A stretch of DNA of 64,000 bases, taken from positions 1 to 64,000 of the forward strand of contig WRLV01000001.1 of the NCBI GenBank assembly GCA_009777445.1, read 5' to 3'. The notes under the pieces were generated by a model that had not been told where the DNA came from, did no database searches, and saw only the letters and a list, made by a program, of their open reading frames with translations. The DNA comes from Oscillospiraceae bacterium. GTDB lineage: Bacteria; Bacillota; Clostridia; Oscillospirales; Ruminococcaceae. This document shows, piece by piece, positions 1-64,000 of this stretch; the first letter of the stretch is position 1; each line of letters begins with the position of its first letter. A program made the translations under genes and the position numbers.

Positions 1-2
1 TA

Positions 3-56
3 GACATAGACATAATAGACATATCAGAATTAAACGACAACGAAGAAGAGCAGTGA
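3..56 (+). CDS. C-terminal end of a CDS entering from the left edge (…DIDIIDISELNDNEEEQ*)
   Basis: Open frame to TGA at 54-56, followed directly by a terminator-like hairpin. Confidence 0.4.
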   Translation, partial: DIDIIDISELNDNEEEQ

Positions 57-66
57 GTTTAAAATA

Positions 67-103
67 GAGCGGCGGTTTTTCGCCGCCGTTCTGTTTTGTT
101 TTA
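67..103 (+). terminator. Rho-independent terminator
   Basis: GCGGCGG-TTTTT-CGCCGCC hairpin followed by a T-rich tract. Confidence 0.75.
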
Positions 104-196
104 GAAAGACATTCCAGCAAAAACATCACCCCTACCTCCCTCGAAATCACAAAGAAAACTGCAAAAATTGTTATTAAATTTTAAGGAGTTGCTCTT

Positions 197-1981
197 ATGA
201 GAAACAAATTTTTTTCTTTAATTTTAGTGATGACGGTTTTTCTATCGGGGTGTTATGAAAACAACCATTCGTTAAACAATGATTCTACAGAACAGGAAAA
301 TCTTAATGAAGTTTCAGTAGATGAAGAGAAAGAAGAAATTAATGATAGCGAACCAACAGAAAACGAAATAAGGCTTAACTCAACGCATTTATCTCTTGTT
401 TCGCCGGAAGAGACATCGGCTGTAGTTGAGGAGCTGCTAAGTGTCGTTCGCGATATTAACGCCATGTTCTCTGTTTATGACAACAACAAGGGAAAAGCGG
501 AAATAGGCTTTTTCAGCTTATATTTCTTGATTTTTTATAATCCCTATTACAACAGCGCACATGAAAAAGTAGTCATCGATGAGGAAATACGACAAAAATA
601 CACTTACGATATTTTAATTGGGGTTGAACGTTTTTACGACTGTTATAATTATTTCATCTCACAAAACGCGCTGAATATTTATCCGAATTTTGAGACTTTA
701 CTCATTGAAGACGGAACAATAGTTGCACATAGTTCTTTTGGGGTATCGCACAGTACCCCCAATATGGTCTTGTTGAGTCAATCGGTAGAAAACGAGAAAG
801 CAGACCTTCATTTTAAAATCATTTATAAGGATTATGATAATTTGATTTATGATAATGACGAGTTTCCTAAAAAGATAATCGGACGAGTTGAAAACGGAGA
901 ATATATATTGTATTCAAATGATTTTAATTCGTTATCGACACAAAAATATACTTTTGTTTTTGAAGATGACAGATGGAAATTGTATTCTATTGAAGCGAAC
1001 AATGCCGCCACACTGCCTGATTTATCGCTAAGAGAAGCCGGTGGTCTTCCGTGGTTTTTGACTTATACTTACGTCCCTTTTCCCGTAACCTACTATCCAT
1101 CTGCAAAATTAACTGAAAAGATTGAGCCAAGCGAGTATAACGATTGGCAAGAAAACACCGGATTCGCTCAACAAATGTATACAAATAGCAATCCTGAATT
1201 AATAATAACAAGATTAACAGATAGTCTAACTTTTTACTCTTTTTTACTTGAATTTGGGGATAGATTTACAAATGAGGAAATAATAGATGCTTTCAAAAAT
1301 CGCACCGACCATATGGATTTTAACTTAGACTTTCCATACGAAATAACCGATGAACAAATGGAAGCTGTTCTTTCGATGGACGAGGAAAGAATATTAGCGG
1401 CTTTTATCAGCGATTTTTCGATACAAAAAGGTGTGCATTACTACACGCCCGAATGGTTGTATTATCACACTGCTGAGGATTACAAAAACGCCGAATTCAC
1501 TCCGGAGGAAGTTTTGCGAGCTTTAAACAAGTGTAGAGAAATGGTGGGGGTGAGCCTACGCCATACGTTTATTGATGTGGTCGAGTATAACTTATATCAA
1601 TTTGCGCAGATGATAGGCTCAGATTTGACAATCACAGATATATGCGGCTATGAGCGGGATATGTCTATGCCGTTGCCACTCGGAAAAACAACAGAAGAAA
1701 CATATCGCGGACAATTATATTTCAAAGGCGGTCCACATGAGCAAATAGAAAAAAACATTGAGGAATTATCGCCCTTTGATTTGAGTATCTTAAAGAACGG
1801 GAATAAATATACCTTTGCGTGGGTTTATCACAACAAACCCTCTGCTTACGCGCAAGCAGGAATCATGCCAGAAGAGTTGATTGAAATGTTGCCGCGATAT
1901 GAAGCTTTGGGGATTTTAACAGATGAAGCGTGGGCGGCGTTGGAAAGTAAGATTTTTGAGTATGCGGCTGATGGCAGTTGA
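197..1981 (+). CDS. Putative lipoprotein of unknown function; C-terminal module shared with the next gene
   Basis: Lipobox-like MRNKFFSLILVMTVFLSGC; AAGGAG upstream of ATG. Confidence 0.8.
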   Translation: MRNKFFSLILVMTVFLSGCYENNHSLNNDSTEQENLNEVSVDEEKEEINDSEPTENEIRLNSTHLSLVSPEETSAVVEELLSVVRDINAMFSVYDNNKGKAEIGFFSLYFLIFYNPYYNSAHEKVVIDEEIRQKYTYDILIGVERFYDCYNYFISQNALNIYPNFETLLIEDGTIVAHSSFGVSHSTPNMVLLSQSVENEKADLHFKIIYKDYDNLIYDNDEFPKKIIGRVENGEYILYSNDFNSLSTQKYTFVFEDDRWKLYSIEANNAATLPDLSLREAGGLPWFLTYTYVPFPVTYYPSAKLTEKIEPSEYNDWQENTGFAQQMYTNSNPELIITRLTDSLTFYSFLLEFGDRFTNEEIIDAFKNRTDHMDFNLDFPYEITDEQMEAVLSMDEERILAAFISDFSIQKGVHYYTPEWLYYHTAEDYKNAEFTPEEVLRALNKCREMVGVSLRHTFIDVVEYNLYQFAQMIGSDLTITDICGYERDMSMPLPLGKTTEETYRGQLYFKGGPHEQIEKNIEELSPFDLSILKNGNKYTFAWVYHNKPSAYAQAGIMPEELIEMLPRYEALGILTDEAWAALESKIFEYAADGS

Positions 1982-2163
1982 CAGTGTAAGCACACAAAAC
2001 AAAGTGCAACGAACCATTAACGAAGAACGAAAATTAATTTAACCCTCAAAGAGCGAGGGCGTGGGGCGCGACTATTTCAACGAGAACGTTGCCCCACCCC
2101 CACTTCTTTTTCACGAACAGTAACCGAAAACTCAAATCGATAAGAAAGGCACGGGGGCAACTA

Positions 2164-3339
2164 ATGAAAAATAGAGCTGTTTTATGCTTTGTGTTTTGTG
2201 TTTTTTTTACATCTTGTTTTACAAATAATCCTAATAGCCGCGCAACTCAAACACAATTTGAACATAATCATATTTTTAATGAGGAATTTGAATATAATCA
2301 TACTTTTAATCAGGAAGAGGTTTTTTTTAGCCCTTTTGGCTATCGCGATTATGTTCCGGGTAGCTTGACAATGTATTTTGGTGCATTTGAACTGCCTTTT
2401 GATTATATTTCGATAAAATTAATTGACTTAGTTGGTTATGACAAATACAATGAATGGAGTGAAAATCTAACACAGCTTTCGCGTTCTGACAAGCTGTATA
2501 TTGAGTTTTACGAACGCACATCTTTGCATGAAACGGTGAATTTATATTCATTTGTACATCATTTTAATATTCCAAAAGAAGAATTCATTAAAGTTCTTGA
2601 TAGGGTTAATGCCGATGAAACAGAATTTTATAACTATTTTTATTATACAAAATATTTCCATATGGAAGGCGACTTATCTTTAAATAAAAAATATGAGTTG
2701 TCAGATAAAAAAATCTATAACTTTGATAAAAAAATTGTAGAATACATTTATAATATGAATGAGAATCTTATTTTGGGAGAATTTACAAGAGTAGATGTAT
2801 TCGTTAAGGAGGAGAACTTTTATTCCCCGATTTGGTTTTATTACGCAAACGCAGATGAGTATATAGAAAAAACTATTCCTATAACGGCGATAGTGAAGGC
2901 ATATACATATTTTCAGGAACTCCATTATTTTGACCCTTGGGGATTTAATTTTATGGAATACAAAATCCATGAATATTCAAATGCAACAAACAAAGTGCTT
3001 GATTATACAGATTTATTTGGCTATGACCCCGATTTTTCCATGCCGCTGCCATACAAAGGATATCCTTTTGAATATGCTGACTCTCATTATGCTTTTTATG
3101 GTCTTAATAATATCGCTCAAACGCAGAATTTTTATGTAATCAAAGACGAACATATGTATTTACCATTTTGGTTTTATTACAACAAACCCGAAGCCTACCG
3201 CGAAGCAGGAATCACGCCGGAAGAGTTGCTTGAAATGTTGCCGAAATATCGGGCGTTAGGTATTTTGCGCGATGAAGCTATGACGGCGTTGGAGAATAAG
3301 GTTTTTGTTTATGCAACAGATGTTGAAAGTGGAGAGTGA
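2164..3339 (+). CDS. Putative lipoprotein paralogous to 197..1981
   Basis: Likely ATG at 2164 (MKNRAVLCFVFCVFFTSC); shared (G)YxxDxSMPLP and NKPxAYxxAGIxPEELxEMLPxYxALGI motifs. Confidence 0.75.
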   Translation: MKNRAVLCFVFCVFFTSCFTNNPNSRATQTQFEHNHIFNEEFEYNHTFNQEEVFFSPFGYRDYVPGSLTMYFGAFELPFDYISIKLIDLVGYDKYNEWSENLTQLSRSDKLYIEFYERTSLHETVNLYSFVHHFNIPKEEFIKVLDRVNADETEFYNYFYYTKYFHMEGDLSLNKKYELSDKKIYNFDKKIVEYIYNMNENLILGEFTRVDVFVKEENFYSPIWFYYANADEYIEKTIPITAIVKAYTYFQELHYFDPWGFNFMEYKIHEYSNATNKVLDYTDLFGYDPDFSMPLPYKGYPFEYADSHYAFYGLNNIAQTQNFYVIKDEHMYLPFWFYYNKPEAYREAGITPEELLEMLPKYRALGILRDEAMTALENKVFVYATDVESGE

Positions 3340-3479
3340 GAGTTTAAAATAAAACGCCTATCTCCCCAACCCCACCCTCACCCATTCTCGCAAGACATTC
3401 CAAAAAAACAACCCAATCCCGCCGACTGTAACAAACAAACTCGCACCCCGTAATTTTTATTGGCTTTAGTTTTAACATC

Positions 3480-3508
3480 TTGACAGCCTTAAATGTATAT
3501 GGTATAAT
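3480..3508 (+). promoter_or_regulatory. Consensus sigma70/sigmaA promoter upstream of aroF
   Basis: TTGACA-17 nt-TATAAT, both hexamers perfect. Confidence 0.85.
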
Positions 3509-3540
3509 TAATTGCAATTAAAAAAAGGGGAAAGTCTAAA

Positions 3541-4554
3541 ATGATTATAGTATGTAAACCCTCGGCTCCCGAGGAAAAAATTGATGCCTTGACTGCAGAG
3601 CTTAACAAGCAAGGCTACGAAACCCATGTCAGCAAAGGCAAAATGTCAACCATAATAGGGTTAATCGGCGATGTTTTAAAGGTGAACAAAGAAAGCCTTG
3701 AAGCTATGGATATTGTCGAGATGGTTCAGCGGGTGAGCGAGCCTTATAAGTTGGCGAGCAACAAATTCCGCAATGTGCCGACGGTGATTGACGTTTGCGG
3801 AAATAAAATCGGCGGCGAAAATTTTGCAGTGATTGCAGGGCCTTGCTCGGTTGAGAGCGAGGAACAGGTGGTTGATTGCGCGAAGGCAATCAAAAAAGCC
3901 GGCGGCACGTTCTTTCGCGGTGGGGCTTTTAAGCCGCGTTCATCGCCTTATGTGTTTAGAGGGCTGAAAGAAAAAGGGATTGAGCTTTTGCTTCTTGCGA
4001 AAAAAGAAACCGGGCTTCCCATTGTGTCTGAGATTATGAGCGTTGAACATCTTGACTATTTTAACGATATTGATATAATTCAGGTTGGCGCGCGCAATAT
4101 GCAAAACTTTGAGCTTTTATCAGAGTTAGGGCAACATACCAAGCAGCCTATACTTTTAAAGCGCGGTCTTGCCAACACGATTGAAGAATGGCTGATGAGC
4201 GCGGAATACATCATGTCGGGCGGCAACCCAAACGTCATTCTCTGTGAACGCGGAATAAGAACCTTCGAGACAGCAACAAGAAACACGTTGGATATTTCCG
4301 CTGTCCCGGTATTAGCGGCGGCGACACATCTTCCGATTGTGGTTGACCCGAGCCATGCCACAGGAAAGGCTTCGCTCATTCGCCCACTTGCCAAAGCAAG
4401 CATAGCCGCAGGCTGTGACGGGCTTATGTTAGAGGTTCACCCCGCACCCGAAAAGGCGTTGTGTGACGGCGCGCAGTCGATTACACCCACCCACTTTGCA
4501 GAGATTATGAAAGATGTTAAAACGCTCTGTGATATAGAAAATAAAAAATTATGA
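3541..4554 (+). CDS. aroF: 3-deoxy-7-phosphoheptulonate synthase
   Basis: VIAGPCSVES, FRGGAFKPRSSPYVFRG, VDPSHATGK motifs; N-terminal regulatory-type domain. Confidence 0.95.
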   Translation: MIIVCKPSAPEEKIDALTAELNKQGYETHVSKGKMSTIIGLIGDVLKVNKESLEAMDIVEMVQRVSEPYKLASNKFRNVPTVIDVCGNKIGGENFAVIAGPCSVESEEQVVDCAKAIKKAGGTFFRGGAFKPRSSPYVFRGLKEKGIELLLLAKKETGLPIVSEIMSVEHLDYFNDIDIIQVGARNMQNFELLSELGQHTKQPILLKRGLANTIEEWLMSAEYIMSGGNPNVILCERGIRTFETATRNTLDISAVPVLAAATHLPIVVDPSHATGKASLIRPLAKASIAAGCDGLMLEVHPAPEKALCDGAQSITPTHFAEIMKDVKTLCDIENKKL

Positions 4555-5426
4555 GAGAAGTTAAGATTCTTGTGGTTGGAATGGGTCTCATCGGCGGTTC
4601 AGTTTGCAAGGGACTTAAAAAGTATACAGACTATAAGGTTGGTGGCTATGACTCAAATGGAAGTATTGTCAAGAGCGCGTTTGAAACAGGGGTAATCGAC
4701 ATTCCCGTAAAAAACAAAAAAGAATTTCATGATTATAACGTTGTAATTATAGCCATAAATCCTTTGCATATGAGTGATTTTCTTGAAAGTTGTGTTGAAA
4801 ATTTTTCACAAAACGCCATAATCGCCGATGTGTGCGGAGTTAAAGGTGAACTGCCGGCGCGTTTAACCGCTTTGTGCGCCGAACACGGGCTTCGCTATGT
4901 TTCTACCCACCCCATGGCGGGAAGAGAACGCCCGGGCTTTGAAAACTCGTTTGCCGATTTGTTTTTAAACGCCAACTTTATTGTTACGCCGATTGCTGGC
5001 TCTGACTTAAACGCAATTGAAACAATTGAAGGCATAGCGCGCGAAATCGGGTTTAACAATTTTAGCCGCGTTTCTCCTGAAGAACATGATTCGATTATCG
5101 CCTACACCTCACAGTTAGCTCACGTGATTTCAAGCGCGTACGTAAAAAGCCCGACAATAGCGCGCGACAAGGGCTTTACAGGCGGCAGCTTTCAAGACAT
5201 GAGCCGCATTGCCACCATGAACGAGGATATGTGGACTGCATTGTTTTTACTTAACAGAGAAAAATTAGTTGAAGAAACCGACATATTAATCGAAAACCTG
5301 CTCAAATATAAAATTGCCATTGCGCAAGGCGATGAGGAAGAGCTAAAGCGACTTATACGCGAGTCGCGGCTTTTGAAAGAGAAAAATTTGAGCGACAATC
5401 GGTTTTTGACAAGATTTGACGGATAG
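4551..5426 (+). CDS. tyrA: Prephenate dehydrogenase
   Basis: VVGMGLIGGSVCKGLK Rossmann motif, STHPMAGRE; overlaps aroF stop. Confidence 0.92.
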   Translation: MREVKILVVGMGLIGGSVCKGLKKYTDYKVGGYDSNGSIVKSAFETGVIDIPVKNKKEFHDYNVVIIAINPLHMSDFLESCVENFSQNAIIADVCGVKGELPARLTALCAEHGLRYVSTHPMAGRERPGFENSFADLFLNANFIVTPIAGSDLNAIETIEGIAREIGFNNFSRVSPEEHDSIIAYTSQLAHVISSAYVKSPTIARDKGFTGGSFQDMSRIATMNEDMWTALFLLNREKLVEETDILIENLLKYKIAIAQGDEEELKRLIRESRLLKEKNLSDNRFLTRFDG

Positions 5427-5450
5427 TATTTTATTTACAGGAGGCAACCC

Positions 5451-6239
5451 ATGTTACAAGCCGCATATGTTTTTCCACACCCACCTATTATAATCCCGGA
5501 GGTCGGCAAAGGTAGGGAGTCAGAAATTCAAAGCACTATCAATGCTTTTCACGAGTGTGCAGAAAAAATCGCACAACTTCAACCTGAAACAATCGTACTA
5601 ATAACACCGCATAACGTAAACTTTGCGGACTATTTTCACATTTCGCCGGGTGAGTCTGCCACGGGCGATTTAGGCAGATTTGATGCGGCTAACGTTAGCA
5701 TCACCGCAAATTACGACACTCAACTTGTCGCAGAAATAGTGGGTAGCTGTGCTAAGTCGGAAATCCCGGCAGGGACACTCGGCGAGAGGGTTTCAGACCT
5801 CGACCACGGGACAATCGTCCCACTTTATTTCGTGAATAAGCATTACAAAAACTACAACTTAGTGAGAATAGGGCTTTCGGGGCTTTCTAACGCTGAACAT
5901 TACAAATTCGGAGAGGTTATACGGCAGTCGTCAGAGCGGCTCAACCGCAAAACCGTGCTGATTGCAAGCGGAGATTTGTCGCACATTTTGCCTGAACCGG
6001 CAGGGGTTAAGTTGGACACGGAAATCACAGGAGCGTTGGCAAACGGCGACTTTGAGCGACTCTTGCGAATTCCACCCGAACTCAGCGAAAGAGGGGCAGA
6101 ATGTGGTCTGCGTTCCTGCATAATAATGGCAGGTGCTTTGAGCGGACTTCCCGTGAAAGCGAAACTGCTGTCATATGAAGGGACTTTCGGGGTTGGCTAC
6201 GCTGTCGCTGAATTAATTTGTGCAGAAAGGGGATGCTAA
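5451..6239 (+). CDS. amrB: MEMO-family protein, AmmeMemoRadiSam component B
   Basis: MEMO1/LigB-like sequence (AAYVFPHPPIIIPEVG, ASGDLSH), adjacent to AMMECR1 and radical SAM genes. Confidence 0.88.
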   Translation: MLQAAYVFPHPPIIIPEVGKGRESEIQSTINAFHECAEKIAQLQPETIVLITPHNVNFADYFHISPGESATGDLGRFDAANVSITANYDTQLVAEIVGSCAKSEIPAGTLGERVSDLDHGTIVPLYFVNKHYKNYNLVRIGLSGLSNAEHYKFGEVIRQSSERLNRKTVLIASGDLSHILPEPAGVKLDTEITGALANGDFERLLRIPPELSERGAECGLRSCIIMAGALSGLPVKAKLLSYEGTFGVGYAVAELICAERGC

Positions 6240-6264
6240 AGTTTGAAAATAAATCCTCGTAAAT

Positions 6265-6828
6265 ATGGGAAAGCATACTTTCAAAGCGCATTTGTGCAGA
6301 AGGGGGATGTCTAAAAAGATGAATGAGTATGTAAAATTAGCGAAATATTCTATTGAACATTTTGTCAAAACAGGTGACATTGCAGATTTACCCACCGACA
6401 CATCTGCTGAACTTCTTGACAAAAAAGCAGGCGTTTTTGTCTGCATAAAAATTCACGGGCAATTGCGAGGTTGCATCGGGACAATCTCGCCGGTTACAGA
6501 AAATATTGCGCATGAAATTTTGCGAAATGCAGTTTCTGCCGCATCGCAAGACCCACGTTTCCCACCCGTGAAAGCCCACGAATTAGACAAACTTGTCTAT
6601 ACCGTGGACGTGCTTGCAACTGCCGAAAAAATCGCCGATAAATCGCAACTTGATGTCAAGCGGTACGGTGTAATCGTCACAAGCGGCTATAAAAGGGGAT
6701 TGCTACTGCCCAATCTTGACGGCGTTGATACTATTGAAGAACAGGTTGAAATAGCATGTCAAAAGGCAGGGATTCGCAACGGCGAAACCCTGCAGTTAGA
6801 GCGGTTCGAGGTCGTGCGGCATGAGTAA
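6265..6828 (+). CDS. amrA: AMMECR1-domain protein, AmmeMemoRadiSam component A (true start probably ATGTCT near 6307)
   Basis: GVFVCIKIHGQLRGCIGTI motif; RBS immediately before MSKKMNEYVK. Confidence 0.88.
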   Translation: MGKHTFKAHLCRRGMSKKMNEYVKLAKYSIEHFVKTGDIADLPTDTSAELLDKKAGVFVCIKIHGQLRGCIGTISPVTENIAHEILRNAVSAASQDPRFPPVKAHELDKLVYTVDVLATAEKIADKSQLDVKRYGVIVTSGYKRGLLLPNLDGVDTIEEQVEIACQKAGIRNGETLQLERFEVVRHE

Positions 6829-7609
6829 ATGTAGAGTTTGCCCGCACGGCTGTGAGCTTGATTTGTCGCCGCAAGGCTTTTGCCGTGGGCGTAATAATTA
6901 CGGCAAAGTGACGGCACTCGCCCTTGACCCGATTGAGAAAAAGCCGCTCAGACATTTTCACCCGGGGAGCATGATTTTATCAGTCGGCAGTTATGGTTGT
7001 AATATGCGGTGCGGATTTTGCCAAAACCATCATATTTCCATGAATTCTAATGCGGCAAGCAGTTATATCTCACCCGAAACTCTTGCCGATAAAGCCGCTG
7101 AACTCGTCGCACAGGGCAACATCGGTGTCGCCTACACCTATAACGAACCGTTAGTCGGTTTCGAGTATGTTTTCGATTGCGCAAAGATAGTCCACAACAA
7201 AAATTTGAAGAATGTCGTTGTCACAAACGGCTTAATTTGTCGTGAGCCTTTAGAGGAAATTTTGCCGTATATTGATGCGTTCAACATTGATTTGAAGGGG
7301 TTCACAAATAAATATTATAAGCGGCTGAAAGGCGATTTGCAGACCGTGAAAAACACAATCGAAATTGCAAGCCGTAACAGTCACGTTGAAGTAACCACGC
7401 TTGTTGTTCCGAACGAGAACGATTCTGTTGAAGAAATAACGGCGATTGCAAAGTGGCTCTCTTGCGTGTCGCCTGACATTCCGTGGCATATTTCAAGGTA
7501 TTTCCCCAATTATGAATACGCAACACCTGCATCAAGCATAGAGCAAATTCGCGAATTTGCACAAATCGGGCGGCGATATTTAAAACACGTGTACATGGGA
7601 AATTGTTAA
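6821..7609 (+). CDS. amrS: AmmeMemoRadiSam system radical SAM enzyme
   Basis: GCNMRCGFCQNH (CxxxCxxC), cluster context. Confidence 0.92.
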   Translation: MSKCRVCPHGCELDLSPQGFCRGRNNYGKVTALALDPIEKKPLRHFHPGSMILSVGSYGCNMRCGFCQNHHISMNSNAASSYISPETLADKAAELVAQGNIGVAYTYNEPLVGFEYVFDCAKIVHNKNLKNVVVTNGLICREPLEEILPYIDAFNIDLKGFTNKYYKRLKGDLQTVKNTIEIASRNSHVEVTTLVVPNENDSVEEITAIAKWLSCVSPDIPWHISRYFPNYEYATPASSIEQIREFAQIGRRYLKHVYMGNC

Positions 7610-8820
7610 GTTTTCACTTTATAAAACGATTTTTTTCCTTTTTTGACAATCAGCTCTTTTTTTACCTCTACGCTGTGTTTGACATCGGTGATTTTTATGT
7701 CGTCTATTGTGACACCGCCTTGCTCGATAGCCGTTCTTGCTTCTCTGCCGGATTTACACTGCCCTGTTTTAACTAAGATATCAATTACGCCGATTTTGCC
7801 GTCAACTAAATCATCGGCCGACAGAACGAGAGTTGGCATATTCGCATCTGACATTCCACCCATGAAAATGCTTCTTGCAGCTTGTTTTGCTTTTTCTGCT
7901 TCTTGTTCGCCGTGGACTGTCTTGGTTACCTCGAAAGCAAGCCGCTCTTTTACATCGTTGAGTGCCGCTCCCGATGCGGTTTTTTCTAACTCTTCAATCT
8001 CCTCAATCGGGACAAAGGTGAGCATTTTTAAACGCTTTATTACCTCGCTGTCGTCTGTATTCCTGAAACTTTGATAAAAGTCATAGGGCGATGTTTTGTC
8101 GGGGTCAATCCAAAGCGCGCCTTGTTGGGTTTTGCCCATTTTTTTTCCGCCTTTTGCGGCGAGAAGGGTGAAGGTCATGGCAAAGGCTTCTCCTTTATCA
8201 CAACGGCGGATTAAATCCGCGCCCGACAGAATGTTAGACCACTGGTCATCGCCGCCAAGCTGAAGTTTTACGCCTTCGGTTCGATAAAGGTGCAGAAAAT
8301 CATAGCTTTGCAAAAGCATATAGTTAAACTCAAAGAAGCTCAACCCTTTCTCGTATCTCGACTTGAAGCACTCGGCAGACAGCATTTTGTTAACCGAGAA
8401 GTGAACTCCTATTTCGCGCATAAAATCAAGATAATTAAGCGGTCGCAACCAGTCGCCGTTTCTCACAATTCGCGCTTTTTCATCAGAAAAGTCTAAATAT
8501 TTTTCCATTTGAACGCGAAAACGCTCGGCATTATATTCAATCTGTTCGGGGGTGAGCATTTGGCGCATGTCTGTGCGCCCTGACGGGTCGCCGATTAGGG
8601 TAGTTCCCGTGCCGAGAAGGGCATAAGGAATATGCCCCGCGTTTTGCATATGTTTCATCACAACGAACTGCAAAAAATGCCCGATATGAAGCGAGTCGGC
8701 AGTGGCATCAAACCCGATGTAAAACCTTATTTTTTCTTTATTGAGTAATGTCTCAATCTCTTTCTCGTGACTCATCTGGGCGATAAGCCCGCGGCGTTTA
8801 AGCTCTTCAAAAAGCGTCAT
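7606..8820 (-). CDS. tyrS: Tyrosyl-tRNA synthetase
   Basis: YIGFDATADSLHIGH, KMGKT (KMSKS-like), C-terminal S4 domain. Confidence 0.95.
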   Translation of the reverse strand: MTLFEELKRRGLIAQMSHEKEIETLLNKEKIRFYIGFDATADSLHIGHFLQFVVMKHMQNAGHIPYALLGTGTTLIGDPSGRTDMRQMLTPEQIEYNAERFRVQMEKYLDFSDEKARIVRNGDWLRPLNYLDFMREIGVHFSVNKMLSAECFKSRYEKGLSFFEFNYMLLQSYDFLHLYRTEGVKLQLGGDDQWSNILSGADLIRRCDKGEAFAMTFTLLAAKGGKKMGKTQQGALWIDPDKTSPYDFYQSFRNTDDSEVIKRLKMLTFVPIEEIEELEKTASGAALNDVKERLAFEVTKTVHGEQEAEKAKQAARSIFMGGMSDANMPTLVLSADDLVDGKIGVIDILVKTGQCKSGREARTAIEQGGVTIDDIKITDVKHSVEVKKELIVKKGKKSFYKVKT

Positions 8821-8892
8821 AAAATTTATTTACCTTTCTTCTCCTTAAAAAAGCCTCCGTGGACTTAAACCCCGGTGGCTTTTTTACGATAG

Positions 8893-8942
8893 GGTGGGTG
8901 GGTCTGCCCGGCGAGGTCCTCGCCTGCCCACCGGGGTACCCG
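8893..8942. repeat. GC-rich imperfect palindrome between tyrS and the tRNA
   Basis: gggtgggtctgcccggcgagg/tcctcgcctgcccaccgg; core GGCGAGG/CCTCGCC. Confidence 0.6.
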
Positions 8943-8944
8943 GC

Positions 8945-9018
8945 TGCGCCAACAGGGACTTGAACCCCGGACCGACCGGTTATGAGCCGGTAGCTCTAAC
9001 CAACTGAGCTATTGGCGC
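8945..9018 (-). tRNA. tRNA-Met (CAT anticodon), CCA not encoded
   Basis: GCGCCAATAGCTCAGTTGGTTAGAGCTACCGGCTCATAACCGGT…GGTTCAAGTCCCTGTTGGCGCA; 7-bp acceptor stem, TTCAA loop. Confidence 0.95.
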
Positions 9019-9171
9019 GCATTGCCTATGTAATAATAACATAAAAATCATTGGCTGTCAAGAGTTTTTTCAACTTTTTTCATTTTTTGAAAGTTTTAGC
9101 AACGGCAATAGTAAAACCACAGTGAAAGTTGACGAGTTAAATCGCCAACTTTCGCCATGATGTTAAAACGA

Positions 9172-11631
9172 TTACCCATCAACCGTCAACACAGTTCTCG
9201 TATTTGTTTCAATCACGGTTGCATTTTCGAGGGCTTTATTCTCAAGCACTTCAACTTTTTCGCTCTCGCGCTTGAACGGTGTGATGTTGGTTTTTACTAA
9301 TGTATTGTCAAGTACGGTGGCTATATTTTCGGCTACAATAAATTTAACGTTTTCTTTTACAACTTCTTCGAGTTCCTCTATTTCGGGTTCGTTTTCTTTG
9401 GGTATGATTACGGTTTTAATCTTTGCTTTATATGCCGCCATTGATTTTTCTTTAAGGCCACCTATCGGCAAAACCTTGCCGTGAAGGGTAACCTCCCCTG
9501 TCATGGCGACATCGCGCCGCGTGGCGATTCCGGCTAACGCTGAAATTAATGCTGTAACCATAGCAATTCCTGCGGAAGGCCCGTTTTTCGGGACAGCTCC
9601 CTCGGGGGCATGGATATGTATATCCTTGCTTTTATAAAAATCGGGGTCAATGCCATATTTTGCGGCAAGTGTGCGAACAAGGCTGGTTGCGATTTTAGTT
9701 GACTCTACCATGACATCGCCTAATGAGCCTGTTACCTCGACTTCCCCCTTGCCCTCCATGAGTGCGACTTCAAGCGGCATTACAACACCGCCAACTGCCG
9801 TCCAGGCTAAGCCGTTGACAATTCCCACTTCATCCTGTTCGCTTATATACTCGGGATTGTATTTTTTCACGCCGAGATATTCCTTCAAATTTGAAGCGGT
9901 AACCGACACCTTTTTTTCACCGCTGACTAACTGTTTCGCCGCCTTGCGACAAATTTTGCCGATTCTTTGTTCAAGTTTACGTACACCCGCCTCGCGTGTA
10001 TAATAGTCAATCACCGAATAAAGCGCGCCATCATTGATTTTCAGTTGTGAAGCTTTCTCGCCGTGTTTTTTGAGCTGTTTGGGAATTAAATGCTTTCGCG
10101 CAATATTAAACTTTTCTTCACGGGTATAACTGCCGAGTTCAATCACCTCCATGCGGTCAAGAAGCGCGGGAGGTATAGTATCGGTTGTGTTGGCTGTCGT
10201 GATAAACATTACACGGCTCAAGTCAAGGGGTATTTCAAGAAAATGGTCAACAAATGCGTTGTTTTGTTCTGAATCAAGCACTTCAAGCATAGCAGAACTC
10301 GGGTCGCCTTTGTGGTCGTTGCTCATTTTGTCAATTTCATCTAACAAGATTACGGGGTTCATGGATTTAGCTTGCTTAACCGCAACAGCAATTCTCCCCG
10401 GCATAGCCCCTATATATGTCTTGCGGTGACCGCGTATATCCGCTTCATCACGCACGCCGCCTAAAGAAATACGGGTATAGCCCTTCCCTAAAGCTTTTGC
10501 GACAGATTTACCGATAGAGGTTTTTCCCACCCCCGGGGGGCCGACAAGACAGATGATTTGCCCCTTGATGTCGGGCTTTAAAGCCCTTACGGCAATCAAT
10601 TCTAAAATCCGTTCCTTCACTTTTTTAAGCCCGTAGTGGTCTTTATGAAGCTGACGTTCAGCTTTTGTGAGGTCGGTTTTATCTTTAGTATAGACATTCC
10701 ACGGCATATCTAAAACCGTGTCAAGATAACCGTGAATAACCCCCGTTTCCGCCGAATGGGGGGACAATTTTAAGAGCCGCTCTGCCTCTTTAATCAGCTT
10801 TTCTTCAATGTCTTCGGCAAACCCGATTGACTCTATTTCTTCTATGTAATACATTACCTCTTCGTGAGGTTCATCGCTACCCAAAAGCTGTTTTGAAATC
10901 GCCCTCATCTGCTCTCTCATGTAATATTCGCGATTATTTTTTTCAATCGTTTCGCGAACCTCTCCGTGAATCTCTAATTCAAGTTGAAGAATGTCAATCT
11001 CGTTGTCAAGAATAGCAATGAGAGTCTCGATTTTTTTCTTTTTAGAACTAATTTCGAGTAATTTCTGCTTATCGGACACCTTTAAATATATATTAAAGAC
11101 AATTAAGTCGAACATCTTGTCAAGACTTTTCTCAGCAATAATATTTTCGTAAAGTTCTGGCGGCATTTTTGGGGTATATTGGCTGTAATTTCTAAACGAC
11201 TTAATCAACATTCTCGAGAGGGCGGTCTCCTCGCTTTGATTGATGACGGTTTTAGATAAGGGGATTGGAAGAACAGCACATTCTAAATAAGGCTCTGTCA
11301 TTTCATACGACAACAGTTTTGCCTTTGAAAGGCCTTCCACCAAAACGCGGGTTGTATTGTCGGGCGTTTTTAAAATTTGCCTAACCTCCGCTATTACACC
11401 TATTTGGTAAATTTCTTCAAGTAACGGTTCGGGACTGCCTAAATCTTTTTGCGCCGACAGGAAAATCTTTCTGTTCCCGTTTGCCGCCGCTCTGAGCGCG
11501 GAAATGGATTTATCTCTCCCAACATCAAAGTGCAAAATCATATTAGGGAAAATAACCAAACCACGCATTGGCAACGCCGGCATTATTTCAACATTTTTAG
11601 GATAATTCATTATAACAAGAGTTCCTTTCAT
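9172..11631 (-). CDS. lon: ATP-dependent endopeptidase La (Lon)
   Basis: GPPGVGKTSIGKS Walker A, catalytic PKNGPSAGIAMVTAL. Confidence 0.96.
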   Translation of the reverse strand: MKGTLVIMNYPKNVEIMPALPMRGLVIFPNMILHFDVGRDKSISALRAAANGNRKIFLSAQKDLGSPEPLLEEIYQIGVIAEVRQILKTPDNTTRVLVEGLSKAKLLSYEMTEPYLECAVLPIPLSKTVINQSEETALSRMLIKSFRNYSQYTPKMPPELYENIIAEKSLDKMFDLIVFNIYLKVSDKQKLLEISSKKKKIETLIAILDNEIDILQLELEIHGEVRETIEKNNREYYMREQMRAISKQLLGSDEPHEEVMYYIEEIESIGFAEDIEEKLIKEAERLLKLSPHSAETGVIHGYLDTVLDMPWNVYTKDKTDLTKAERQLHKDHYGLKKVKERILELIAVRALKPDIKGQIICLVGPPGVGKTSIGKSVAKALGKGYTRISLGGVRDEADIRGHRKTYIGAMPGRIAVAVKQAKSMNPVILLDEIDKMSNDHKGDPSSAMLEVLDSEQNNAFVDHFLEIPLDLSRVMFITTANTTDTIPPALLDRMEVIELGSYTREEKFNIARKHLIPKQLKKHGEKASQLKINDGALYSVIDYYTREAGVRKLEQRIGKICRKAAKQLVSGEKKVSVTASNLKEYLGVKKYNPEYISEQDEVGIVNGLAWTAVGGVVMPLEVALMEGKGEVEVTGSLGDVMVESTKIATSLVRTLAAKYGIDPDFYKSKDIHIHAPEGAVPKNGPSAGIAMVTALISALAGIATRRDVAMTGEVTLHGKVLPIGGLKEKSMAAYKAKIKTVIIPKENEPEIEELEEVVKENVKFIVAENIATVLDNTLVKTNITPFKRESEKVEVLENKALENATVIETNTRTVLTVDG

Positions 11632-11756
11632 AAACGATTTATCTTATTATACAACATAATATGATAAATTTCAAGCGAATTCTCTAAATTCTAAAAATTA
11701 CTAAGGTAGATTTTTGTGCAAAATGACGACCATTAATTAACTGCTTAGGGAATATT

Positions 11757-13103
11757 CTATGTATTTCCCATTCTCTTGAGCATTTCAGCAATCGCATCAT
11801 CAGACATTTTATCAGACGAGCCGGTAGCGGCAGGTGGCGCAGGTGGTTCAGGTGGCGCAACGGGTTCAGCCGTTTGTGCCGCCGCAATCATAGCCGCTAT
11901 AGCATCATCGGACATTTTATCAGATGACGGCGCAGGTGGCGCAGGTGGCGCAACGGGTTCAGTCGTTTGTGCCGCCGCAATCATGGCCGCTATATCATCA
12001 TCAGACATTTTTGCACTACTATCAGCAGGGGTTTCCTTGTTTGCTGATTTAGCAAATATTTCATCTATCATTTCATCGGCAGGGTGCGCCGCAACTCCGG
12101 CGTATACAGGAGGTATGGCGGCATGTTGAGTTATCGGCGGAACTTCGGAAATTGTTTCTTCCGGTTCCGGCGTTTGAGCCGCCGCGAGCATAGCCGCAAT
12201 CGCATCTTCAGACATTTTATCCGATGACGGCGCAGGTGGCGCAACGGGCTCCGGCGTTTGAGCCGCCGCAAGCATAGCCGCAATCGCGTCTTCAGACATT
12301 TTATCCGACGAGCTGTCGGTAGCAGCCGGCGCAACAGGCTCCGGCGTTTGAGCCGCCGCGAGCATAGCCGCAATCGCATCTTCAGACATCTTATCGCTAC
12401 TCTCAATCGGCGAGATGTCGGTGGCAGATTTTTCTTCCGGCTCTGATGTATCTTCACCTATTACGTTAGCACGAAATTCTTCAGAAGACATAGGCTCACC
12501 GCTAACATTTTCGGCAACCTGCTCAAAATCAAAATTGCGTTGATTGATTATGCTGTCTAAATGCTCTATTTTATCCGGCGCGAGAGCATCGCGGGTAGTT
12601 TTACCCACGTTATCATAATAATTTTCGGATTCTTCTTCGCTTTGCTCTTCATTGGCGGCACTATCGGGAACATTAAAGCGCGAACTGTCAAAATATCTCT
12701 GATAGTCTTCAAGCGCGCTCTTATAACTAAGCTCTTGGTCTGAAAACCTAAACCAATATTTGTCCACCAAAAACATACCGTGAGTGACAGTGGCTATTAT
12801 AAACGGATTGTATTCAGTTATGCCGAATCTCGCCATCTCAAGAGCAGTGAAAGGCGTTTTATCAGGGAAAACTCTGCTTGAAATAAGATAATATATATCA
12901 TTCAATGAAAGTGCCCGCTTAGTGCTTGTCAGAATCTTTATATCGGTTTCAGGGTTAAAGCTGTAGTCTACAACTCCATCCTCGCTAATTCTGTATTGCG
13001 ACAACAACGTATTGCCCCACCATAATTCAAACTCACAAGGAAGTTGAATATCAAAAGGCTCTGAGTTAATAACATTATACGAATTTGATTTGATTATTTT
13101 CAT
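11757..13103 (-). CDS. Hypothetical protein with C-terminal tandem SSDKMS[ED]DAIAAM[LI]AAAQ repeats
   Basis: Six clear repeat copies plus one degenerate copy; AAAGGAGGT upstream of start. Confidence 0.8.
   Translation of the reverse strand: MKIIKSNSYNVINSEPFDIQLPCEFELWWGNTLLSQYRISEDGVVDYSFNPETDIKILTSTKRALSLNDIYYLISSRVFPDKTPFTALEMARFGITEYNPFIIATVTHGMFLVDKYWFRFSDQELSYKSALEDYQRYFDSSRFNVPDSAANEEQSEEESENYYDNVGKTTRDALAPDKIEHLDSIINQRNFDFEQVAENVSGEPMSSEEFRANVIGEDTSEPEEKSATDISPIESSDKMSEDAIAAMLAAAQTPEPVAPAATDSSSDKMSEDAIAAMLAAAQTPEPVAPPAPSSDKMSEDAIAAMLAAAQTPEPEETISEVPPITQHAAIPPVYAGVAAHPADEMIDEIFAKSANKETPADSSAKMSDDDIAAMIAAAQTTEPVAPPAPPAPSSDKMSDDAIAAMIAAAQTAEPVAPPEPPAPPAATGSSDKMSDDAIAEMLKRMGNT
12170..12395. 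repeat. Intragenic near-identical DNA tandem repeats
   Basis: …ccggcgtttgagccgccgc(a/g)agcatagccgcaatcgc(a/g)tcttcagacat… three times. Confidence 0.85.
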
Positions 13104-13213
13104 TTTTTTCAGGCGACCTCCTTTTCACACAAGCTATACTATATAGAGTATAACACAATCCAAAACAAAATGCAAGCAAAACTCAAAAAAAACGACAAAC
13201 GAAATTCTCCTCG

Positions 13214-14041
13214 CTATTTCCTGACGGCATTTCTTATCAAAGCGAGCAAAGAAAATAAAATAAATGCAATTATATTGACTATTATTACACTTGAACCGAT
13301 GGGGGTGTTAAGCAAAAACGAGACACAAACGCCCGTTAAAAAACCGACAATTGCAATAACCGCCGCCGAAATAGTCACTGTCTTGAATTTTTTAAATAAC
13401 CGCATAGATGTAAGCGGCGGAAAAATAATAAGCCCCGAAATCAGCAAGGCCCCCATCATTCTCATTCCGAGAACGATGGTAATCGCCGTCAACAATGCAA
13501 TCAGCATATTATACAGTCCAACCCTTATTCCGCCGGCTCTTGCGAACGTTTCATCAAAGGTTATGGCGAAAATTTTGTTGTAGAACAATATGAAGAGGGT
13601 TAAAACGACCACGCTTAACACAACGCTCAAGAATACATCATCGTCACTCATAGCAAGAATACTGCCGAACATGAAGTTATAAACATCGGTGTTTACCCCC
13701 ACGCTCATTGAAATGACAGTCACCCCCAGCGAAAGCGAACCAATTGAAATAAGCGCGATTGCCGCATCACCCTTTATTTTACTGCTTTCACTTATCCTGA
13801 GCAATAAAAACGCCGCCGTAACCACAACCGGAATCGAAACGCTCAAAGGGGCCAAATTCATGGCGGTAGCTATAGCCAACGCCCCAAAACCGACATGTGA
13901 CAATCCGTCCCCAATCATCGAATATCGTTTCAAAACAAGACTAACGCCCAACAAAGCCGCACAAAGCGACACCAACCCACCAACAACAACGGCACGAACC
14001 ATAAACGGATAAGACAACATCTCCAAAACCGTCTCAAACAT
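13214..14041 (-). CDS. znuB: Metal (Zn/Mn) ABC transporter permease
   Basis: Multi-TM ABC-3 family sequence next to ATPase and SBP; likely start MFETVLEMLSYPFM at 14041. Confidence 0.88.
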   Translation of the reverse strand: MFETVLEMLSYPFMVRAVVVGGLVSLCAALLGVSLVLKRYSMIGDGLSHVGFGALAIATAMNLAPLSVSIPVVVTAAFLLLRISESSKIKGDAAIALISIGSLSLGVTVISMSVGVNTDVYNFMFGSILAMSDDDVFLSVVLSVVVLTLFILFYNKIFAITFDETFARAGGIRVGLYNMLIALLTAITIVLGMRMMGALLISGLIIFPPLTSMRLFKKFKTVTISAAVIAIVGFLTGVCVSFLLNTPIGSSVIIVNIIAFILFSLLALIRNAVRK

Positions 14042-14059
14042 CGTAAACTTAGCCTTTCT

Positions 14060-14130
14060 TTTAAAATCCGTCGCCGCAAGGCGACTCAACAACTGTCAAT
14101 TGTCAACTGTCAACTGTTCGTCAACTGACG
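14060..14130. repeat. Hairpin (GTCGCC…GGCGAC) plus heptad array
   Basis: aaaatccgtcgccgcaaggcgactcaacaactgtcaattgtcaactgtcaactgttcgtcaactg. Confidence 0.85.
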
Positions 14131-14867
14131 TATGGGCAAACCCCACTATGAGGACAACTTCTCTCTAAAAACCTCTTGCCGACCTTTGTTTTTGTGTATT
14201 CTTGCGCGCTCTCGAAAAGAGTTTCGCGCCCACTTATATGCAAAATTTTCCCTGCATATTTTACCGCGTTATGAATGTCATGCGATACTATTATAACAGT
14301 CACTGCTGTTTCTCGATTAATTTCAGAAATCATCTCATATAAATCCGCGGCGGCATAAGGGTCAAGCCCTAAAGAAGGCTCGTCTAAAACAAGCAGTTTT
14401 CGGGCGGCGCACATTGCCCTTGCCAACAACACTCTTTGTTGTTGACCGCCCGAAAGTTCGCGGAAGCAACTTCCTGCTAAATCAGATATGTTAAGGCGTT
14501 CCATGTTTTCGCGTGCCTCTCTTTTGTCTTGTTTGCTGTAAAACGGTAAAAAACCTTGGCGACTTAAAAATCCGCTCAGCACAACCTCATATGCCCCGGC
14601 AGGAAAGTCTTTTTGCACGGCACTCTGTTGAGGGAGATAGCCTATTTCGCCCCTTTTTATTCCTTTTTCAACATTGATTTTACCGGCACTTGGTTGTTTA
14701 AGCCCCAGAATTCCCCTCACAAGCGTGCTCTTTCCACAGCCGTTTTCGCCGACTATGCAAAGATATTCCCCATATGAAATCTGAAAGCTTAATGACTCTA
14801 CAACAACCTTTCCGCCATAAGCAAAAGTCGCGTTGTCGCAGGTTATTGCCGTTTGTTTTTCTCCCAC
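14121..14867 (-). CDS. znuC: Metal ABC transporter ATP-binding protein
   Basis: GENGCGKST, LSGGQQQRVLLARA, LLVLDEPSLGLDP. Confidence 0.93.
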   Translation of the reverse strand: MGEKQTAITCDNATFAYGGKVVVESLSFQISYGEYLCIVGENGCGKSTLVRGILGLKQPSAGKINVEKGIKRGEIGYLPQQSAVQKDFPAGAYEVVLSGFLSRQGFLPFYSKQDKREARENMERLNISDLAGSCFRELSGGQQQRVLLARAMCAARKLLVLDEPSLGLDPYAAADLYEMISEINRETAVTVIIVSHDIHNAVKYAGKILHISGRETLFESAQEYTKTKVGKRFLERSCPHSGVCPYVS

Positions 14868-15796
14868 TAATTCAACGCCTCCTTTAGCGTAATTAAATTC
14901 ATCTGCATTAAATCAAGATAGCTGACATTGCTTTCTAATTCGTCTTTAGTTACGTTATGACAAGAGTGTAAGAGTGAGACTTTAGCTCCAGTTGCTTCGC
15001 TGATTGCCGTTGCCATTTTTTTGTCGGAAAGCTCGGCGTGAAATACGGCAGGTATATTTTTTTCGTTAACCTCGTCAATTAAAAACGCAACCATAGCGGC
15101 GGACGGCTCTGTCTGGGCAGAACATCCCGGAAACGCCGCAAAAAATTCCAACCCGTAATGCTGTGCAAAATAGCGAAACGGAAAGCGGTCACCGAAAACT
15201 ATAACCTGTCGCGCGGCATTGTCAACAACATCTTGAAATTGAGTGTCTAAGTGAGTCAACTTTTCAAGATATTCAGCGGCATTTTTGCGGTATAAATCGG
15301 CGTTTTCAGGTTCAATGCGGCATATTTCTTCCGCAATAGCCGAGACAATCACTTTGGCGTTCTTCGGTGAGGTCCAAACGTGGGGGTCAAGCCCCATATA
15401 CTTCCCGTCATAATGGTAATGCTCATAGTCGTCATCAAGTAAGTCAACGCACTCTAACAGTTCAATTGTCTTAACTTTATCATCGAACGAATTAAGCAAA
15501 ACATCGACCCAATAATCAGAATCGCCTCCTATATAAATAAAAAGTTCACTGTTTTGGATTGTCAATATATCCTTAGGAGAGGGTTCATACGAATGAACTT
15601 CCGTCGCAGGCGGCAACAGCATCGAGACTTCTATTTGAGTGCTGTCGCCAACAATTTCACGAACAAAATCAAACGGCGCGAAAATGGTGGTAATAACCTT
15701 GATTTTACCACTATGAACACTATTAGCCATAGCCGTCTCATTAGCACAACCAAACAAAAAAACAACCACAAAAACAAACACCCAAAACTTTTTCAT
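14867..15796 (-). CDS. znuA: Metal ABC transporter substrate-binding lipoprotein
   Basis: Lipobox LFGC; LPPATEVHSYEPSPKD, GLDPHVWTSPKNA, SBP_bac_9 style. Confidence 0.9.
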   Translation of the reverse strand: MKKFWVFVFVVVFLFGCANETAMANSVHSGKIKVITTIFAPFDFVREIVGDSTQIEVSMLLPPATEVHSYEPSPKDILTIQNSELFIYIGGDSDYWVDVLLNSFDDKVKTIELLECVDLLDDDYEHYHYDGKYMGLDPHVWTSPKNAKVIVSAIAEEICRIEPENADLYRKNAAEYLEKLTHLDTQFQDVVDNAARQVIVFGDRFPFRYFAQHYGLEFFAAFPGCSAQTEPSAAMVAFLIDEVNEKNIPAVFHAELSDKKMATAISEATGAKVSLLHSCHNVTKDELESNVSYLDLMQMNLITLKEALN

Positions 15797-15814
15797 TAAA
15801 ACATCCTTCCACAC

Positions 15815-15899
15815 GTAAAATCCGTCGCCAACGGCGACTCCATAATTGTCAATTGTCCATTGTCAATTGTCAATTGTTCGTCAATTGTCAACTGTCACC
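15815..15899. repeat. Hairpin (GTCGCC-aac-GGCGAC) plus heptad array
   Basis: aaaatccgtcgccaacggcgactccataattgtcaattgtccattgtcaattgtcaattgttcgtcaattgtcaactgtc. Confidence 0.85.
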
Positions 15900-18280
15900 A
15901 CGGTAACCCCCGAATCACCTTCGCCATATTCCCCTAATCTGAATTTGGCTATTCGTTTATGCCCTTTCAGATATTTATGCACGGCGGCCCTTAACACGCC
16001 CGTTCCTTTTCCATGTATGATTGTAACTGTTTGAAAGCCTGAAATTATGCTGTTATCGATAAATTTATCAGTCTGTATAATCGCCTCGTCGGCGGTCATG
16101 CCCCTTACGTCAAGCTCAAGCTGTGAGCTTTTCGCCCCGGTGGTTATGAAATTGTCTGTTTTTATAAATGCTTTGATTGACGGGCTTTTTTCCGGCTCTT
16201 CTAAAACCAACTCTAAATTTTTGATGTTGGTTTTAGTTTTCATGATTCCCACTTGAACTAAACAGTTACCCTTGTTGTCCGGCTCTTTTATGACGGTTCC
16301 CTTTTTGTTTATGTCAACTAAAATAACCGTGTCATAAAGTTTTATTGGGCGCGGCGGTTTATAGTCTCGCTTATTCTCTTTCTTATAGGCTATTTCATAT
16401 ATTTCATCTAAGCCCTTTTCAACTTTAGAGTCAATTCTTCTCACCTTTTCAGAAAAATCGGCTTTATCTTTTTGGGCTTTAAGCTCTTCTAATTCGGCGA
16501 TTAATTTTTCGGCAGTGAACTGTGCTTGATTTATTATTGCCTGTGAACGATTGCGGACATTTTGAAGCTCTCTGTCTTTATTCTTTTCGGCTTCGTCATG
16601 AAGTTTTTGCAGTTTTAGGCGCAACTTCTCTGATTTTTGCTTTTCTGAAGCGGCTTCTTCTTTTAAGCGTTCTAATTCTCTGCCGGTTGTTTGAAGTTCT
16701 TCAATCACATTTTCAAAGCGTTGATTTTCCCCGGTTATTCTTTCTTTCGCTTTAGCGATTATTTCATCGGGCAAGCCTAAACGCTGTGCTATTTCAAAAG
16801 CATTTGATTTACCCGGGGCACCCACTATAAGTTTATATGTGGGCTTTAACGTATTAACGTCAAACTCACAAGCGGCGTTTTCAACTCCTTCAGTTTCAAT
16901 CGCATACAATTTTAATTCTTGGTAATGTGTAGTCGCGAGCATAATGGCGTTTTTGCTCTTGATTTTCTCGATAATGGCAACTGCCAACGCCGCGCCTTCA
17001 ACGGGGTCAGTCCCCGAACCTAACTCGTCCAACAGAATCAGCGATTTTTCATCAGCCGCCGCGATAATCCCTATAATATTATTCATATGTGAAGAGAAGG
17101 TGGAAAGGCTTTGCTCTATGCTTTGTTCGTCCCCCAAATCGGCAAGCACTTTAGTGAAAACGCCCATTCTGCTACCACTGTCAGCCGGAAGCATCAACCC
17201 ACACTGCGCCATAAGCGTTAACAGTCCCGCCGTCTTAATGACCACTGTCTTTCCGCCGGTATTAGGCCCTGTCACCACCAACGCCTTATAACTCTCACCC
17301 AAATTAATACTCACCGGAACCGGCGGCGTATCGCCAAACGCTATCAAAGGATGTCGCGCTCTTTTAAAATCAATAAGAGAGTCGTCAACAATCACAGGGA
17401 TTGTCCCTCTCATTTTCGCCCCCAAAGACGACTTAGCAAAGCACATCTCAAGCTGAATAACCGCTTCATACCCAAGACTCAAAAGCTCGGCAAATTCACC
17501 CACCATTGCCGACAGCTCTCTTATAATTCGCTCAATTTCATCCTGTTCTTTTGATTTTAATACTCTGATTTCGTTATTTGCTTCTACCACGCTCATAGGC
17601 TCTATAAAAAAGGTTGCCCCACTTGAAGATACGTCATGCACAAGCCCGGTAATCTCGCTTTTATATTCCGACTTAACCGGGACAACATATCTGCCATCAC
17701 GCATGGTAACTAACGCTTCTTGAAGATATTTTTGCTTTTGAGAGCTTTTAGTCAGCTTTTCAAGCTCTTGACGGATTAAGAGCCCTTTTCTGTCTATGGC
17801 TCTTCTGATTCGCGCCAATTCGGGGCTTGCGTTGTCTGAAAGCTCGTTGTCAGTTCCAATGGCATTTGCAAGTGTGTCGGATAAAGTCTTGTTCACAATA
17901 AGCTGTTCAAAATATTCTCTCAAAGAGTCTTTATAATATTCGTCTTCTAACTGTTTAGCGTTTTGATTATACCACACCATTAAAGACGATATTTGTCGAA
18001 GAACCGCGAGAGTGTCGGACAATTCTCTCAACGAAAGAGCGGCACCGCTTTGCGAACGCTTTGATATTGTTTCAATGTTCACGATTTTTGAAAAACCCGG
18101 TGTCCCGTATCTTGCCGATAGAATGAAAGCATCGTCTGTTTTTTGAAGTGCTTGAATAACTTGAGCTTTATCATAAAACGGCTCTATTGACAACAATCTT
18201 TCGCGACAGTCTTCACTAACGGCAAAGCCTGACAATTTCAACAAGATTTTATCTAACTCTAACTTTTTTAAATCACTCAT
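15881..18280 (-). CDS. mutS2: Endonuclease MutS2
   Basis: TGPNTGGKTVVIKT, LLDELGSGTDPVEGAAL, C-terminal Smr domain (LDVRGMTADEA, IIHGKGTGVLR). Confidence 0.95.
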   Translation of the reverse strand: MSDLKKLELDKILLKLSGFAVSEDCRERLLSIEPFYDKAQVIQALQKTDDAFILSARYGTPGFSKIVNIETISKRSQSGAALSLRELSDTLAVLRQISSLMVWYNQNAKQLEDEYYKDSLREYFEQLIVNKTLSDTLANAIGTDNELSDNASPELARIRRAIDRKGLLIRQELEKLTKSSQKQKYLQEALVTMRDGRYVVPVKSEYKSEITGLVHDVSSSGATFFIEPMSVVEANNEIRVLKSKEQDEIERIIRELSAMVGEFAELLSLGYEAVIQLEMCFAKSSLGAKMRGTIPVIVDDSLIDFKRARHPLIAFGDTPPVPVSINLGESYKALVVTGPNTGGKTVVIKTAGLLTLMAQCGLMLPADSGSRMGVFTKVLADLGDEQSIEQSLSTFSSHMNNIIGIIAAADEKSLILLDELGSGTDPVEGAALAVAIIEKIKSKNAIMLATTHYQELKLYAIETEGVENAACEFDVNTLKPTYKLIVGAPGKSNAFEIAQRLGLPDEIIAKAKERITGENQRFENVIEELQTTGRELERLKEEAASEKQKSEKLRLKLQKLHDEAEKNKDRELQNVRNRSQAIINQAQFTAEKLIAELEELKAQKDKADFSEKVRRIDSKVEKGLDEIYEIAYKKENKRDYKPPRPIKLYDTVILVDINKKGTVIKEPDNKGNCLVQVGIMKTKTNIKNLELVLEEPEKSPSIKAFIKTDNFITTGAKSSQLELDVRGMTADEAIIQTDKFIDNSIISGFQTVTIIHGKGTGVLRAAVHKYLKGHKRIAKFRLGEYGEGDSGVTVVTVDN

Positions 18281-19052
18281 TTTCAGGCACTCCCTTAAAA
18301 TAATCCAATGTTTTAAAATTTCTGTCAACATGTAAAAGCAGGTAGTTCTCTGAAATAACCGACAGCTCTTTTTGTTGATTTAGGCTGAATTTAAAGATTT
18401 TTTTAAGCTGTGAATATGTTATAAATCTTAATGTATAAAGCATGGTTTTGTCTAATAAAAACGCAGGTTTTGCATATAAATCGCGTTCAACATAACAGTC
18501 TTCACAATAAATATTGCCGCTTTCCGGGAGAAAATATTGGCTTTTTGTTTCGTAGACGGCGCAAACCTCACACGCCCTTAAATCGGGCATAAACCCCAAC
18601 AGTGACGCTAACCTAAATTCAAACACGGCTTTAATTTGGAGTATTTGCGCGGTGGGTTTTTGCAGTTCATACAAAGCGATTAAAAATAAATTCAACACAT
18701 TCTCTCCCGTGTTATAAACTCTAACATCTAAATGCTCAGGAGTAGTATGTTTGACAACCTCAGCGAAATATGCCGCAAGCGACAATGCCCGAATGTCGCG
18801 AGACAATCCATGAAAATTATATTTGGGAATTGTGCTGTTGATTGTTCGGCGTGCCTTTGAAATTTTAAGGCAAAACTCAGCATAAGAAAACAGTTGCGTG
18901 CTGCCTGCATTCTTCGAGTTGAGCTTTCTGACGGCATGGGCAAAAACCTCAATTACCCCATATTCGGCGGTTAATATGTCTAAATAACAATCAGCATCAC
19001 CAACCGCTCTCGCGCCAATCACCAAGCCGTTAATCGTTATAAGCCTATTCAC
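18273..19052 (-). CDS. recO: DNA repair protein RecO (GTG start at 19052)
   Basis: NGLVIGARAVGDADCYLDILTAEYG; zinc-finger-like CEVC…CEDC. Confidence 0.9.
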   Translation of the reverse strand: MNRLITINGLVIGARAVGDADCYLDILTAEYGVIEVFAHAVRKLNSKNAGSTQLFSYAEFCLKISKARRTINSTIPKYNFHGLSRDIRALSLAAYFAEVVKHTTPEHLDVRVYNTGENVLNLFLIALYELQKPTAQILQIKAVFEFRLASLLGFMPDLRACEVCAVYETKSQYFLPESGNIYCEDCYVERDLYAKPAFLLDKTMLYTLRFITYSQLKKIFKFSLNQQKELSVISENYLLLHVDRNFKTLDYFKGVPENE

Positions 19053-19944
19053 CCGAAAGCCCCAATTGCACAAGCATTGCCTCTTTATTTCGCCAGTCAT
19101 CTTTGACTTTCACCCACAGCGACATGTTAACCTTACAGCCGAAATAGTCTTCTAACTCACAGCGCGCTAATGTTCCCGATTTTTTCAGTGCGCTGCCCTG
19201 CTTTCCGATGATTATGCCTTTATGTGAGGCTTTTTCGCAGATTATGACAAGGCTTAAATCAATGATTTTCTTTCCTTTATTGGTTTTGGAATGTCTCATG
19301 CTTTCTACTTCAACGGCTATACCATGCGGAATCTCCTCATGTAGAATGTGCAGCAGTTTTTCTCTCACAATCTCGCAAACACGAAACGCTTCTCCTTGGT
19401 CGGTAAGTACATCGCGAGGGAAGAAAAGGCTCTCTGCCTCGCTCGCGTATTTCTCGACTAACGGCAAAATTAACTCTAAGTTATCGCTATTCTTAACACT
19501 AAGCGGAATAATCTCATCAAACTCATAAAGCCCCTTATAATCATCAATTGCCTTTAAAATTGCAGTTTTATCTTTGAACAAGTCGGTCTTATTAAGCAGT
19601 AATATACACGGGCAACTAAGGCTTTGGGCAAGCTCACGCTCAACGGGTGAGACCTTTTTAGTCACGTCCGCCACAAATAAAGCAACGTCAACGCCCGAAT
19701 TTTCAGCCCTAACCGATTTAACCATATGCTCAGACAGACGATTTCTCGCCCTGTGAAAACCGGGCGTATCAACAAAAACATATTGTGTCGGCGGCTCACC
19801 AAGTGTTATAATTCCTCTAATCCCTTTTCTTGTTGTTTGCGGCTTATCGCTCACGATTGCGATTTTTTCACCGACAAGCGAATTAAGGAGAGATGACTTT
19901 CCTGAATTGGCTCTGCCGGTTATTGAAATAAATACGTTTTTCAG
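19045..19944 (-). CDS. era: GTPase Era, extended upstream of the tracked ORF to an apparent CTG start
   Basis: In-frame upstream codons encode KNVFISITGRANSGKSSLLNSLVGEKIAIVSDKPQTTR; in-frame TAA (dgkA stop) two codons upstream; AAAGGAAG 8 nt before CTG; C-terminal KH-like domain. Confidence 0.88.
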   Translation of the reverse strand: MKNVFISITGRANSGKSSLLNSLVGEKIAIVSDKPQTTRKGIRGIITLGEPPTQYVFVDTPGFHRARNRLSEHMVKSVRAENSGVDVALFVADVTKKVSPVERELAQSLSCPCILLLNKTDLFKDKTAILKAIDDYKGLYEFDEIIPLSVKNSDNLELILPLVEKYASEAESLFFPRDVLTDQGEAFRVCEIVREKLLHILHEEIPHGIAVEVESMRHSKTNKGKKIIDLSLVIICEKASHKGIIIGKQGSALKKSGTLARCELEDYFGCKVNMSLWVKVKDDWRNKEAMLVQLGLSGE

Positions 19945-19947
19945 CTT

Positions 19948-20391
19948 TTACACTTCCTTTCTTTTGCAGTAGACAATAAAGCCCATCAAGAGCGCGGTAA
20001 TAACCCCCAAATAGACACATTCAAGCAAATCAAACTTTTCGGTTATGCTTATAAAAACATCTAAATCCCAAAAGAGGAAAAAGCCTGTCAAGACCGCGAA
20101 TATTGCCGCCACCAAAACTGCCGCCGCCGCTGTATCTTTCGCCGTTTTTGCGTTGTCAGAAATTTCGCCCGACAAGTCCACTGCGTTTTCAATGGCGGTG
20201 TTCACCAACTCTAAGGCGATTACCACAGCGCAGGTCAAAACTAAGAGCGCGTACTCAAGTCTTGAAAAATTATAGAATCTCGAAAAATAAAACACCATAA
20301 CCATCACCGAGATGTGAATCCTCAAGTTTCTCTCACTGACAAGCGCGGTTTTTAATCCTGACAGCGCGTATAAAAAACAACTCTTTTTCAT
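19948..20391 (-). CDS. dgkA: Diacylglycerol/undecaprenol kinase family
   Basis: ELVNTAIENAVDL…AKTAKDTAAAAVLVAA. Confidence 0.93.
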   Translation of the reverse strand: MKKSCFLYALSGLKTALVSERNLRIHISVMVMVFYFSRFYNFSRLEYALLVLTCAVVIALELVNTAIENAVDLSGEISDNAKTAKDTAAAAVLVAAIFAVLTGFFLFWDLDVFISITEKFDLLECVYLGVITALLMGFIVYCKRKEV

Positions 20392-20408
20392 TTAGTTCTG
20401 CCCTCTCT

Positions 20409-20864
20409 CTATACAGCAATAGACAATCCCAAAGCATCTAAAATCGCGCTTTGTTTACTTCTCATTTCTCTGTCACTTTCATCGTCAATGTGGTCGTAGC
20501 CTAACAGATGAAGCGTTGAATGGATTGTTAAAAACGCAAATTCGCGCACAAGGCTATGCCCATATTCGTGAGCTTGTTCTGCCGCTCTTTCAACGTTAAT
20601 TGCAATATCCCCCAAATTATAGTAACCACCGACGAACCCTCCCATCGGAAAAGACAGCACGTCTGTTGAACTGTCGATTTTGCGAAACTCTTTATTGAGT
20701 CGCCTTATTCTTTCGTTGTCGGTTAAAAGCACAGATATTTCAACATTTTCAACAATATTTTCCACAATTAAGGTGTTTTTTATCCATTCTTTAAACATTT
20801 TTTTGTCAGGAATGTCATGTGCGCCCTTAAATTCGTTCAACAAAGATAATTTCACTTTATTCAC
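20409..20864 (-). CDS. ybeY: Endoribonuclease YbeY
   Basis: TIHSTLHLLGYDHIDD, STDVLSFPM. Confidence 0.95.
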   Translation of the reverse strand: MNKVKLSLLNEFKGAHDIPDKKMFKEWIKNTLIVENIVENVEISVLLTDNERIRRLNKEFRKIDSSTDVLSFPMGGFVGGYYNLGDIAINVERAAEQAHEYGHSLVREFAFLTIHSTLHLLGYDHIDDESDREMRSKQSAILDALGLSIAV

Positions 20865-20867
20865 AAC

Positions 20868-21857
20868 TCACATGCTCCCTCTTTTTTTTGGTTTTAAGGG
20901 GCGCGACGAGTGTTTTTCATAGGCCTTTACAATATCCTGAACTAACTTATGGCGAACGACATCTTTTTCGGTAAAGCGGCAAAATGCAATATCATCAATT
21001 CCTTTTAAAACGTTGATTGCTTCAACCAACCCCGAACGCTTGTCCACAAGGTCGATTTGCGTTATATCCCCCGTAACCACCATTTTAGAGCCAAAGCCCA
21101 AACGGGTTAAAAACATCTTCATTTGTTCAGGCGTTGAGTTTTGAGCCTCATCGAGAATTATAAAACTTTCATCTAAAGTTCTGCCCCTCATATAAGCTAA
21201 CGGCGCGACTTCAATCACACCTCTTTCTACGTTACGCTGAAAACTTTCCGCCCCCATCATATCAAAGAGCGCGTCATAAAGCGGGCGCAAATAAGGGTCA
21301 ACTTTATGTTGCAAGTCGCCCGGTAAAAAGCCCAACTTTTCCCCTGCTTCCACCGCGGGGCGAGTAAGAATAATTCTTTGAATTTCTTTTGACTTAAACG
21401 CGCGCACTGCTAACGCTACCGCCAAATAGGTTTTACCGGTGCCGGCGGGCCCCACGCCGAAAATCACGGTATTCCCTCTTATGCTGTCAACGTATTTTTT
21501 TTGCCCGATGGTTTTGGGCTTTATTGGTTTTCCGCTAAAAGACACGCAAACACAATCCCCCGAGAGGCTTTCAATGTCGTCAGTGCTTTCTCCCCCCGTT
21601 ATTTCAGATATAACATATCTTGTGTCTTGCGCCGTGACGGCTTTATTATTTTGCGCTATAGTTTCAAGCGTTTTTAAGACCTCTGCCGCCTGTTCGATTT
21701 TCAGCTCGTCACCCGTTATTTTGATTGAAGTGTCACGCGAGACAATGCTGACCGACAGCATTTTCGAGATGATATTCAAGTTAGAATCAAGCTCACCGAA
21801 CACTGTGCTTATATTTTCGGGTTCTTTAAAGTTAATTACCTTTGATTGCATTTTCAA
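20868..21857 (-). CDS. phoH: PhoH family ATPase
   Basis: FGVGPAGTGKTYLAVALAV, FIILDEAQNSTPEQMKMFLTRLG. Confidence 0.95.
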   Translation of the reverse strand: MKMQSKVINFKEPENISTVFGELDSNLNIISKMLSVSIVSRDTSIKITGDELKIEQAAEVLKTLETIAQNNKAVTAQDTRYVISEITGGESTDDIESLSGDCVCVSFSGKPIKPKTIGQKKYVDSIRGNTVIFGVGPAGTGKTYLAVALAVRAFKSKEIQRIILTRPAVEAGEKLGFLPGDLQHKVDPYLRPLYDALFDMMGAESFQRNVERGVIEVAPLAYMRGRTLDESFIILDEAQNSTPEQMKMFLTRLGFGSKMVVTGDITQIDLVDKRSGLVEAINVLKGIDDIAFCRFTEKDVVRHKLVQDIVKAYEKHSSRPLKPKKRGSM

Positions 21858-22068
21858 GTTCCTCTCTTTTCAGTGTCATATCAGTATAACACAAATTTAA
21901 AATAATTGCAAATAAAATTTGAACTTAATTTTCTCTCATAAATACCCCCCATAGTCGCTTGCTATTATGGCAATCTTTGGTATAATTTATTTTGGGAATG
22001 TGTTTGCGTTCTCTGCTTTACTTTAAGCGAACACCAAAAATTCTAATTAAGAAAGAAGGAAAAATTTT

Positions 22069-24303
22069 ATGAACAACAAACTTAAAACCATACTGTTTAA
22101 ATCACGCCGCGCCGTTCTCGCGCTGTTTATGACGTTTTGCATTGCGTTTGGCGGCTCATTTGAGCTTAATGTCGCCGCTAACGAGGGCGTTTCGGGTGAA
22201 TTTTTACTCATAATGGGCGGCAACGGCTCTAACGGCGGTAACGGCGGCAAGGGCGGCAACGGCAGAGACGGTTTCAACGCGCCAACTAAAGGAGAAGACG
22301 GCGGAGACGGTGGACTCAGCGAAGGCTCTTCCGCGACGTTTCGTGTCAATAACGATGAACAATATATATCGCAAAACGGTGAGCTTGTCGGCGTAGAATT
22401 CCCTTTTGAATTTACTGATGTCAGCACCGCACCCGGCTGGAAAGACTCCGGTGTTCCGGGTGGAGAGCCTGTTGCTAATGACGGCGGTCGCGGCGGCAAT
22501 GGTGGCAGCGGTAGCGAAGGCGGTGGGGGTTCAATTGATTTTAATGGCGATTTGTTTGTTGAAAAGCTTCAACTCTTTGGCGGCAGTGCGGCAAACATAG
22601 GTTCAGATGGTGAAAAGGGACAAGACGGCGACCAAGGAGTCGGCGGAGACGGAGGTTACGGCGGCAGTGGTGGAAAAGGCGGCACAGCATCAATAACAAT
22701 AATAGGCAATTTAACCGCCGACAGCATACAATTGCTGGGTGGCGATTCCACTTATAGCGATTCGGAAGGTATAACAGTGGATGGCGGTTCTGCTAACCTT
22801 TGGATGTTGTGCAGTGACGAAGATTACAGTTGCGAGGATTTAGCTTGCTCTATCCTAAACTCTGCTGACATTATCTTAAAAGGTGGAGAAACAGGCAAAG
22901 GCGGCGGCGTTGAGTTAGGCGAGGGTGATGCGTATTTTGAAGCAGCCACTTTCTTTGCGGCGAAGGGCTATAAATTTAGAATGGTTGAGGGAATGACCAC
23001 AGCTGACGTAGACATAGGATATATTTTCGACATAACCGGCGCGAACGACAGCGATGTCATTCTCAACGCAACGGGCAGGAATTTTATTGACAGATGGACT
23101 GATGATGAAGAGGGTTTACCCTTGTTTGCCAAATCCTCACAACCGAAACAACTTCAAATTGAACTGACAGGCACTGCCGAACTCTCTTTAGAACCCGGTG
23201 ACAAAATAACACTGATTAATAACGCTTTTGTTTTAGAAAACGAATTTACTCCTATAATTACAAGCGATGGTTATTTTACATTTAAGATTGATTTTGACAA
23301 AAACGATAATTCTCTCGTTGCCGAGGTTATGGAAATTGCAAAATTCAACGTAACCTATAACGGCAACGGCAATACCGGCGGCAACGCCCCCATTGACTCC
23401 AACGAGTATTTTGAAGGAGAAAAGGCTCTTGTCTTAGGGCAAAACACACTTTCTAAAACTAATCACAGGTTCACCGGGTGGAACACCTCATCAAGCGGCG
23501 ATGGCACTGCTTATTTGCCCGGAGCAGAGTTTGAAATCACTGACACTGATATTACTCTCTATGCGCAATGGGAAGAAGAAGTTCAGGAAATTGGCGATAA
23601 TGGCGGTGGTGGTGGCGGTGGCTCAATGGCTTCATCAAACTCCTCGGTTCAAAGAACACCATCTCGAAGCGGAATTGGCTCAAGCCCCTCAAACACACCA
23701 AGCCCCTCGAGTAGCCCGTCTAACCCTACTAACCCCACTAATCCCACAAACCCTTCAAACCAAAGCGACACAAATAATAACGACAACACAAACGACACAG
23801 ACCGAAATAACAACACAGACAATGAACCCGACAATCGTAACAACACAAACAACAACGGCGAAGACAAAAGGTTCGTTTTTGAGGGCGCGTATGAAGATTT
23901 GATTAACGTTTATTTGAATGATGAGCCTTTAGCAAACCAAATCATCAATGACGGCGCGAAATGGAGCCTGTTCTTAGGTGAAAACGACTATAGTCTAAGC
24001 AACAATTCTCGAATTGACATATTTAAAACAAGACCAATGGGTGAAGCCTTTGAGGGCAGTGTAGTCGTGGTTCTCTATCAAGATTTTCTCGCCAGTTTGT
24101 CCGGCGGCGTATATGTCGTTGAGGTGGAATTTAAAGACGGCTCAAGGGGCAGCATGGAATTTGAAATTGAAGGAGAACCGACAGAAGAACAAGACGAAAA
24201 TCGAACAGAAGTTAACCCCAAAACCTCAGCATCAGTTCTACTCTCAGCCACCCTGCTATCCGCCACAGCAATGGCAGTCTTCAGGAAAAGAAAAAAATAT
24301 TAA
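22069..24303 (+). CDS. Secreted Gly-rich surface protein with InlB/Flg_new-type repeat and C-terminal NPKTS sorting-like signal
   Basis: Signal peptide; GGNGSNGGNGGKGGNG tracts; FNVTYNGNGNTGG…RFTGWNTSSSGDGTAY…ITLYAQW; NPKTS-hydrophobic-RKRKKY tail. Confidence 0.85.
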   Translation: MNNKLKTILFKSRRAVLALFMTFCIAFGGSFELNVAANEGVSGEFLLIMGGNGSNGGNGGKGGNGRDGFNAPTKGEDGGDGGLSEGSSATFRVNNDEQYISQNGELVGVEFPFEFTDVSTAPGWKDSGVPGGEPVANDGGRGGNGGSGSEGGGGSIDFNGDLFVEKLQLFGGSAANIGSDGEKGQDGDQGVGGDGGYGGSGGKGGTASITIIGNLTADSIQLLGGDSTYSDSEGITVDGGSANLWMLCSDEDYSCEDLACSILNSADIILKGGETGKGGGVELGEGDAYFEAATFFAAKGYKFRMVEGMTTADVDIGYIFDITGANDSDVILNATGRNFIDRWTDDEEGLPLFAKSSQPKQLQIELTGTAELSLEPGDKITLINNAFVLENEFTPIITSDGYFTFKIDFDKNDNSLVAEVMEIAKFNVTYNGNGNTGGNAPIDSNEYFEGEKALVLGQNTLSKTNHRFTGWNTSSSGDGTAYLPGAEFEITDTDITLYAQWEEEVQEIGDNGGGGGGGSMASSNSSVQRTPSRSGIGSSPSNTPSPSSSPSNPTNPTNPTNPSNQSDTNNNDNTNDTDRNNNTDNEPDNRNNTNNNGEDKRFVFEGAYEDLINVYLNDEPLANQIINDGAKWSLFLGENDYSLSNNSRIDIFKTRPMGEAFEGSVVVVLYQDFLASLSGGVYVVEVEFKDGSRGSMEFEIEGEPTEEQDENRTEVNPKTSASVLLSATLLSATAMAVFRKRKKY

Positions 24304-24320
24304 GAAAAAATATTAAAAAA

Positions 24321-24363
24321 GCCACCGCCCGACACTTTTGTGTTGGGCGATGGTTGGTTTTTG
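24321..24363 (+). terminator. Rho-independent terminator
   Basis: CCACCGCCCGACAC-TTTT-GTGTTGGGCGATGG then TTGGTTTTT. Confidence 0.8.
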
Positions 24364-24435
24364 CAAGACATTCTAACCAAAAACACCACCAACAATGCAT
24401 ATACCACAGCTTTTTGAACACACTGCTATAAAAAC

Positions 24436-25878
24436 ATGAAGGGACTGAGTAAAGCGAAATGGAATTTTAACAACAGCTATAAAGAGCTTCCCGAAAAGTT
24501 TTATGCTGTAAATGCCCCTACCCCTGTGCGCGCGCCCAAAATAGTCGCCTTTAATGAAGAATTGGCGGAATGTCTCGGCGCGCCTAAAGACACGGGGGCT
24601 TTTTCGGGCAACACCATTCCAAAGGGGGCGGCGATGTTATCACAAGCCTATGCCGGACACCAGTTTGGGCATTTCACCATGTTAGGCGATGGGCGCGCCA
24701 TTCTTATTGGAGAACAAGTCACTAAATTTAACTCGCCGGATATTCAGCTTAAAGGGGCAGGTAGAACGCCTTATTCTCGTGGTGGTGACGGAAGGGCTGC
24801 GTTGGGGCCTATGCTCAGGGAGTATATTATCAGCGATGCCATGCACGCACTTGGTATTCCGACAACGAGAAGTTTGGCGGTTGTCGAAACCGGTGAAACA
24901 ATTATGCGTGAAAAAGAGTTGCCCGGGGCTATATTAACACGGGTTGCCGCCGACCACATTCGCGTGGGAACATTTGAGTTTGCAAGCCGTTTTGGCACTA
25001 AAGAAGATGTCGCTTGCTTAGCTGATTACACTTTAAAGCGACAGAGAATTCCGCTTGCTGCTGATGAAAACAAATACCTGCTGCTGTTGAGGGCGGCGGT
25101 AAACAAGCAAGCCTTTTTGCTTGCAAAATGGCAGTTAGTCGGCTTTGTTCACGGCGTTATGAATACCGACAATATGACAATCAGCGGCGAGACAATCGAC
25201 TACGGCCCGTGCGCGTTCATGGACGAATATGAGCCGTCTGTTGTGTTCAGCTCGATTGACAAATACGCGCGTTATTCATATGAAAACCAACCTAAAATTG
25301 CTGTTTGGAATTTGTCGCGCTTCGCCGAAACTTTGTTGCCACTTTTGAGTGATGACGAAAATAGTGCCGTTGCAGCAGGGCAAAAAGAAATTGACAAGTT
25401 CGCCGAACTCTATCAAAATTTTTGGAATGTCGGCATGGGCGCGAAACTTGGTCTTTTTAATCGAAAACCCGAAGACGATTCGTTGTTCGCTGAATTGTTA
25501 CGCTTAATGAGGGAGTCTAAAGCGGACTACACCAACACATTTCGTGCGTTAACGCTGTCGGAAAAAGAAGTGGCAGGTACGAAATTATTCAGTAGGCCCG
25601 AATTTCACAAATGGAACGAAAAATGGAGGACAAGACATTCCAACCAAACGAAAACAAAAAGCGAAATTGAAACACTCATGAAAAAACACAACCCTGCTGC
25701 CATTCCGCGAAACGAACGGGTAGAAGAGGTGCTGAGAGAGGCTCAAAAAGGCGACTATGAACCAATGAATAAGCTGTTGGCTGTCTTGAAAGAGCCTTAC
25801 GGCTATACGCGCGCGCAGGAAGAATATTCCAAACCGCCGCAAAGCTCTTGCCGCTATCAAACGTTTTGCGGGACTTAA
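24436..25878 (+). CDS. selO: SelO/YdiU family protein adenylyltransferase (Cys form)
   Basis: QAYAGHQFGHF, LGDGRAILIGE, LKGAGRTPYSRGGDGRAAL, VHGVMNTDNM; C-terminal …FCGT. Confidence 0.93.
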   Translation: MKGLSKAKWNFNNSYKELPEKFYAVNAPTPVRAPKIVAFNEELAECLGAPKDTGAFSGNTIPKGAAMLSQAYAGHQFGHFTMLGDGRAILIGEQVTKFNSPDIQLKGAGRTPYSRGGDGRAALGPMLREYIISDAMHALGIPTTRSLAVVETGETIMREKELPGAILTRVAADHIRVGTFEFASRFGTKEDVACLADYTLKRQRIPLAADENKYLLLLRAAVNKQAFLLAKWQLVGFVHGVMNTDNMTISGETIDYGPCAFMDEYEPSVVFSSIDKYARYSYENQPKIAVWNLSRFAETLLPLLSDDENSAVAAGQKEIDKFAELYQNFWNVGMGAKLGLFNRKPEDDSLFAELLRLMRESKADYTNTFRALTLSEKEVAGTKLFSRPEFHKWNEKWRTRHSNQTKTKSEIETLMKKHNPAAIPRNERVEEVLREAQKGDYEPMNKLLAVLKEPYGYTRAQEEYSKPPQSSCRYQTFCGT

Positions 25879-25932
25879 TCTATATTGTGTATAAAAAGCA
25901 CATAAAAACACTCAAAATTATAAAACAAATTG

Positions 25933-25961
25933 TTGACTTCTATCAAATTTTATGTTAAAAT
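25933..25961 (+). promoter_or_regulatory. Putative sigmaA promoter for the MCP gene
   Basis: TTGACT-17 nt-TAAAAT. Confidence 0.6.
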
Positions 25962-26045
25962 AAATGTATATTATGAGGGCATAAAGTTTTTTATGCCCTC
26001 GTGTAAATATGAAGTATATAAATAAATGAAAGGTTGGATAATATT

Positions 26046-27371
26046 ATGGCTATAGGAATTATGCCAATGAACAGGAAAACCAGCTTAGGAATGAAGTTTT
26101 CAGTGATAGTGGGGTTGATTTTAACAGTATCTGTCGTCACCCTTATTATGATTTCAATTAATATGACCAACGAATTGGTTGCCGCTATGGAAAATGGCGT
26201 AGAAATTGAACAAATAATAGAAGACAAACAACAAATGTTTTCAACAATGATTATAGCGGCGATTGTGTTCGTAATCAGTGGTGTGTTTCTCATATCAATA
26301 TACTGCCGTTTCGCCATTTCAAACCGCATTAAAAAGTTGGGTGCGTTTGCCAGAAAAATAAGAGAAGGCGGTTTAGAAATCAACACAATGGGTGAAGGCA
26401 AAACAGGAATAGTCTCAACCGATGATATAGGCAGAATGTCAAACACCCTTGAAATTACCTTCAGAATGATTCAGGGCTATATACATGAAATAAAGTCGCG
26501 CATGGAAGAGTTGGCAGAAGGAGACTTTACGATTGAAAGCACATATGAATTTCACGGCGATTTTATACTTATCAAAGACTCAATAAATAAAATAGCGCGA
26601 AATTTGAACAAGACACTAAGTCGCGTTAACGACTCATCGTCAGAAGTTTCAAACGGGGCGAAACAAATAGCGCACGGCGCGGATGCTTTAGCCACCAGTT
26701 CAACCCAACAAGCCGCTACAATCGAGCAGCTTTCAAGCTCAATCTCACTTGTGTCTGACAAAACCAAACAAAACGCCAAAATGACCGAGCAAGCCGATAA
26801 ACTCTCAATCTTAATCAAAGAGAAAGCCGAAAAAGGCAGTCAACAAATGGACGAAATGATGAAGGCGGTAGAAGAAATCTCAGGTGCCAGCAGTCAAATC
26901 GAAAAGGTAATTAAAGTTATTGACGACATTGCCTTCCAGACCAACATTTTGGCATTAAATGCGGCGGTTGAGGCCGCACGCGCAGGCACAGCCGGCAAGG
27001 GCTTCGCCGTTGTCGCCGAAGAAGTTCGCAACTTAGCTTCAAAGAGCGCGGAAGCGGCAAAGAACACCAACGCGCTAATTGAAAACTCAATGGCGAAATC
27101 AAACTTAGGGCTTTCAATCGCCACAGAAACCTCTGCATCGCTCAGAGAAATTGTTACCGGCATAAATGAAAATGCCGAAATTATGGAAAAAATCGCCCGC
27201 CTTTCAGACGAACAAGCGGCGGCAATCACCGAAATTAACGACGGTATCGACCAGGTAGCTAAGGTTGTTCAACAAAACTCGGCAACAGCTCAAGAATCCG
27301 CCGCCGCATCGCACGAAATGAACGGACAGTCAAACGCCCTTGAAGAACTGATTCGGAGGTTTAGGCTTTAG
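26046..27371 (+). CDS. Methyl-accepting chemotaxis protein with minimal extracytoplasmic domain
   Basis: [38 protein letters not shown] hairpin; two TM segments ~30 aa apart; HAMP. Confidence 0.93.
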
Positions 27372-27402
27372 GGGTTGTATTCATAAAAATTATAGCAATA
27401 CA

Positions 27403-27441
27403 CCGCCCGGCAGTTTTTGCCGGGCGGCGTTCGTTTCTTTT
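27403..27441 (+). terminator. Rho-independent terminator of the MCP gene
   Basis: CCGCCCGGCA-GTTTT-TGCCGGGCGG followed by T-rich tract. Confidence 0.8.
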
Positions 27442-27454
27442 ACAAACATCTATT

Positions 27455-27523
27455 TCGGTACGGGCAAGCCCGTACCCTACATAACTGTCAACTCTCAACT
27501 GTCAATTGTCAACTGTTCGTCAG
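27455..27523 (-). repeat. Composite element (palindrome + heptad array), reverse orientation
   Basis: ggtacgggcaagcccgtaccctacataactgtcaactctcaactgtcaattgtcaactgttcgtcag. Confidence 0.85.
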
Positions 27524-28998
27524 CTTTCCTTCAACCGAAGGTCAATCTGCTTCGCTGTCCCTTCACCGGTTAACCTTAAAATCCACGTTGCGCTTGGTAG
27601 GTAAAAATTAGCATCTATTTCACCGCTGCCGTAACGTTGAATTTGCGAACCGCCGACAGAACGAATTTCTAATCCCGTTTCGGGGATTTGTGCAGTGGTT
27701 AGGTTTCTGACTTTTCTCCATCTACCACCGATATTAGCTTCAACACCATAAGGAGAGTCATTATTCCATGGATTTATTAAAATTCTTTGTTTTGCGACAA
27801 ACTCAAGCTCAAAAGCAGGGAGATGAGTAGGCGGGTCATTCCAGTTACCGTGATAACTGTAACCGATAATAAAAACATAAAGATTCGCGCTAAATGAGGC
27901 GGGTCTTCCGTTCCCCGATGGTATGTAAACAGACATATTTGTGCCGTACTCCGCCGAAATGGGAATTGTGGTGGTTACGGTTTGAGGTGGTGACCATGAA
28001 CCGGTGCCGGAACTCGAATCGTAACTATAGGTAGACATTTCCGCTTGAATTGGCGCGTTAAGCGGCAGTTCGTTTGATGTCATAACTACCTTAAATCGCC
28101 GCTCCCAAGTATTGCCCGGTCGCCACTCTACAACCCAACCAGCTCTGCCAATTAACACTTCTTTAGCCACATTAAACCTTACATTCGGGGCTTTTAACAT
28201 TGAGGGGAGATTAACCCTTATCGTTTTGAATGACGGCAGATAGGTTTTGCCGTTGACAAGGGTGTCGCCATAATCATCAGAATCCGCCATTCCGCGCACA
28301 AATAAAGTTTCTCTTCCGTTCTCTATGTTTATGACCGCCCATTTCTTAATGTCGCCGGGTGCACCACCGGCATCTTGCCAACCGTCCCGCTGATAGGACT
28401 GAGTATAATATTGTGTTTTTATCCCTATATCAACATGAGCCGACCAGGGGTCTTCTTTCGGAAAATGTATTTTATCCTTGCCTACTGATGGGTCGGGGGC
28501 TATTTTTGCAATGTCATATACGGCAAAGCCTACCGTGCTGTCATTCGGCACTTCCCACGAACCGGAGCTTGAAAACGTTGTTCTGTTCGCGCTTGCGATG
28601 TTTGAAGAAAGTACGAGTTTTCCACCGGGTTGCTTGACAATCCTTGAAACATCAAAACAAAGGTCAAGCGTTAGGTCTGTCGCTTTGATGTCTTTCCATG
28701 ACACTTTATTGTTTGCTCCAACGAAAGCGTAAGAATTGAAATATTGAGTGAAGTTATAACCGCTGCTACCGACTCTGCTACCCACACTGACCATAAAGTC
28801 GAGGGTTTCAGCATCCGGTCTGCCCCAATAGCCGTCACCCCTTAGCTCTTGATTCCGTGCGTCGCCGTATAACCACGCTTGATTTACATCGGGTGTATCA
28901 TCACTCGCCGCGACAGTTAAAGCGAAAACTGGAATAAAACTGACAATTAATAAAAACGTCAGCGCGAGTGTGAAAATTTTTCTTCTTGTCTTAATCAT
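27520..28998 (-). CDS. Secreted protein of unknown function
   Basis: Signal peptide MIKTRRKIFTLALTFLLIVSFIPVFALTVAA. Confidence 0.8.
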   Translation of the reverse strand: MIKTRRKIFTLALTFLLIVSFIPVFALTVAASDDTPDVNQAWLYGDARNQELRGDGYWGRPDAETLDFMVSVGSRVGSSGYNFTQYFNSYAFVGANNKVSWKDIKATDLTLDLCFDVSRIVKQPGGKLVLSSNIASANRTTFSSSGSWEVPNDSTVGFAVYDIAKIAPDPSVGKDKIHFPKEDPWSAHVDIGIKTQYYTQSYQRDGWQDAGGAPGDIKKWAVINIENGRETLFVRGMADSDDYGDTLVNGKTYLPSFKTIRVNLPSMLKAPNVRFNVAKEVLIGRAGWVVEWRPGNTWERRFKVVMTSNELPLNAPIQAEMSTYSYDSSSGTGSWSPPQTVTTTIPISAEYGTNMSVYIPSGNGRPASFSANLYVFIIGYSYHGNWNDPPTHLPAFELEFVAKQRILINPWNNDSPYGVEANIGGRWRKVRNLTTAQIPETGLEIRSVGGSQIQRYGSGEIDANFYLPSATWILRLTGEGTAKQIDLRLKES

Positions 28999-29107
28999 TG
29001 TTAATACCTCACAATTTTTAAATTTATTGGTGAAATTTAAAATACCAATCTATAAGTCATATCGGCAGGTTTTTTGGGAAGTTTAGCCAATAAAAAACTT
29101 TCGGCAT

Positions 29108-29139
<32 letters not shown>

Positions 29140-29159
29140 GTTGAATATTTTTGTGGGTT

Positions 29160-29293
29160 TTGACGAACAGTTGACGACAGTTGACAATTGACAGTTGAGA
29201 GTTGACAGTTTTTGTAGGGGACGGGCTTGCCCGTCCCGAAATTTGAAGAAAATATTTGACACACCCCTTAAAATGTGCTATACTATACAAAAA
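29160..29293 (+). repeat. Composite element: heptad array + TAGGGGACGGGCTTGCCCGTCCCGAAATTTG palindrome + promoter
   Basis: Near-identical to 41817-41940. Confidence 0.88.
29256..29284 (+). promoter_or_regulatory. Promoter within the composite element
   Basis: TTGACA-17 nt-TATACT. Confidence 0.75.
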
Positions 29294-29296
29294 GAG

Positions 29297-30060
29297 GTGA
29301 TTAAAATTTCAGCTCATGAACAAAAGCACGATGAAGGCTATAAGTCGTTGCTGTCAAAAAAAGAAAACTTTTTGCACTTTCTTAAAAAATACATAGCCGC
29401 CCCCTGGACAGCAGACATATCTATTAACGATATTGAAAAAATTGACAAGAGCTTTATTACGCGCGAGTACAGAAAAACAGACTCCGATTTGATTTACAAG
29501 CTTAACATGAACGGCTCTGAGGTCTATCTGTATGTGCAGTTAGAAATTACCGTGAATACACGCATAGCTACGAAATTTTCGGTGACAGCATTGTAGATTT
29601 TCGTTATCTGCTGTTTGACTTAAATCGCGCCGATGACGAAACAATCGCTTCTACACGCAAACTCTTAGATGCGGTATTTTCGCTTGATAAAGTAAACTCC
29701 GATGTTGATGATTATATTTTTCAAGCGTTAAATCAATTGTCAAAATGGAAACATTCATTAGGCGACAACGAAATAAACGAATTGTGGGGGTGGCTTCAAT
29801 ATGCCTATTTCAACGGAGAACCTCCGTTAGATTTAGAAGCAGTTTTAAAACAAATTTTAAAGAAAGGTAAGGTGAGCGGTATGACACATTCCGGCGAAAG
29901 ATGGAGAGATAAACAGATAAATATAGGTATTCAGATAGGTATGGAAAGAGGCATGGAAAAAGGCATGGAAAAAGGCAAACAAGAAGGCATACAAGAAACC
30001 ATTGAAAGGTTTAGACGGGGCGGCATGTCTGATGAGGAAATTAATAAGTTCTTGCATTAA
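29297..30060 (+). pseudogene. Degenerate Rpn-family PD-(D/E)XK nuclease/putative transposase
   Basis: N-terminal part ends at 29596; C-terminal part (YEIFGDSIVDFRYLLFDLNRADDETIASTRKLLDAVFSLDKV…KGKQEGIQETIERFRRGGMSDEEINKFLH) resumes in another frame from about 29569; the middle region appears missing. Confidence 0.75.
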
Positions 30061-30100
30061 GTTTTAATTAGAAAAATTTATAGAAAAGAGGAAAATTCAA

Positions 30101-31009
30101 ATGACAAGAAAAATTTTAGCACTATTTCTCACAATGGCGGTCGCATTAAGCTTGTTCGCAATTCCAACATCGGCACAAACAACATTAAGGCTCAACAGAA
30201 CAAGTGTCACCCTTGCAGAGGGCGGTTCGTTTCAGTTAAGAGTGCAAACAAATTCAAGAAATACTGTGCGTTGGGCTACAAGTGACAGTCGGATTGCGAG
30301 GGTCAACCAAAACGGGCAGGTTAGAGCAATAGCCGCAGGCAGAGCAACCATTGCCGCAAGGGTTGACGGTGTTACCGTGAGATGTCAAGTGACAGTCAGA
30401 AAAGCGACTTCAACATCAGAATCCACCGTTAAAAAAGGCGATTCCCTTCAATTTGGTGGCTATACATGGAAAGTGCTTGAAGTAAAAGACGGCAAAGCGT
30501 TAATTATCAGCGAAAAAATTATAGAAAGCCGCCCCTACTCTTACATAACAAATGTATGGATAGTAACATGGGAAAACAGCGATTTGCGAGCCTATCTAAA
30601 CGGCGAATTTTATAACAGCTTTAAATCAACGCACAAGTCGAGAATTTCAACCACGACAGTAAAAAACAATGATAATCAATGGTACGGCACGCCCGGCGGC
30701 GCGGACACACAGGACAAAATATTTTTACTTAGCCTTGAAGAAGTAGTAAAATATTTCGGCGACAGCGGCAAGCTCAAAAACAGACCGGCAAATGATGTTC
30801 ATGTTTTTAGAGATGAATTTAATGATAAGAGAAATGTCGGTAGATGGTGGTGGCTTCGGTCGCCCGGCAACCGTAGCAACTATGCCGCCTATGTCGGGCG
30901 CGATGGCACTGTCTTTGTCAACGGCGAAGATGTCAGCGGCATGGTTGTATGTGACGGCGACATCGATGATGACAGTGGCGTTCGTCCCGCTTTGTGGCTG
31001 AATCTTTAA
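30101..31009 (+). CDS. Secreted BIG2 (Ig-like group 2) + DUF6273-like protein
   Basis: Signal peptide; LNRTSVTLAEGGSFQLRVQTNSRNTVRWATSDSRIARVNQNGQVRAIAAGRATIAAR; WWWLRSPG…GVRPALWLNL. Confidence 0.85.
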   Translation: MTRKILALFLTMAVALSLFAIPTSAQTTLRLNRTSVTLAEGGSFQLRVQTNSRNTVRWATSDSRIARVNQNGQVRAIAAGRATIAARVDGVTVRCQVTVRKATSTSESTVKKGDSLQFGGYTWKVLEVKDGKALIISEKIIESRPYSYITNVWIVTWENSDLRAYLNGEFYNSFKSTHKSRISTTTVKNNDNQWYGTPGGADTQDKIFLLSLEEVVKYFGDSGKLKNRPANDVHVFRDEFNDKRNVGRWWWLRSPGNRSNYAAYVGRDGTVFVNGEDVSGMVVCDGDIDDDSGVRPALWLNL

Positions 31010-31033
31010 TGTTTAAATACACCCTAAACTACT

Positions 31034-31075
31034 AAAAACCGCTTAAACAACAAGTTTAAGCGGTTTTATTTTTAA
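31034..31075 (+). terminator. Rho-independent terminator
   Basis: AAACCGCTTAAAC-AACAA-GTTTAAGCGGTTTTATTTTT. Confidence 0.85.
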
Positions 31076-31077
31076 AG

Positions 31078-31106
31078 TGTGAGGTTTTCTCCCCTCGTTC
31101 GTATAA
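31078..31106 (+). promoter_or_regulatory. Candidate ECF sigma promoter upstream of the tasA-like gene
   Basis: TGTGAGGTTTTCTCC-N7-CGTATAA, identical architecture to 36012-36040. Confidence 0.8.
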
Positions 31107-31185
31107 CCAAGTAAGAGAGCAAAACAAAGCTCAAAAAAATTATAGTGTATGCGAAAGCGCATACAAGAAAGAATGAGGTATTATC

Positions 31186-31731
31186 ATGAAAAAGTCAAAC
31201 AAAAAATTAGTTTCGGTTCTTTTGGTTTTCGCATTAGTGTTCATCTCGGGCGGCGTATACGCGGCAACAAGTGGAGTTTTAGCCTTCAAAGGCGTTGCTA
31301 ACTTGAACGAAGCAGCCATAGTCAATGATTTAATGCTTGAGTTGCACGACTCAAAAACCCAACCGAACGCAATCTCAAATGACGGATTATCCACCGGAAC
31401 AATGAGCATCACCCCCGACCGCCAAACCGCCGACATCGTTGTAAACCTTGATAAACCCGGCTCAGAAGTATTCTTCACATTCGACGTAAAAAACACAGGA
31501 ACCCTTGACGCTTATCTCTTTGAATTTAAAACAAACAGCAAAACCCACAACGATTTAAACGCAGTTCTCGAATTTACCGGCAGTTATAAAAATTTAGAAG
31601 ATATGGTAATAAACACAGGCAACGATGTTAGAGACCTTACATTCGGGATTAAATGGAAAGAAGGAGCCGAAGGCTTTGCAGGCGAACAAGTCAACTTCCA
31701 AGTCTCAATCGCATACATCGAAAATCCCTAA
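31186..31731 (+). CDS. TasA/camelysin-like secreted protein
   Basis: Signal peptide; SGVLAFKGVANLNEA…VFFTFDVKNTGTLDAYLFEF; SipW-like peptidase downstream. Confidence 0.6.
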   Translation: MKKSNKKLVSVLLVFALVFISGGVYAATSGVLAFKGVANLNEAAIVNDLMLELHDSKTQPNAISNDGLSTGTMSITPDRQTADIVVNLDKPGSEVFFTFDVKNTGTLDAYLFEFKTNSKTHNDLNAVLEFTGSYKNLEDMVINTGNDVRDLTFGIKWKEGAEGFAGEQVNFQVSIAYIENP

Positions 31732-31748
31732 TCCAAACATAATTCTAA

Positions 31749-31789
31749 ATCATGCTCGCTCTCTATAAGCGAGCATGATTTTTTATTTT
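31749..31789 (+). terminator. Rho-independent terminator after the tasA-like gene
   Basis: ATCATGCTCGCT-CTCTATA-AGCGAGCATGATTTTTTATTTTTT. Confidence 0.85.
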
Positions 31790-31810
31790 TTGAAAATTTT
31801 TATTTTAGGG

Positions 31811-31839
31811 TTGCAATTTGTCGGCGTATTTGTTATAAT
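31811..31839 (+). promoter_or_regulatory. Putative sigmaA promoter upstream of the sipW-like gene
   Basis: TTGCAA-17 nt-TATAAT. Confidence 0.65.
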
Positions 31840-31856
31840 AAATATTGGTGAAATAT

Positions 31857-33035
31857 ATGAAAATAAACAATAAAATCACAGCCAATATAACGGCGTTCAG
31901 CATATTAATAACCATTCAAGCGGTTTTATTATTTATTCCGGATGAGGCGGTTACGCGGTTTATTGCCTTTCGCCCATTGTTCTATCTGCTTGCTCTACTC
32001 ATATTCATGGTTTTGAGCGGCTTTGACTCTCGCGTTGTGCCAAATTCTTTAAAATCCACTTTGATTGCCGGTTGCGGTTTGGTCTTGTATGGAGCGGCAA
32101 TTCTGACGGAAGGTATTATTTTTGGGTTCGGAATTAATGCGGCGGCATCCGGTTTTTATGTTATTTTAAACAACCTTTGGCTTTACGGCACTATTGCATT
32201 GGTTACAGAAGTTTTAAGGTTTCGGATTATCAAAAGCGTAACGCTTGAAAACCGCGGCGAAACCGCCTGCGCTCTCGTTTTTATTTATTCTTTCCTACAG
32301 CTTGATACGTTGCGAGATTTTTTTGGCGAAATAAACTATAATGATTTTACCGAATATTTTTTTACCGCTATTTTCCCGGTGATTTTGCTTAATGCAGTGC
32401 TTTGTTATATGGCGTATGAAGGCTCATTGTGGTCGCTTTTTATTATACGGGGAGTCTATTCGCTGTTTCCTGTTTTATCGCCGTTTTTGCCTAATATGCA
32501 CAAAACCGTATGGGCATTTTTGAATTGCGGCATATTACTTGTTACTTTGATTTTTTATCACATACTCATGTCCGACCGCAGTAAACTTGCTCTCAGAAGA
32601 AACCGAATACGCGCAAAGCTTCAAAGCAAGTCAAAGTCTTTTTATGCTGTTATCGGCATTGTGTCTGTTCTTATAGCGGCGTTTGTGTTGAGAGTGTTTA
32701 CATATTTTCCGGTTGTGGTTCTGACAGGAAGTATGACGGGAACGCTTGACCGTAGCTCTGTTGTTTTTGTCGAAAAAATTGAACCTGAAGATGTGGCTTC
32801 TGTTATAATTGAGGGCGATATTATCTTGTTCAAGCAAAACAAAGTTGAAATAATGCACAGGGTAATAGATATTCAATACAAGACCGATGGTGAGCCGTTT
32901 TATATTACAAAAGGAGACTCTAATCGGGCCGCCGACCCATTCCCCGTTGAGCAAAATCAAGTATTAGGGGTAACTAAGGCGTACATTCCGTACTTAGGTT
33001 TCCCAATTGTAGTTATACAGTCGATGTTTAGTTAA
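31857..33035 (+). CDS. SipW-type signal peptidase I with polytopic N-terminal membrane domain
   Basis: VVVLTGSMTGTLDRSSVVFVEK (Ser), GDIILFKQNKVEIMHRV (His, ER-type), FYITKGDSNRAADPFPVEQNQVLG. Confidence 0.88.
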   Translation: MKINNKITANITAFSILITIQAVLLFIPDEAVTRFIAFRPLFYLLALLIFMVLSGFDSRVVPNSLKSTLIAGCGLVLYGAAILTEGIIFGFGINAAASGFYVILNNLWLYGTIALVTEVLRFRIIKSVTLENRGETACALVFIYSFLQLDTLRDFFGEINYNDFTEYFFTAIFPVILLNAVLCYMAYEGSLWSLFIIRGVYSLFPVLSPFLPNMHKTVWAFLNCGILLVTLIFYHILMSDRSKLALRRNRIRAKLQSKSKSFYAVIGIVSVLIAAFVLRVFTYFPVVVLTGSMTGTLDRSSVVFVEKIEPEDVASVIIEGDIILFKQNKVEIMHRVIDIQYKTDGEPFYITKGDSNRAADPFPVEQNQVLGVTKAYIPYLGFPIVVIQSMFS

Positions 33036-33041
33036 TAAGGG

Positions 33042-34097
33042 GTGTTATATATCAAGTCGAAAATATTTTATGGTTTTTTAATCTTTATTTGCCTGCAATT
33101 TATAATATGGACATCGGTTTATTTATTAGCGTTTAAGAAGCCTTCTTTGTTCAGCGCGCAGGGTAAAAACAACGTAAGCTATGAAGTCGTCTACCTCGAA
33201 AACCACATATTTGACGACAGTGTTCGCCCACAAGGCACGCATGATTTATTGTCATATACCGATTATATTGAAGTTAAAAACTCTTTTTCTGCTGATTTTA
33301 GTGAGAGGGCTGCTCTTTCGTATTCATATACCGCTAAAGAGAGATTTTTTATAAAGCATCAACAATCAGCCGATAATAACACCAACCCCGTGGTGTATGA
33401 AAAAGAGTTAATACTCTCGAATTTAAGCGGCAATATTGACAGCGTTGATAGCGTTTCGTGGAATGGAGAAAACCCGGAAGAACCGGGCGGCGTATATATC
33501 ATAAATTTTGACGAACACATTAGAATATACAGAGACTTTATAGGCGCGCACGAGGAGATGTTAGAAACACGGGATTTTTCTCTCGAAAGAAATGTCAGGT
33601 TCACTGCCGAAATTTTGGTTGACTTTACATATAAAATAGAGTCTAACGGCATGATGGAAATTATTACTCGTGGGGTGACATTCCCTATTTCGCTTGAAGT
33701 TTTTCTGCCCGAATTTTCAGGTGTGCAGGATTTTGATGTCTTAGTTGAAGTCGGCGAAAAAACTGAAAGCCCTACAACTATAGCATTGTTTGTGCTGATT
33801 TATGCGGTGAGTATTTTCGGCATTTGCCTTGGCTTAAAGAAACTTGTTTCAAGAAAGAACGACAAACAGTATGAAGTTGACATGCTCTTGAAAAAATATT
33901 CAGATGAAATTGTTAAATCCGAAATACGCCCGGATTTATCAGAGTATAAAGTGATTTTAGTGACAGAATTTAGAGAGCTTTTGAAAACTATATTAAGCGA
34001 GAACAATAACATTATTTATTACGGCGGTCAAGATAAGGCTTATTTCTACGTTTTATCTGACAAGCTTGCATATACGTATTGTATTGATATTATTTAA
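33042..34097 (+). CDS. DUF5305-like membrane-anchored protein
   Basis: TM–extracytoplasmic β-rich region–TM; position directly after the sipW-like gene. Confidence 0.6.
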   Translation: MLYIKSKIFYGFLIFICLQFIIWTSVYLLAFKKPSLFSAQGKNNVSYEVVYLENHIFDDSVRPQGTHDLLSYTDYIEVKNSFSADFSERAALSYSYTAKERFFIKHQQSADNNTNPVVYEKELILSNLSGNIDSVDSVSWNGENPEEPGGVYIINFDEHIRIYRDFIGAHEEMLETRDFSLERNVRFTAEILVDFTYKIESNGMMEIITRGVTFPISLEVFLPEFSGVQDFDVLVEVGEKTESPTTIALFVLIYAVSIFGICLGLKKLVSRKNDKQYEVDMLLKKYSDEIVKSEIRPDLSEYKVILVTEFRELLKTILSENNNIIYYGGQDKAYFYVLSDKLAYTYCIDII

Positions 34098-34125
34098 ACC
34101 CGGAATAACACGGGGGTGAGAAATT

Positions 34126-34878
34126 TTGAATAAATTGAATAAAAGGCTTACCGCTGTTTCAGTTTCAGCCGCGCTTTGGTTAATATATTTGATTTTATGT
34201 ATTCTTGGTTTCTCGGGGGCAGACACTATATTGGGTGTTGCTTTTTATACTCTTGTTGTGGTTGTAATTGTCTATATCAGCGTTATTGTTTTTAAATCTA
34301 TGCTCAAGAAAATTCAAGTTTCGAGTGCTGTTTTGCCGGGAATTTTGGCTCTGTGTTCATTCGCTATTTTTGAGGTTTTTTCTTTTTTGTATTTTTTTGT
34401 TTATAGGGGAAGCATAACCGATATAACCGTAAGTTATTACAGCCGTTGCTGTGCCACCGTGTTTTTAGCCGTTACATCTATGGCAATCATAGCTCCCCCC
34501 GAGAACCGAAAGAGTGGGTTTAATATTATTTACAACATGATTATGTCGGCAGTGGTAATCTCAGCTTTGTTGGCGGTAATCACTTTTGACACATGGTTTT
34601 TGTTTCTCTCTTTGTTGACAATGCTTTTGTTATGCGTTGTGCCTTCCGCGCGAATCTTGTTTGAGTCGTTTAAAACAGCGCGGTTTAAACCCTATCGGCT
34701 GTTTGCTTTTGCGGTAATATTTATAAGTGTGCTTGATGCGGTGGGTCGTATTTTTAAATTCTTTTACCATGCTCCTGTTGTTCTTGATGTAATTATTGCA
34801 TTGTCCGTGCCCGCATATATATTGTTGGGCTTGACGATATTGCGTTTTGGGAGGGTGGAAGTTGCCGAACATGAATGA
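34126..34878 (+). CDS. Polytopic membrane protein of unknown function
   Basis: Multiple hydrophobic segments; TTG start; stop overlaps the next ATG. Confidence 0.7.
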   Translation: MNKLNKRLTAVSVSAALWLIYLILCILGFSGADTILGVAFYTLVVVVIVYISVIVFKSMLKKIQVSSAVLPGILALCSFAIFEVFSFLYFFVYRGSITDITVSYYSRCCATVFLAVTSMAIIAPPENRKSGFNIIYNMIMSAVVISALLAVITFDTWFLFLSLLTMLLLCVVPSARILFESFKTARFKPYRLFAFAVIFISVLDAVGRIFKFFYHAPVVLDVIIALSVPAYILLGLTILRFGRVEVAEHE

Positions 34879-35542
34879 GATTTTATTTCAGTTTATCGGT
34901 ATGATTATAATAATGAATATCCCTTTGCTGTTTGTCGCGTTTATTCTCGGCGATTCGGACAGTAGGCGGATTGTCCTCTTCTTTTGTTGGGGGTGGTTTG
35001 CCGGGGCTTTGGCGTTTACCCTTAACAGCCTGATTAATTCCTCGTGGGAGCAATCTCACAGAATGACTCTCTCAATCGCGCCAATCGTAGAGGAAATCTG
35101 CAAAGGGCTTCCCCTGTTGTTCTTCTTGAATGAAAAGAAATACCCACACATTACAAAAGTAATTGTATATTGTGCCATGGTGAGTGGAATTGGTTTTTCC
35201 GTGCAAGAGACAATGTATTATTTCGACCCGTCTTTGGTGGACTTCAGTAATATAGCCGTGATTGCCGCGCGCTCGCTGACCACCGCGCTTATGCACGGCA
35301 TGACCACCGCCGTTATCGGAATAGGGCTTTTGTTCTTGAACAAGCAAAAGTTTATGCTTATCCCTTCTTTGTTCGCGCTGTTTTCACTTTCGACGAGTAT
35401 CCACGCAATTTTCAACCTGCTGTTGCAAACCAAATTCGCTATTTTTGCCATGCTTATGCCTATTTCGATGTTTATCGGCGGTTGGCTGTTCATAAAAAAT
35501 CACAAAGGAGATTCACACATTGAATTTAGAAAAAATATTTGA
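34871..35542 (+). CDS. PrsW-family intramembrane protease
   Basis: APIVEEICKGLPLLFF, SGIGFSVQETMYYF, RSLTTALMHGMTTAVIG, HAIFNLLL. Confidence 0.88.
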   Translation: MNEILFQFIGMIIIMNIPLLFVAFILGDSDSRRIVLFFCWGWFAGALAFTLNSLINSSWEQSHRMTLSIAPIVEEICKGLPLLFFLNEKKYPHITKVIVYCAMVSGIGFSVQETMYYFDPSLVDFSNIAVIAARSLTTALMHGMTTAVIGIGLLFLNKQKFMLIPSLFALFSLSTSIHAIFNLLLQTKFAIFAMLMPISMFIGGWLFIKNHKGDSHIEFRKNI

Positions 35543-36047
35543 TGAATATTACGAACGTATTTATAGGTTTACCCTTTTACGGGTTCGGAATGTGCATGAT
35601 GCCGAGGATATAACCTCAGATGTCTTTGTGAAGGTGGCACAAAACATTCATAAATATGATGAGGAAAAAGCCGCTCTTTCAACTTGGCTGTTTACAATAA
35701 CACTAAATTTAATTAGAGACCATTGTCGTGCCGCCAAGCGCGGTACGGTTGAATTAGAGTTCGCAGAAAACGTTGCCTCATCCGACAATATCGAGATGAG
35801 CGTTGAAGATGATGTTATGTCTGGGGAACGTGCAAAAGCGCTTTACGCCGCGCTGGAACAATTAGATGAACGACAAAAGAATATACTGCTTTTGCGATAT
35901 AAAAGCAATATGTCTAATCGGGAAATTGCCGACACCTTAGACATAAGCGAAAGTAATGTAGAGACTATTTTATACCGCGCAAGAAAAAAATTAAAAAAAT
36001 TGCTAAAACCCTGTGAGGTTTTCTCCGGTGCTCCGTATAATCTATAG
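35520..36047 (+). CDS. ECF RNA polymerase sigma factor (TTG start)
   Basis: FDEYYERIYRFTLLRVRNVHDAEDITSDVFVKV; LLLRYKSNMSNREIADTLDISESNVETILYRARKKLKKLL; AAAGGAG 9 nt before TTG. Confidence 0.93.
   Translation: MNLEKIFDEYYERIYRFTLLRVRNVHDAEDITSDVFVKVAQNIHKYDEEKAALSTWLFTITLNLIRDHCRAAKRGTVELEFAENVASSDNIEMSVEDDVMSGERAKALYAALEQLDERQKNILLLRYKSNMSNREIADTLDISESNVETILYRARKKLKKLLKPCEVFSGAPYNL
36012..36040 (+). promoter_or_regulatory. Candidate ECF autoregulatory promoter inside the 3' end of the sigma gene
   Basis: TGTGAGGTTTTCTCC-N7-CGTATAA; same as 31078-31106. Confidence 0.8.
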
Positions 36048-36083
36048 AAGCTCTTATAATTACTTGAAGGGAGAAAAAAGGAA

Positions 36084-36725
36084 ATGAAAGAACATGATAA
36101 TTTACAAGAAATTTTCGATAGTGTAGAAATCACACCTAACGCCGCCGCAAAACAAAGGGCTAAAGAACGCATGTTGGCATGTGCGAGGGAAATTGCAAGT
36201 GAGAAAGAAAACGAAAATTTCATAAAAAATAACGAAGAAACTAAATCCAAAATAAAAATCGCCCCCCGTTTCGCGCTCAACCGCTATCATTTTCAGGGGG
36301 CGGCAGCAGCCGCGCTGATTGTTTGTGCAGTCTCTTTTGCAATGCCAATGTTAAACGCGACTCCTGAATTATTGCAAGGCTCGCTGTTCAAACAAATTGA
36401 AGAAATGCGAGAAATAAGCATAACGCTCAACCCTTCTGAAATTGAAGCAGGGCAGGAGAATATAACCTTTGAGGTTTACGGGTTGCCGAAAAATGAGCTT
36501 GAGCAAATTAAACCCGAACACATCTTTTTAGCCGGCTATCTCAGCAACTTTGCGGTGCAAAGCCTTGAAGTTGACAAAGACACGCTGATTATTACCGTGT
36601 CTTTGCGCGAAACGGAAAGCGGCGAATTCCCGACTTCATACAATAACGGCGTTATTATGATTATGCCTGAAACACTAAGCAACAACGAATTTTATTATTA
36701 CGGAGAGGTTTTGGTGAAATATTAG
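36084..36725 (+). CDS. Putative single-pass anti-sigma factor
   Basis: Cytoplasmic ~70 aa, one TM (AAAAALIVCAVSFAMPML), extracytoplasmic domain; immediately downstream of the ECF sigma gene. Confidence 0.65.
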   Translation: MKEHDNLQEIFDSVEITPNAAAKQRAKERMLACAREIASEKENENFIKNNEETKSKIKIAPRFALNRYHFQGAAAAALIVCAVSFAMPMLNATPELLQGSLFKQIEEMREISITLNPSEIEAGQENITFEVYGLPKNELEQIKPEHIFLAGYLSNFAVQSLEVDKDTLIITVSLRETESGEFPTSYNNGVIMIMPETLSNNEFYYYGEVLVKY

Positions 36726-36788
36726 TTTTGACTTTCTTGATTTTTTTCGCAAATCGATGAACGTTGCCAAGGCTGTATAAATTAGCTG

Positions 36789-36817
36789 TTGACTTTTTGC
36801 ACTGAATATGCTAAAAT
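36789..36817 (+). promoter_or_regulatory. Putative sigmaA promoter
   Basis: TTGACT-17 nt-TAAAAT. Confidence 0.6.
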
Positions 36818-36843
36818 AATATTACAGAAAGCGAGGTGTTATT

Positions 36844-37734
36844 TTGAGCAGTAGAATTATAAAGGCGATTTTGCCTGTTAAGAGCGATGTTGTATTCCGA
36901 CTCTTCTTTGCAGATGAGCGCGATATGGGTGACCTTACGAGGTTTTTGAAAGCTTTTTTACTATTGTCTGATGATGATTATGACGAGATTGAAATAGCTG
37001 ACCCTCATTTATTACGAGACTATGACGGCGATAAGTTGGCGATTATAGACGTGAAACTTCGTACCAAAAGCAAAAAGACAATCCACATAGAAATTCAGCT
37101 TAGAGTAACGCCCGAGCTTAAAGAGCGTGTGATTTATTACAGTTCAAAGCTCATAACAGAACAAATGGGCAGCGGTGATAATTATGACACGATTAAGAAA
37201 GTTATAAGCATAATAATTACGGAAGAAACGCTGATTGCTGATAGCCCGGAATATCATCATCGTTTCGTAATGTTCGACCAAAAATCGAATGTTGAGTTTT
37301 CTGATTTGTTGGAAATACATACGCTTGAGTTGAGCAAATTGCCGATTGATACGGACGGCACAGAGTTGTACGACTGGGCAAAGTTTATTAACGCCGAAAC
37401 GGAGGAGGAACTAACCATGATTGCTGAAAGAAATCCGCAGTTTCAACCGACTGTTGTCAGATTGCGTGAGTTGTCTGGCGATGAAAAGGCGCGTGATTTG
37501 TATGAACGCAGGGAAAAAGCACGGCGTGACCATAATATGTTTGTTAGAGGGGCTAAGCAAGAGGGGATTATTGAGGGGCGTAGAGAAGGGCGTAGAGAGG
37601 GGCGTGTTGAAGGGCGTGTTGAAGAGCGTTTTGAGATTGCGATGAGACTTCTTGAACGCGGCAGACCCATTGAAGAAATCATGGAAGATACCGGTTTAAC
37701 ACACAGAGAAATCCAACGCTTGCAACTGCAATAA
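36844..37734 (+). CDS. Rpn-family recombination-promoting nuclease/putative transposase (PD-(D/E)XK)
   Basis: PVKSDVVFRLFFADERD…LAIIDVKLRTKSKKTIHIEIQL; C-terminal (EGR)n tail. Confidence 0.88.
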   Translation: MSSRIIKAILPVKSDVVFRLFFADERDMGDLTRFLKAFLLLSDDDYDEIEIADPHLLRDYDGDKLAIIDVKLRTKSKKTIHIEIQLRVTPELKERVIYYSSKLITEQMGSGDNYDTIKKVISIIITEETLIADSPEYHHRFVMFDQKSNVEFSDLLEIHTLELSKLPIDTDGTELYDWAKFINAETEEELTMIAERNPQFQPTVVRLRELSGDEKARDLYERREKARRDHNMFVRGAKQEGIIEGRREGRREGRVEGRVEERFEIAMRLLERGRPIEEIMEDTGLTHREIQRLQLQ

Positions 37735-37764
37735 TCGTCAATCGCAATAGTGAGGAGATTAAAT

Positions 37765-38835
37765 TTGAAATATATTTATGATGTTTTAGAGGGGCTTTGT
37801 GGGGCTGTTGGGGTGCCGGGGGTTGCCGGTTGTTCCGATGCGGCTTGTGTTGCGCTTGAGCTTTTGCGTAAGTACATTCCTGATGCGCAGCAGGATAAAT
37901 TCGGCAATGTTTATGGTATAATAAAAGGCGGTAATAAACTTTCAGCCGCTTTGTCGGACGAGCAGGAGACATTCCCAAAATTACCGACACTGCTGTTAGA
38001 TGCGCATATTGATGAAGTTGGCATGATTGTCACCTTTATAGACGATAAAGGCTTTATTAAAGCGGGGCTCTGCGGTGGCGTTGACCCACGAATTTTATCG
38101 GCGCAACGTGTGACGGTTTGGGGTAAGAAGCCCATTAACGGCGTTGTCTGTTCCTTGCCGCCGCATTTGGTTAAAGACGAAAAGAAAGCCCTCAAAAAAG
38201 AGGATATAATTATTGACGTTGGCTTAAGCAAAGAACAACTCGCGGAGTTTGTTTCTTTGGGCGACAGAATAACCGTTGACGGCGAGTTCACGCGGCTTAA
38301 AAAAGCGCGATTGACATCAAGGGCGTTGGATAATCGCGCCGGCGTTGCCGCAATATTGTATGCTTTAGAGCTTATGCAGGGCAGAGAGTTGAAGTATGAT
38401 TTAGCGGTGTTGTTCTCTTCGCTTGAAGAGGTGGGTGGAAGAGGTGCGCGCATAGGGGCATATCGACTGAAACCCGATTTCGCCGTTGTTGTCGATGTTA
38501 GCTATGGGGACTGTCCCGAGCTTTTAGTGCATGAAAGCGGAAGGATGGGCGATGGAGTAATGATTGGCATTTCACCTTATTTAGACCGCGAAATATTTGA
38601 AAACTTCAAAATTCTCGCTAAAACGCATGATGTTAAACATCAAATAGAGGTCATGTCGCGCTCTACCGGAACTAACGCCGATGAAATTACCGTGTCGCGC
38701 TGTGGTGTGAGAGGTGGGCTGTTGTCGATTCCCTTGAGGAATATGCACACCCCTGCCGAGCTTGTGGACATTGAGGATATCGAAGCAACGGGAAGACTGC
38801 TTTGCGAATTTTGTTGTGATAAATGGGGTGTTTGA
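37765..38835 (+). CDS. M42 family metallopeptidase
   Basis: LLLDAHIDEVGMIVTFID, ALDNRAG, FSSLEEVGGRGA. Confidence 0.92.
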   Translation: MKYIYDVLEGLCGAVGVPGVAGCSDAACVALELLRKYIPDAQQDKFGNVYGIIKGGNKLSAALSDEQETFPKLPTLLLDAHIDEVGMIVTFIDDKGFIKAGLCGGVDPRILSAQRVTVWGKKPINGVVCSLPPHLVKDEKKALKKEDIIIDVGLSKEQLAEFVSLGDRITVDGEFTRLKKARLTSRALDNRAGVAAILYALELMQGRELKYDLAVLFSSLEEVGGRGARIGAYRLKPDFAVVVDVSYGDCPELLVHESGRMGDGVMIGISPYLDREIFENFKILAKTHDVKHQIEVMSRSTGTNADEITVSRCGVRGGLLSIPLRNMHTPAELVDIEDIEATGRLLCEFCCDKWGV

Positions 38836-38839
38836 TAAA

Positions 38840-39871
38840 ATGATAGACTTGCTTTCTAAGCTTTGTTCGTTGAATGGAACGTCGGGGGCAGAGCGCGATG
38901 TGCGTGATTATATCTGCTCAAAAATTAAGTCAGCGCAAAATTCCGATGGTGACTGTGAAATAAAAACTGATAATTTAGGCAATCTCATTGTCTTTAAAAA
39001 AGGAAAGAAGCGGGCGAAAAACAAAATTATGCTTTGCGCCCATATGGATGAGGTTGGCTTTATTGTTGATTATATTACAAGTGACGGTCTCGTTAAAATA
39101 AAAAACATCGGCGGAATAAACCCTGCCGCAATTATTGGCAGAAGACTCATGTTCGGCTCTGTTGCGGGTGTTGTGGGCGCGAAACCGATTCACAAACTTA
39201 AAAGTGATGAGAAAGAAAAGCAGCCCGGAATAGACGAATTATTCGTTGATATAGGTGTCTCGTTTCGCGAGGAGACCGTTGAGCATATTTCTCTCGGTGA
39301 CAACGGCTATTTTATCGGCGAGTTTTGCGAAATGGGTGACAATCTCGTTATGGCTAAGGCTATAGACGACCGTTTGGGTTGCGCCATTTTAATTGAAATG
39401 CTCTCTAAAACGCAAGAATATGATGCGCACTACGTATTCACAACGGCAGAAGAAGTCGGAACTCGTGGGGCGAGCGCGGCGGCGTTCGCGGTTAAACCGG
39501 ACATGGCAATCGTTCTTGAAGCTACCACTGCCGCCGATATACCCGGCGTTAAAGACGGCGATATTGTCTGCAAATTGGGGGAAGGCCCCGTAGTTTCTTA
39601 TATGGACTCAGGCGCGATTTATGACAAAGAGTTATATGACACAGCCTTTTTTACAGCGCGCGAGAACGGCATTAAATGTCAAACCAAAACCAAAATTGCC
39701 GGGGGGAATGACTCGGGCGTTATCCACAAAACTCTAAGCGGAATAAGAGTCGTTGCTCTGTCTGCCCCTTGCCGTTATCTTCACACGGCGAACTGTGTTA
39801 TAAACAAGTCCGATTTGAAAGAAATGCTTTCGTTGGCTGAGAAATTGTTTGAAAAGATGGCGATATTATGA
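38840..39871 (+). CDS. M42 family metallopeptidase
   Basis: MLCAHMDEVGFIVDYI, AIDDRLGCA, FTTAEEVGTRGA. Confidence 0.93.
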   Translation: MIDLLSKLCSLNGTSGAERDVRDYICSKIKSAQNSDGDCEIKTDNLGNLIVFKKGKKRAKNKIMLCAHMDEVGFIVDYITSDGLVKIKNIGGINPAAIIGRRLMFGSVAGVVGAKPIHKLKSDEKEKQPGIDELFVDIGVSFREETVEHISLGDNGYFIGEFCEMGDNLVMAKAIDDRLGCAILIEMLSKTQEYDAHYVFTTAEEVGTRGASAAAFAVKPDMAIVLEATTAADIPGVKDGDIVCKLGEGPVVSYMDSGAIYDKELYDTAFFTARENGIKCQTKTKIAGGNDSGVIHKTLSGIRVVALSAPCRYLHTANCVINKSDLKEMLSLAEKLFEKMAIL

Positions 39872-40587
39872 TTACGTTAATTAATAATAAGCAAGCATTA
39901 GAAAAGCTAACCCACGGGGATATTTACGAAGGGAAAATCAAAACGTTAGAACGGGCATACGGGTTTAGTCAAAATTTTTGTGCCTTTTATCAACAAGCGG
40001 ACTCCCTTCTGCTGTCGCGCCTTGACGGTGATTTTGTGATTAAGGTTTTGGAGGAGGACTACGATGTTCAGGAGTTGGCTTTATTTTTGAAAGCCCATAA
40101 TGCAAAGAACCTGTTTTTACCGCCAAAGCTGTTGCAAGAGCTTGAACTGTTTATAGAAAACGCACAGTTGCGTTATTGCGGAATATTGGAGTATGAGGGG
40201 AAACACATTCCCCAAAAAATATCTGACAGCCCTGACTTAACCGCCGTTTTCGACATATTAAAACAGGACTTCAACATAGAATATTCGTCATGGCTCACCG
40301 ATGTTTCTCACCGCGTTCGCCACGGAATTTCAACGGTGTATCTTTACAATAACGCATCAACTGTAACCGCTCTTTATGATGCCGACTCTCATGTGTTTTT
40401 AACTCAGGTGGGGACCGCCCCTCAAGAGCGTGGGCGAGGATTGGCGGCGGCAATGCTTAAGGAAGTTGCAGGGCGGTATAAAAAAAGCGGAAAAACAGTG
40501 AGCCTTGTAAGCCGTTATTCACTAATGCCGTTTTACGAAAAAGTCGGATTTAAAAAAGTCGGCACGGCGGCTATTGCTTTTTTATAG
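39868..40587 (+). CDS. GNAT family N-acetyltransferase
   Basis: VGTAPQERGRGLAAAMLKEV, YSLMPFYEKVGFKKVG. Confidence 0.85.
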   Translation: MITLINNKQALEKLTHGDIYEGKIKTLERAYGFSQNFCAFYQQADSLLLSRLDGDFVIKVLEEDYDVQELALFLKAHNAKNLFLPPKLLQELELFIENAQLRYCGILEYEGKHIPQKISDSPDLTAVFDILKQDFNIEYSSWLTDVSHRVRHGISTVYLYNNASTVTALYDADSHVFLTQVGTAPQERGRGLAAAMLKEVAGRYKKSGKTVSLVSRYSLMPFYEKVGFKKVGTAAIAFL

Positions 40588-40608
40588 CAGAAAGGGCATG
40601 TCTGAAAA

Positions 40609-41844
40609 ATGGATATAGAGAGACTTAGCGAGAGAGCGCAGGTGAAATGCGCTGAAATGTTTGAAGAGCTTGACAGGATTTGTCGCTTTAACAGTCAAAA
40701 AGTGTTAAACGCTTTCATTGACTGCAAAGTTGCGGCAAACCATCTTGTCGGCACTAACGGCTATGGTTATGATGATACGGGAAGGGATAAAATCGACGAA
40801 GTCTTCGCTGCAGTTTTGGGGGCGCAGGACGCTTTAGTTCGCCACAATTTCGTCAGCGGAACTCATGCGATTTCCACCGCGCTGTTCGGGGTGTTGCGCC
40901 CCGGCGATTTGTTAGTTTCGGCAACGGGCGCGCCTTATGACACCTTGTTGGGGGTAATTTCGGCGAAAAGTGGTGGCTCTCTTCAAGAGTTCGGGGTTAA
41001 ATATCGTCAAACCGAACTCTTGCCGGACGGTAGCCCCGATTTTGAGGGCATAAAAGCAAACTGCAAAAATGCCGCCGTTGTGTTTGTGCAAAGGTCGTGC
41101 GGATATTCACTAAGGCGTTCATTGAACATTCGCGACATAGAAAACATAGTCAATGCCGTGAGAGAAGTGAATAACAATGCTGTAATATTTGTCGACAATT
41201 GCTACGGAGAGTTGTGCGAAGAAAAAGAGCCGTGCGAGGTTGGCGCGGACTTGATTGCAGGCAGTCTTATTAAAAATTTAGGTGGTGGAATTGCAGAAAC
41301 GGGCGGTTATATTGCAGGGCGCGCTGATTTAATTCAACTTTGCGCACAACGGCTGACATCGGTTGGAATAGGGCGCGAGGCAGGTTGTTCACTTAACCAA
41401 AATCGCGGCATTTTATTGGGATTGTACCACGCGCCAAGCGCGGTTTGCGGCGCGCTGAAAACATCGGTTTTCACATGCGCGCTGTTGTCGGAATTGGGCT
41501 ATAAAACGTATCCCGCCTATAACGAGCCACGCACAGACATTATCGCCGCCATTGAATTTGGGTGTCCCGAAAAGATGAAAAGTTTTTGCCGTGGGGTTCA
41601 GTCGGGAAGCCCGATTGACAGCCACGTCACCCCCGAAGCGTGGGCGATGCCCGGATATGACGAAAACGTCATAATGGCAGCAGGGGCGTTCACCATGGGC
41701 GCGTCAATAGAACTGAGCGCGGACGGCCCACTCAGAGAGCCATACGCCGTATGGCTTCAAGGAGGGGTTAACTTTGAGATGGGGAGAATCGGGGTTTTGA
41801 AGGCGGCGATGGCAATTGACGAACAGTTGACAGTTGACAATTGA
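40609..41844 (+). CDS. Methionine gamma-lyase family (aluminium-resistance-type) PLP enzyme
   Basis: GYGYDDTGRDKIDEVFAAVLGAQDALVRHNFVSGTHAIS, VDNCYGEL, SLIKNLGGGIA. Confidence 0.92.
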   Translation: MDIERLSERAQVKCAEMFEELDRICRFNSQKVLNAFIDCKVAANHLVGTNGYGYDDTGRDKIDEVFAAVLGAQDALVRHNFVSGTHAISTALFGVLRPGDLLVSATGAPYDTLLGVISAKSGGSLQEFGVKYRQTELLPDGSPDFEGIKANCKNAAVVFVQRSCGYSLRRSLNIRDIENIVNAVREVNNNAVIFVDNCYGELCEEKEPCEVGADLIAGSLIKNLGGGIAETGGYIAGRADLIQLCAQRLTSVGIGREAGCSLNQNRGILLGLYHAPSAVCGALKTSVFTCALLSELGYKTYPAYNEPRTDIIAAIEFGCPEKMKSFCRGVQSGSPIDSHVTPEAWAMPGYDENVIMAAGAFTMGASIELSADGPLREPYAVWLQGGVNFEMGRIGVLKAAMAIDEQLTVDN

Positions 41845-41959
41845 GAGTTGATAGTTATGTAGGGGACGGGCTTGCCCGTCCCGAAATTTGACAAACAATT
41901 TGACACGCCTTTTAAAATGCGCTATACTATATAAAAAGGGGCGATTATAGCCTTTCCGT
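41817..41959 (+). repeat. Composite element: heptads + GACGGGCTTGCCCGTC palindrome + promoter + TATAGCCTTTCCGT arm
   Basis: Near-identical to 29160-29293; the final arm matches 62253-62266. Confidence 0.88.
41900..41928 (+). promoter_or_regulatory. Promoter within the composite element
   Basis: TTGACA-17 nt-TATACT. Confidence 0.75.
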
Positions 41960-41999
41960 CCGAAATTTATTTCAATCTGAACTGCTTAAAAAATTTTAC

Positions 42000-42028
42000 T
42001 TGACATTTTCAGATAAATGTGTTATCAT
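42000..42028 (+). promoter_or_regulatory. Putative sigmaA promoter
   Basis: TTGACA-17 nt-TATCAT. Confidence 0.65.
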
Positions 42029-42082
42029 AAGAAAAACTTTCCTGTTCTTATGTTGACAAATCAAAAGAGGTTGAAATGGTCT

Positions 42083-42154
42083 ATGCGAACACGAGGAGGT
42101 TCGCGTTTAAACAGCGTATATTTATTTATGATTGATTTAGGGGGTATAAAATGA
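42083..42154 (+). CDS. Possible 23-aa leader peptide MRTRGGSRLNSVYLFMIDLGGIK
   Basis: TGA overlaps ATG of the 42151 ORF (ATGA); not in the ORF track. Confidence 0.35.
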   Translation: MRTRGGSRLNSVYLFMIDLGGIK

Positions 42155-42465
42155 ACTTTTATGAATTATTAAAAGACACAAGGCAAGCACTTGAAAATTT
42201 TAATCAAGGTGCCACTGCGCAACTAATACAAAATTTTATTGATGTCGGTGAAGATTTATACACGGCTTATATAAAATTAAGTGATGAAGAAAAAAGCAGA
42301 CACAATAAAATGAGCAAATTTCGTAAAGATTATGTTGATTTTTGTGTCGTTATACAACGTGTGGTTAACAAAGGGGGTGAGTTAGATAAAAAGTCACAAG
42401 AGAGTTTAGTTTCCCTTTCAAACAGCATGTTAAAAATAGTTTGGGAAATGTTGACGGACGATTAG
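42151..42465 (+). CDS. Hypothetical protein
   Basis: Open reading frame; AGGGGGT upstream. Confidence 0.65.
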   Translation: MNFYELLKDTRQALENFNQGATAQLIQNFIDVGEDLYTAYIKLSDEEKSRHNKMSKFRKDYVDFCVVIQRVVNKGGELDKKSQESLVSLSNSMLKIVWEMLTDD

Positions 42466-42505
42466 TTATCATAAACAATGATGTTTAAATTTAGGAGGTG
42501 TATTT

Positions 42506-43006
42506 ATGCAAGTTGAAATCATTTCGGCAATTATTAGTTCAGTTTCAGTTATTATCGCTGCAACTCTTATTCCGACGATTAAAATTTTGAACGAAGTACA
42601 TATAAACAAACGTAGGAATAAGAGCGTTTTAGAATTTAAAACCCAACTCGAAAAAACAAAGGAGCATCTTGAAAAACTAGCTTCAGGCGATGGGACTTTT
42701 AGCGAAAAGTTTGTTAATGAATTTACCGAAAAATACGATGAATTATGCGAAAAATATAACGTTTTAAAAGAAAACGGTTGCGGAGAACATGAAAAAATAT
42801 TTAAAATTTGGATTGACCTTTATTCTAAAGTAAGCTCATTTTTTGAGCAGTGTACGGTTTTTGGTGATGCCCTTGAAAAATCTGAATCCCAACCGCAAAT
42901 TCTTGATATAGAACTCAATGAAATGATGAAGACTTCAAATAATTTGTTAGGAAGCCTTAGATATTTTTCGCATTATTATGGCGTGAATATAATACAAAAA
43001 AAATAA
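42506..43006 (+). CDS. Hypothetical N-terminally membrane-anchored coiled-coil-like protein
   Basis: TM at N-terminus; AGGAGGTG RBS. Confidence 0.7.
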   Translation: MQVEIISAIISSVSVIIAATLIPTIKILNEVHINKRRNKSVLEFKTQLEKTKEHLEKLASGDGTFSEKFVNEFTEKYDELCEKYNVLKENGCGEHEKIFKIWIDLYSKVSSFFEQCTVFGDALEKSESQPQILDIELNEMMKTSNNLLGSLRYFSHYYGVNIIQKK

Positions 43007-43040
43007 AATTCTCGTCAATTTATTTTTTCAAACTATTACA

Positions 43041-43077
43041 TGTGCGAACACTCTTCAAGTGTTCGCACACGTTTTTT
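43041..43077 (+). terminator. Rho-independent terminator
   Basis: TGTGCGAACACT-TCTTCA-like loop-AGTGTTCGCACA then GTTTTTT. Confidence 0.85.
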
Positions 43078-43190
43078 ATGCACGCTATTGACATTTTTTA
43101 AATTTTACATTATAATGTAAGTTAGAATATCGTGTAATAATAGTGGAATGGACAGTTGAGGGTTAAAAGCGGAGTGAGGATTAGTATATC

Positions 43191-43703
43191 GTGGCAAAAA
43201 AACACATAAAAAACTTTTTTCTAATTTCAATAATTGTTGTGGCTTTATTTTTTGTGCTTTCTATATCAATTAGCGCAATAATTAATATAGTACGATTAAA
43301 AAATCCCAAAGTTCAGTATAATATATCTGACGAATATATAGGCTATATTCAAGAGGAGTTTGAGCTGATACTTTCCGAAAATATAAATATAGAGTATGCT
43401 TTTTCTCGCAATGAAGAACAATACGCTATTGTAATATCATTTAAAGACGATGATATAACTTCAATAATAAAATGTTTGAAAGACACTTTAAGTTTAGAAA
43501 ACAATATTAGTCATAAGATTGTTGAAGATACCTCGTATGAAATACTTATACCTAAAGCAGAAAGAAAAGAGGCAAGTTTATTATTTGCAGATAATAATAA
43601 AAGAGTATTTCTATTTAAAATTGAAAATAAAGAGCATTTAATGATTGAAAAATATAAACGTTCGATGGATTATAAGAGGTTTGAAGAAATCATGGATTCG
43701 TAA
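43191..43703 (+). CDS. Hypothetical single-TM protein
   Basis: N-terminal TM, no recognised domain. Confidence 0.55.
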   Translation: MAKKHIKNFFLISIIVVALFFVLSISISAIINIVRLKNPKVQYNISDEYIGYIQEEFELILSENINIEYAFSRNEEQYAIVISFKDDDITSIIKCLKDTLSLENNISHKIVEDTSYEILIPKAERKEASLLFADNNKRVFLFKIENKEHLMIEKYKRSMDYKRFEEIMDS

Positions 43704-43723
43704 GAACGGTTGTCCGTCAACTA

Positions 43724-44554
43724 TCAAAGAGTAACCATAACAGAATCCGCAACAGGTGCGGCTATGTCTAATAAACAGTCAACCCCGACCCTTATTCCAT
43801 GACTGGCGAGTGTCTGAACGTGGCAGTTATGGGCTGTTCTCGGGGTGTTGTTTTGTTGGCTTAAATGCCCTAAAATTATTCTTTTAGTGCCATTGCTAAC
43901 CAAAAACGCTGAAAATTCGGCACTTTGTCGGTTTGAAAGATGCCCCACGCACGAGTCAATCCTCTTTTTAAGAAAATAAGGATAACCGCCCGTCTGTAGC
44001 ATTTCAGGACAGTAGTTAGATTCTAAAAACACGGCATCACTGCCAACCATTGTATTTTTGACTTCATCGGTGACCTGCCCTAAGTCTGTGCAGTAAGCAA
44101 GGGTATAGTCGTTATTTTCAACGACAAAACCGACACTTTGGGCGGCGTCATGCGGTGTGTTGAAACATTTGACGTTGAGACTGCCGCCGACGGCTTCCCC
44201 CACCTGTGAAAAATCATCGCAGATGTAAGACGATAAATTGAACGCAGAAAAACCCGCCTTCGATGACTCGCTGTGGACATTCCCCCCTTGAGCAAGAGCA
44301 AGAACAGTCCCCCTTGTCGCAAAAACGGGAATGTCGGTTCTTTTTATAAAAGTATGTAACCCTTTGACGTGGTCTGTATGCTCATGCGTAATAAGCAAAG
44401 CGGATATGTCGCTCAAAGAATAGCCAAAATTACACAAATGAGCGTTAAGTGAGCGAAAACTGCAACCGATGTCGATTAAAAGCGTTGTCGCGCCGATACA
44501 GAGCAATGTCGAATTACCCTTGCTTGAAGAGCAAAGGGGAATAATCTTAGCCAT
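43724..44554 (-). CDS. walJ: MBL-fold metallohydrolase, WalJ/YycJ type
   Basis: LCSSSKGNSTLLCIG, LITHEHTDHVKGL. Confidence 0.9.
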   Translation of the reverse strand: MAKIIPLCSSSKGNSTLLCIGATTLLIDIGCSFRSLNAHLCNFGYSLSDISALLITHEHTDHVKGLHTFIKRTDIPVFATRGTVLALAQGGNVHSESSKAGFSAFNLSSYICDDFSQVGEAVGGSLNVKCFNTPHDAAQSVGFVVENNDYTLAYCTDLGQVTDEVKNTMVGSDAVFLESNYCPEMLQTGGYPYFLKKRIDSCVGHLSNRQSAEFSAFLVSNGTKRIILGHLSQQNNTPRTAHNCHVQTLASHGIRVGVDCLLDIAAPVADSVMVTL

Positions 44555-44568
44555 ATATTCAGACTTCA

Positions 44569-44716
44569 CCTTTCTGCACAAACGCGCTTTGAAAGTATAT
44601 TTCCCATACTTACAAGGATTTATTTTTAAACTTTAGACATGCCCTTTCCGCACAAACGCGCTTTGAAAGTATATTCCCCATATTTACGAGGATTTATTTT
44701 TAAACTTTAGACATGC
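44569..44716 (-). repeat. Two tandem copies of a 74-bp intergenic module
   Basis: cacaaacgcgctttgaaagtatatt…ctttagacatgccctt at 74-bp period. Confidence 0.92.
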
Positions 44717-44724
44717 CCTTTTTG

Positions 44725-46023
44725 CTATAACGCCTTTCTCATCGGCTCTGCATCGGGGTAGGTTCTTTTAACAATGTCCGCTCCTAACAGGCTCAGTTTT
44801 TCAACCATTTTCTCATAACCGCGCTCAATGTGCTTTATATCTTCAATTTCGGTTACGCCGAGAGTGCTTAATCCTGCAATTACTAAAGCCGCCCCCGCTC
44901 TTAAATCTGCCGCCTTAACCGGTGCGCCCGTGAGTTTTGAAACGCCCTCAATGACCGCCACCTTGCCGTCAACCGAAATGTCCGCGCCCATTCTTCTCAG
45001 CTCGTCAACATATCTGAAACGATTGTCGAAAACGCCTTCAGTAATAATGCTCGTGCCCTTTGCCATAGTTAACATTGCGGCAAATTGCGGTTGCATATCC
45101 GTAGGGAAACCGGGGTGCGGCATGGTTTTTATATTTATTCGCTCATAAGGGCTGTCACTGCCGATTACCTGAATTGAATCATCGTTTTCGGTGACGGTAG
45201 CCCCGATTTTTCTAAGTTTCGAGGTGATATATTCAAGGTGTTTGGGAATAACCCCCATTACGGTAACATCGCCTTTTGTTGCCGCCGCCGCAACCATATA
45301 AGTCCCTGCTTCAATCTGGTCGGGAATAATCGAATAGTGTGCGCCGCCCAACCTCTTAACTCCTCTGATTTTGATTACATCAGTTCCGGCGCCCATTATG
45401 TCCGCGCCCATAGAGTTTAAGAAGTTAGCCAAATCTACGACATGGGGTTCTTTTGCCGCATTTTCGAGGATTGTCAGCCCGTTCGCCTTAACAGCTGCCA
45501 ACATGGCGTTAATCGTGGCTCCGACACTCACTTTATCAAAATAAATCTGTGTGCCGACAAGGTTTTCGGCAGAAATGTCAACTATGCCGTGCTCTATGGT
45601 GTAGTTAGCCCCCAACGCCTTAAAACACTTCAAATGTTGGTCTATGGGGCGGTCGCCCAAGTCACAGCCGCCCGGCATCGAAACCTTAGCGTGATTGAAC
45701 TTGCTCAATAACGTCCCCAAAAAATAATATGAAGCCCTCATAGAACGCGCCATCTCATAAGGGACAACCGCATCATTTATATGTCGCGGGTCTATTCTGA
45801 TGGTGTCGCTGTTGAGCATCTTAACATCTGCGCCCATTTCTTTGAGGATTTTCAAATCAATTGAAACGTCATCAATCATCGGCAAATTCTCAAGAACACA
45901 GGGTTCTTCTGCTAAAATTGCCGCAGGAATAATAGCGACAGCCGCATTTTTCGCCCCACTGATTTTCACACTTCCGTTAAGTCTTTTGCCACCGTTTATA
46001 ATAAATTTTTCCAATTTTTCCAA
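44725..46023 (-). CDS. murA: UDP-N-acetylglucosamine 1-carboxyvinyltransferase (TTG start)
   Basis: FIINGGKRLNGSVKISGAKNAAVAIIPAAIL, GGCDLGDRPIDQH, PHPGFPTDMQPQFAAM. Confidence 0.95.
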   Translation of the reverse strand: MEKLEKFIINGGKRLNGSVKISGAKNAAVAIIPAAILAEEPCVLENLPMIDDVSIDLKILKEMGADVKMLNSDTIRIDPRHINDAVVPYEMARSMRASYYFLGTLLSKFNHAKVSMPGGCDLGDRPIDQHLKCFKALGANYTIEHGIVDISAENLVGTQIYFDKVSVGATINAMLAAVKANGLTILENAAKEPHVVDLANFLNSMGADIMGAGTDVIKIRGVKRLGGAHYSIIPDQIEAGTYMVAAAATKGDVTVMGVIPKHLEYITSKLRKIGATVTENDDSIQVIGSDSPYERINIKTMPHPGFPTDMQPQFAAMLTMAKGTSIITEGVFDNRFRYVDELRRMGADISVDGKVAVIEGVSKLTGAPVKAADLRAGAALVIAGLSTLGVTEIEDIKHIERGYEKMVEKLSLLGADIVKRTYPDAEPMRKAL

Positions 46024-46174
46024 CTGCCCTCTCTTGCCCCCAACGAGCAAAATTAGTCTACAGTAATTATAACACAAAACCAAAATAAAATAAAGCGTTT
46101 TCTGATAAATCACCATTTTCACTATATATTATCCCAATAGACGAGTTAATTTATACTTATTGACTATAGCACTT

Positions 46175-47098
46175 CTATCCACTGCTTCCTATCGGAACAA
46201 CGGCGGTGAAAGCTTCTTCCGGCCGTGTTTCGGGCGTGGTTTCCCTTTGGGTGCGCTGGGTTCTGGCCCTTGTTACGCGGGTTTCTTCGGGGATTGTCGT
46301 CGGCTCAGGCAAGGGAATCCTTATTATTTCAACCTTTTCTATTATAATCGTGTTCGCGGGCTTAGAGAAAATCTCGCGCGAATCATCGATATAATTGCCG
46401 CTCACCACCTGCGTGTTTGAAATAGCTTCGAGAACGTCATATCCGCTGACAATTTGCCCGAAAACAGTGTTAGAGCCATCGAGAGAATACAAACCGCCTT
46501 TATCTAAATACCGCGCCTTCACATCCTCGGGAATACTCTTTAACAGTGCTAAATTCCCCTCGTATCTTTCTCGCACTTCTTCAGAGAAAATCTTAGTCTT
46601 ATCGTTAAGCTGTTCTTCAAGAATTTGAATATCGCCGTCAATATTCACCGGCTGATTGTTATTGATGATATAAAATTGACTGAAATTCTGCCCTTCTCTA
46701 TTCGGGGCAAAGCACAATGCCCCGTAAAAATTTTTGGCATAGTCTGACGGTTCTGTGTCGAAAAAGGCGAAACTGTCGATATTTCCGTCCGTGCCGTCGC
46801 CATTTAAAGAGCCGCCTTGTATAAACGAGTCACTCAACACCCTGTGGATTGTCTTGCGCTCATAAAAGCCACGCCCGGCGAGTGCCGCAAACTTCTCAAC
46901 GGCAACCGGCGCGACATCGGGAAACAGTTTGACCGAAATGTCGCCGTAATCCATAATTGATATAATCGCATATATGTCGCCCGGTTCTAAAGACACCTCA
47001 CGCAAGTTCCCGACGGGGGTGTCGTCCGCGTTATTGCCGTTACAAGCGACAAGAGACAAAATCATCGCTACCGACACAAGCAATTTGTTCAATTTCAT
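46175..47098 (-). CDS. Cyclophilin-type peptidyl-prolyl isomerase lipoprotein
   Basis: Lipobox SLVAC; RKTIHRVLSDSFIQGG, NTVFGQIVSGYDVL. Confidence 0.9.
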   Translation of the reverse strand: MKLNKLLVSVAMILSLVACNGNNADDTPVGNLREVSLEPGDIYAIISIMDYGDISVKLFPDVAPVAVEKFAALAGRGFYERKTIHRVLSDSFIQGGSLNGDGTDGNIDSFAFFDTEPSDYAKNFYGALCFAPNREGQNFSQFYIINNNQPVNIDGDIQILEEQLNDKTKIFSEEVRERYEGNLALLKSIPEDVKARYLDKGGLYSLDGSNTVFGQIVSGYDVLEAISNTQVVSGNYIDDSREIFSKPANTIIIEKVEIIRIPLPEPTTIPEETRVTRARTQRTQRETTPETRPEEAFTAVVPIGSSG

Positions 47099-48063
47099 AA
47101 GCTTACACATGTCCTTTCTGCACAAATCTGCAATGCTGTGTTAACAATATTTTCAGCGCAAAGCCCATATTTTTTCAAAAGCTCTAAAGCGGGCCCTGAA
47201 ACGCCGAACTCGTCTTTTATTCCTACTTGAGCGAAAGCGGGGGCAAGCTCTTTTTCTGCTAACAACTCTGCTACTGCCGAACCTAAACCACCGATGGTTG
47301 AATGTTCTTCTACTGTAATAATTTTATTGGTTTCACGGGCGGCTCTCAAAATAATTTCTTCGTCCAACGGCTTAATTGTATGGATATTGATAATCCGCGC
47401 ATTAACCCCTTTGTCCCTTAACATTTCATATGCTTCAAGGGCTTGTGCCACCATAAGACCTGTCGCCACAATTGCCACGTCATCGCCTTCGGTTAAGGCA
47501 ATCCCCTTGCCTATTTCAAATTTATAGTCGGGGCCTTTGTTAATCACGGGGACTGCCAATCTCCCAAATCTGAAATAAACAGGGCCGTAATGGTTTTCCA
47601 TTGCTAACACGGCGGCTTTAGCTTCAACCGCATCAGATGGATTTATAACGGTCATGCCGGGTATAGTGCGCATAATCGCAATATCCTCGTTGCATTGATG
47701 TGACGCGCCATCTTCACCCACTGAAATGCCCGCGTGCGTTGCGCCGATTTTAACGTTTAAATGAGGATAACCTATGCAATTTCTGATTACCTCATAAGGG
47801 CGACCGGCGGCGAACATTGCAAACGAACTGGCGAACACCAACCTGCCGGTAGCGGCAATTCCGGCGGCAACCCCCATCATATTCGCTTCTTGTATGCCGC
47901 AGTTGAAGAAACGTTCGGGGAATTTATTTTTAAATTTAACGGTTTTAGTCGCCTCAGCTAAATCCGCATCAAGCACAATCATGTCCGGTCTTTTTAACCC
48001 AAGCTCACACAAAGCTTCACCATAGCTGTCTCTGGTAGCAATTCTCTCCATATTTTTAGACAT
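47095..48063 (-). CDS. Transketolase C-terminal subunit
   Basis: VLDADLAEATKT, FPERFFNCGIQEANMMGVAAGIA. Confidence 0.93.
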   Translation of the reverse strand: MSKNMERIATRDSYGEALCELGLKRPDMIVLDADLAEATKTVKFKNKFPERFFNCGIQEANMMGVAAGIAATGRLVFASSFAMFAAGRPYEVIRNCIGYPHLNVKIGATHAGISVGEDGASHQCNEDIAIMRTIPGMTVINPSDAVEAKAAVLAMENHYGPVYFRFGRLAVPVINKGPDYKFEIGKGIALTEGDDVAIVATGLMVAQALEAYEMLRDKGVNARIINIHTIKPLDEEIILRAARETNKIITVEEHSTIGGLGSAVAELLAEKELAPAFAQVGIKDEFGVSGPALELLKKYGLCAENIVNTALQICAERTCVSL

Positions 48064-48083
48064 TCCCTTTCATCACAAACTAT

Positions 48084-48923
48084 TTACATAAGTTTTTCTA
48101 ATATTTTTTCTAAATCTGCCATTGCGATTTTATATTCTGCTTCGTTAGGGGCTCGTCCGTGCCATGAGACATCGTTTTCCATGAACGAGACACCTTTGCC
48201 CTTAATACTCTTTTGTATTAGCATTGTCGGTTGCCCGACTTTGCACTCTGCTTCATTAAAAGCGTCTTCAATTTGTTCAAAGTCGTGAGCATCAATAACA
48301 ATGACATTCCACCCAAAAGCCCTGAATTTTTCGTCAATTGGATAGGACGACATAACATCGCGAATGTTGCCGTCAATTTGAAGCCCGTTGTTGTCAATCA
48401 CAGCGCATAGATTATCAAGCTGATAGTGAGCGGCAAACATCGCCGCTTCCCAGACTATTCCCTCTGCAATCTCGCCGTCACCCAACACCGCGTATACTCT
48501 GTAGGGGGCGTTAGAAATTTTTCCCGATAACGCCATTCCGCAAGCGGCTGAAAACCCCAAACCAAGAGAGCCTGTGCTCATATCAACACCCGGGACTTTC
48601 AGCATATCGGGGTGCCCTTGAAGTCGAGAACCGATTTTCCTCAAATTTTTAAGCTCCTCCACCGGGAAAAATCCACGTTGCGCTAATACAGAATATAACG
48701 CCGGCGCGGTATGCCCCTTTGACAACACAAAACGGTCACGGCTTTCAAGAGCCGGATTTGTCGGCTCAACATTCATACGGTTCATATAAAGATAAGTGAG
48801 AATGTCGGCAATAGATAAAGAACCGCCCGGATGCCCGCTTTTGGCGTTAAAAGTGGACTCGATAATTCCCATTCTCACCTTCGTGGCAGTGATTTGAAGC
48901 TGTTTTTTAATTTGCGCATCCAT
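48084..48923 (-). CDS. Transketolase N-terminal subunit
   Basis: SGHPGGSLSIADILTYLY, VLGDGEIAEGIVWEAAMFAAHYQLDNLCAVIDNNGLQIDG. Confidence 0.95.
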   Translation of the reverse strand: MDAQIKKQLQITATKVRMGIIESTFNAKSGHPGGSLSIADILTYLYMNRMNVEPTNPALESRDRFVLSKGHTAPALYSVLAQRGFFPVEELKNLRKIGSRLQGHPDMLKVPGVDMSTGSLGLGFSAACGMALSGKISNAPYRVYAVLGDGEIAEGIVWEAAMFAAHYQLDNLCAVIDNNGLQIDGNIRDVMSSYPIDEKFRAFGWNVIVIDAHDFEQIEDAFNEAECKVGQPTMLIQKSIKGKGVSFMENDVSWHGRAPNEAEYKIAMADLEKILEKLM

Positions 48924-49776
48924 AATCTTTAGTTATTTCCTCTCTTCGTTTCAAAACATTTTTGAATATATAATCTATTATCTCCGAAATTGCGTGATTA
49001 TTATTATGTGTCACCACCATGTCGGCAACCGCCTTTACCGATTCCTCGGCGTTGTCCACCGCTATTCCCATATCGGCGTATTCGAGAAGCTCAATGTCGT
49101 TCATAAAATCGCCCGCGGCAACGGTAAACAGCCCGTCACCAATAAACGGCAACATTTTTAACATTCCACTGCCCTTATTAACGTTTTCGGGCAACAGCTC
49201 ATAATAAACCGGTGCCGAACGCACCCAACAAGCATTTTTACTGCAATGTTCTTGCGTAAAATCGATAAGACTGTCTATATTTTCGGGGCAATCTATGAAT
49301 AAAACTTTCTGCCAATCCGTTGGCGGAATCTCATCTAACGTTGTTTCTATGGGAATGACTTTTCCGAAGCTTAGGTGTTTTTCTTCAAGCGCGTTGTTGC
49401 GCAAAAGATAAACATCGTCACCACGCAAAATCTCAATAGCGCAGGTGGGGAATTTTTCAAACACCAACTCAATATAGTTTTTTGTCTCGGGTTTCAACGA
49501 ACAACACCAAAGTTGTTTGTTTTTCTTAAAGTCATAGACGGCTGCCCCGTTAAAAATCACTGCAGGGCAGTCTATATCCAACTTTTCGGCAATAAGTCGC
49601 GCCATTGAAACACCTCTGCCTGTGGCGATGGTGAAAGCTCCCCCCGCCGCCCTCAGGGCATTTATTGCCGCTATGTTAGTGTCCGTGAGTTCGTGAAAAT
49701 CATTAAGCAATGTCCCGTCCACATCGGTTATTAACAAGACTTTACTGATTTCAATATCGCTTAATCTCTTTTTCAT
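48907..49776 (-). CDS. Cof-type HAD-IIB hydrolase
   Basis: LLITDVDGTLLND, AAGDFMNDIELLEYADMGIAVDNA. Confidence 0.92.
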   Translation of the reverse strand: MKKRLSDIEISKVLLITDVDGTLLNDFHELTDTNIAAINALRAAGGAFTIATGRGVSMARLIAEKLDIDCPAVIFNGAAVYDFKKNKQLWCCSLKPETKNYIELVFEKFPTCAIEILRGDDVYLLRNNALEEKHLSFGKVIPIETTLDEIPPTDWQKVLFIDCPENIDSLIDFTQEHCSKNACWVRSAPVYYELLPENVNKGSGMLKMLPFIGDGLFTVAAGDFMNDIELLEYADMGIAVDNAEESVKAVADMVVTHNNNHAISEIIDYIFKNVLKRREEITKDYGCAN

Positions 49777-49777
49777 A

Positions 49778-50689
49778 TCATGAACTAATACTCCGTAATA
49801 ATTTTAAAAAATATTCGGGCAGTGGGGCAGAAAATTCAAGCTCTTCCCCCGTTCGCGGGTGTGAAAACCCGATTGTCCGCGAATGCAGGCACTGACCTTT
49901 AAGCCATTTCGGCTTACCGTTGCCGTACACATCGTCACCTAAAACAGGATGCCCTATATGCGCCATGTGTACGCGAATTTGGTGGGTTCGCCCTGTCGTA
50001 AGTCTCAAGCGCAAATGGGCGGCTTTGTCATATTGCTCAATAATTTTGTAATGTGTTACAGCACTTTTTGAATTTTTCGCTGTTACTGTCATCTTTTTTC
50101 TGTCACGCGTGTCTCTGCCAATCGGGGCATCAATGGAGAAATATGTTTCTGACAGCTCACCGGGTTTTCCTGCAACAACTGCTTCATATTCTCTTTTAAG
50201 TTTTCTGTCTTTGATTTGGGCGGCAAGGGCGTTGTGGGCAAAATCGTTTTTAGCGACAACCAACAATCCGCTTGTGTTCATGTCTAAGCGATGAACGATT
50301 CCGGGGCGCAACTCGCCGTTAATTCCCGAAAGGCTATTACCGCAATGATATAACAGCGCGTTCACCAATGTCCCGTCTTTGTGGCCGTGCGCCGGGTGAG
50401 TCACCATGCCGCGCGGCTTGTTCACGACTAACAGTTCTTTGTCCTCAAAAATTATGTCTAAGGGAATGTCTTGTGCCACTATGTCAACAGTTTCGGGTGG
50501 CGGCAAACTCACTTCAATCAAGTCATTCGCATTAATTTTATAGTTCTTTTTTACCGCTCTTTTATTTACAAGACAATTTCCGCCCTCAATCAAGATAACG
50601 GCGGCGTTTCTTGTGCTGCTTAATTCTTGCGAAATATATTTATCAATCCGCAAGCCGCTTTCAGTGGGTTTAAAAATGAATTCTCTCAT
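49778..50689 (-). CDS. rluD: RluD-type 23S rRNA pseudouridine synthase
   Basis: PGIVHRLDMNTSGLLVVAK, TGRTHQIRVHMAHIGHPVLGDDVYG. Confidence 0.93.
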   Translation of the reverse strand: MREFIFKPTESGLRIDKYISQELSSTRNAAVILIEGGNCLVNKRAVKKNYKINANDLIEVSLPPPETVDIVAQDIPLDIIFEDKELLVVNKPRGMVTHPAHGHKDGTLVNALLYHCGNSLSGINGELRPGIVHRLDMNTSGLLVVAKNDFAHNALAAQIKDRKLKREYEAVVAGKPGELSETYFSIDAPIGRDTRDRKKMTVTAKNSKSAVTHYKIIEQYDKAAHLRLRLTTGRTHQIRVHMAHIGHPVLGDDVYGNGKPKWLKGQCLHSRTIGFSHPRTGEELEFSAPLPEYFLKLLRSISS

Positions 50690-50693
50690 ATTT

Positions 50694-51338
50694 TCAGACA
50701 GGAGCGGTGTCGTCTGTTTGCTCTGTGTCGTCTGTTTTTTCTGTGTCATCTGTTTGCTCTGCTATCGGTTTCTTTTGGAAGAAAAGTGCGCACAACATCA
50801 ATGTCGCCCCGACAACGGCACAAATGTCAGCCAAATTAAAAACAGGAAAGTTAATAATTTTAAAGTCGATAAAATCAACGACATAGCCGCTTATTACGCG
50901 GTCGATTAAATTACCTGTGCCGCCGGCGACAACCAACGCAATCGACCAAATCGTGAGTTTTGTTTTCTCGCTTTTGTTAAATAACAGCCCGAGCAAAACA
51001 ATCACAAAAGCGCATGAAATCGCTATTAAGAGCAACTGTTGCCCTTGAAATATGCCAAACGCGGCACCGGTATTTTCAACATAAGTAAAGTTCAACACTT
51101 CATGACCGCCAACACTGATAAGAGGAATAGACCTCACGGGCATAAGATAAACCACCGCAAGCCATTTTGTCAACTGGTCTAAACCAATCAAAACAAGAGA
51201 AACCAAAAGTGCGACCGCCGGCGTACCGCCGGAAGAAGACCGAGAATATGTTTGTTCTTTTTTCGACAGCCCACGCGCGGGTTGAACTTCAGCTTTCGGC
51301 GTACCGCCGGTGGTAGATTTTTCTATATCCTCTGTCAT
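50694..51338 (-). CDS. lspA: Lipoprotein signal peptidase (signal peptidase II)
   Basis: DQLTKWLAV, VENTGAAFGIF, GGTGNLIDRV, DFIDF…FNLADI. Confidence 0.94.
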   Translation of the reverse strand: MTEDIEKSTTGGTPKAEVQPARGLSKKEQTYSRSSSGGTPAVALLVSLVLIGLDQLTKWLAVVYLMPVRSIPLISVGGHEVLNFTYVENTGAAFGIFQGQQLLLIAISCAFVIVLLGLLFNKSEKTKLTIWSIALVVAGGTGNLIDRVISGYVVDFIDFKIINFPVFNLADICAVVGATLMLCALFFQKKPIAEQTDDTEKTDDTEQTDDTAPV

Positions 51339-51370
51339 ATTTTCAGACTGCCCTTTCTGCACAAATGTGC

Positions 51371-52423
51371 TTAGCTTTTCGTTATAAGATTATACGGGAA
51401 GGCTTTTTTTGCCTTAATTGCTTCGGTGTCATCGCTAAAGTTTTCTGCTGAATTTTTCTTTAAGAAGAACCCGAATCCCTTGCTTTCTTTTTCGTTTTCG
51501 CCGTCAGAATCGATTTCAATTGAACTTGTTGAGGACAGTTTTTGCTTTTCGGGTTTAGCCCCAAATATTTCGGCGAGACCTTTTTCAAGGCGAAACTCAC
51601 CGCTATCGGTTTCAGAGTCGTTTTCTGTTTCATTGCGCGAAACTGACTTGAAGGTTTTTGTTTTGTCAATTTCCGAATTGTCTGTTTCCGGCTCGTTGGT
51701 TTCTGTTTTGACGACTTCTGGCTTATCGGGCTCTGCTTTAGGGGCTTTTGCGACCGGCGGCTCGCTGACTGTCCTGGGGGCAGCTTCTGCCTTGGTTTTC
51801 TTTAGGGTTTCGCCGCCTGCTTTATGTTCAAACAAGGTTTTTTTAATATAATCGTTTTTGTATTTTTCGGGCATTTCGATTATGTCATCGCTGACACGTT
51901 TTAGTGCCGCAATTATTTTTTCTCTGAACTCATTGACTTCTGTTTCTGTTTGATATAGCAGTTCGCGTTGAATATCGTTTTGAACTTTAAGGTCGTCTGA
52001 GATTTGTTTTGCTTTTTCTCTTGCCGTGCTTATAAGTTCTTGTGCTGTTTCTTTCGCTTCTCTCTCTAATGTCTCGTTTTCTTGAATAAGCTGTTCTTTG
52101 TCGCTTGCTAACTTAGCTAATATTGTGTCTTTTTTCTCATTAGCATCGTTGACGAGTTTTTCAGCTTTTTCTTTTGCTTCGGCAACCACTTTGTTCCCTT
52201 GTTTTTGCGCGCCGAGCAGTGCATCTTTTAAAGCGTCTTCATCGTTTCTGTATTTACGAACTTCGTTCTTTAAAACCTCAAGTTTTTTCTTCAAAGTTTC
52301 ATTGTCATCATTTAACTTTCTAAAGTCGTTAGCAACTTCCACTAAAAACGACTCTACCTCATCGGCATCATAGCCTTTGAAGCTCTTTTCAAACCTGCGT
52401 TCTCTAATTTCGCTCTCTCTCAT
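51371..52423 (-). CDS. divIVA: DivIVA-domain protein
   Basis: FEKSFKGYDADEVESFLVEVANDFRKL, long coiled coil. Confidence 0.9.
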   Translation of the reverse strand: MRESEIRERRFEKSFKGYDADEVESFLVEVANDFRKLNDDNETLKKKLEVLKNEVRKYRNDEDALKDALLGAQKQGNKVVAEAKEKAEKLVNDANEKKDTILAKLASDKEQLIQENETLEREAKETAQELISTAREKAKQISDDLKVQNDIQRELLYQTETEVNEFREKIIAALKRVSDDIIEMPEKYKNDYIKKTLFEHKAGGETLKKTKAEAAPRTVSEPPVAKAPKAEPDKPEVVKTETNEPETDNSEIDKTKTFKSVSRNETENDSETDSGEFRLEKGLAEIFGAKPEKQKLSSTSSIEIDSDGENEKESKGFGFFLKKNSAENFSDDTEAIKAKKAFPYNLITKS

Positions 52424-52451
52424 GTTTTTAGACTTCTCCCTTCTCGATTTA

Positions 52452-52895
52452 TTAATACATATCGGTGGTAGCGGCACTTTCAAGGTCTTCAATTATTTCA
52501 CCCGAAATGTCAACATCATATGGTGTCAGCATGTACATGGCATTGCCGATTCTTTTAAACTTTCCGCCCGTTGCATATGTCGCGCCGGCAAAAAAGTCAA
52601 GAAGGCGGCAGGTTGTTGCCTTATTTGTGCTATCAAGATTAAGCACTATCGCTTTTCTTAACTTAAAATAATCAATAATTTCACAGCCATCTTCATACTT
52701 TTGCGGCTTAAACACCACGATTTTAAGCTGAGTCGTCACAGGGACACTCACCTCTCTGTCATAATTGCTCGGGTCAGAATCATGCCTACGCCTTTGCATT
52801 GACGAGATATCGTCAAAATAATTTTGTTCGTCCACCACCTGCTCCTCTTCATCGGTTCCGGTGAACTTACGCATAAATTCTTTGATGCTTGCCAT
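52452..52895 (-). CDS. sepF: Cell division protein SepF
   Basis: IIDYFKLRKAIVLNLDSTNKATTCRLLDFFAGATYATGGKFKRIGNAMYMLTP. Confidence 0.94.
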   Translation of the reverse strand: MASIKEFMRKFTGTDEEEQVVDEQNYFDDISSMQRRRHDSDPSNYDREVSVPVTTQLKIVVFKPQKYEDGCEIIDYFKLRKAIVLNLDSTNKATTCRLLDFFAGATYATGGKFKRIGNAMYMLTPYDVDISGEIIEDLESAATTDMY

Positions 52896-52922
52896 CTTAA
52901 CACCATTCCTTTTCAATAAATT

Positions 52923-53582
52923 TTAAGCATTCTGTCTAAAGAGCGCGGAGCCGAGCCTTACAATGTTCGCGCCGTGCTTTATGGCGGCTTGATAGTCGCC
53001 AGACATTCCCATAGACAATATGTCGGCATTAAATTTTGCCTTTAATTTTTGAAACAGCCCGTTCATTCTCTCAAAATAGCGTTCACTGTTCATTGGTGGT
53101 GGGATTGTCATAATGCCTCTAACTCTGAGGTTTTCAAAGGCGTTAAGTGTGCTTATGAATTCCTCAACTACGCTATATTCTCCCGAAATTCCGCCTTTAG
53201 TCTGCTCATTTGCGATATTTACCTCAACGAGAACGTCCATGCTCAGGGAATGTTTCTTCGCCTGCCTGTCTATTTCGGCGGCGAGTTTTAGGCTGTCAAC
53301 CGACTGAATTAAGTCTACCTTATCAATTATATACTTTACTTTGTTAGTTTGCAAGCCCCCAATGAAGTGAATTTCGGCTTTTTTTGTATATTTTTCGCGT
53401 TTTGAGAGATATTCTTGCACTCTGTTCTCGCCTAAAAGCTCTATACCTAAAGAAAGTGCCTTATTCACCATCTCGGGTTCAACGTTTTTTGTCACCGCCA
53501 TTAAGCGAACCTCGTCTTTGATGTTATATTTGAGTTTAGTTTCGTTAATATTGTTGATAATAAGTTTATAATTCTCGTTCAT
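52923..53582 (-). CDS. YggS-family PLP-binding protein
   Basis: LMAVTKNVEPE, IHFIGGLQTNKVKYI, LSMGMSGDYQAAIKHGANIVRLGSALF. Confidence 0.94.
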   Translation of the reverse strand: MNENYKLIINNINETKLKYNIKDEVRLMAVTKNVEPEMVNKALSLGIELLGENRVQEYLSKREKYTKKAEIHFIGGLQTNKVKYIIDKVDLIQSVDSLKLAAEIDRQAKKHSLSMDVLVEVNIANEQTKGGISGEYSVVEEFISTLNAFENLRVRGIMTIPPPMNSERYFERMNGLFQKLKAKFNADILSMGMSGDYQAAIKHGANIVRLGSALFRQNA

Positions 53583-54873
53583 CGACGATTTTCCCCTCAT
53601 ATAAGTCAACTCCGCTCACCATCACTATGTTGTAAAGAGACAGATAACCGGGCTGTTCTGTGGTGTCTTCGACAATCACAAAGTCCTCTTCGTTTAAGAG
53701 TATTTTAACTTTAACAAAGACTAATTCAACCCCCACCCTGATAAGCACGCCCTGCTCGCCGCTGTCGTTAAACCGCAACGCACTGCGACTTATGCGAAGC
53801 CCTTTATAATTATTCATGAGCAGATTAAATTGCGCTGTGCGGCTTTGCAAAAACTCGTCAGTCAATATATCGCACTCAAAAATTATTATACTATCATCGC
53901 CATTTTGGTTAACACTTTTAACCCTAACATCAGTGACTTTTGAGCTTGAACCCAAGCGCAACCGCATATCAAGCCCTACATAAACGCCGCGCGTTTGCGC
54001 TGAATCGAAAATGCCAACCAATTGCCACTTATAATTATCTATCATCTTCCCGATAACGTTGTCGGGGACAGGGAGTTGTGGGTTTCTTATGACTTCTTCG
54101 AGCTGTTCTTTCGTAAAATCTTTAATGTTTTGCGTGTTTATCCTGCCCTCATAGCCGTCAACCTTGCTCACGAAATAGCCGGGGGCATCGGCTATAACAT
54201 TGCTCGGCAATCTGCTTATCTGCGCTCTTAATGACGTTATATCGTTGCTAAGCTCAGCCGCTTTGCCGCCAAACGAGTTATATGTACCCCTGACTATTTC
54301 TCTTTTGCTGTTGAGAGACAAGAAGTTATTTTTGAAACTGTTTATGTCCTCAAAATTACCCACAGCCACACGGCTCATAAGTGCGGAATGATTGTTAACG
54401 AGTTGATTTGAAAGCGTGTCAATTTGTGAGTTGTCGGTGTTTTTGAGGGTTTCGGCATCTTTTAAAATCTTTATCTGCTCTTCAATTTGCGTTATTTTGT
54501 TTTGCAACATAATGTCGTTTCTGCTGTTATAGCTCTTAGCGATAACCGAGTTTTTTGCAAGCTTTGTCCCATCGCGATGGGTATAGGCGATTTCTCCCAC
54601 GTTAATAACTCTTATAATTGACTCATCACGTGCAAAAACACCTTTAAAGGGCAAAGCTTGAGTGGTTTCATAAAGCAACGCCACCTCTGTTCTGTTGGTT
54701 GAGGTGAAGTAAGAGACCAACCGCGACACAAGCACAACCACAACAAATAGAAAGAACAACATGGGAACGACAAACGTCAACACGCTTTTTCGTCTTGTTT
54801 TCTTTCCCTCCTGAGGTGACTGAGTTCCGACTGCGCCGGTTTTTGCTTTATTAATCCCCAATTTTTCAGACAT
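53566..54873 (-). CDS. HlyD-like membrane-fusion/adaptor protein
   Basis: Single N-terminal TM, biotinyl-lipoyl-like and coiled-coil segments; in the sepF-hfq cluster. Confidence 0.65.
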
Positions 54874-55114
54874 TCCCTTCTTCCTTCTCGAAAACATCGA
54901 ATATTGTCAATGTTTTAAGCGGTGCTATGGTGGAAATTGCGTGTTTGTAGATGAGGTTTTGTTTTCCGTCAGAATCTAAAATGACGGTATAGTTGTCAAA
55001 GCCTCTAACAGTCCCTTTAAACTGGAAACCGTTAGTGATGTAGATTGTGACAGGTATCTTCTCTTTACGCGCTTGGTTTAAAAAGACATCCTGAAGATTT
55101 ATGTCTTTTGCCAT
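54866..55114 (-). CDS. hfq: RNA chaperone Hfq
   Basis: [40 protein letters not shown]…KHAISTI. Confidence 0.96.
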
Positions 55115-55169
55115 TTTAATCCCCCCATTCAAAAGGTATTTGATTTAGTATAACATACTTTCTTAAAAA

Positions 55170-56114
55170 TTACCATAGATTTTTAGTATTTTTTATTATT
55201 TTTTTTGTTTTTTCATAAATTTCATTAAAATTTGTGTTATTATCGCTGATTAGCCAGTTGATTCTCTTGTCGCGGCGCAACCAGGTGAGTTGGCGTTTGG
55301 CATATCTTCTTGTGCTTTGTTTTAGGTTTTCGACACATTCTGAGAGGGGGGCAGTGCCATCGATATAGGGTTTTAACTCTTTATGCCCAATCGCCTGCGC
55401 CGCTGTCGGGAGTTTCATTCTTAAAAATGCACGCGCTTCTTCAACCAACCCTGTTTTTAACATTTCGTCAACCCTGCTGTTAATCCTCTCATATAAAAGC
55501 GCGCGCGGCGAATAGTCTAACCCGATGAGCAAAGGCGCGTAAGGTGAGGGAACAGCGCGGCTTAAAAGCTTATGCTCACTCATGGCTTTCCCCGACATTT
55601 TTTGAACTTCAATGGCTCTTATAATTCGCGAAAGATTGTTTTCGTGCAATTTTGAAGCTGTTTCGGGGTCTTTTTCTCTGAGTTGTTCCAACAAGGCGCG
55701 GTTCCCCTGCTTTTCGGCGAACTGCCGCAACTCCTCGCGAAATTCATAGTCGGCACCCGTATCATCGAAAGTTATATTATCAACCAAACAGGAAATATAA
55801 AGCCCTGTTCCTCCTGCTATAATCGGCAGTTTTCCTCTCAAAGCAATGTCGGCAATTTTCGCCCTCGCCGCCTTAAGATAATCGGCAACAGAAAACGCCG
55901 CTTCAGGCTCAGCAAAGCCAATTAAGTGGTGTGGCACTTTGCTCAGCTCGTCTGCCGTGGGTTTAGCTGTGGCAATGTCCATGCCCTTATAAATTTGCAT
56001 TGAGTCTGCCGAAACAACCTCGCCGTCAAATTCAGCCGCTATGCGAACAGCAAGAGAAGTTTTCCCCGAAGCCGTCGGCCCGCAAACGACAATAATTCTA
56101 AACTCGCTGTTCAA
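55170..56114 (-). CDS. miaA: tRNA dimethylallyltransferase
   Basis: VVCGPTASGKTSLAVRIA, SADSMQIYKGMDIATAKP, GGTGLYI. Confidence 0.95.
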   Translation of the reverse strand: MNSEFRIIVVCGPTASGKTSLAVRIAAEFDGEVVSADSMQIYKGMDIATAKPTADELSKVPHHLIGFAEPEAAFSVADYLKAARAKIADIALRGKLPIIAGGTGLYISCLVDNITFDDTGADYEFREELRQFAEKQGNRALLEQLREKDPETASKLHENNLSRIIRAIEVQKMSGKAMSEHKLLSRAVPSPYAPLLIGLDYSPRALLYERINSRVDEMLKTGLVEEARAFLRMKLPTAAQAIGHKELKPYIDGTAPLSECVENLKQSTRRYAKRQLTWLRRDKRINWLISDNNTNFNEIYEKTKKIIKNTKNLW

Positions 56115-56126
56115 TACACAGCCCCC

Positions 56127-57971
56127 TTATCTCCCGAACATTTTCTCGATTTCATGTTTCTTTAAAATAAGAACGATTGGTCTTCCGTGAGGGCAAAACC
56201 TGATTGACTCGTCTGTCCAAACGGCGTTTGCAAGAGCGGCTAAGTCATCGAGAGAGTTCTTGTCATTCGCCTTAATAGCTGATTTACAGGCAATTGAGTG
56301 AAGAACATCATCGAAAATTCCCAAAGAATTTTGCTTCATGGCGGCGTTGCCGGTTTTTAACGTTTGCGCCAATTCAGTTACTAATGCGTTCAAATCCTCA
56401 CCCAAAAGAAGCGACGGCACTGCCGCCACCTGCACAGCATATTCCCCCACAACAATAATGTCAAATCCAATCTCTGACAGCAAGCTTAAATTCGCGCTTA
56501 TGGTGTCAACATCGGCGTTTTCAAGCTCAATGACTGTTTCTTCCGCCAACAACTGTGACGAGTTCACCAAGCGAGATTTAAGGCTTTCAAACCTTATTCG
56601 CTCGTGGGCGGCGTGTTTGTCTATAAGTATAAAATCATCATCGTTTTGGCAGAGCAGATAGGTTTTAAACAGCTCTCCTATCAGTTTCAACTCGCTTATT
56701 TGAGACTCTTCAAGTCGTTCCTGCCGCAAAATTTCGGGCAATCTTGTTGACTTAAACTGACGTGGCGACACTTCGGGTTGCTTTATTTTTTGCGACTCTT
56801 CAATTTGAAATTGCGGCTTATTAATTTTTTCTTGTGGAATGTCAAGCGGCGTTGCCGTATAAGCTTGTTTAGTTGAGCTAAACGTGATTTTATTAACATT
56901 TTCGCGTGACGGCAGGGTGTACTCCCCCTCACCGCTCGTTTGCAAAGTCTCCGCGCTCCTAAAACTGACGGGCTTTTTATTGTCGGCGTTTAGTATAGCG
57001 TTTTTGACTGCAAAATATACGGTATCGAAAATCAAGTTTTCGTTAGAGAACCTAACCTCGGTTTTAGCCGGGTGTATATTAACATCAACGCAGGAAAAGT
57101 CAACCTCTATATTTATTATGCAAGCCGGAAATTTCCCCGTAGGGACAGTCCCCCTAAAACCGCTTTCAACCGCCGCCATTAACGCCAACGATTTTATGTA
57201 TCGGCGGTTGACATAAAAATACTGCATTGTGCGATTCGCGCGCGCGAAATGTGGCGATGAAACATAACCGGTAACATGAACCCCATTTTGACTATATTGC
57301 GTTTCAATAAGTCCTGCGGCAAATTGTTTGCCGAAAATCGCGTATATTGAAGAGTAGATTTGCCCGTCACCGTTTGTAATTCTCAGCGGCTTATTGTCGC
57401 GGATAAACCTAAAGCTGATTTCGGGGTGAATTACCGCCAACTTGTCAACAACCGCTTGAACGGCGTTTCCCTCAGAAACGTCCTTTTTCAAGAACTTGAG
57501 CCTTGCCGGTGTATTGAAAAACAAATCTCTTATTATAATAGTAGTGCCGTTCGGGCAACCCGACTCATCGTGAGACAGCTCATTTAAACCCTCGATTTTA
57601 TAACTGCCCCCACGATTAGCATTTTGCACCCGCGACATTAGCTCTACTCGCGAGACCGCCGCCACAGATGCCAACGCTTCGCCGCGAAAACCCATAGTCG
57701 CTATGCTGTCTATGTCGTCTTTTCCGCTGACTTTGCTGGTTGCATGGCGCAAAAACGCTGTGGGCAGTTGCTCAAAAGCAATTCCGCAACCATTATCGGT
57801 AACACGGATAAAGCTTATCCCACCATTCATAATTTCAATGCTTATTGAAGTAGCCCCCGAATCAATCGAATTTTCAACCAACTCTTTCACAAGCGAAGCA
57901 GGCCGGTCAATAACTTCACCGGCAGCGATTAATTCAGAAACATTTTTGCTTAAAACATTAATTACAGGCAT
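56127..57971 (-). CDS. mutL: DNA mismatch repair protein MutL
   Basis: VIDRPASLVKELVENSIDSGAT, DNGCGI, TMGFRGEALASVAAVS. Confidence 0.96.
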   Translation of the reverse strand: MPVINVLSKNVSELIAAGEVIDRPASLVKELVENSIDSGATSISIEIMNGGISFIRVTDNGCGIAFEQLPTAFLRHATSKVSGKDDIDSIATMGFRGEALASVAAVSRVELMSRVQNANRGGSYKIEGLNELSHDESGCPNGTTIIIRDLFFNTPARLKFLKKDVSEGNAVQAVVDKLAVIHPEISFRFIRDNKPLRITNGDGQIYSSIYAIFGKQFAAGLIETQYSQNGVHVTGYVSSPHFARANRTMQYFYVNRRYIKSLALMAAVESGFRGTVPTGKFPACIINIEVDFSCVDVNIHPAKTEVRFSNENLIFDTVYFAVKNAILNADNKKPVSFRSAETLQTSGEGEYTLPSRENVNKITFSSTKQAYTATPLDIPQEKINKPQFQIEESQKIKQPEVSPRQFKSTRLPEILRQERLEESQISELKLIGELFKTYLLCQNDDDFILIDKHAAHERIRFESLKSRLVNSSQLLAEETVIELENADVDTISANLSLLSEIGFDIIVVGEYAVQVAAVPSLLLGEDLNALVTELAQTLKTGNAAMKQNSLGIFDDVLHSIACKSAIKANDKNSLDDLAALANAVWTDESIRFCPHGRPIVLILKKHEIEKMFGR

Positions 57972-58014
57972 TTTAGATTCCTTTTGTGGTTAATATTACC
58001 AAAGGCTTTATCTT

Positions 58015-58326
58015 TTATGATTTTTTTGGTGTCAGCGAGAGTTCGTATCCCAAGGCATCAACGTATTTCAGCAGGGTTCTAAGGGTAGGACTTTGTTTTT
58101 GTGCAGAACCTTTTTCAATTCGACTAATTGACTGTTGTGGAAGCCCTGTGATATTATGCAACTCCTTTTGTGTAACTTTGTTAGACTTACGAGCCTCGGC
58201 TAATTTTTGCCTAAAAGCGTACTCTCTTTCAAATTCGTCATACGCTTTACGTGCGACAGGGTCGGAATCAAGCAAAGCATTTAATTCCTTTAATTCCTCT
58301 TCAGGATTTACTTTTATAAACGGCAT
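58015..58326 (-). CDS. XRE-family HTH antitoxin (HigA-like)
   Basis: HTH NKVTQKELHNITGLPQQSISRIEKG; follows the toxin gene. Confidence 0.85.
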   Translation of the reverse strand: MPFIKVNPEEELKELNALLDSDPVARKAYDEFEREYAFRQKLAEARKSNKVTQKELHNITGLPQQSISRIEKGSAQKQSPTLRTLLKYVDALGYELSLTPKKS

Positions 58327-58337
58327 ATAGCAACCCC

Positions 58338-58670
58338 CTATATTAAATTTCGCTCTTTTGCTCTTTGAATCGCTTTGTTAAGTTCAAATTGTTCAGCTTT
58401 CCCTTTTTGTTTTTGACAAGCGTGAAGAAAATAAACATTGTCAGCATCGGCGATAACATACATTATACGATTATCGGAAAATTTAATTTCCCATAACTTG
58501 CCTTTTAGTTGCCTTGTGTCTAATCTTTCAAATGCTTCCAACCCGTCTTCGATTATTTTATGTCTTATCCCGTAGCCTGTCGAACGCTCAGAAACAGGTA
58601 AAGCACTTAGATATTCTTTAATTAAATTTTTGCCGCCTGTGGTTATATAATCAATGATGTTCATACGCAA
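58338..58670 (-). CDS. HigB/Gp49-like RelE-superfamily toxin
   Basis: RQLKGKLWEIKFSDNRIMYVIADADNVYFLHACQKQKGKA. Confidence 0.85.
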   Translation of the reverse strand: MRMNIIDYITTGGKNLIKEYLSALPVSERSTGYGIRHKIIEDGLEAFERLDTRQLKGKLWEIKFSDNRIMYVIADADNVYFLHACQKQKGKAEQFELNKAIQRAKERNLI

Positions 58671-58782
58671 TCTTCCTTACAATCCTATTATACATCATAT
58701 TAGCTGTATTGTCAATGGATAATCTGTTAATTCCTAATTCACCTCGACACTGTTCTTGCCCTATGGAATAGTATAACATAAT

Positions 58783-59547
58783 TCAAAGACAACTGTCAAC
58801 TCTCCACTGTCCACTGTCAACTGCCGTCAATTGCTCCCCGTTTTCATCGCGACAGATGAGCATTGCGTTGTTGTCTACTGAAATTGCGGTTGTTTGTTTT
58901 TGTGTGCCGTCAGGCTCTTGTGTTGTTACTTTTTGCCCTATTGTTATGCAGTTGTCGATATATTCTTGCCTGTACTCTTTAAAGTCAGAGAAAATCACAG
59001 TTTCAAGCTCTTTTAAAATTTCGCACAAAAGCACGTCAGGCTCGACTCGTTTATCAAAAACGTCACAAAGCCCTGCCGCTTTATCTAAAGCGTTCTTGAT
59101 AAAAAAATCCGCGTTTTCAGAGAGGTTGATGCCAATCCCCGAAATAACACTAAAGTTGTCACCAAATGAACGGCTCTCGCATAAGATACCACAGACCTTT
59201 TTCGCGCCCTCAAAATCAGGCGCGGTGAGCAAAATGTCATTCGGCCACTTTATAACCGGAAAGACGGATTTTTTCGGCGTTTCAAAAACTCGCTTGATTG
59301 CCCTTAAAACCGCAACGGCGTTAAGTGCGGTCAGCGGCAGGGGATTTTTGATGTCTTTAAGCAAATATGAAAAGGTGAGTGAGCCTGTCGCGCTGAGCCA
59401 TCGCCGCTCAAATCTGCCTCTTCCGTTAGTTTGAACTCGCGCAACCACCACTGTTTTGTGCGGCAAAGAAGAAAGGTTTTCTTTCATATAGTCGTTGGTT
59501 GAGCAAAGTTGTTCAAAACGCAAAACATTAAACATATTTTCGGGCAA
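58783..59547 (-). CDS. birA: Biotin-[acetyl-CoA-carboxylase] ligase
   Basis: TNGRGRFERRWLSATGSLTFSYLL, IKWPNDIL, GIGINL. Confidence 0.92.
   Translation of the reverse strand: MPENMFNVLRFEQLCSTNDYMKENLSSLPHKTVVVARVQTNGRGRFERRWLSATGSLTFSYLLKDIKNPLPLTALNAVAVLRAIKRVFETPKKSVFPVIKWPNDILLTAPDFEGAKKVCGILCESRSFGDNFSVISGIGINLSENADFFIKNALDKAAGLCDVFDKRVEPDVLLCEILKELETVIFSDFKEYRQEYIDNCITIGQKVTTQEPDGTQKQTTAISVDNNAMLICRDENGEQLTAVDSGQWRVDSCL
58786..58835. repeat. Heptad array overlapping the 3' end of birA
   Basis: acaactgtcaactctccactgtccactgtcaactgccgtcaattgc. Confidence 0.8.
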
Positions 59548-59567
59548 CCTCCGGGAACCCTTTTTAT

Positions 59568-60050
59568 TCAGGGCCTATATTCTACAATATTCATCACAAT
59601 TTCACCCGCGCTTGATATTTCGATTATGCCGTATGTCGGTGGGTTTTTGCCCCTTGGGTTGTCAAGTGAGCCTGGATTCATTACATATATGCCGTCAATG
59701 AGGGCAGTCTTAAAAACGTGGGTGTGACCATACAGCGCGATTTCACAGTTGTGATACGCCGCCTTTTCTAAAAGGGTTTCTACCCCCACATCAATGTTGA
59801 TGTTATAACCGTGGTTGCAATAAATGCGGCAGGTTTCAAGGTTCGCCACCAACTCCTCGTCTAAGTCGCCGAAATCGCAATTGCCCTTCACGATTAAAAA
59901 TTTTTTGTCGGAATGTGTAGCGGCGACATCGAAAAACTCGTTTTGCCCGTCACCCAAATGAATAAATAAGTCTGCATTTAAATTTTGCTCGACAACGTTA
60001 TTAAACGCGCGAAAATTTCTGTGGGTATCTGAAACAACGACAATTTTCAC
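59568..60050 (-). CDS. YfcE/MJ0936-family metallophosphoesterase
   Basis: VVVSDTHRN, HLGDG, KGNCD, ALYGHTH, NPGSLDNPRG. Confidence 0.93.
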   Translation of the reverse strand: MKIVVVSDTHRNFRAFNNVVEQNLNADLFIHLGDGQNEFFDVAATHSDKKFLIVKGNCDFGDLDEELVANLETCRIYCNHGYNINIDVGVETLLEKAAYHNCEIALYGHTHVFKTALIDGIYVMNPGSLDNPRGKNPPTYGIIEISSAGEIVMNIVEYRP

Positions 60051-60182
60051 TCATAACACCTCCGTTGAATTTCTTAAATATACTAATATAATACCAAAAT
60101 AAAACCTTAATGTCAATAAAATTTCTGAAATCAGGGTTATATTTTATTTTAACAGCAAATAAACTATAAGGAGGAAAATGCA

Positions 60183-60407
60183 ATGACCGGTATGGACAAA
60201 ATGCTCGACATGCTCAGCGGACGTTTGGGAGTGTCCGGCGACACGCTTAAGAACACTATTCAAAGCGGCAACGTCAACAATCTGCTTTCGCAGATGAAAC
60301 CGAGCGATGCCGCCAAATTCAAAAGTATGATGAATAATAAAAACGGCATCGAAAAAATAGTGAAATCGCAAATGGCAAAAGACTTGATGAAACAGATGAA
60401 AACATAG
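60183..60407 (+). CDS. Small conserved-looking protein of unknown function
   Basis: MTGMDKMLDMLSGRLGVSGDTLKNTIQSG…KPSDAAKFKSMMNNK; AAGGAGG RBS. Confidence 0.8.
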   Translation: MTGMDKMLDMLSGRLGVSGDTLKNTIQSGNVNNLLSQMKPSDAAKFKSMMNNKNGIEKIVKSQMAKDLMKQMKT

Positions 60408-60430
60408 ATTGCAAAGGGGGCGCATTATTT

Positions 60431-60769
60431 ATGGACATGGAAAATATAGCGCAACTTTTACAAACGATGTTGTCGTCTGACAACACAGAAACCGACACGC
60501 CGTTTAACGGCGAGAGCGAAAACGCCGATGGCGAAAACAACGGGTTCGGCGACTTCTTTTCGGGAATAGACCTTGATATGATAATGAAGATGGGTGAAGT
60601 TTTCTCGAAGTTGCAACAACATGATAAAAACGTCAGTCTGCTTATCGCGCTGAAACCTCACATGCGCCCTGAAAATCAAGAGAAAATCGAAACAGCAATA
60701 CGCCTTGTGAGGATTATGGGGCTAATCCCACATATAAAAGACATGGGTCTTATGGATAAAATATTCTAA
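60431..60769 (+). CDS. Conserved-looking protein of unknown function
   Basis: DKNVSLLIALKPHMRPENQEKIETAIRLVRIMGLIPHIKDM; AAGGGGG upstream. Confidence 0.8.
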   Translation: MDMENIAQLLQTMLSSDNTETDTPFNGESENADGENNGFGDFFSGIDLDMIMKMGEVFSKLQQHDKNVSLLIALKPHMRPENQEKIETAIRLVRIMGLIPHIKDMGLMDKIF

Positions 60770-60810
60770 ATTAAATAGCACGTTTGTGCAGAAAGGGCAT
60801 GGTTTAATAC

Positions 60811-62055
60811 ATGGAAAAAACGATGTGGAGCGTAGACAATATGTCTCCCGGCGAACTCGAAAAAAAGCAGGAGGCATATGCGAAACAGGCTTTAGAAATG
60901 GCAAAGCGCGGTAAAACAATGCCCGAGAGTCCAAAACCCAAAAACATAATCCCAAGCACAATGCCCGAGGTGCAAAAATCTAAAAACATAGTCTCAAGCA
61001 CAATGCCTGAGGCGCAAAAATCTAAAAACATAGTCTCAAGCACAATGCCTGAAAGTCCGAAATCCAAAAACATAATCCCAAGCACAATGCCTGAAAGTTC
61101 GAAATCTAAAAGCATAGTTGTCGATAATTCTGATAAAACCATTAATATATCCGCAGGCAAAAGTCATTTCGTTGAAAGCGAAAATGTTAACAAAGAGCTG
61201 AATAAAATGGTTGAAGAAAAAATCATAAAAACCGAAAAACAAGAAGAACAAAATAGATTCGGCGACCTTGATGAACTGCGCACGATGATTGAAAAAGAGC
61301 TTCAAAGGTCGGCACGAAAAAGCAAGCACGCGCCATCAAAAGCCCACGGTGGAGAAAAATTAGAAGCCCTCTTTGACATCAAAACCGTGATTGAAAACGA
61401 AATCGAAATTTTAAGGCAGAAAAAGAAACCAAGACCACCGGTGATTGTTGTGGAAGAACCACAAATTAATCTAAACGCCGTTATTGTGGAAGAGCCGCAA
61501 ATTAACTTAAAAGCGCAAGCGGTTGTGGTAAAAGAAGCTAAAGTTTCACCGCAAGCGGCAGTCGTTGTAGAAGAGCCGCGAATCTCTCCACAAGCGGCAG
61601 TCATTGTAGAAGAGCCGCGAATTTCACCGCAAGCCGCCGCTGTTATTGTGGAAGAGCCGACTGCTTGTGAGATTGCGACTGAGAGTTGCAGGGGTTTTGC
61701 GGTTGCCGGTGAGACATTCCATGAGCCGAGTGCTTGCGAGATTGCGACTGAAGCTTGCAGGGGTTTTGCGGTTGCCGGTGAGACATTCCATGAGCAAAAT
61801 GCTTGTGAAGTTGCGACTGAAAGTTGCGGTGTGAGTTGTTCAGAACCGAAAATAGCCGCCGATTGCGAAGAGTTAATCGATGTGCGAAAAATAGCGGGTC
61901 GCCGCCGCGCGCAAAGGGTCAGAGAACGCCCACCTAATTTCACGGAATACATAAACAAACATAACGAAAGGGTAGACAGCCGACATGAGCGCGGCGGTGA
62001 GAGATGTTGCGAACATTCGAGAAACAGGGGCAAAAAAAACCGCCCTTCGACTTAA
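60811..62055 (+). CDS. Repeat-rich protein of unknown function
   Basis: Three internal repeat families (PKSKNIIPSTMPE; VVVEEPRISPQAA; ACEIATESCRGFAVAGETFHE); leader module upstream. Confidence 0.75.
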   Translation: MEKTMWSVDNMSPGELEKKQEAYAKQALEMAKRGKTMPESPKPKNIIPSTMPEVQKSKNIVSSTMPEAQKSKNIVSSTMPESPKSKNIIPSTMPESSKSKSIVVDNSDKTINISAGKSHFVESENVNKELNKMVEEKIIKTEKQEEQNRFGDLDELRTMIEKELQRSARKSKHAPSKAHGGEKLEALFDIKTVIENEIEILRQKKKPRPPVIVVEEPQINLNAVIVEEPQINLKAQAVVVKEAKVSPQAAVVVEEPRISPQAAVIVEEPRISPQAAAVIVEEPTACEIATESCRGFAVAGETFHEPSACEIATEACRGFAVAGETFHEQNACEVATESCGVSCSEPKIAADCEELIDVRKIAGRRRAQRVRERPPNFTEYINKHNERVDSRHERGGERCCEHSRNRGKKNRPST

Positions 62056-62171
62056 CCGCGATTTTGGCGGACGAAGATAAGCGGTTAATCGCAATTTTAA
62101 TGTTAGTTCTGTTCAACCAAAAAGCAGATATTATTACGATTATGGCTTTGGGGTACGTATTGTTCAGTTGA
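62004..62171 (+). CDS. 55-aa hydrophobic-helix protein MLRTFEKQGQKKPPFDLTAILADEDKRLIAILMVLLFNQKADIITIMALGYVLFS
   Basis: Manual translation; absent from the track (under 60 aa); overlaps the end of the preceding ORF; its stop lies in the heptad array. Confidence 0.6.
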   Translation: MLRTFEKQGQKKPPFDLTAILADEDKRLIAILMLVLFNQKADIITIMALGYVLFS

Positions 62172-62250
62172 CGAACAATTGACAATTGACGAACAATTGA
62201 CAATTGACGAACAATTGACAATGTACAATTGACAATTGACAATTAAGAGT
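62164..62250 (+). repeat. Long heptad array (TTGACAA/TTGACGAACAA units)
   Basis: gttgacgaacaattgacaattgacgaacaattgacaattgacgaacaattgacaatgtacaattgacaattgacaatta. Confidence 0.92.
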
Positions 62251-62252
62251 TT

Positions 62253-62298
62253 TATAGCCTTTCCGTCTGAATTTTATTTCGGCTACGGAAAGGCTATA
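62253..62298. repeat. Perfect 14-bp inverted repeat
   Basis: TATAGCCTTTCCGT…ACGGAAAGGCTATA. Confidence 0.92.
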
Positions 62299-62321
62299 AT
62301 AATTTGCCGGCAGCACGTTGG

Positions 62322-62350
62322 TTGACAAATTTTAAAAAAAGGGTTATAAT
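62322..62350 (+). promoter_or_regulatory. Perfect-consensus sigmaA promoter
   Basis: TTGACA-17 nt-TATAAT. Confidence 0.85.
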
Positions 62351-62356
62351 ATTAAT

Positions 62357-62395
62357 GCCAATTGTCAATTGTACATTGTCAATTGTCAATTGCCA
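62357..62395 (-). repeat. Inverted heptad array
   Basis: gccaattgtcaattgtacattgtcaattgtcaattgcc. Confidence 0.9.
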
Positions 62396-62409
62396 TAGGG
62401 GGGTTAATT

Positions 62410-62646
62410 ATGAAGCCAACTGAAGAAAATATACTATACACACAAATAAACATACTAACAGGATTGTTTGAGTTCACAGATATAACAAAAGAGCAATTTA
62501 AAAAAGCTGTCACAGAACACGATGTTATAGGATTTGTCAGAAGAATGTATGGGCTTTTTCACGAAGAAGGAATAATGAGAAATATGTATGATACTTGTGA
62601 ATATCTGAAAAACAGGGGGATAACAGTAAATGTCGTTGAGGAATAA
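62410..62646 (+). CDS. DUF3791-like small protein
   Basis: MKPTEENILYTQINILTGLFEFTDITKEQFKKAVTEHDVIGFVRRMYGLFHEEG; GGGGGG RBS. Confidence 0.65.
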   Translation: MKPTEENILYTQINILTGLFEFTDITKEQFKKAVTEHDVIGFVRRMYGLFHEEGIMRNMYDTCEYLKNRGITVNVVEE

Positions 62647-63235
62647 AAAACTGTTAAAAAATGGGATGGTTTTGTATCATGGCAGTAATGAGGTTGTGCA
62701 ATATCCCGAAATAAGAAAAACCATGGGCTATAAAGACTTTGGAGATGGATTTTACACCACCGTGGAAATAAAACAAGCAAAGACTTATGCCATAAGAGTG
62801 GACAAGCGGTTTAGAGAGTTAAACGGTAATGTGAGTTATGAAACATCGCACCCTGTAGTAAACATTTATAAAGTTTCTACAATAGAAGATTTAAATATAA
62901 AGCATTTCAAAGACGCAACTGTGTCTTGGTTAAGGTTTGTATGCAGAAATAGAGACATAAATATAAAAGATAAAAATAAACATGGTAAAGATATAATAAT
63001 AGGAAAAATTGCAGATGATGACACAAAGAGGGTATTAGATGAGTATATGTATGGAGATAAGAGTTTGTACAGAGAAATCGCTAAGATGAAGGGGTTAACC
63101 GTAGAACAAGAAGTAATAAGCAGACTATTGACCGATAGATTAGAAGAACAGCTTCTTTTTGCAACTCAAAAGGCGTTAAGCAGGATTATTTTTATCGGAA
63201 AGGAGAGCCTTTTAAATGGAAAATGGGTACGGTAA
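62630..63235 (+). CDS. DUF3990-like protein, possible ADP-ribosyltransferase-fold toxin
   Basis: MVLYHGSNEVVQYPEIRKTMGYKDFGDGFYTTVEIKQAKTYA; overlaps both neighbours. Confidence 0.7.
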   Translation: MSLRNKKLLKNGMVLYHGSNEVVQYPEIRKTMGYKDFGDGFYTTVEIKQAKTYAIRVDKRFRELNGNVSYETSHPVVNIYKVSTIEDLNIKHFKDATVSWLRFVCRNRDINIKDKNKHGKDIIIGKIADDDTKRVLDEYMYGDKSLYREIAKMKGLTVEQEVISRLLTDRLEEQLLFATQKALSRIIFIGKESLLNGKWVR

Positions 63236-63476
63236 TAGAAATAACACAGCGATATGGCATCACAAACAGCTAAAAATTAAAGCTGTAATAGAGTCTATAT
63301 CAAAACAATCTAAAACAAAAAGAGAAAATGTGTTAAAAAATTTCTTATCATCTAAAACATTTGAGGTGTTTAATAGTTCAGACACAATGTATTTAGATAG
63401 CACAACATATATAGTGCAGTTGTTTTATTACGAATCTACAAAAGACTGGGAGGCTTGGAGAAATTATACTCCTTAA
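63216..63476 (+). CDS. Small protein, third member of the DUF3791/DUF3990 module
   Basis: Overlaps the DUF3990-like ORF by 20 bp; SSKTFEVFNSSDTMYLDSTTYIVQLFYYE. Confidence 0.65.
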   Translation: MENGYGNRNNTAIWHHKQLKIKAVIESISKQSKTKRENVLKNFLSSKTFEVFNSSDTMYLDSTTYIVQLFYYESTKDWEAWRNYTP

Positions 63477-63506
63477 TGGCTAAAAACAGAAAAGGCGGTA
63501 CACATT

Positions 63507-64000
63507 ATGAAACTTTATAACAAACTGCGTGTTCAGCATAAGCGGTTTATTTATCATGGCTATAAAATATATGATGGTGGATTTTCTTTTCATTTCAGCA
63601 TGGACGACATTGAATTTAAGCCTTCGTGGCGGCATAGCTTGCCTGTTTTCGATGTCCCCTTTTATTCAAATTTGGTTTTCAACTTAGGAATGGTTGAGCT
63701 TGTCAGCTACTGGAAAGCCGCTTGTTGCCCGACAGTTGAGGTGCGTTGCGGTTACTTAGATGACTTTCAAATTAATTGGTGGAAGAAGTTGTATAAAAAT
63801 GGGCTCGGTGAATTTTTCTATATGAACAACATTGAGCCGGACGATGATTTCATTGACATTAAAGCTTTGAATAATTCGGGAATGTCGCCGACTGCCCCTG
63901 ACATTTCTGCTTTAAGCGGCTGTTTAATCCCGGTTGGCGGCGGCAAGGACAGTGTTGTTACAATGCAAATGCTCAAAGCTTACGGTGACAATCTTTGTTA
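63507..64000 (+). CDS. Truncated ORF, MurL-like epimerase / GGGKDS PP-loop-like protein
   Basis: Manual translation MKLYNKLRVQHKRFIYHGYKIYDGG…FNLGMVELVSYWKAACCP…WWKKLYKNGLGEFFYMNNIEPD…IPVGGGKDSVVTMQML, open to window end. Confidence 0.5.
   Translation, partial: MKLYNKLRVQHKRFIYHGYKIYDGGFSFHFSMDDIEFKPSWRHSLPVFDVPFYSNLVFNLGMVELVSYWKAACCPTVEVRCGYLDDFQINWWKKLYKNGLGEFFYMNNIEPDDDFIDIKALNNSGMSPTAPDISALSGCLIPVGGGKDSVVTMQMLKAYGDNLC

What the first reader, a model, noticed from the sequence alone, without database searches (positions are those of the whole stretch)
31078..36040. Duplicate 29-bp ECF-type promoter links a TasA-like gene to a sigma/anti-sigma operon
TGTGAGGTTTTCTCC-CCTCGTT-CGTATAA (31078-31106) and TGTGAGGTTTTCTCC-GGTGCTC-CGTATAA (36012-36040) share 15 identical nt, a 7-nt unconserved spacer and an identical CGTATAA. 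The first lies ~80 nt before the tasA-like ATG. The second is embedded in the last codons of the ECF sigma gene, 44 nt before the putative anti-sigma ATG. Two conserved blocks at fixed spacing with a CGTA-type -10 is what ECF sigma recognition looks like. The local sigma factor plausibly controls both its anti-sigma and the secreted fibre-like protein.
Basis: partly seen in the sequence, partly recalled or inferred. Interest (0 to 1): 0.85.

Follow-up and report, generated by a model that had tools for sequence, protein, structure and literature searches.

The report
ECF sigma promoters control TasA-like matrix genes
A gut bacterium carries a small regulatory circuit in which one stress-type sigma factor appears to recognise three near-identical switches, in front of a TasA-like fibre protein, of its own putative inhibitor, and of a large secreted protein elsewhere in the genome; the base in which these switches differ from textbook ones matches a change in the amino acid expected to touch that base.

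Summary
The genome holds exactly three copies: before the TasA-like gene, in the last codons of the ECF sigma gene before a putative anti-sigma gene, and on another contig before a 905-aa secreted protein, whose homologue is the gene immediately upstream of tasA in another MAG. In 337 other genomes of the order the exact core (N11 or N12) occurs six times: five directly upstream of ECF sigma genes with an ET-x-x-YRAR recognition helix, the sixth beside an apparent remnant of one. Six of six such distinct relatives carry the motif, against none of about 51 other sigmas. The window sigma has the same helix although it branches outside that clade. Its Glu148 replaces the Lys that reads position -31 in B. 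subtilis SigW, where the promoter changes C to G. In the relatives the promoter precedes sigma; here it lies between sigma and anti-sigma, and tasA has its own copy. This suggests negative-feedback-biased control of a SipW/TasA-type operon, with PrsW as likely activator. Transcription is untested.

The parts
31035..31067 (+). terminator-like hairpin that closes the upstream DUF6273 gene, immediately before promoter P1
   Evidence: 14 pairs, T tail; total terminator-like count in the region (8) is near the shuffled mean (6.4)
31078..31106 (+). P1: ECF-type promoter, TGTGAGGTTTT-N11-CGTATAA
   Evidence: motif-helix association
31107..31185 (+). tasA leader with two hairpins and GAGG ribosome site; resembles the leader of the third target gene on contig C30
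31186..31731 (+). TasA-like secreted protein, 181 aa with signal peptide
   Evidence: Peptidase_M73 E 0.0022, below cutoff; 3 of 4 orthologues hit, best 9.8e-5; profile hits AbpX 0.0024 and TasA 0.03
31747..31781 (+). terminator-like hairpin between tasA and sipW (14 pairs, T tail)
31811..31839 (+). candidate housekeeping promoter TTGCAA-17-TATAAT with TG before -10, for sipW to sigma
   Evidence: 10 of 12, joint best score in the region; the total count equals shuffles
31857..33035 (+). SipW-like signal peptidase with a long N-terminal membrane region (start 31857 ATG or 31845 TTG)
   Evidence: (S26; TIGR02228 78.8 bits, over cutoff)
33042..34097 (+). DUF5305-like membrane protein that follows SipW in all close relatives
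   Evidence: (E 1.4e-5, 25.1 bits against cutoff 29)
34126..34878 (+). membrane protein of unknown family
34871..35542 (+). PrsW-family intramembrane protease; overlaps the genes on both sides
   Evidence: PF13367 E 1.9e-22, 80.2 bits, cutoff 23.5
35520..36047 (+). ECF sigma factor, 175 aa; recognition helix SNVETILYRAR (E148, T149, R153)
   Evidence: aligns with SigW 5wuq, E 2e-16
36012..36040 (+). P2: second ECF-type promoter, encoded in sigma codons 165-174, beyond the sigma4 domain
36084..36725 (+). putative membrane-anchored anti-sigma factor, 213 aa, one hydrophobic stretch near residues 72-90
   Evidence: hydropathy; position after sigma; no family match

Best explanation
TGTGAGGTTTT-N11-CGTATAA is the promoter recognised by the ECF sigma factor encoded at 35520-36047. 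The sigma drives three transcription units: the TasA-like gene (P1), its own anti-sigma gene (P2, inside the 3' end of the sigma gene) and a 905-aa secreted protein on contig C30 (P3). SipW, DUF5305, the membrane protein, PrsW and sigma are probably made at a basal level from the sigmaA-like promoter at 31811-31839, with possible read-through from P1. Under resting conditions the membrane-anchored anti-sigma holds the sigma. An envelope or matrix signal leads to cleavage of the anti-sigma, with the neighbouring PrsW as the likely site-1 protease, and the free sigma switches on the fibre protein and more anti-sigma, giving homeostatic negative feedback. Shown here by sequence: the motif, its rarity, its three sites, and its association with the ET-x-x-YRAR sigma helix. 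Inferred: transcription from the sites, the anti-sigma function, PrsW cleavage and the feedback sign.
For: Exactly three core sites in the genome and a clean gap to background. In 337 other genomes of the order the exact core with N11 or N12 occurs 6 times; five sit just before ECF sigma genes with an ET-x-x-YRAR helix, and the sixth is followed by a frame with MDKGATAYKRF, read here as the start of a disrupted sigma of the same family. Six distinct relatives with that helix all have the motif (at most 1 mismatch) upstream, against 0 of about 51 other sigmas; with a looser code (Glu at that position plus RAR) Fisher p = 4e-7, not corrected for relatedness. The code was read from three loci and then held in four new ones. 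The window sigma has VETILYRAR yet lies outside that clade across a 100/100 branch. It aligns with SigW so that K170, T171, R175 become E148, T149, R153; PMC6713349 reports that these read -31, -34 and -35, and the promoter has G where SigW sites have C at -31. The P3 gene is homologous (38% over 887 columns) to the gene immediately upstream of tasA in MAG locus L047, and its leader resembles the tasA leader.
Against: No RNA data. The anti-sigma matches no known family. The closest tasA-sipW-DUF5305 loci (L047, L048, L050) lack the motif in the scanned regions and the adjacent PrsW-sigma-anti-sigma block, so linkage is not conserved. P1 and P3 share leader sequence, so they may be copies of one promoter and not two independent sites. 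The sigmaA-like promoter is no better in number than shuffles. The relatives' usual spacing is N12, here N11 (also in G016).
Confidence: 0.86

Rival explanations
1. The sites are promoters of another sigma or operators for a DNA-binding repressor or activator, not of the adjacent sigma.
Against: The motif is tied to ECF sigma genes of one helix class in other genomes. Of the genome's eight region-2 sigma hits only this sigma has Glu-Thr at the -31/-34 reading positions. The core is not a palindrome.
Confidence: 0.07
2. Canonical mixed feedback: P1 transcripts read through the tasA terminator to PrsW and sigma, so the sigma also activates itself, and P2 only tops up the anti-sigma.
For: All genes lie on one strand and PrsW-sigma overlap; C. 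perfringens sipW-bsaA transcripts read through a terminator (PMC7395162); the mixed feedback of sigV is described as common (PMC8287880).
Against: A strong hairpin with T tail follows tasA and a good sigmaA-like promoter precedes sipW; there is no ECF motif just upstream of sigma (best 7 mismatches).
Confidence: 0.35
3. The repeats are a copied DNA segment (duplication or mobile repeat) without a promoter role.
For: P1 and P3 share leader sequence as well as the motif.
Against: P2 shares only the two blocks, with a different spacer; the motif recurs before sigma genes in other families with unrelated spacers.
Confidence: 0.03

Closest known systems
Bacillus subtilis SigW/RsiW/PrsW and other ECF sigma-anti-sigma systems
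   Same: ECF sigma (best PDB match SigW 5wuq), a following gene with one hydrophobic stretch, PrsW-family protease, bipartite promoter with T-rich run after -35 and CGTA -10
   Different: -35 has G at -31 where SigW has C, matching E148 for K170; promoter lies between sigma and anti-sigma and not before sigma; PrsW is encoded next to sigma
B. subtilis SigV circuit (PMC8287880)
   Same: sigma drives its own anti-sigma
   Different: sigV promoter drives both genes (mixed feedback); here P2 can drive only the anti-sigma
B. subtilis tapA-sipW-tasA and C. perfringens sipW-bsaA matrix operons (PMC7395162)
   Same: fibre-type protein with a SipW-type signal peptidase; in C. perfringens a terminator next to the fibre gene
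   Different: those are controlled by SinR/SlrR and by the BsaRS two-component system; here apparently by an ECF sigma
ECF sigmas with helix ET-x-x-YRAR in the same order (L025, L028, L152, L154, L158, L163)
   Same: same recognition helix and same TGTGAGGTTTT promoter
   Different: they belong to another branch; their promoter precedes sigma; no sipW or tasA homologue was found near the two examined at length (L044, 5.9 kb; L045, 12 kb)

Membership tests
ECF sigma factor | sigma2 and sigma4 domains only, no sigma3 | tested here: met
   (PF04542, PF08281, TIGR02937 over cutoffs; 175 aa)
ECF promoter | two blocks at near-fixed spacing with CGT-type -10, linked to an ECF gene | tested here: met
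ECF promoter | sigma-dependent transcription start 5-10 nt after -10 | not testable with these tools
   no RNA data
transmembrane anti-sigma factor | gene next to sigma, single membrane segment | tested here: met
   by hydropathy only
transmembrane anti-sigma factor | recognised anti-sigma domain | tested here: not met
   no match in Pfam or NCBIfam; hence only a putative anti-sigma
PrsW protease | PF13367 domain | tested here: met
   80.2 bits against cutoff 23.5
TasA/CalY (Peptidase_M73) | family profile over cutoff | tested here: not met
   18.3 bits against 22.5; best E among orthologues 9.8e-5; profile against PDB reaches AbpX and TasA weakly; fold search of the model gave no match at E 0.001. 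Described as TasA-like only
SipW/ER-type signal peptidase | S26 domain with Ser and His catalytic residues | tested here: met
   invariant S292-M293 and H334; the catalytic roles are from general knowledge

The most novel reading that the evidence does not exclude
A change from the usual lysine or arginine to glutamate in the -35 reading helix arose at least twice in ECF sigma factors and each time went with G at -31 of the promoter, giving an orthogonal specificity class. In this lineage that sigma took over a SipW/TasA-type matrix operon and was wired so that it feeds back only on its inhibitor.
Probability: 0.45. Interest if true: 0.7.

Novelty: new variant of a known kind. Interest (0 to 1): 0.55.

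Why it matters
The searches of the held library found no paper that puts a TasA/SipW-type matrix operon under its own adjacent ECF sigma. If right, it gives a third regulatory logic for such operons, next to SinR and two-component control. It also offers a checkable residue-to-base rule for ECF -35 recognition, supported across several families of one order, and a natural circuit in which the inhibitor, but apparently not the sigma, has a sigma-driven promoter.

Tried and rejected
Looked for the motif and the PrsW-sigma-anti-sigma block at orthologous tasA-sipW-DUF5305 loci; neither was found. The closest sigma relatives in the genus and order are only about 30-37% identical, so true orthologues were not found. 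An anti-sigma homologue search gave only weak matches; the best (G063) is a different protein. Fold search with the TasA-like model gave no significant match. The structure model of the 905-aa protein is unusable (mean pLDDT 34), and it has no family, so its function stays open. No paper on an anti-sigma-only internal promoter surfaced with the terms used.

Full report
Observation. No shuffle of the window has a match at up to 3 mismatches, and the genome of 1.98 Mb in 91 contigs has only these two. The first ends 79 nt before the TasA-like ATG; the second is codons 165-174 of the sigma gene, beyond the sigma4 domain, and ends 43 nt before the anti-sigma ATG.

The real core and a third site. 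Dropping the CTCC letters shows a third exact site on another contig, C30:14897-14925, and a clean gap to background: three exact sites, none with 1-2 mismatches, four at 3 mismatches against five for the reversed control. Letting the spacing run from 9 to 13 and the -10 vary at two places still gives only these three. So the element is TGTGAGGTTTT-N11-CGTATAA.

What lies behind the third site. It precedes, by about 80 nt, a 905-aa secreted protein without a known family. A homologue (38% identity over 887 columns) is the gene directly upstream of tasA in a MAG whose TasA-like protein is 60% identical to this one. The leaders of tasA and of the C30 gene also match: hairpins with differing sequence and an almost identical GAAAGAAT..GAGGTATTATCATGAAAA around the ribosome site; at up to 3 mismatches the ungapped C30 version of that string occurs once in the genome (the tasA copy differs by a 2-nt gap). 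In the other MAG the upstream gene has no such motif and a sigmaA-like TTGACA-17-TAAAAT can be read before it. The two genes thus appear to belong together and share the promoter here.

Neighbourhood. Order on the + strand: TasA-like, SipW-like signal peptidase, DUF5305-like, a membrane protein, PrsW protease, ECF sigma, putative anti-sigma. A terminator-like hairpin ends the gene before P1, a second one follows tasA, and TTGCAA-17-TATAAT with an extended -10 precedes sipW (such matches are as common in shuffles, so this is only suggestive).

Who reads the motif. Two distant sigma relatives carry the same motif just upstream of their sigma genes, and of about 30 relatives only these share the recognition helix ET-x-x-YRAR with the window sigma. 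That was then tested on new loci: four further sigmas with this helix all carry the motif at 66-86 nt before the start (L154 with one mismatch). Counting distinct loci, 6 of 6 with the helix have it and 0 of about 51 others do (L147 and L028 are the same locus). The Fisher value of 4e-7 uses a slightly looser code, counts that locus twice and ignores relatedness. The reverse test is as clear: in 337 other genomes of the order the exact core with N11-N12 occurs six times. Five precede sigmas with this helix; the sixth (G356) is followed by a reading frame with MDKGATAYKRF, which I read as the start of a disrupted sigma of that family. One search, which found none outside this genome, covered only spacings 10 and 11.

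Independence and mechanism. The tree places the window sigma outside the clade of those relatives, across a 100/100 branch of length 1.7, so helix and promoter agree in two separate lineages; the relatives within the clade are not independent of each other. In SigW bound to DNA, K170, T171 and R175 read positions -31, -34 and -35 (PMC6713349). The alignment puts E148, T149 and R153 there. Aligning the T runs, SigW's TGAAACCTTT corresponds to TGTGAGGTTT, with G for C at -31. A glutamate facing the cytosine of the opposite strand is a sensible partner; this is inference.

Circuit. In the relatives the promoter precedes sigma, which gives the usual mixed feedback (compare PMC8287880). Here no such site precedes sigma (best 7 mismatches), one lies between sigma and anti-sigma, and one drives tasA. 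If read-through from tasA is low, the sigma feeds back only on its inhibitor. C. perfringens sipW-bsaA shows that read-through past such a terminator can occur (PMC7395162), so mixed feedback remains a live rival. PrsW next to sigma suggests regulated proteolysis of the anti-sigma, by analogy with RsiW (established knowledge of the SigW system); not tested.

Limits. There is no RNA. The anti-sigma is called so from position and one hydrophobic stretch only. TasA likeness is by weak profile similarity plus SipW linkage. The sigma block is absent next to the closest tasA-sipW loci, so the wiring is lineage-specific.

Noticed in passing
L144:9827-10747 (contig C30, just after the 905-aa target gene): Gene for an EcoRV-type restriction endonuclease (PF09233, E 7.8e-87).
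   Followed up: no
L145 (contig C11) 242-2058: Three copies of a roughly 320-nt intergenic repeat, each holding TTTGAGGTTTTGCCCTGTTTTTATTATAA; read on the other strand it contains a TTGACA-17-TATTAT-like sequence.
   Followed up: partly
L148-L151, L165 and others, upstream of sigma: A second helix class (NL-x-YRAK) goes with a different promoter, GTGAGACTTT-N13-CGACTAATA, in several relatives: perhaps a second specificity pair.
   Followed up: partly
L017:1994-2022: Another sigma (G044) has TGTAACGTTTC-N11-CGTATAAA right after its stop codon, again between sigma and the next gene.
   Followed up: partly
window 36844-37734 and 29195-30060: An Rpn/PD-(D/E)XK transposase-like gene follows the anti-sigma; two reading frames before the DUF6273 gene look by eye like pieces of a similar gene.
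   Followed up: no
window 30101-31009: Secreted protein with Big_2 and DUF6273 domains directly upstream of P1.
   Followed up: no
L037, L038 (genome G060): One genome of the order holds two copies of the sipW-DUF5305 pair without a sigma factor found beside them.
   Followed up: partly
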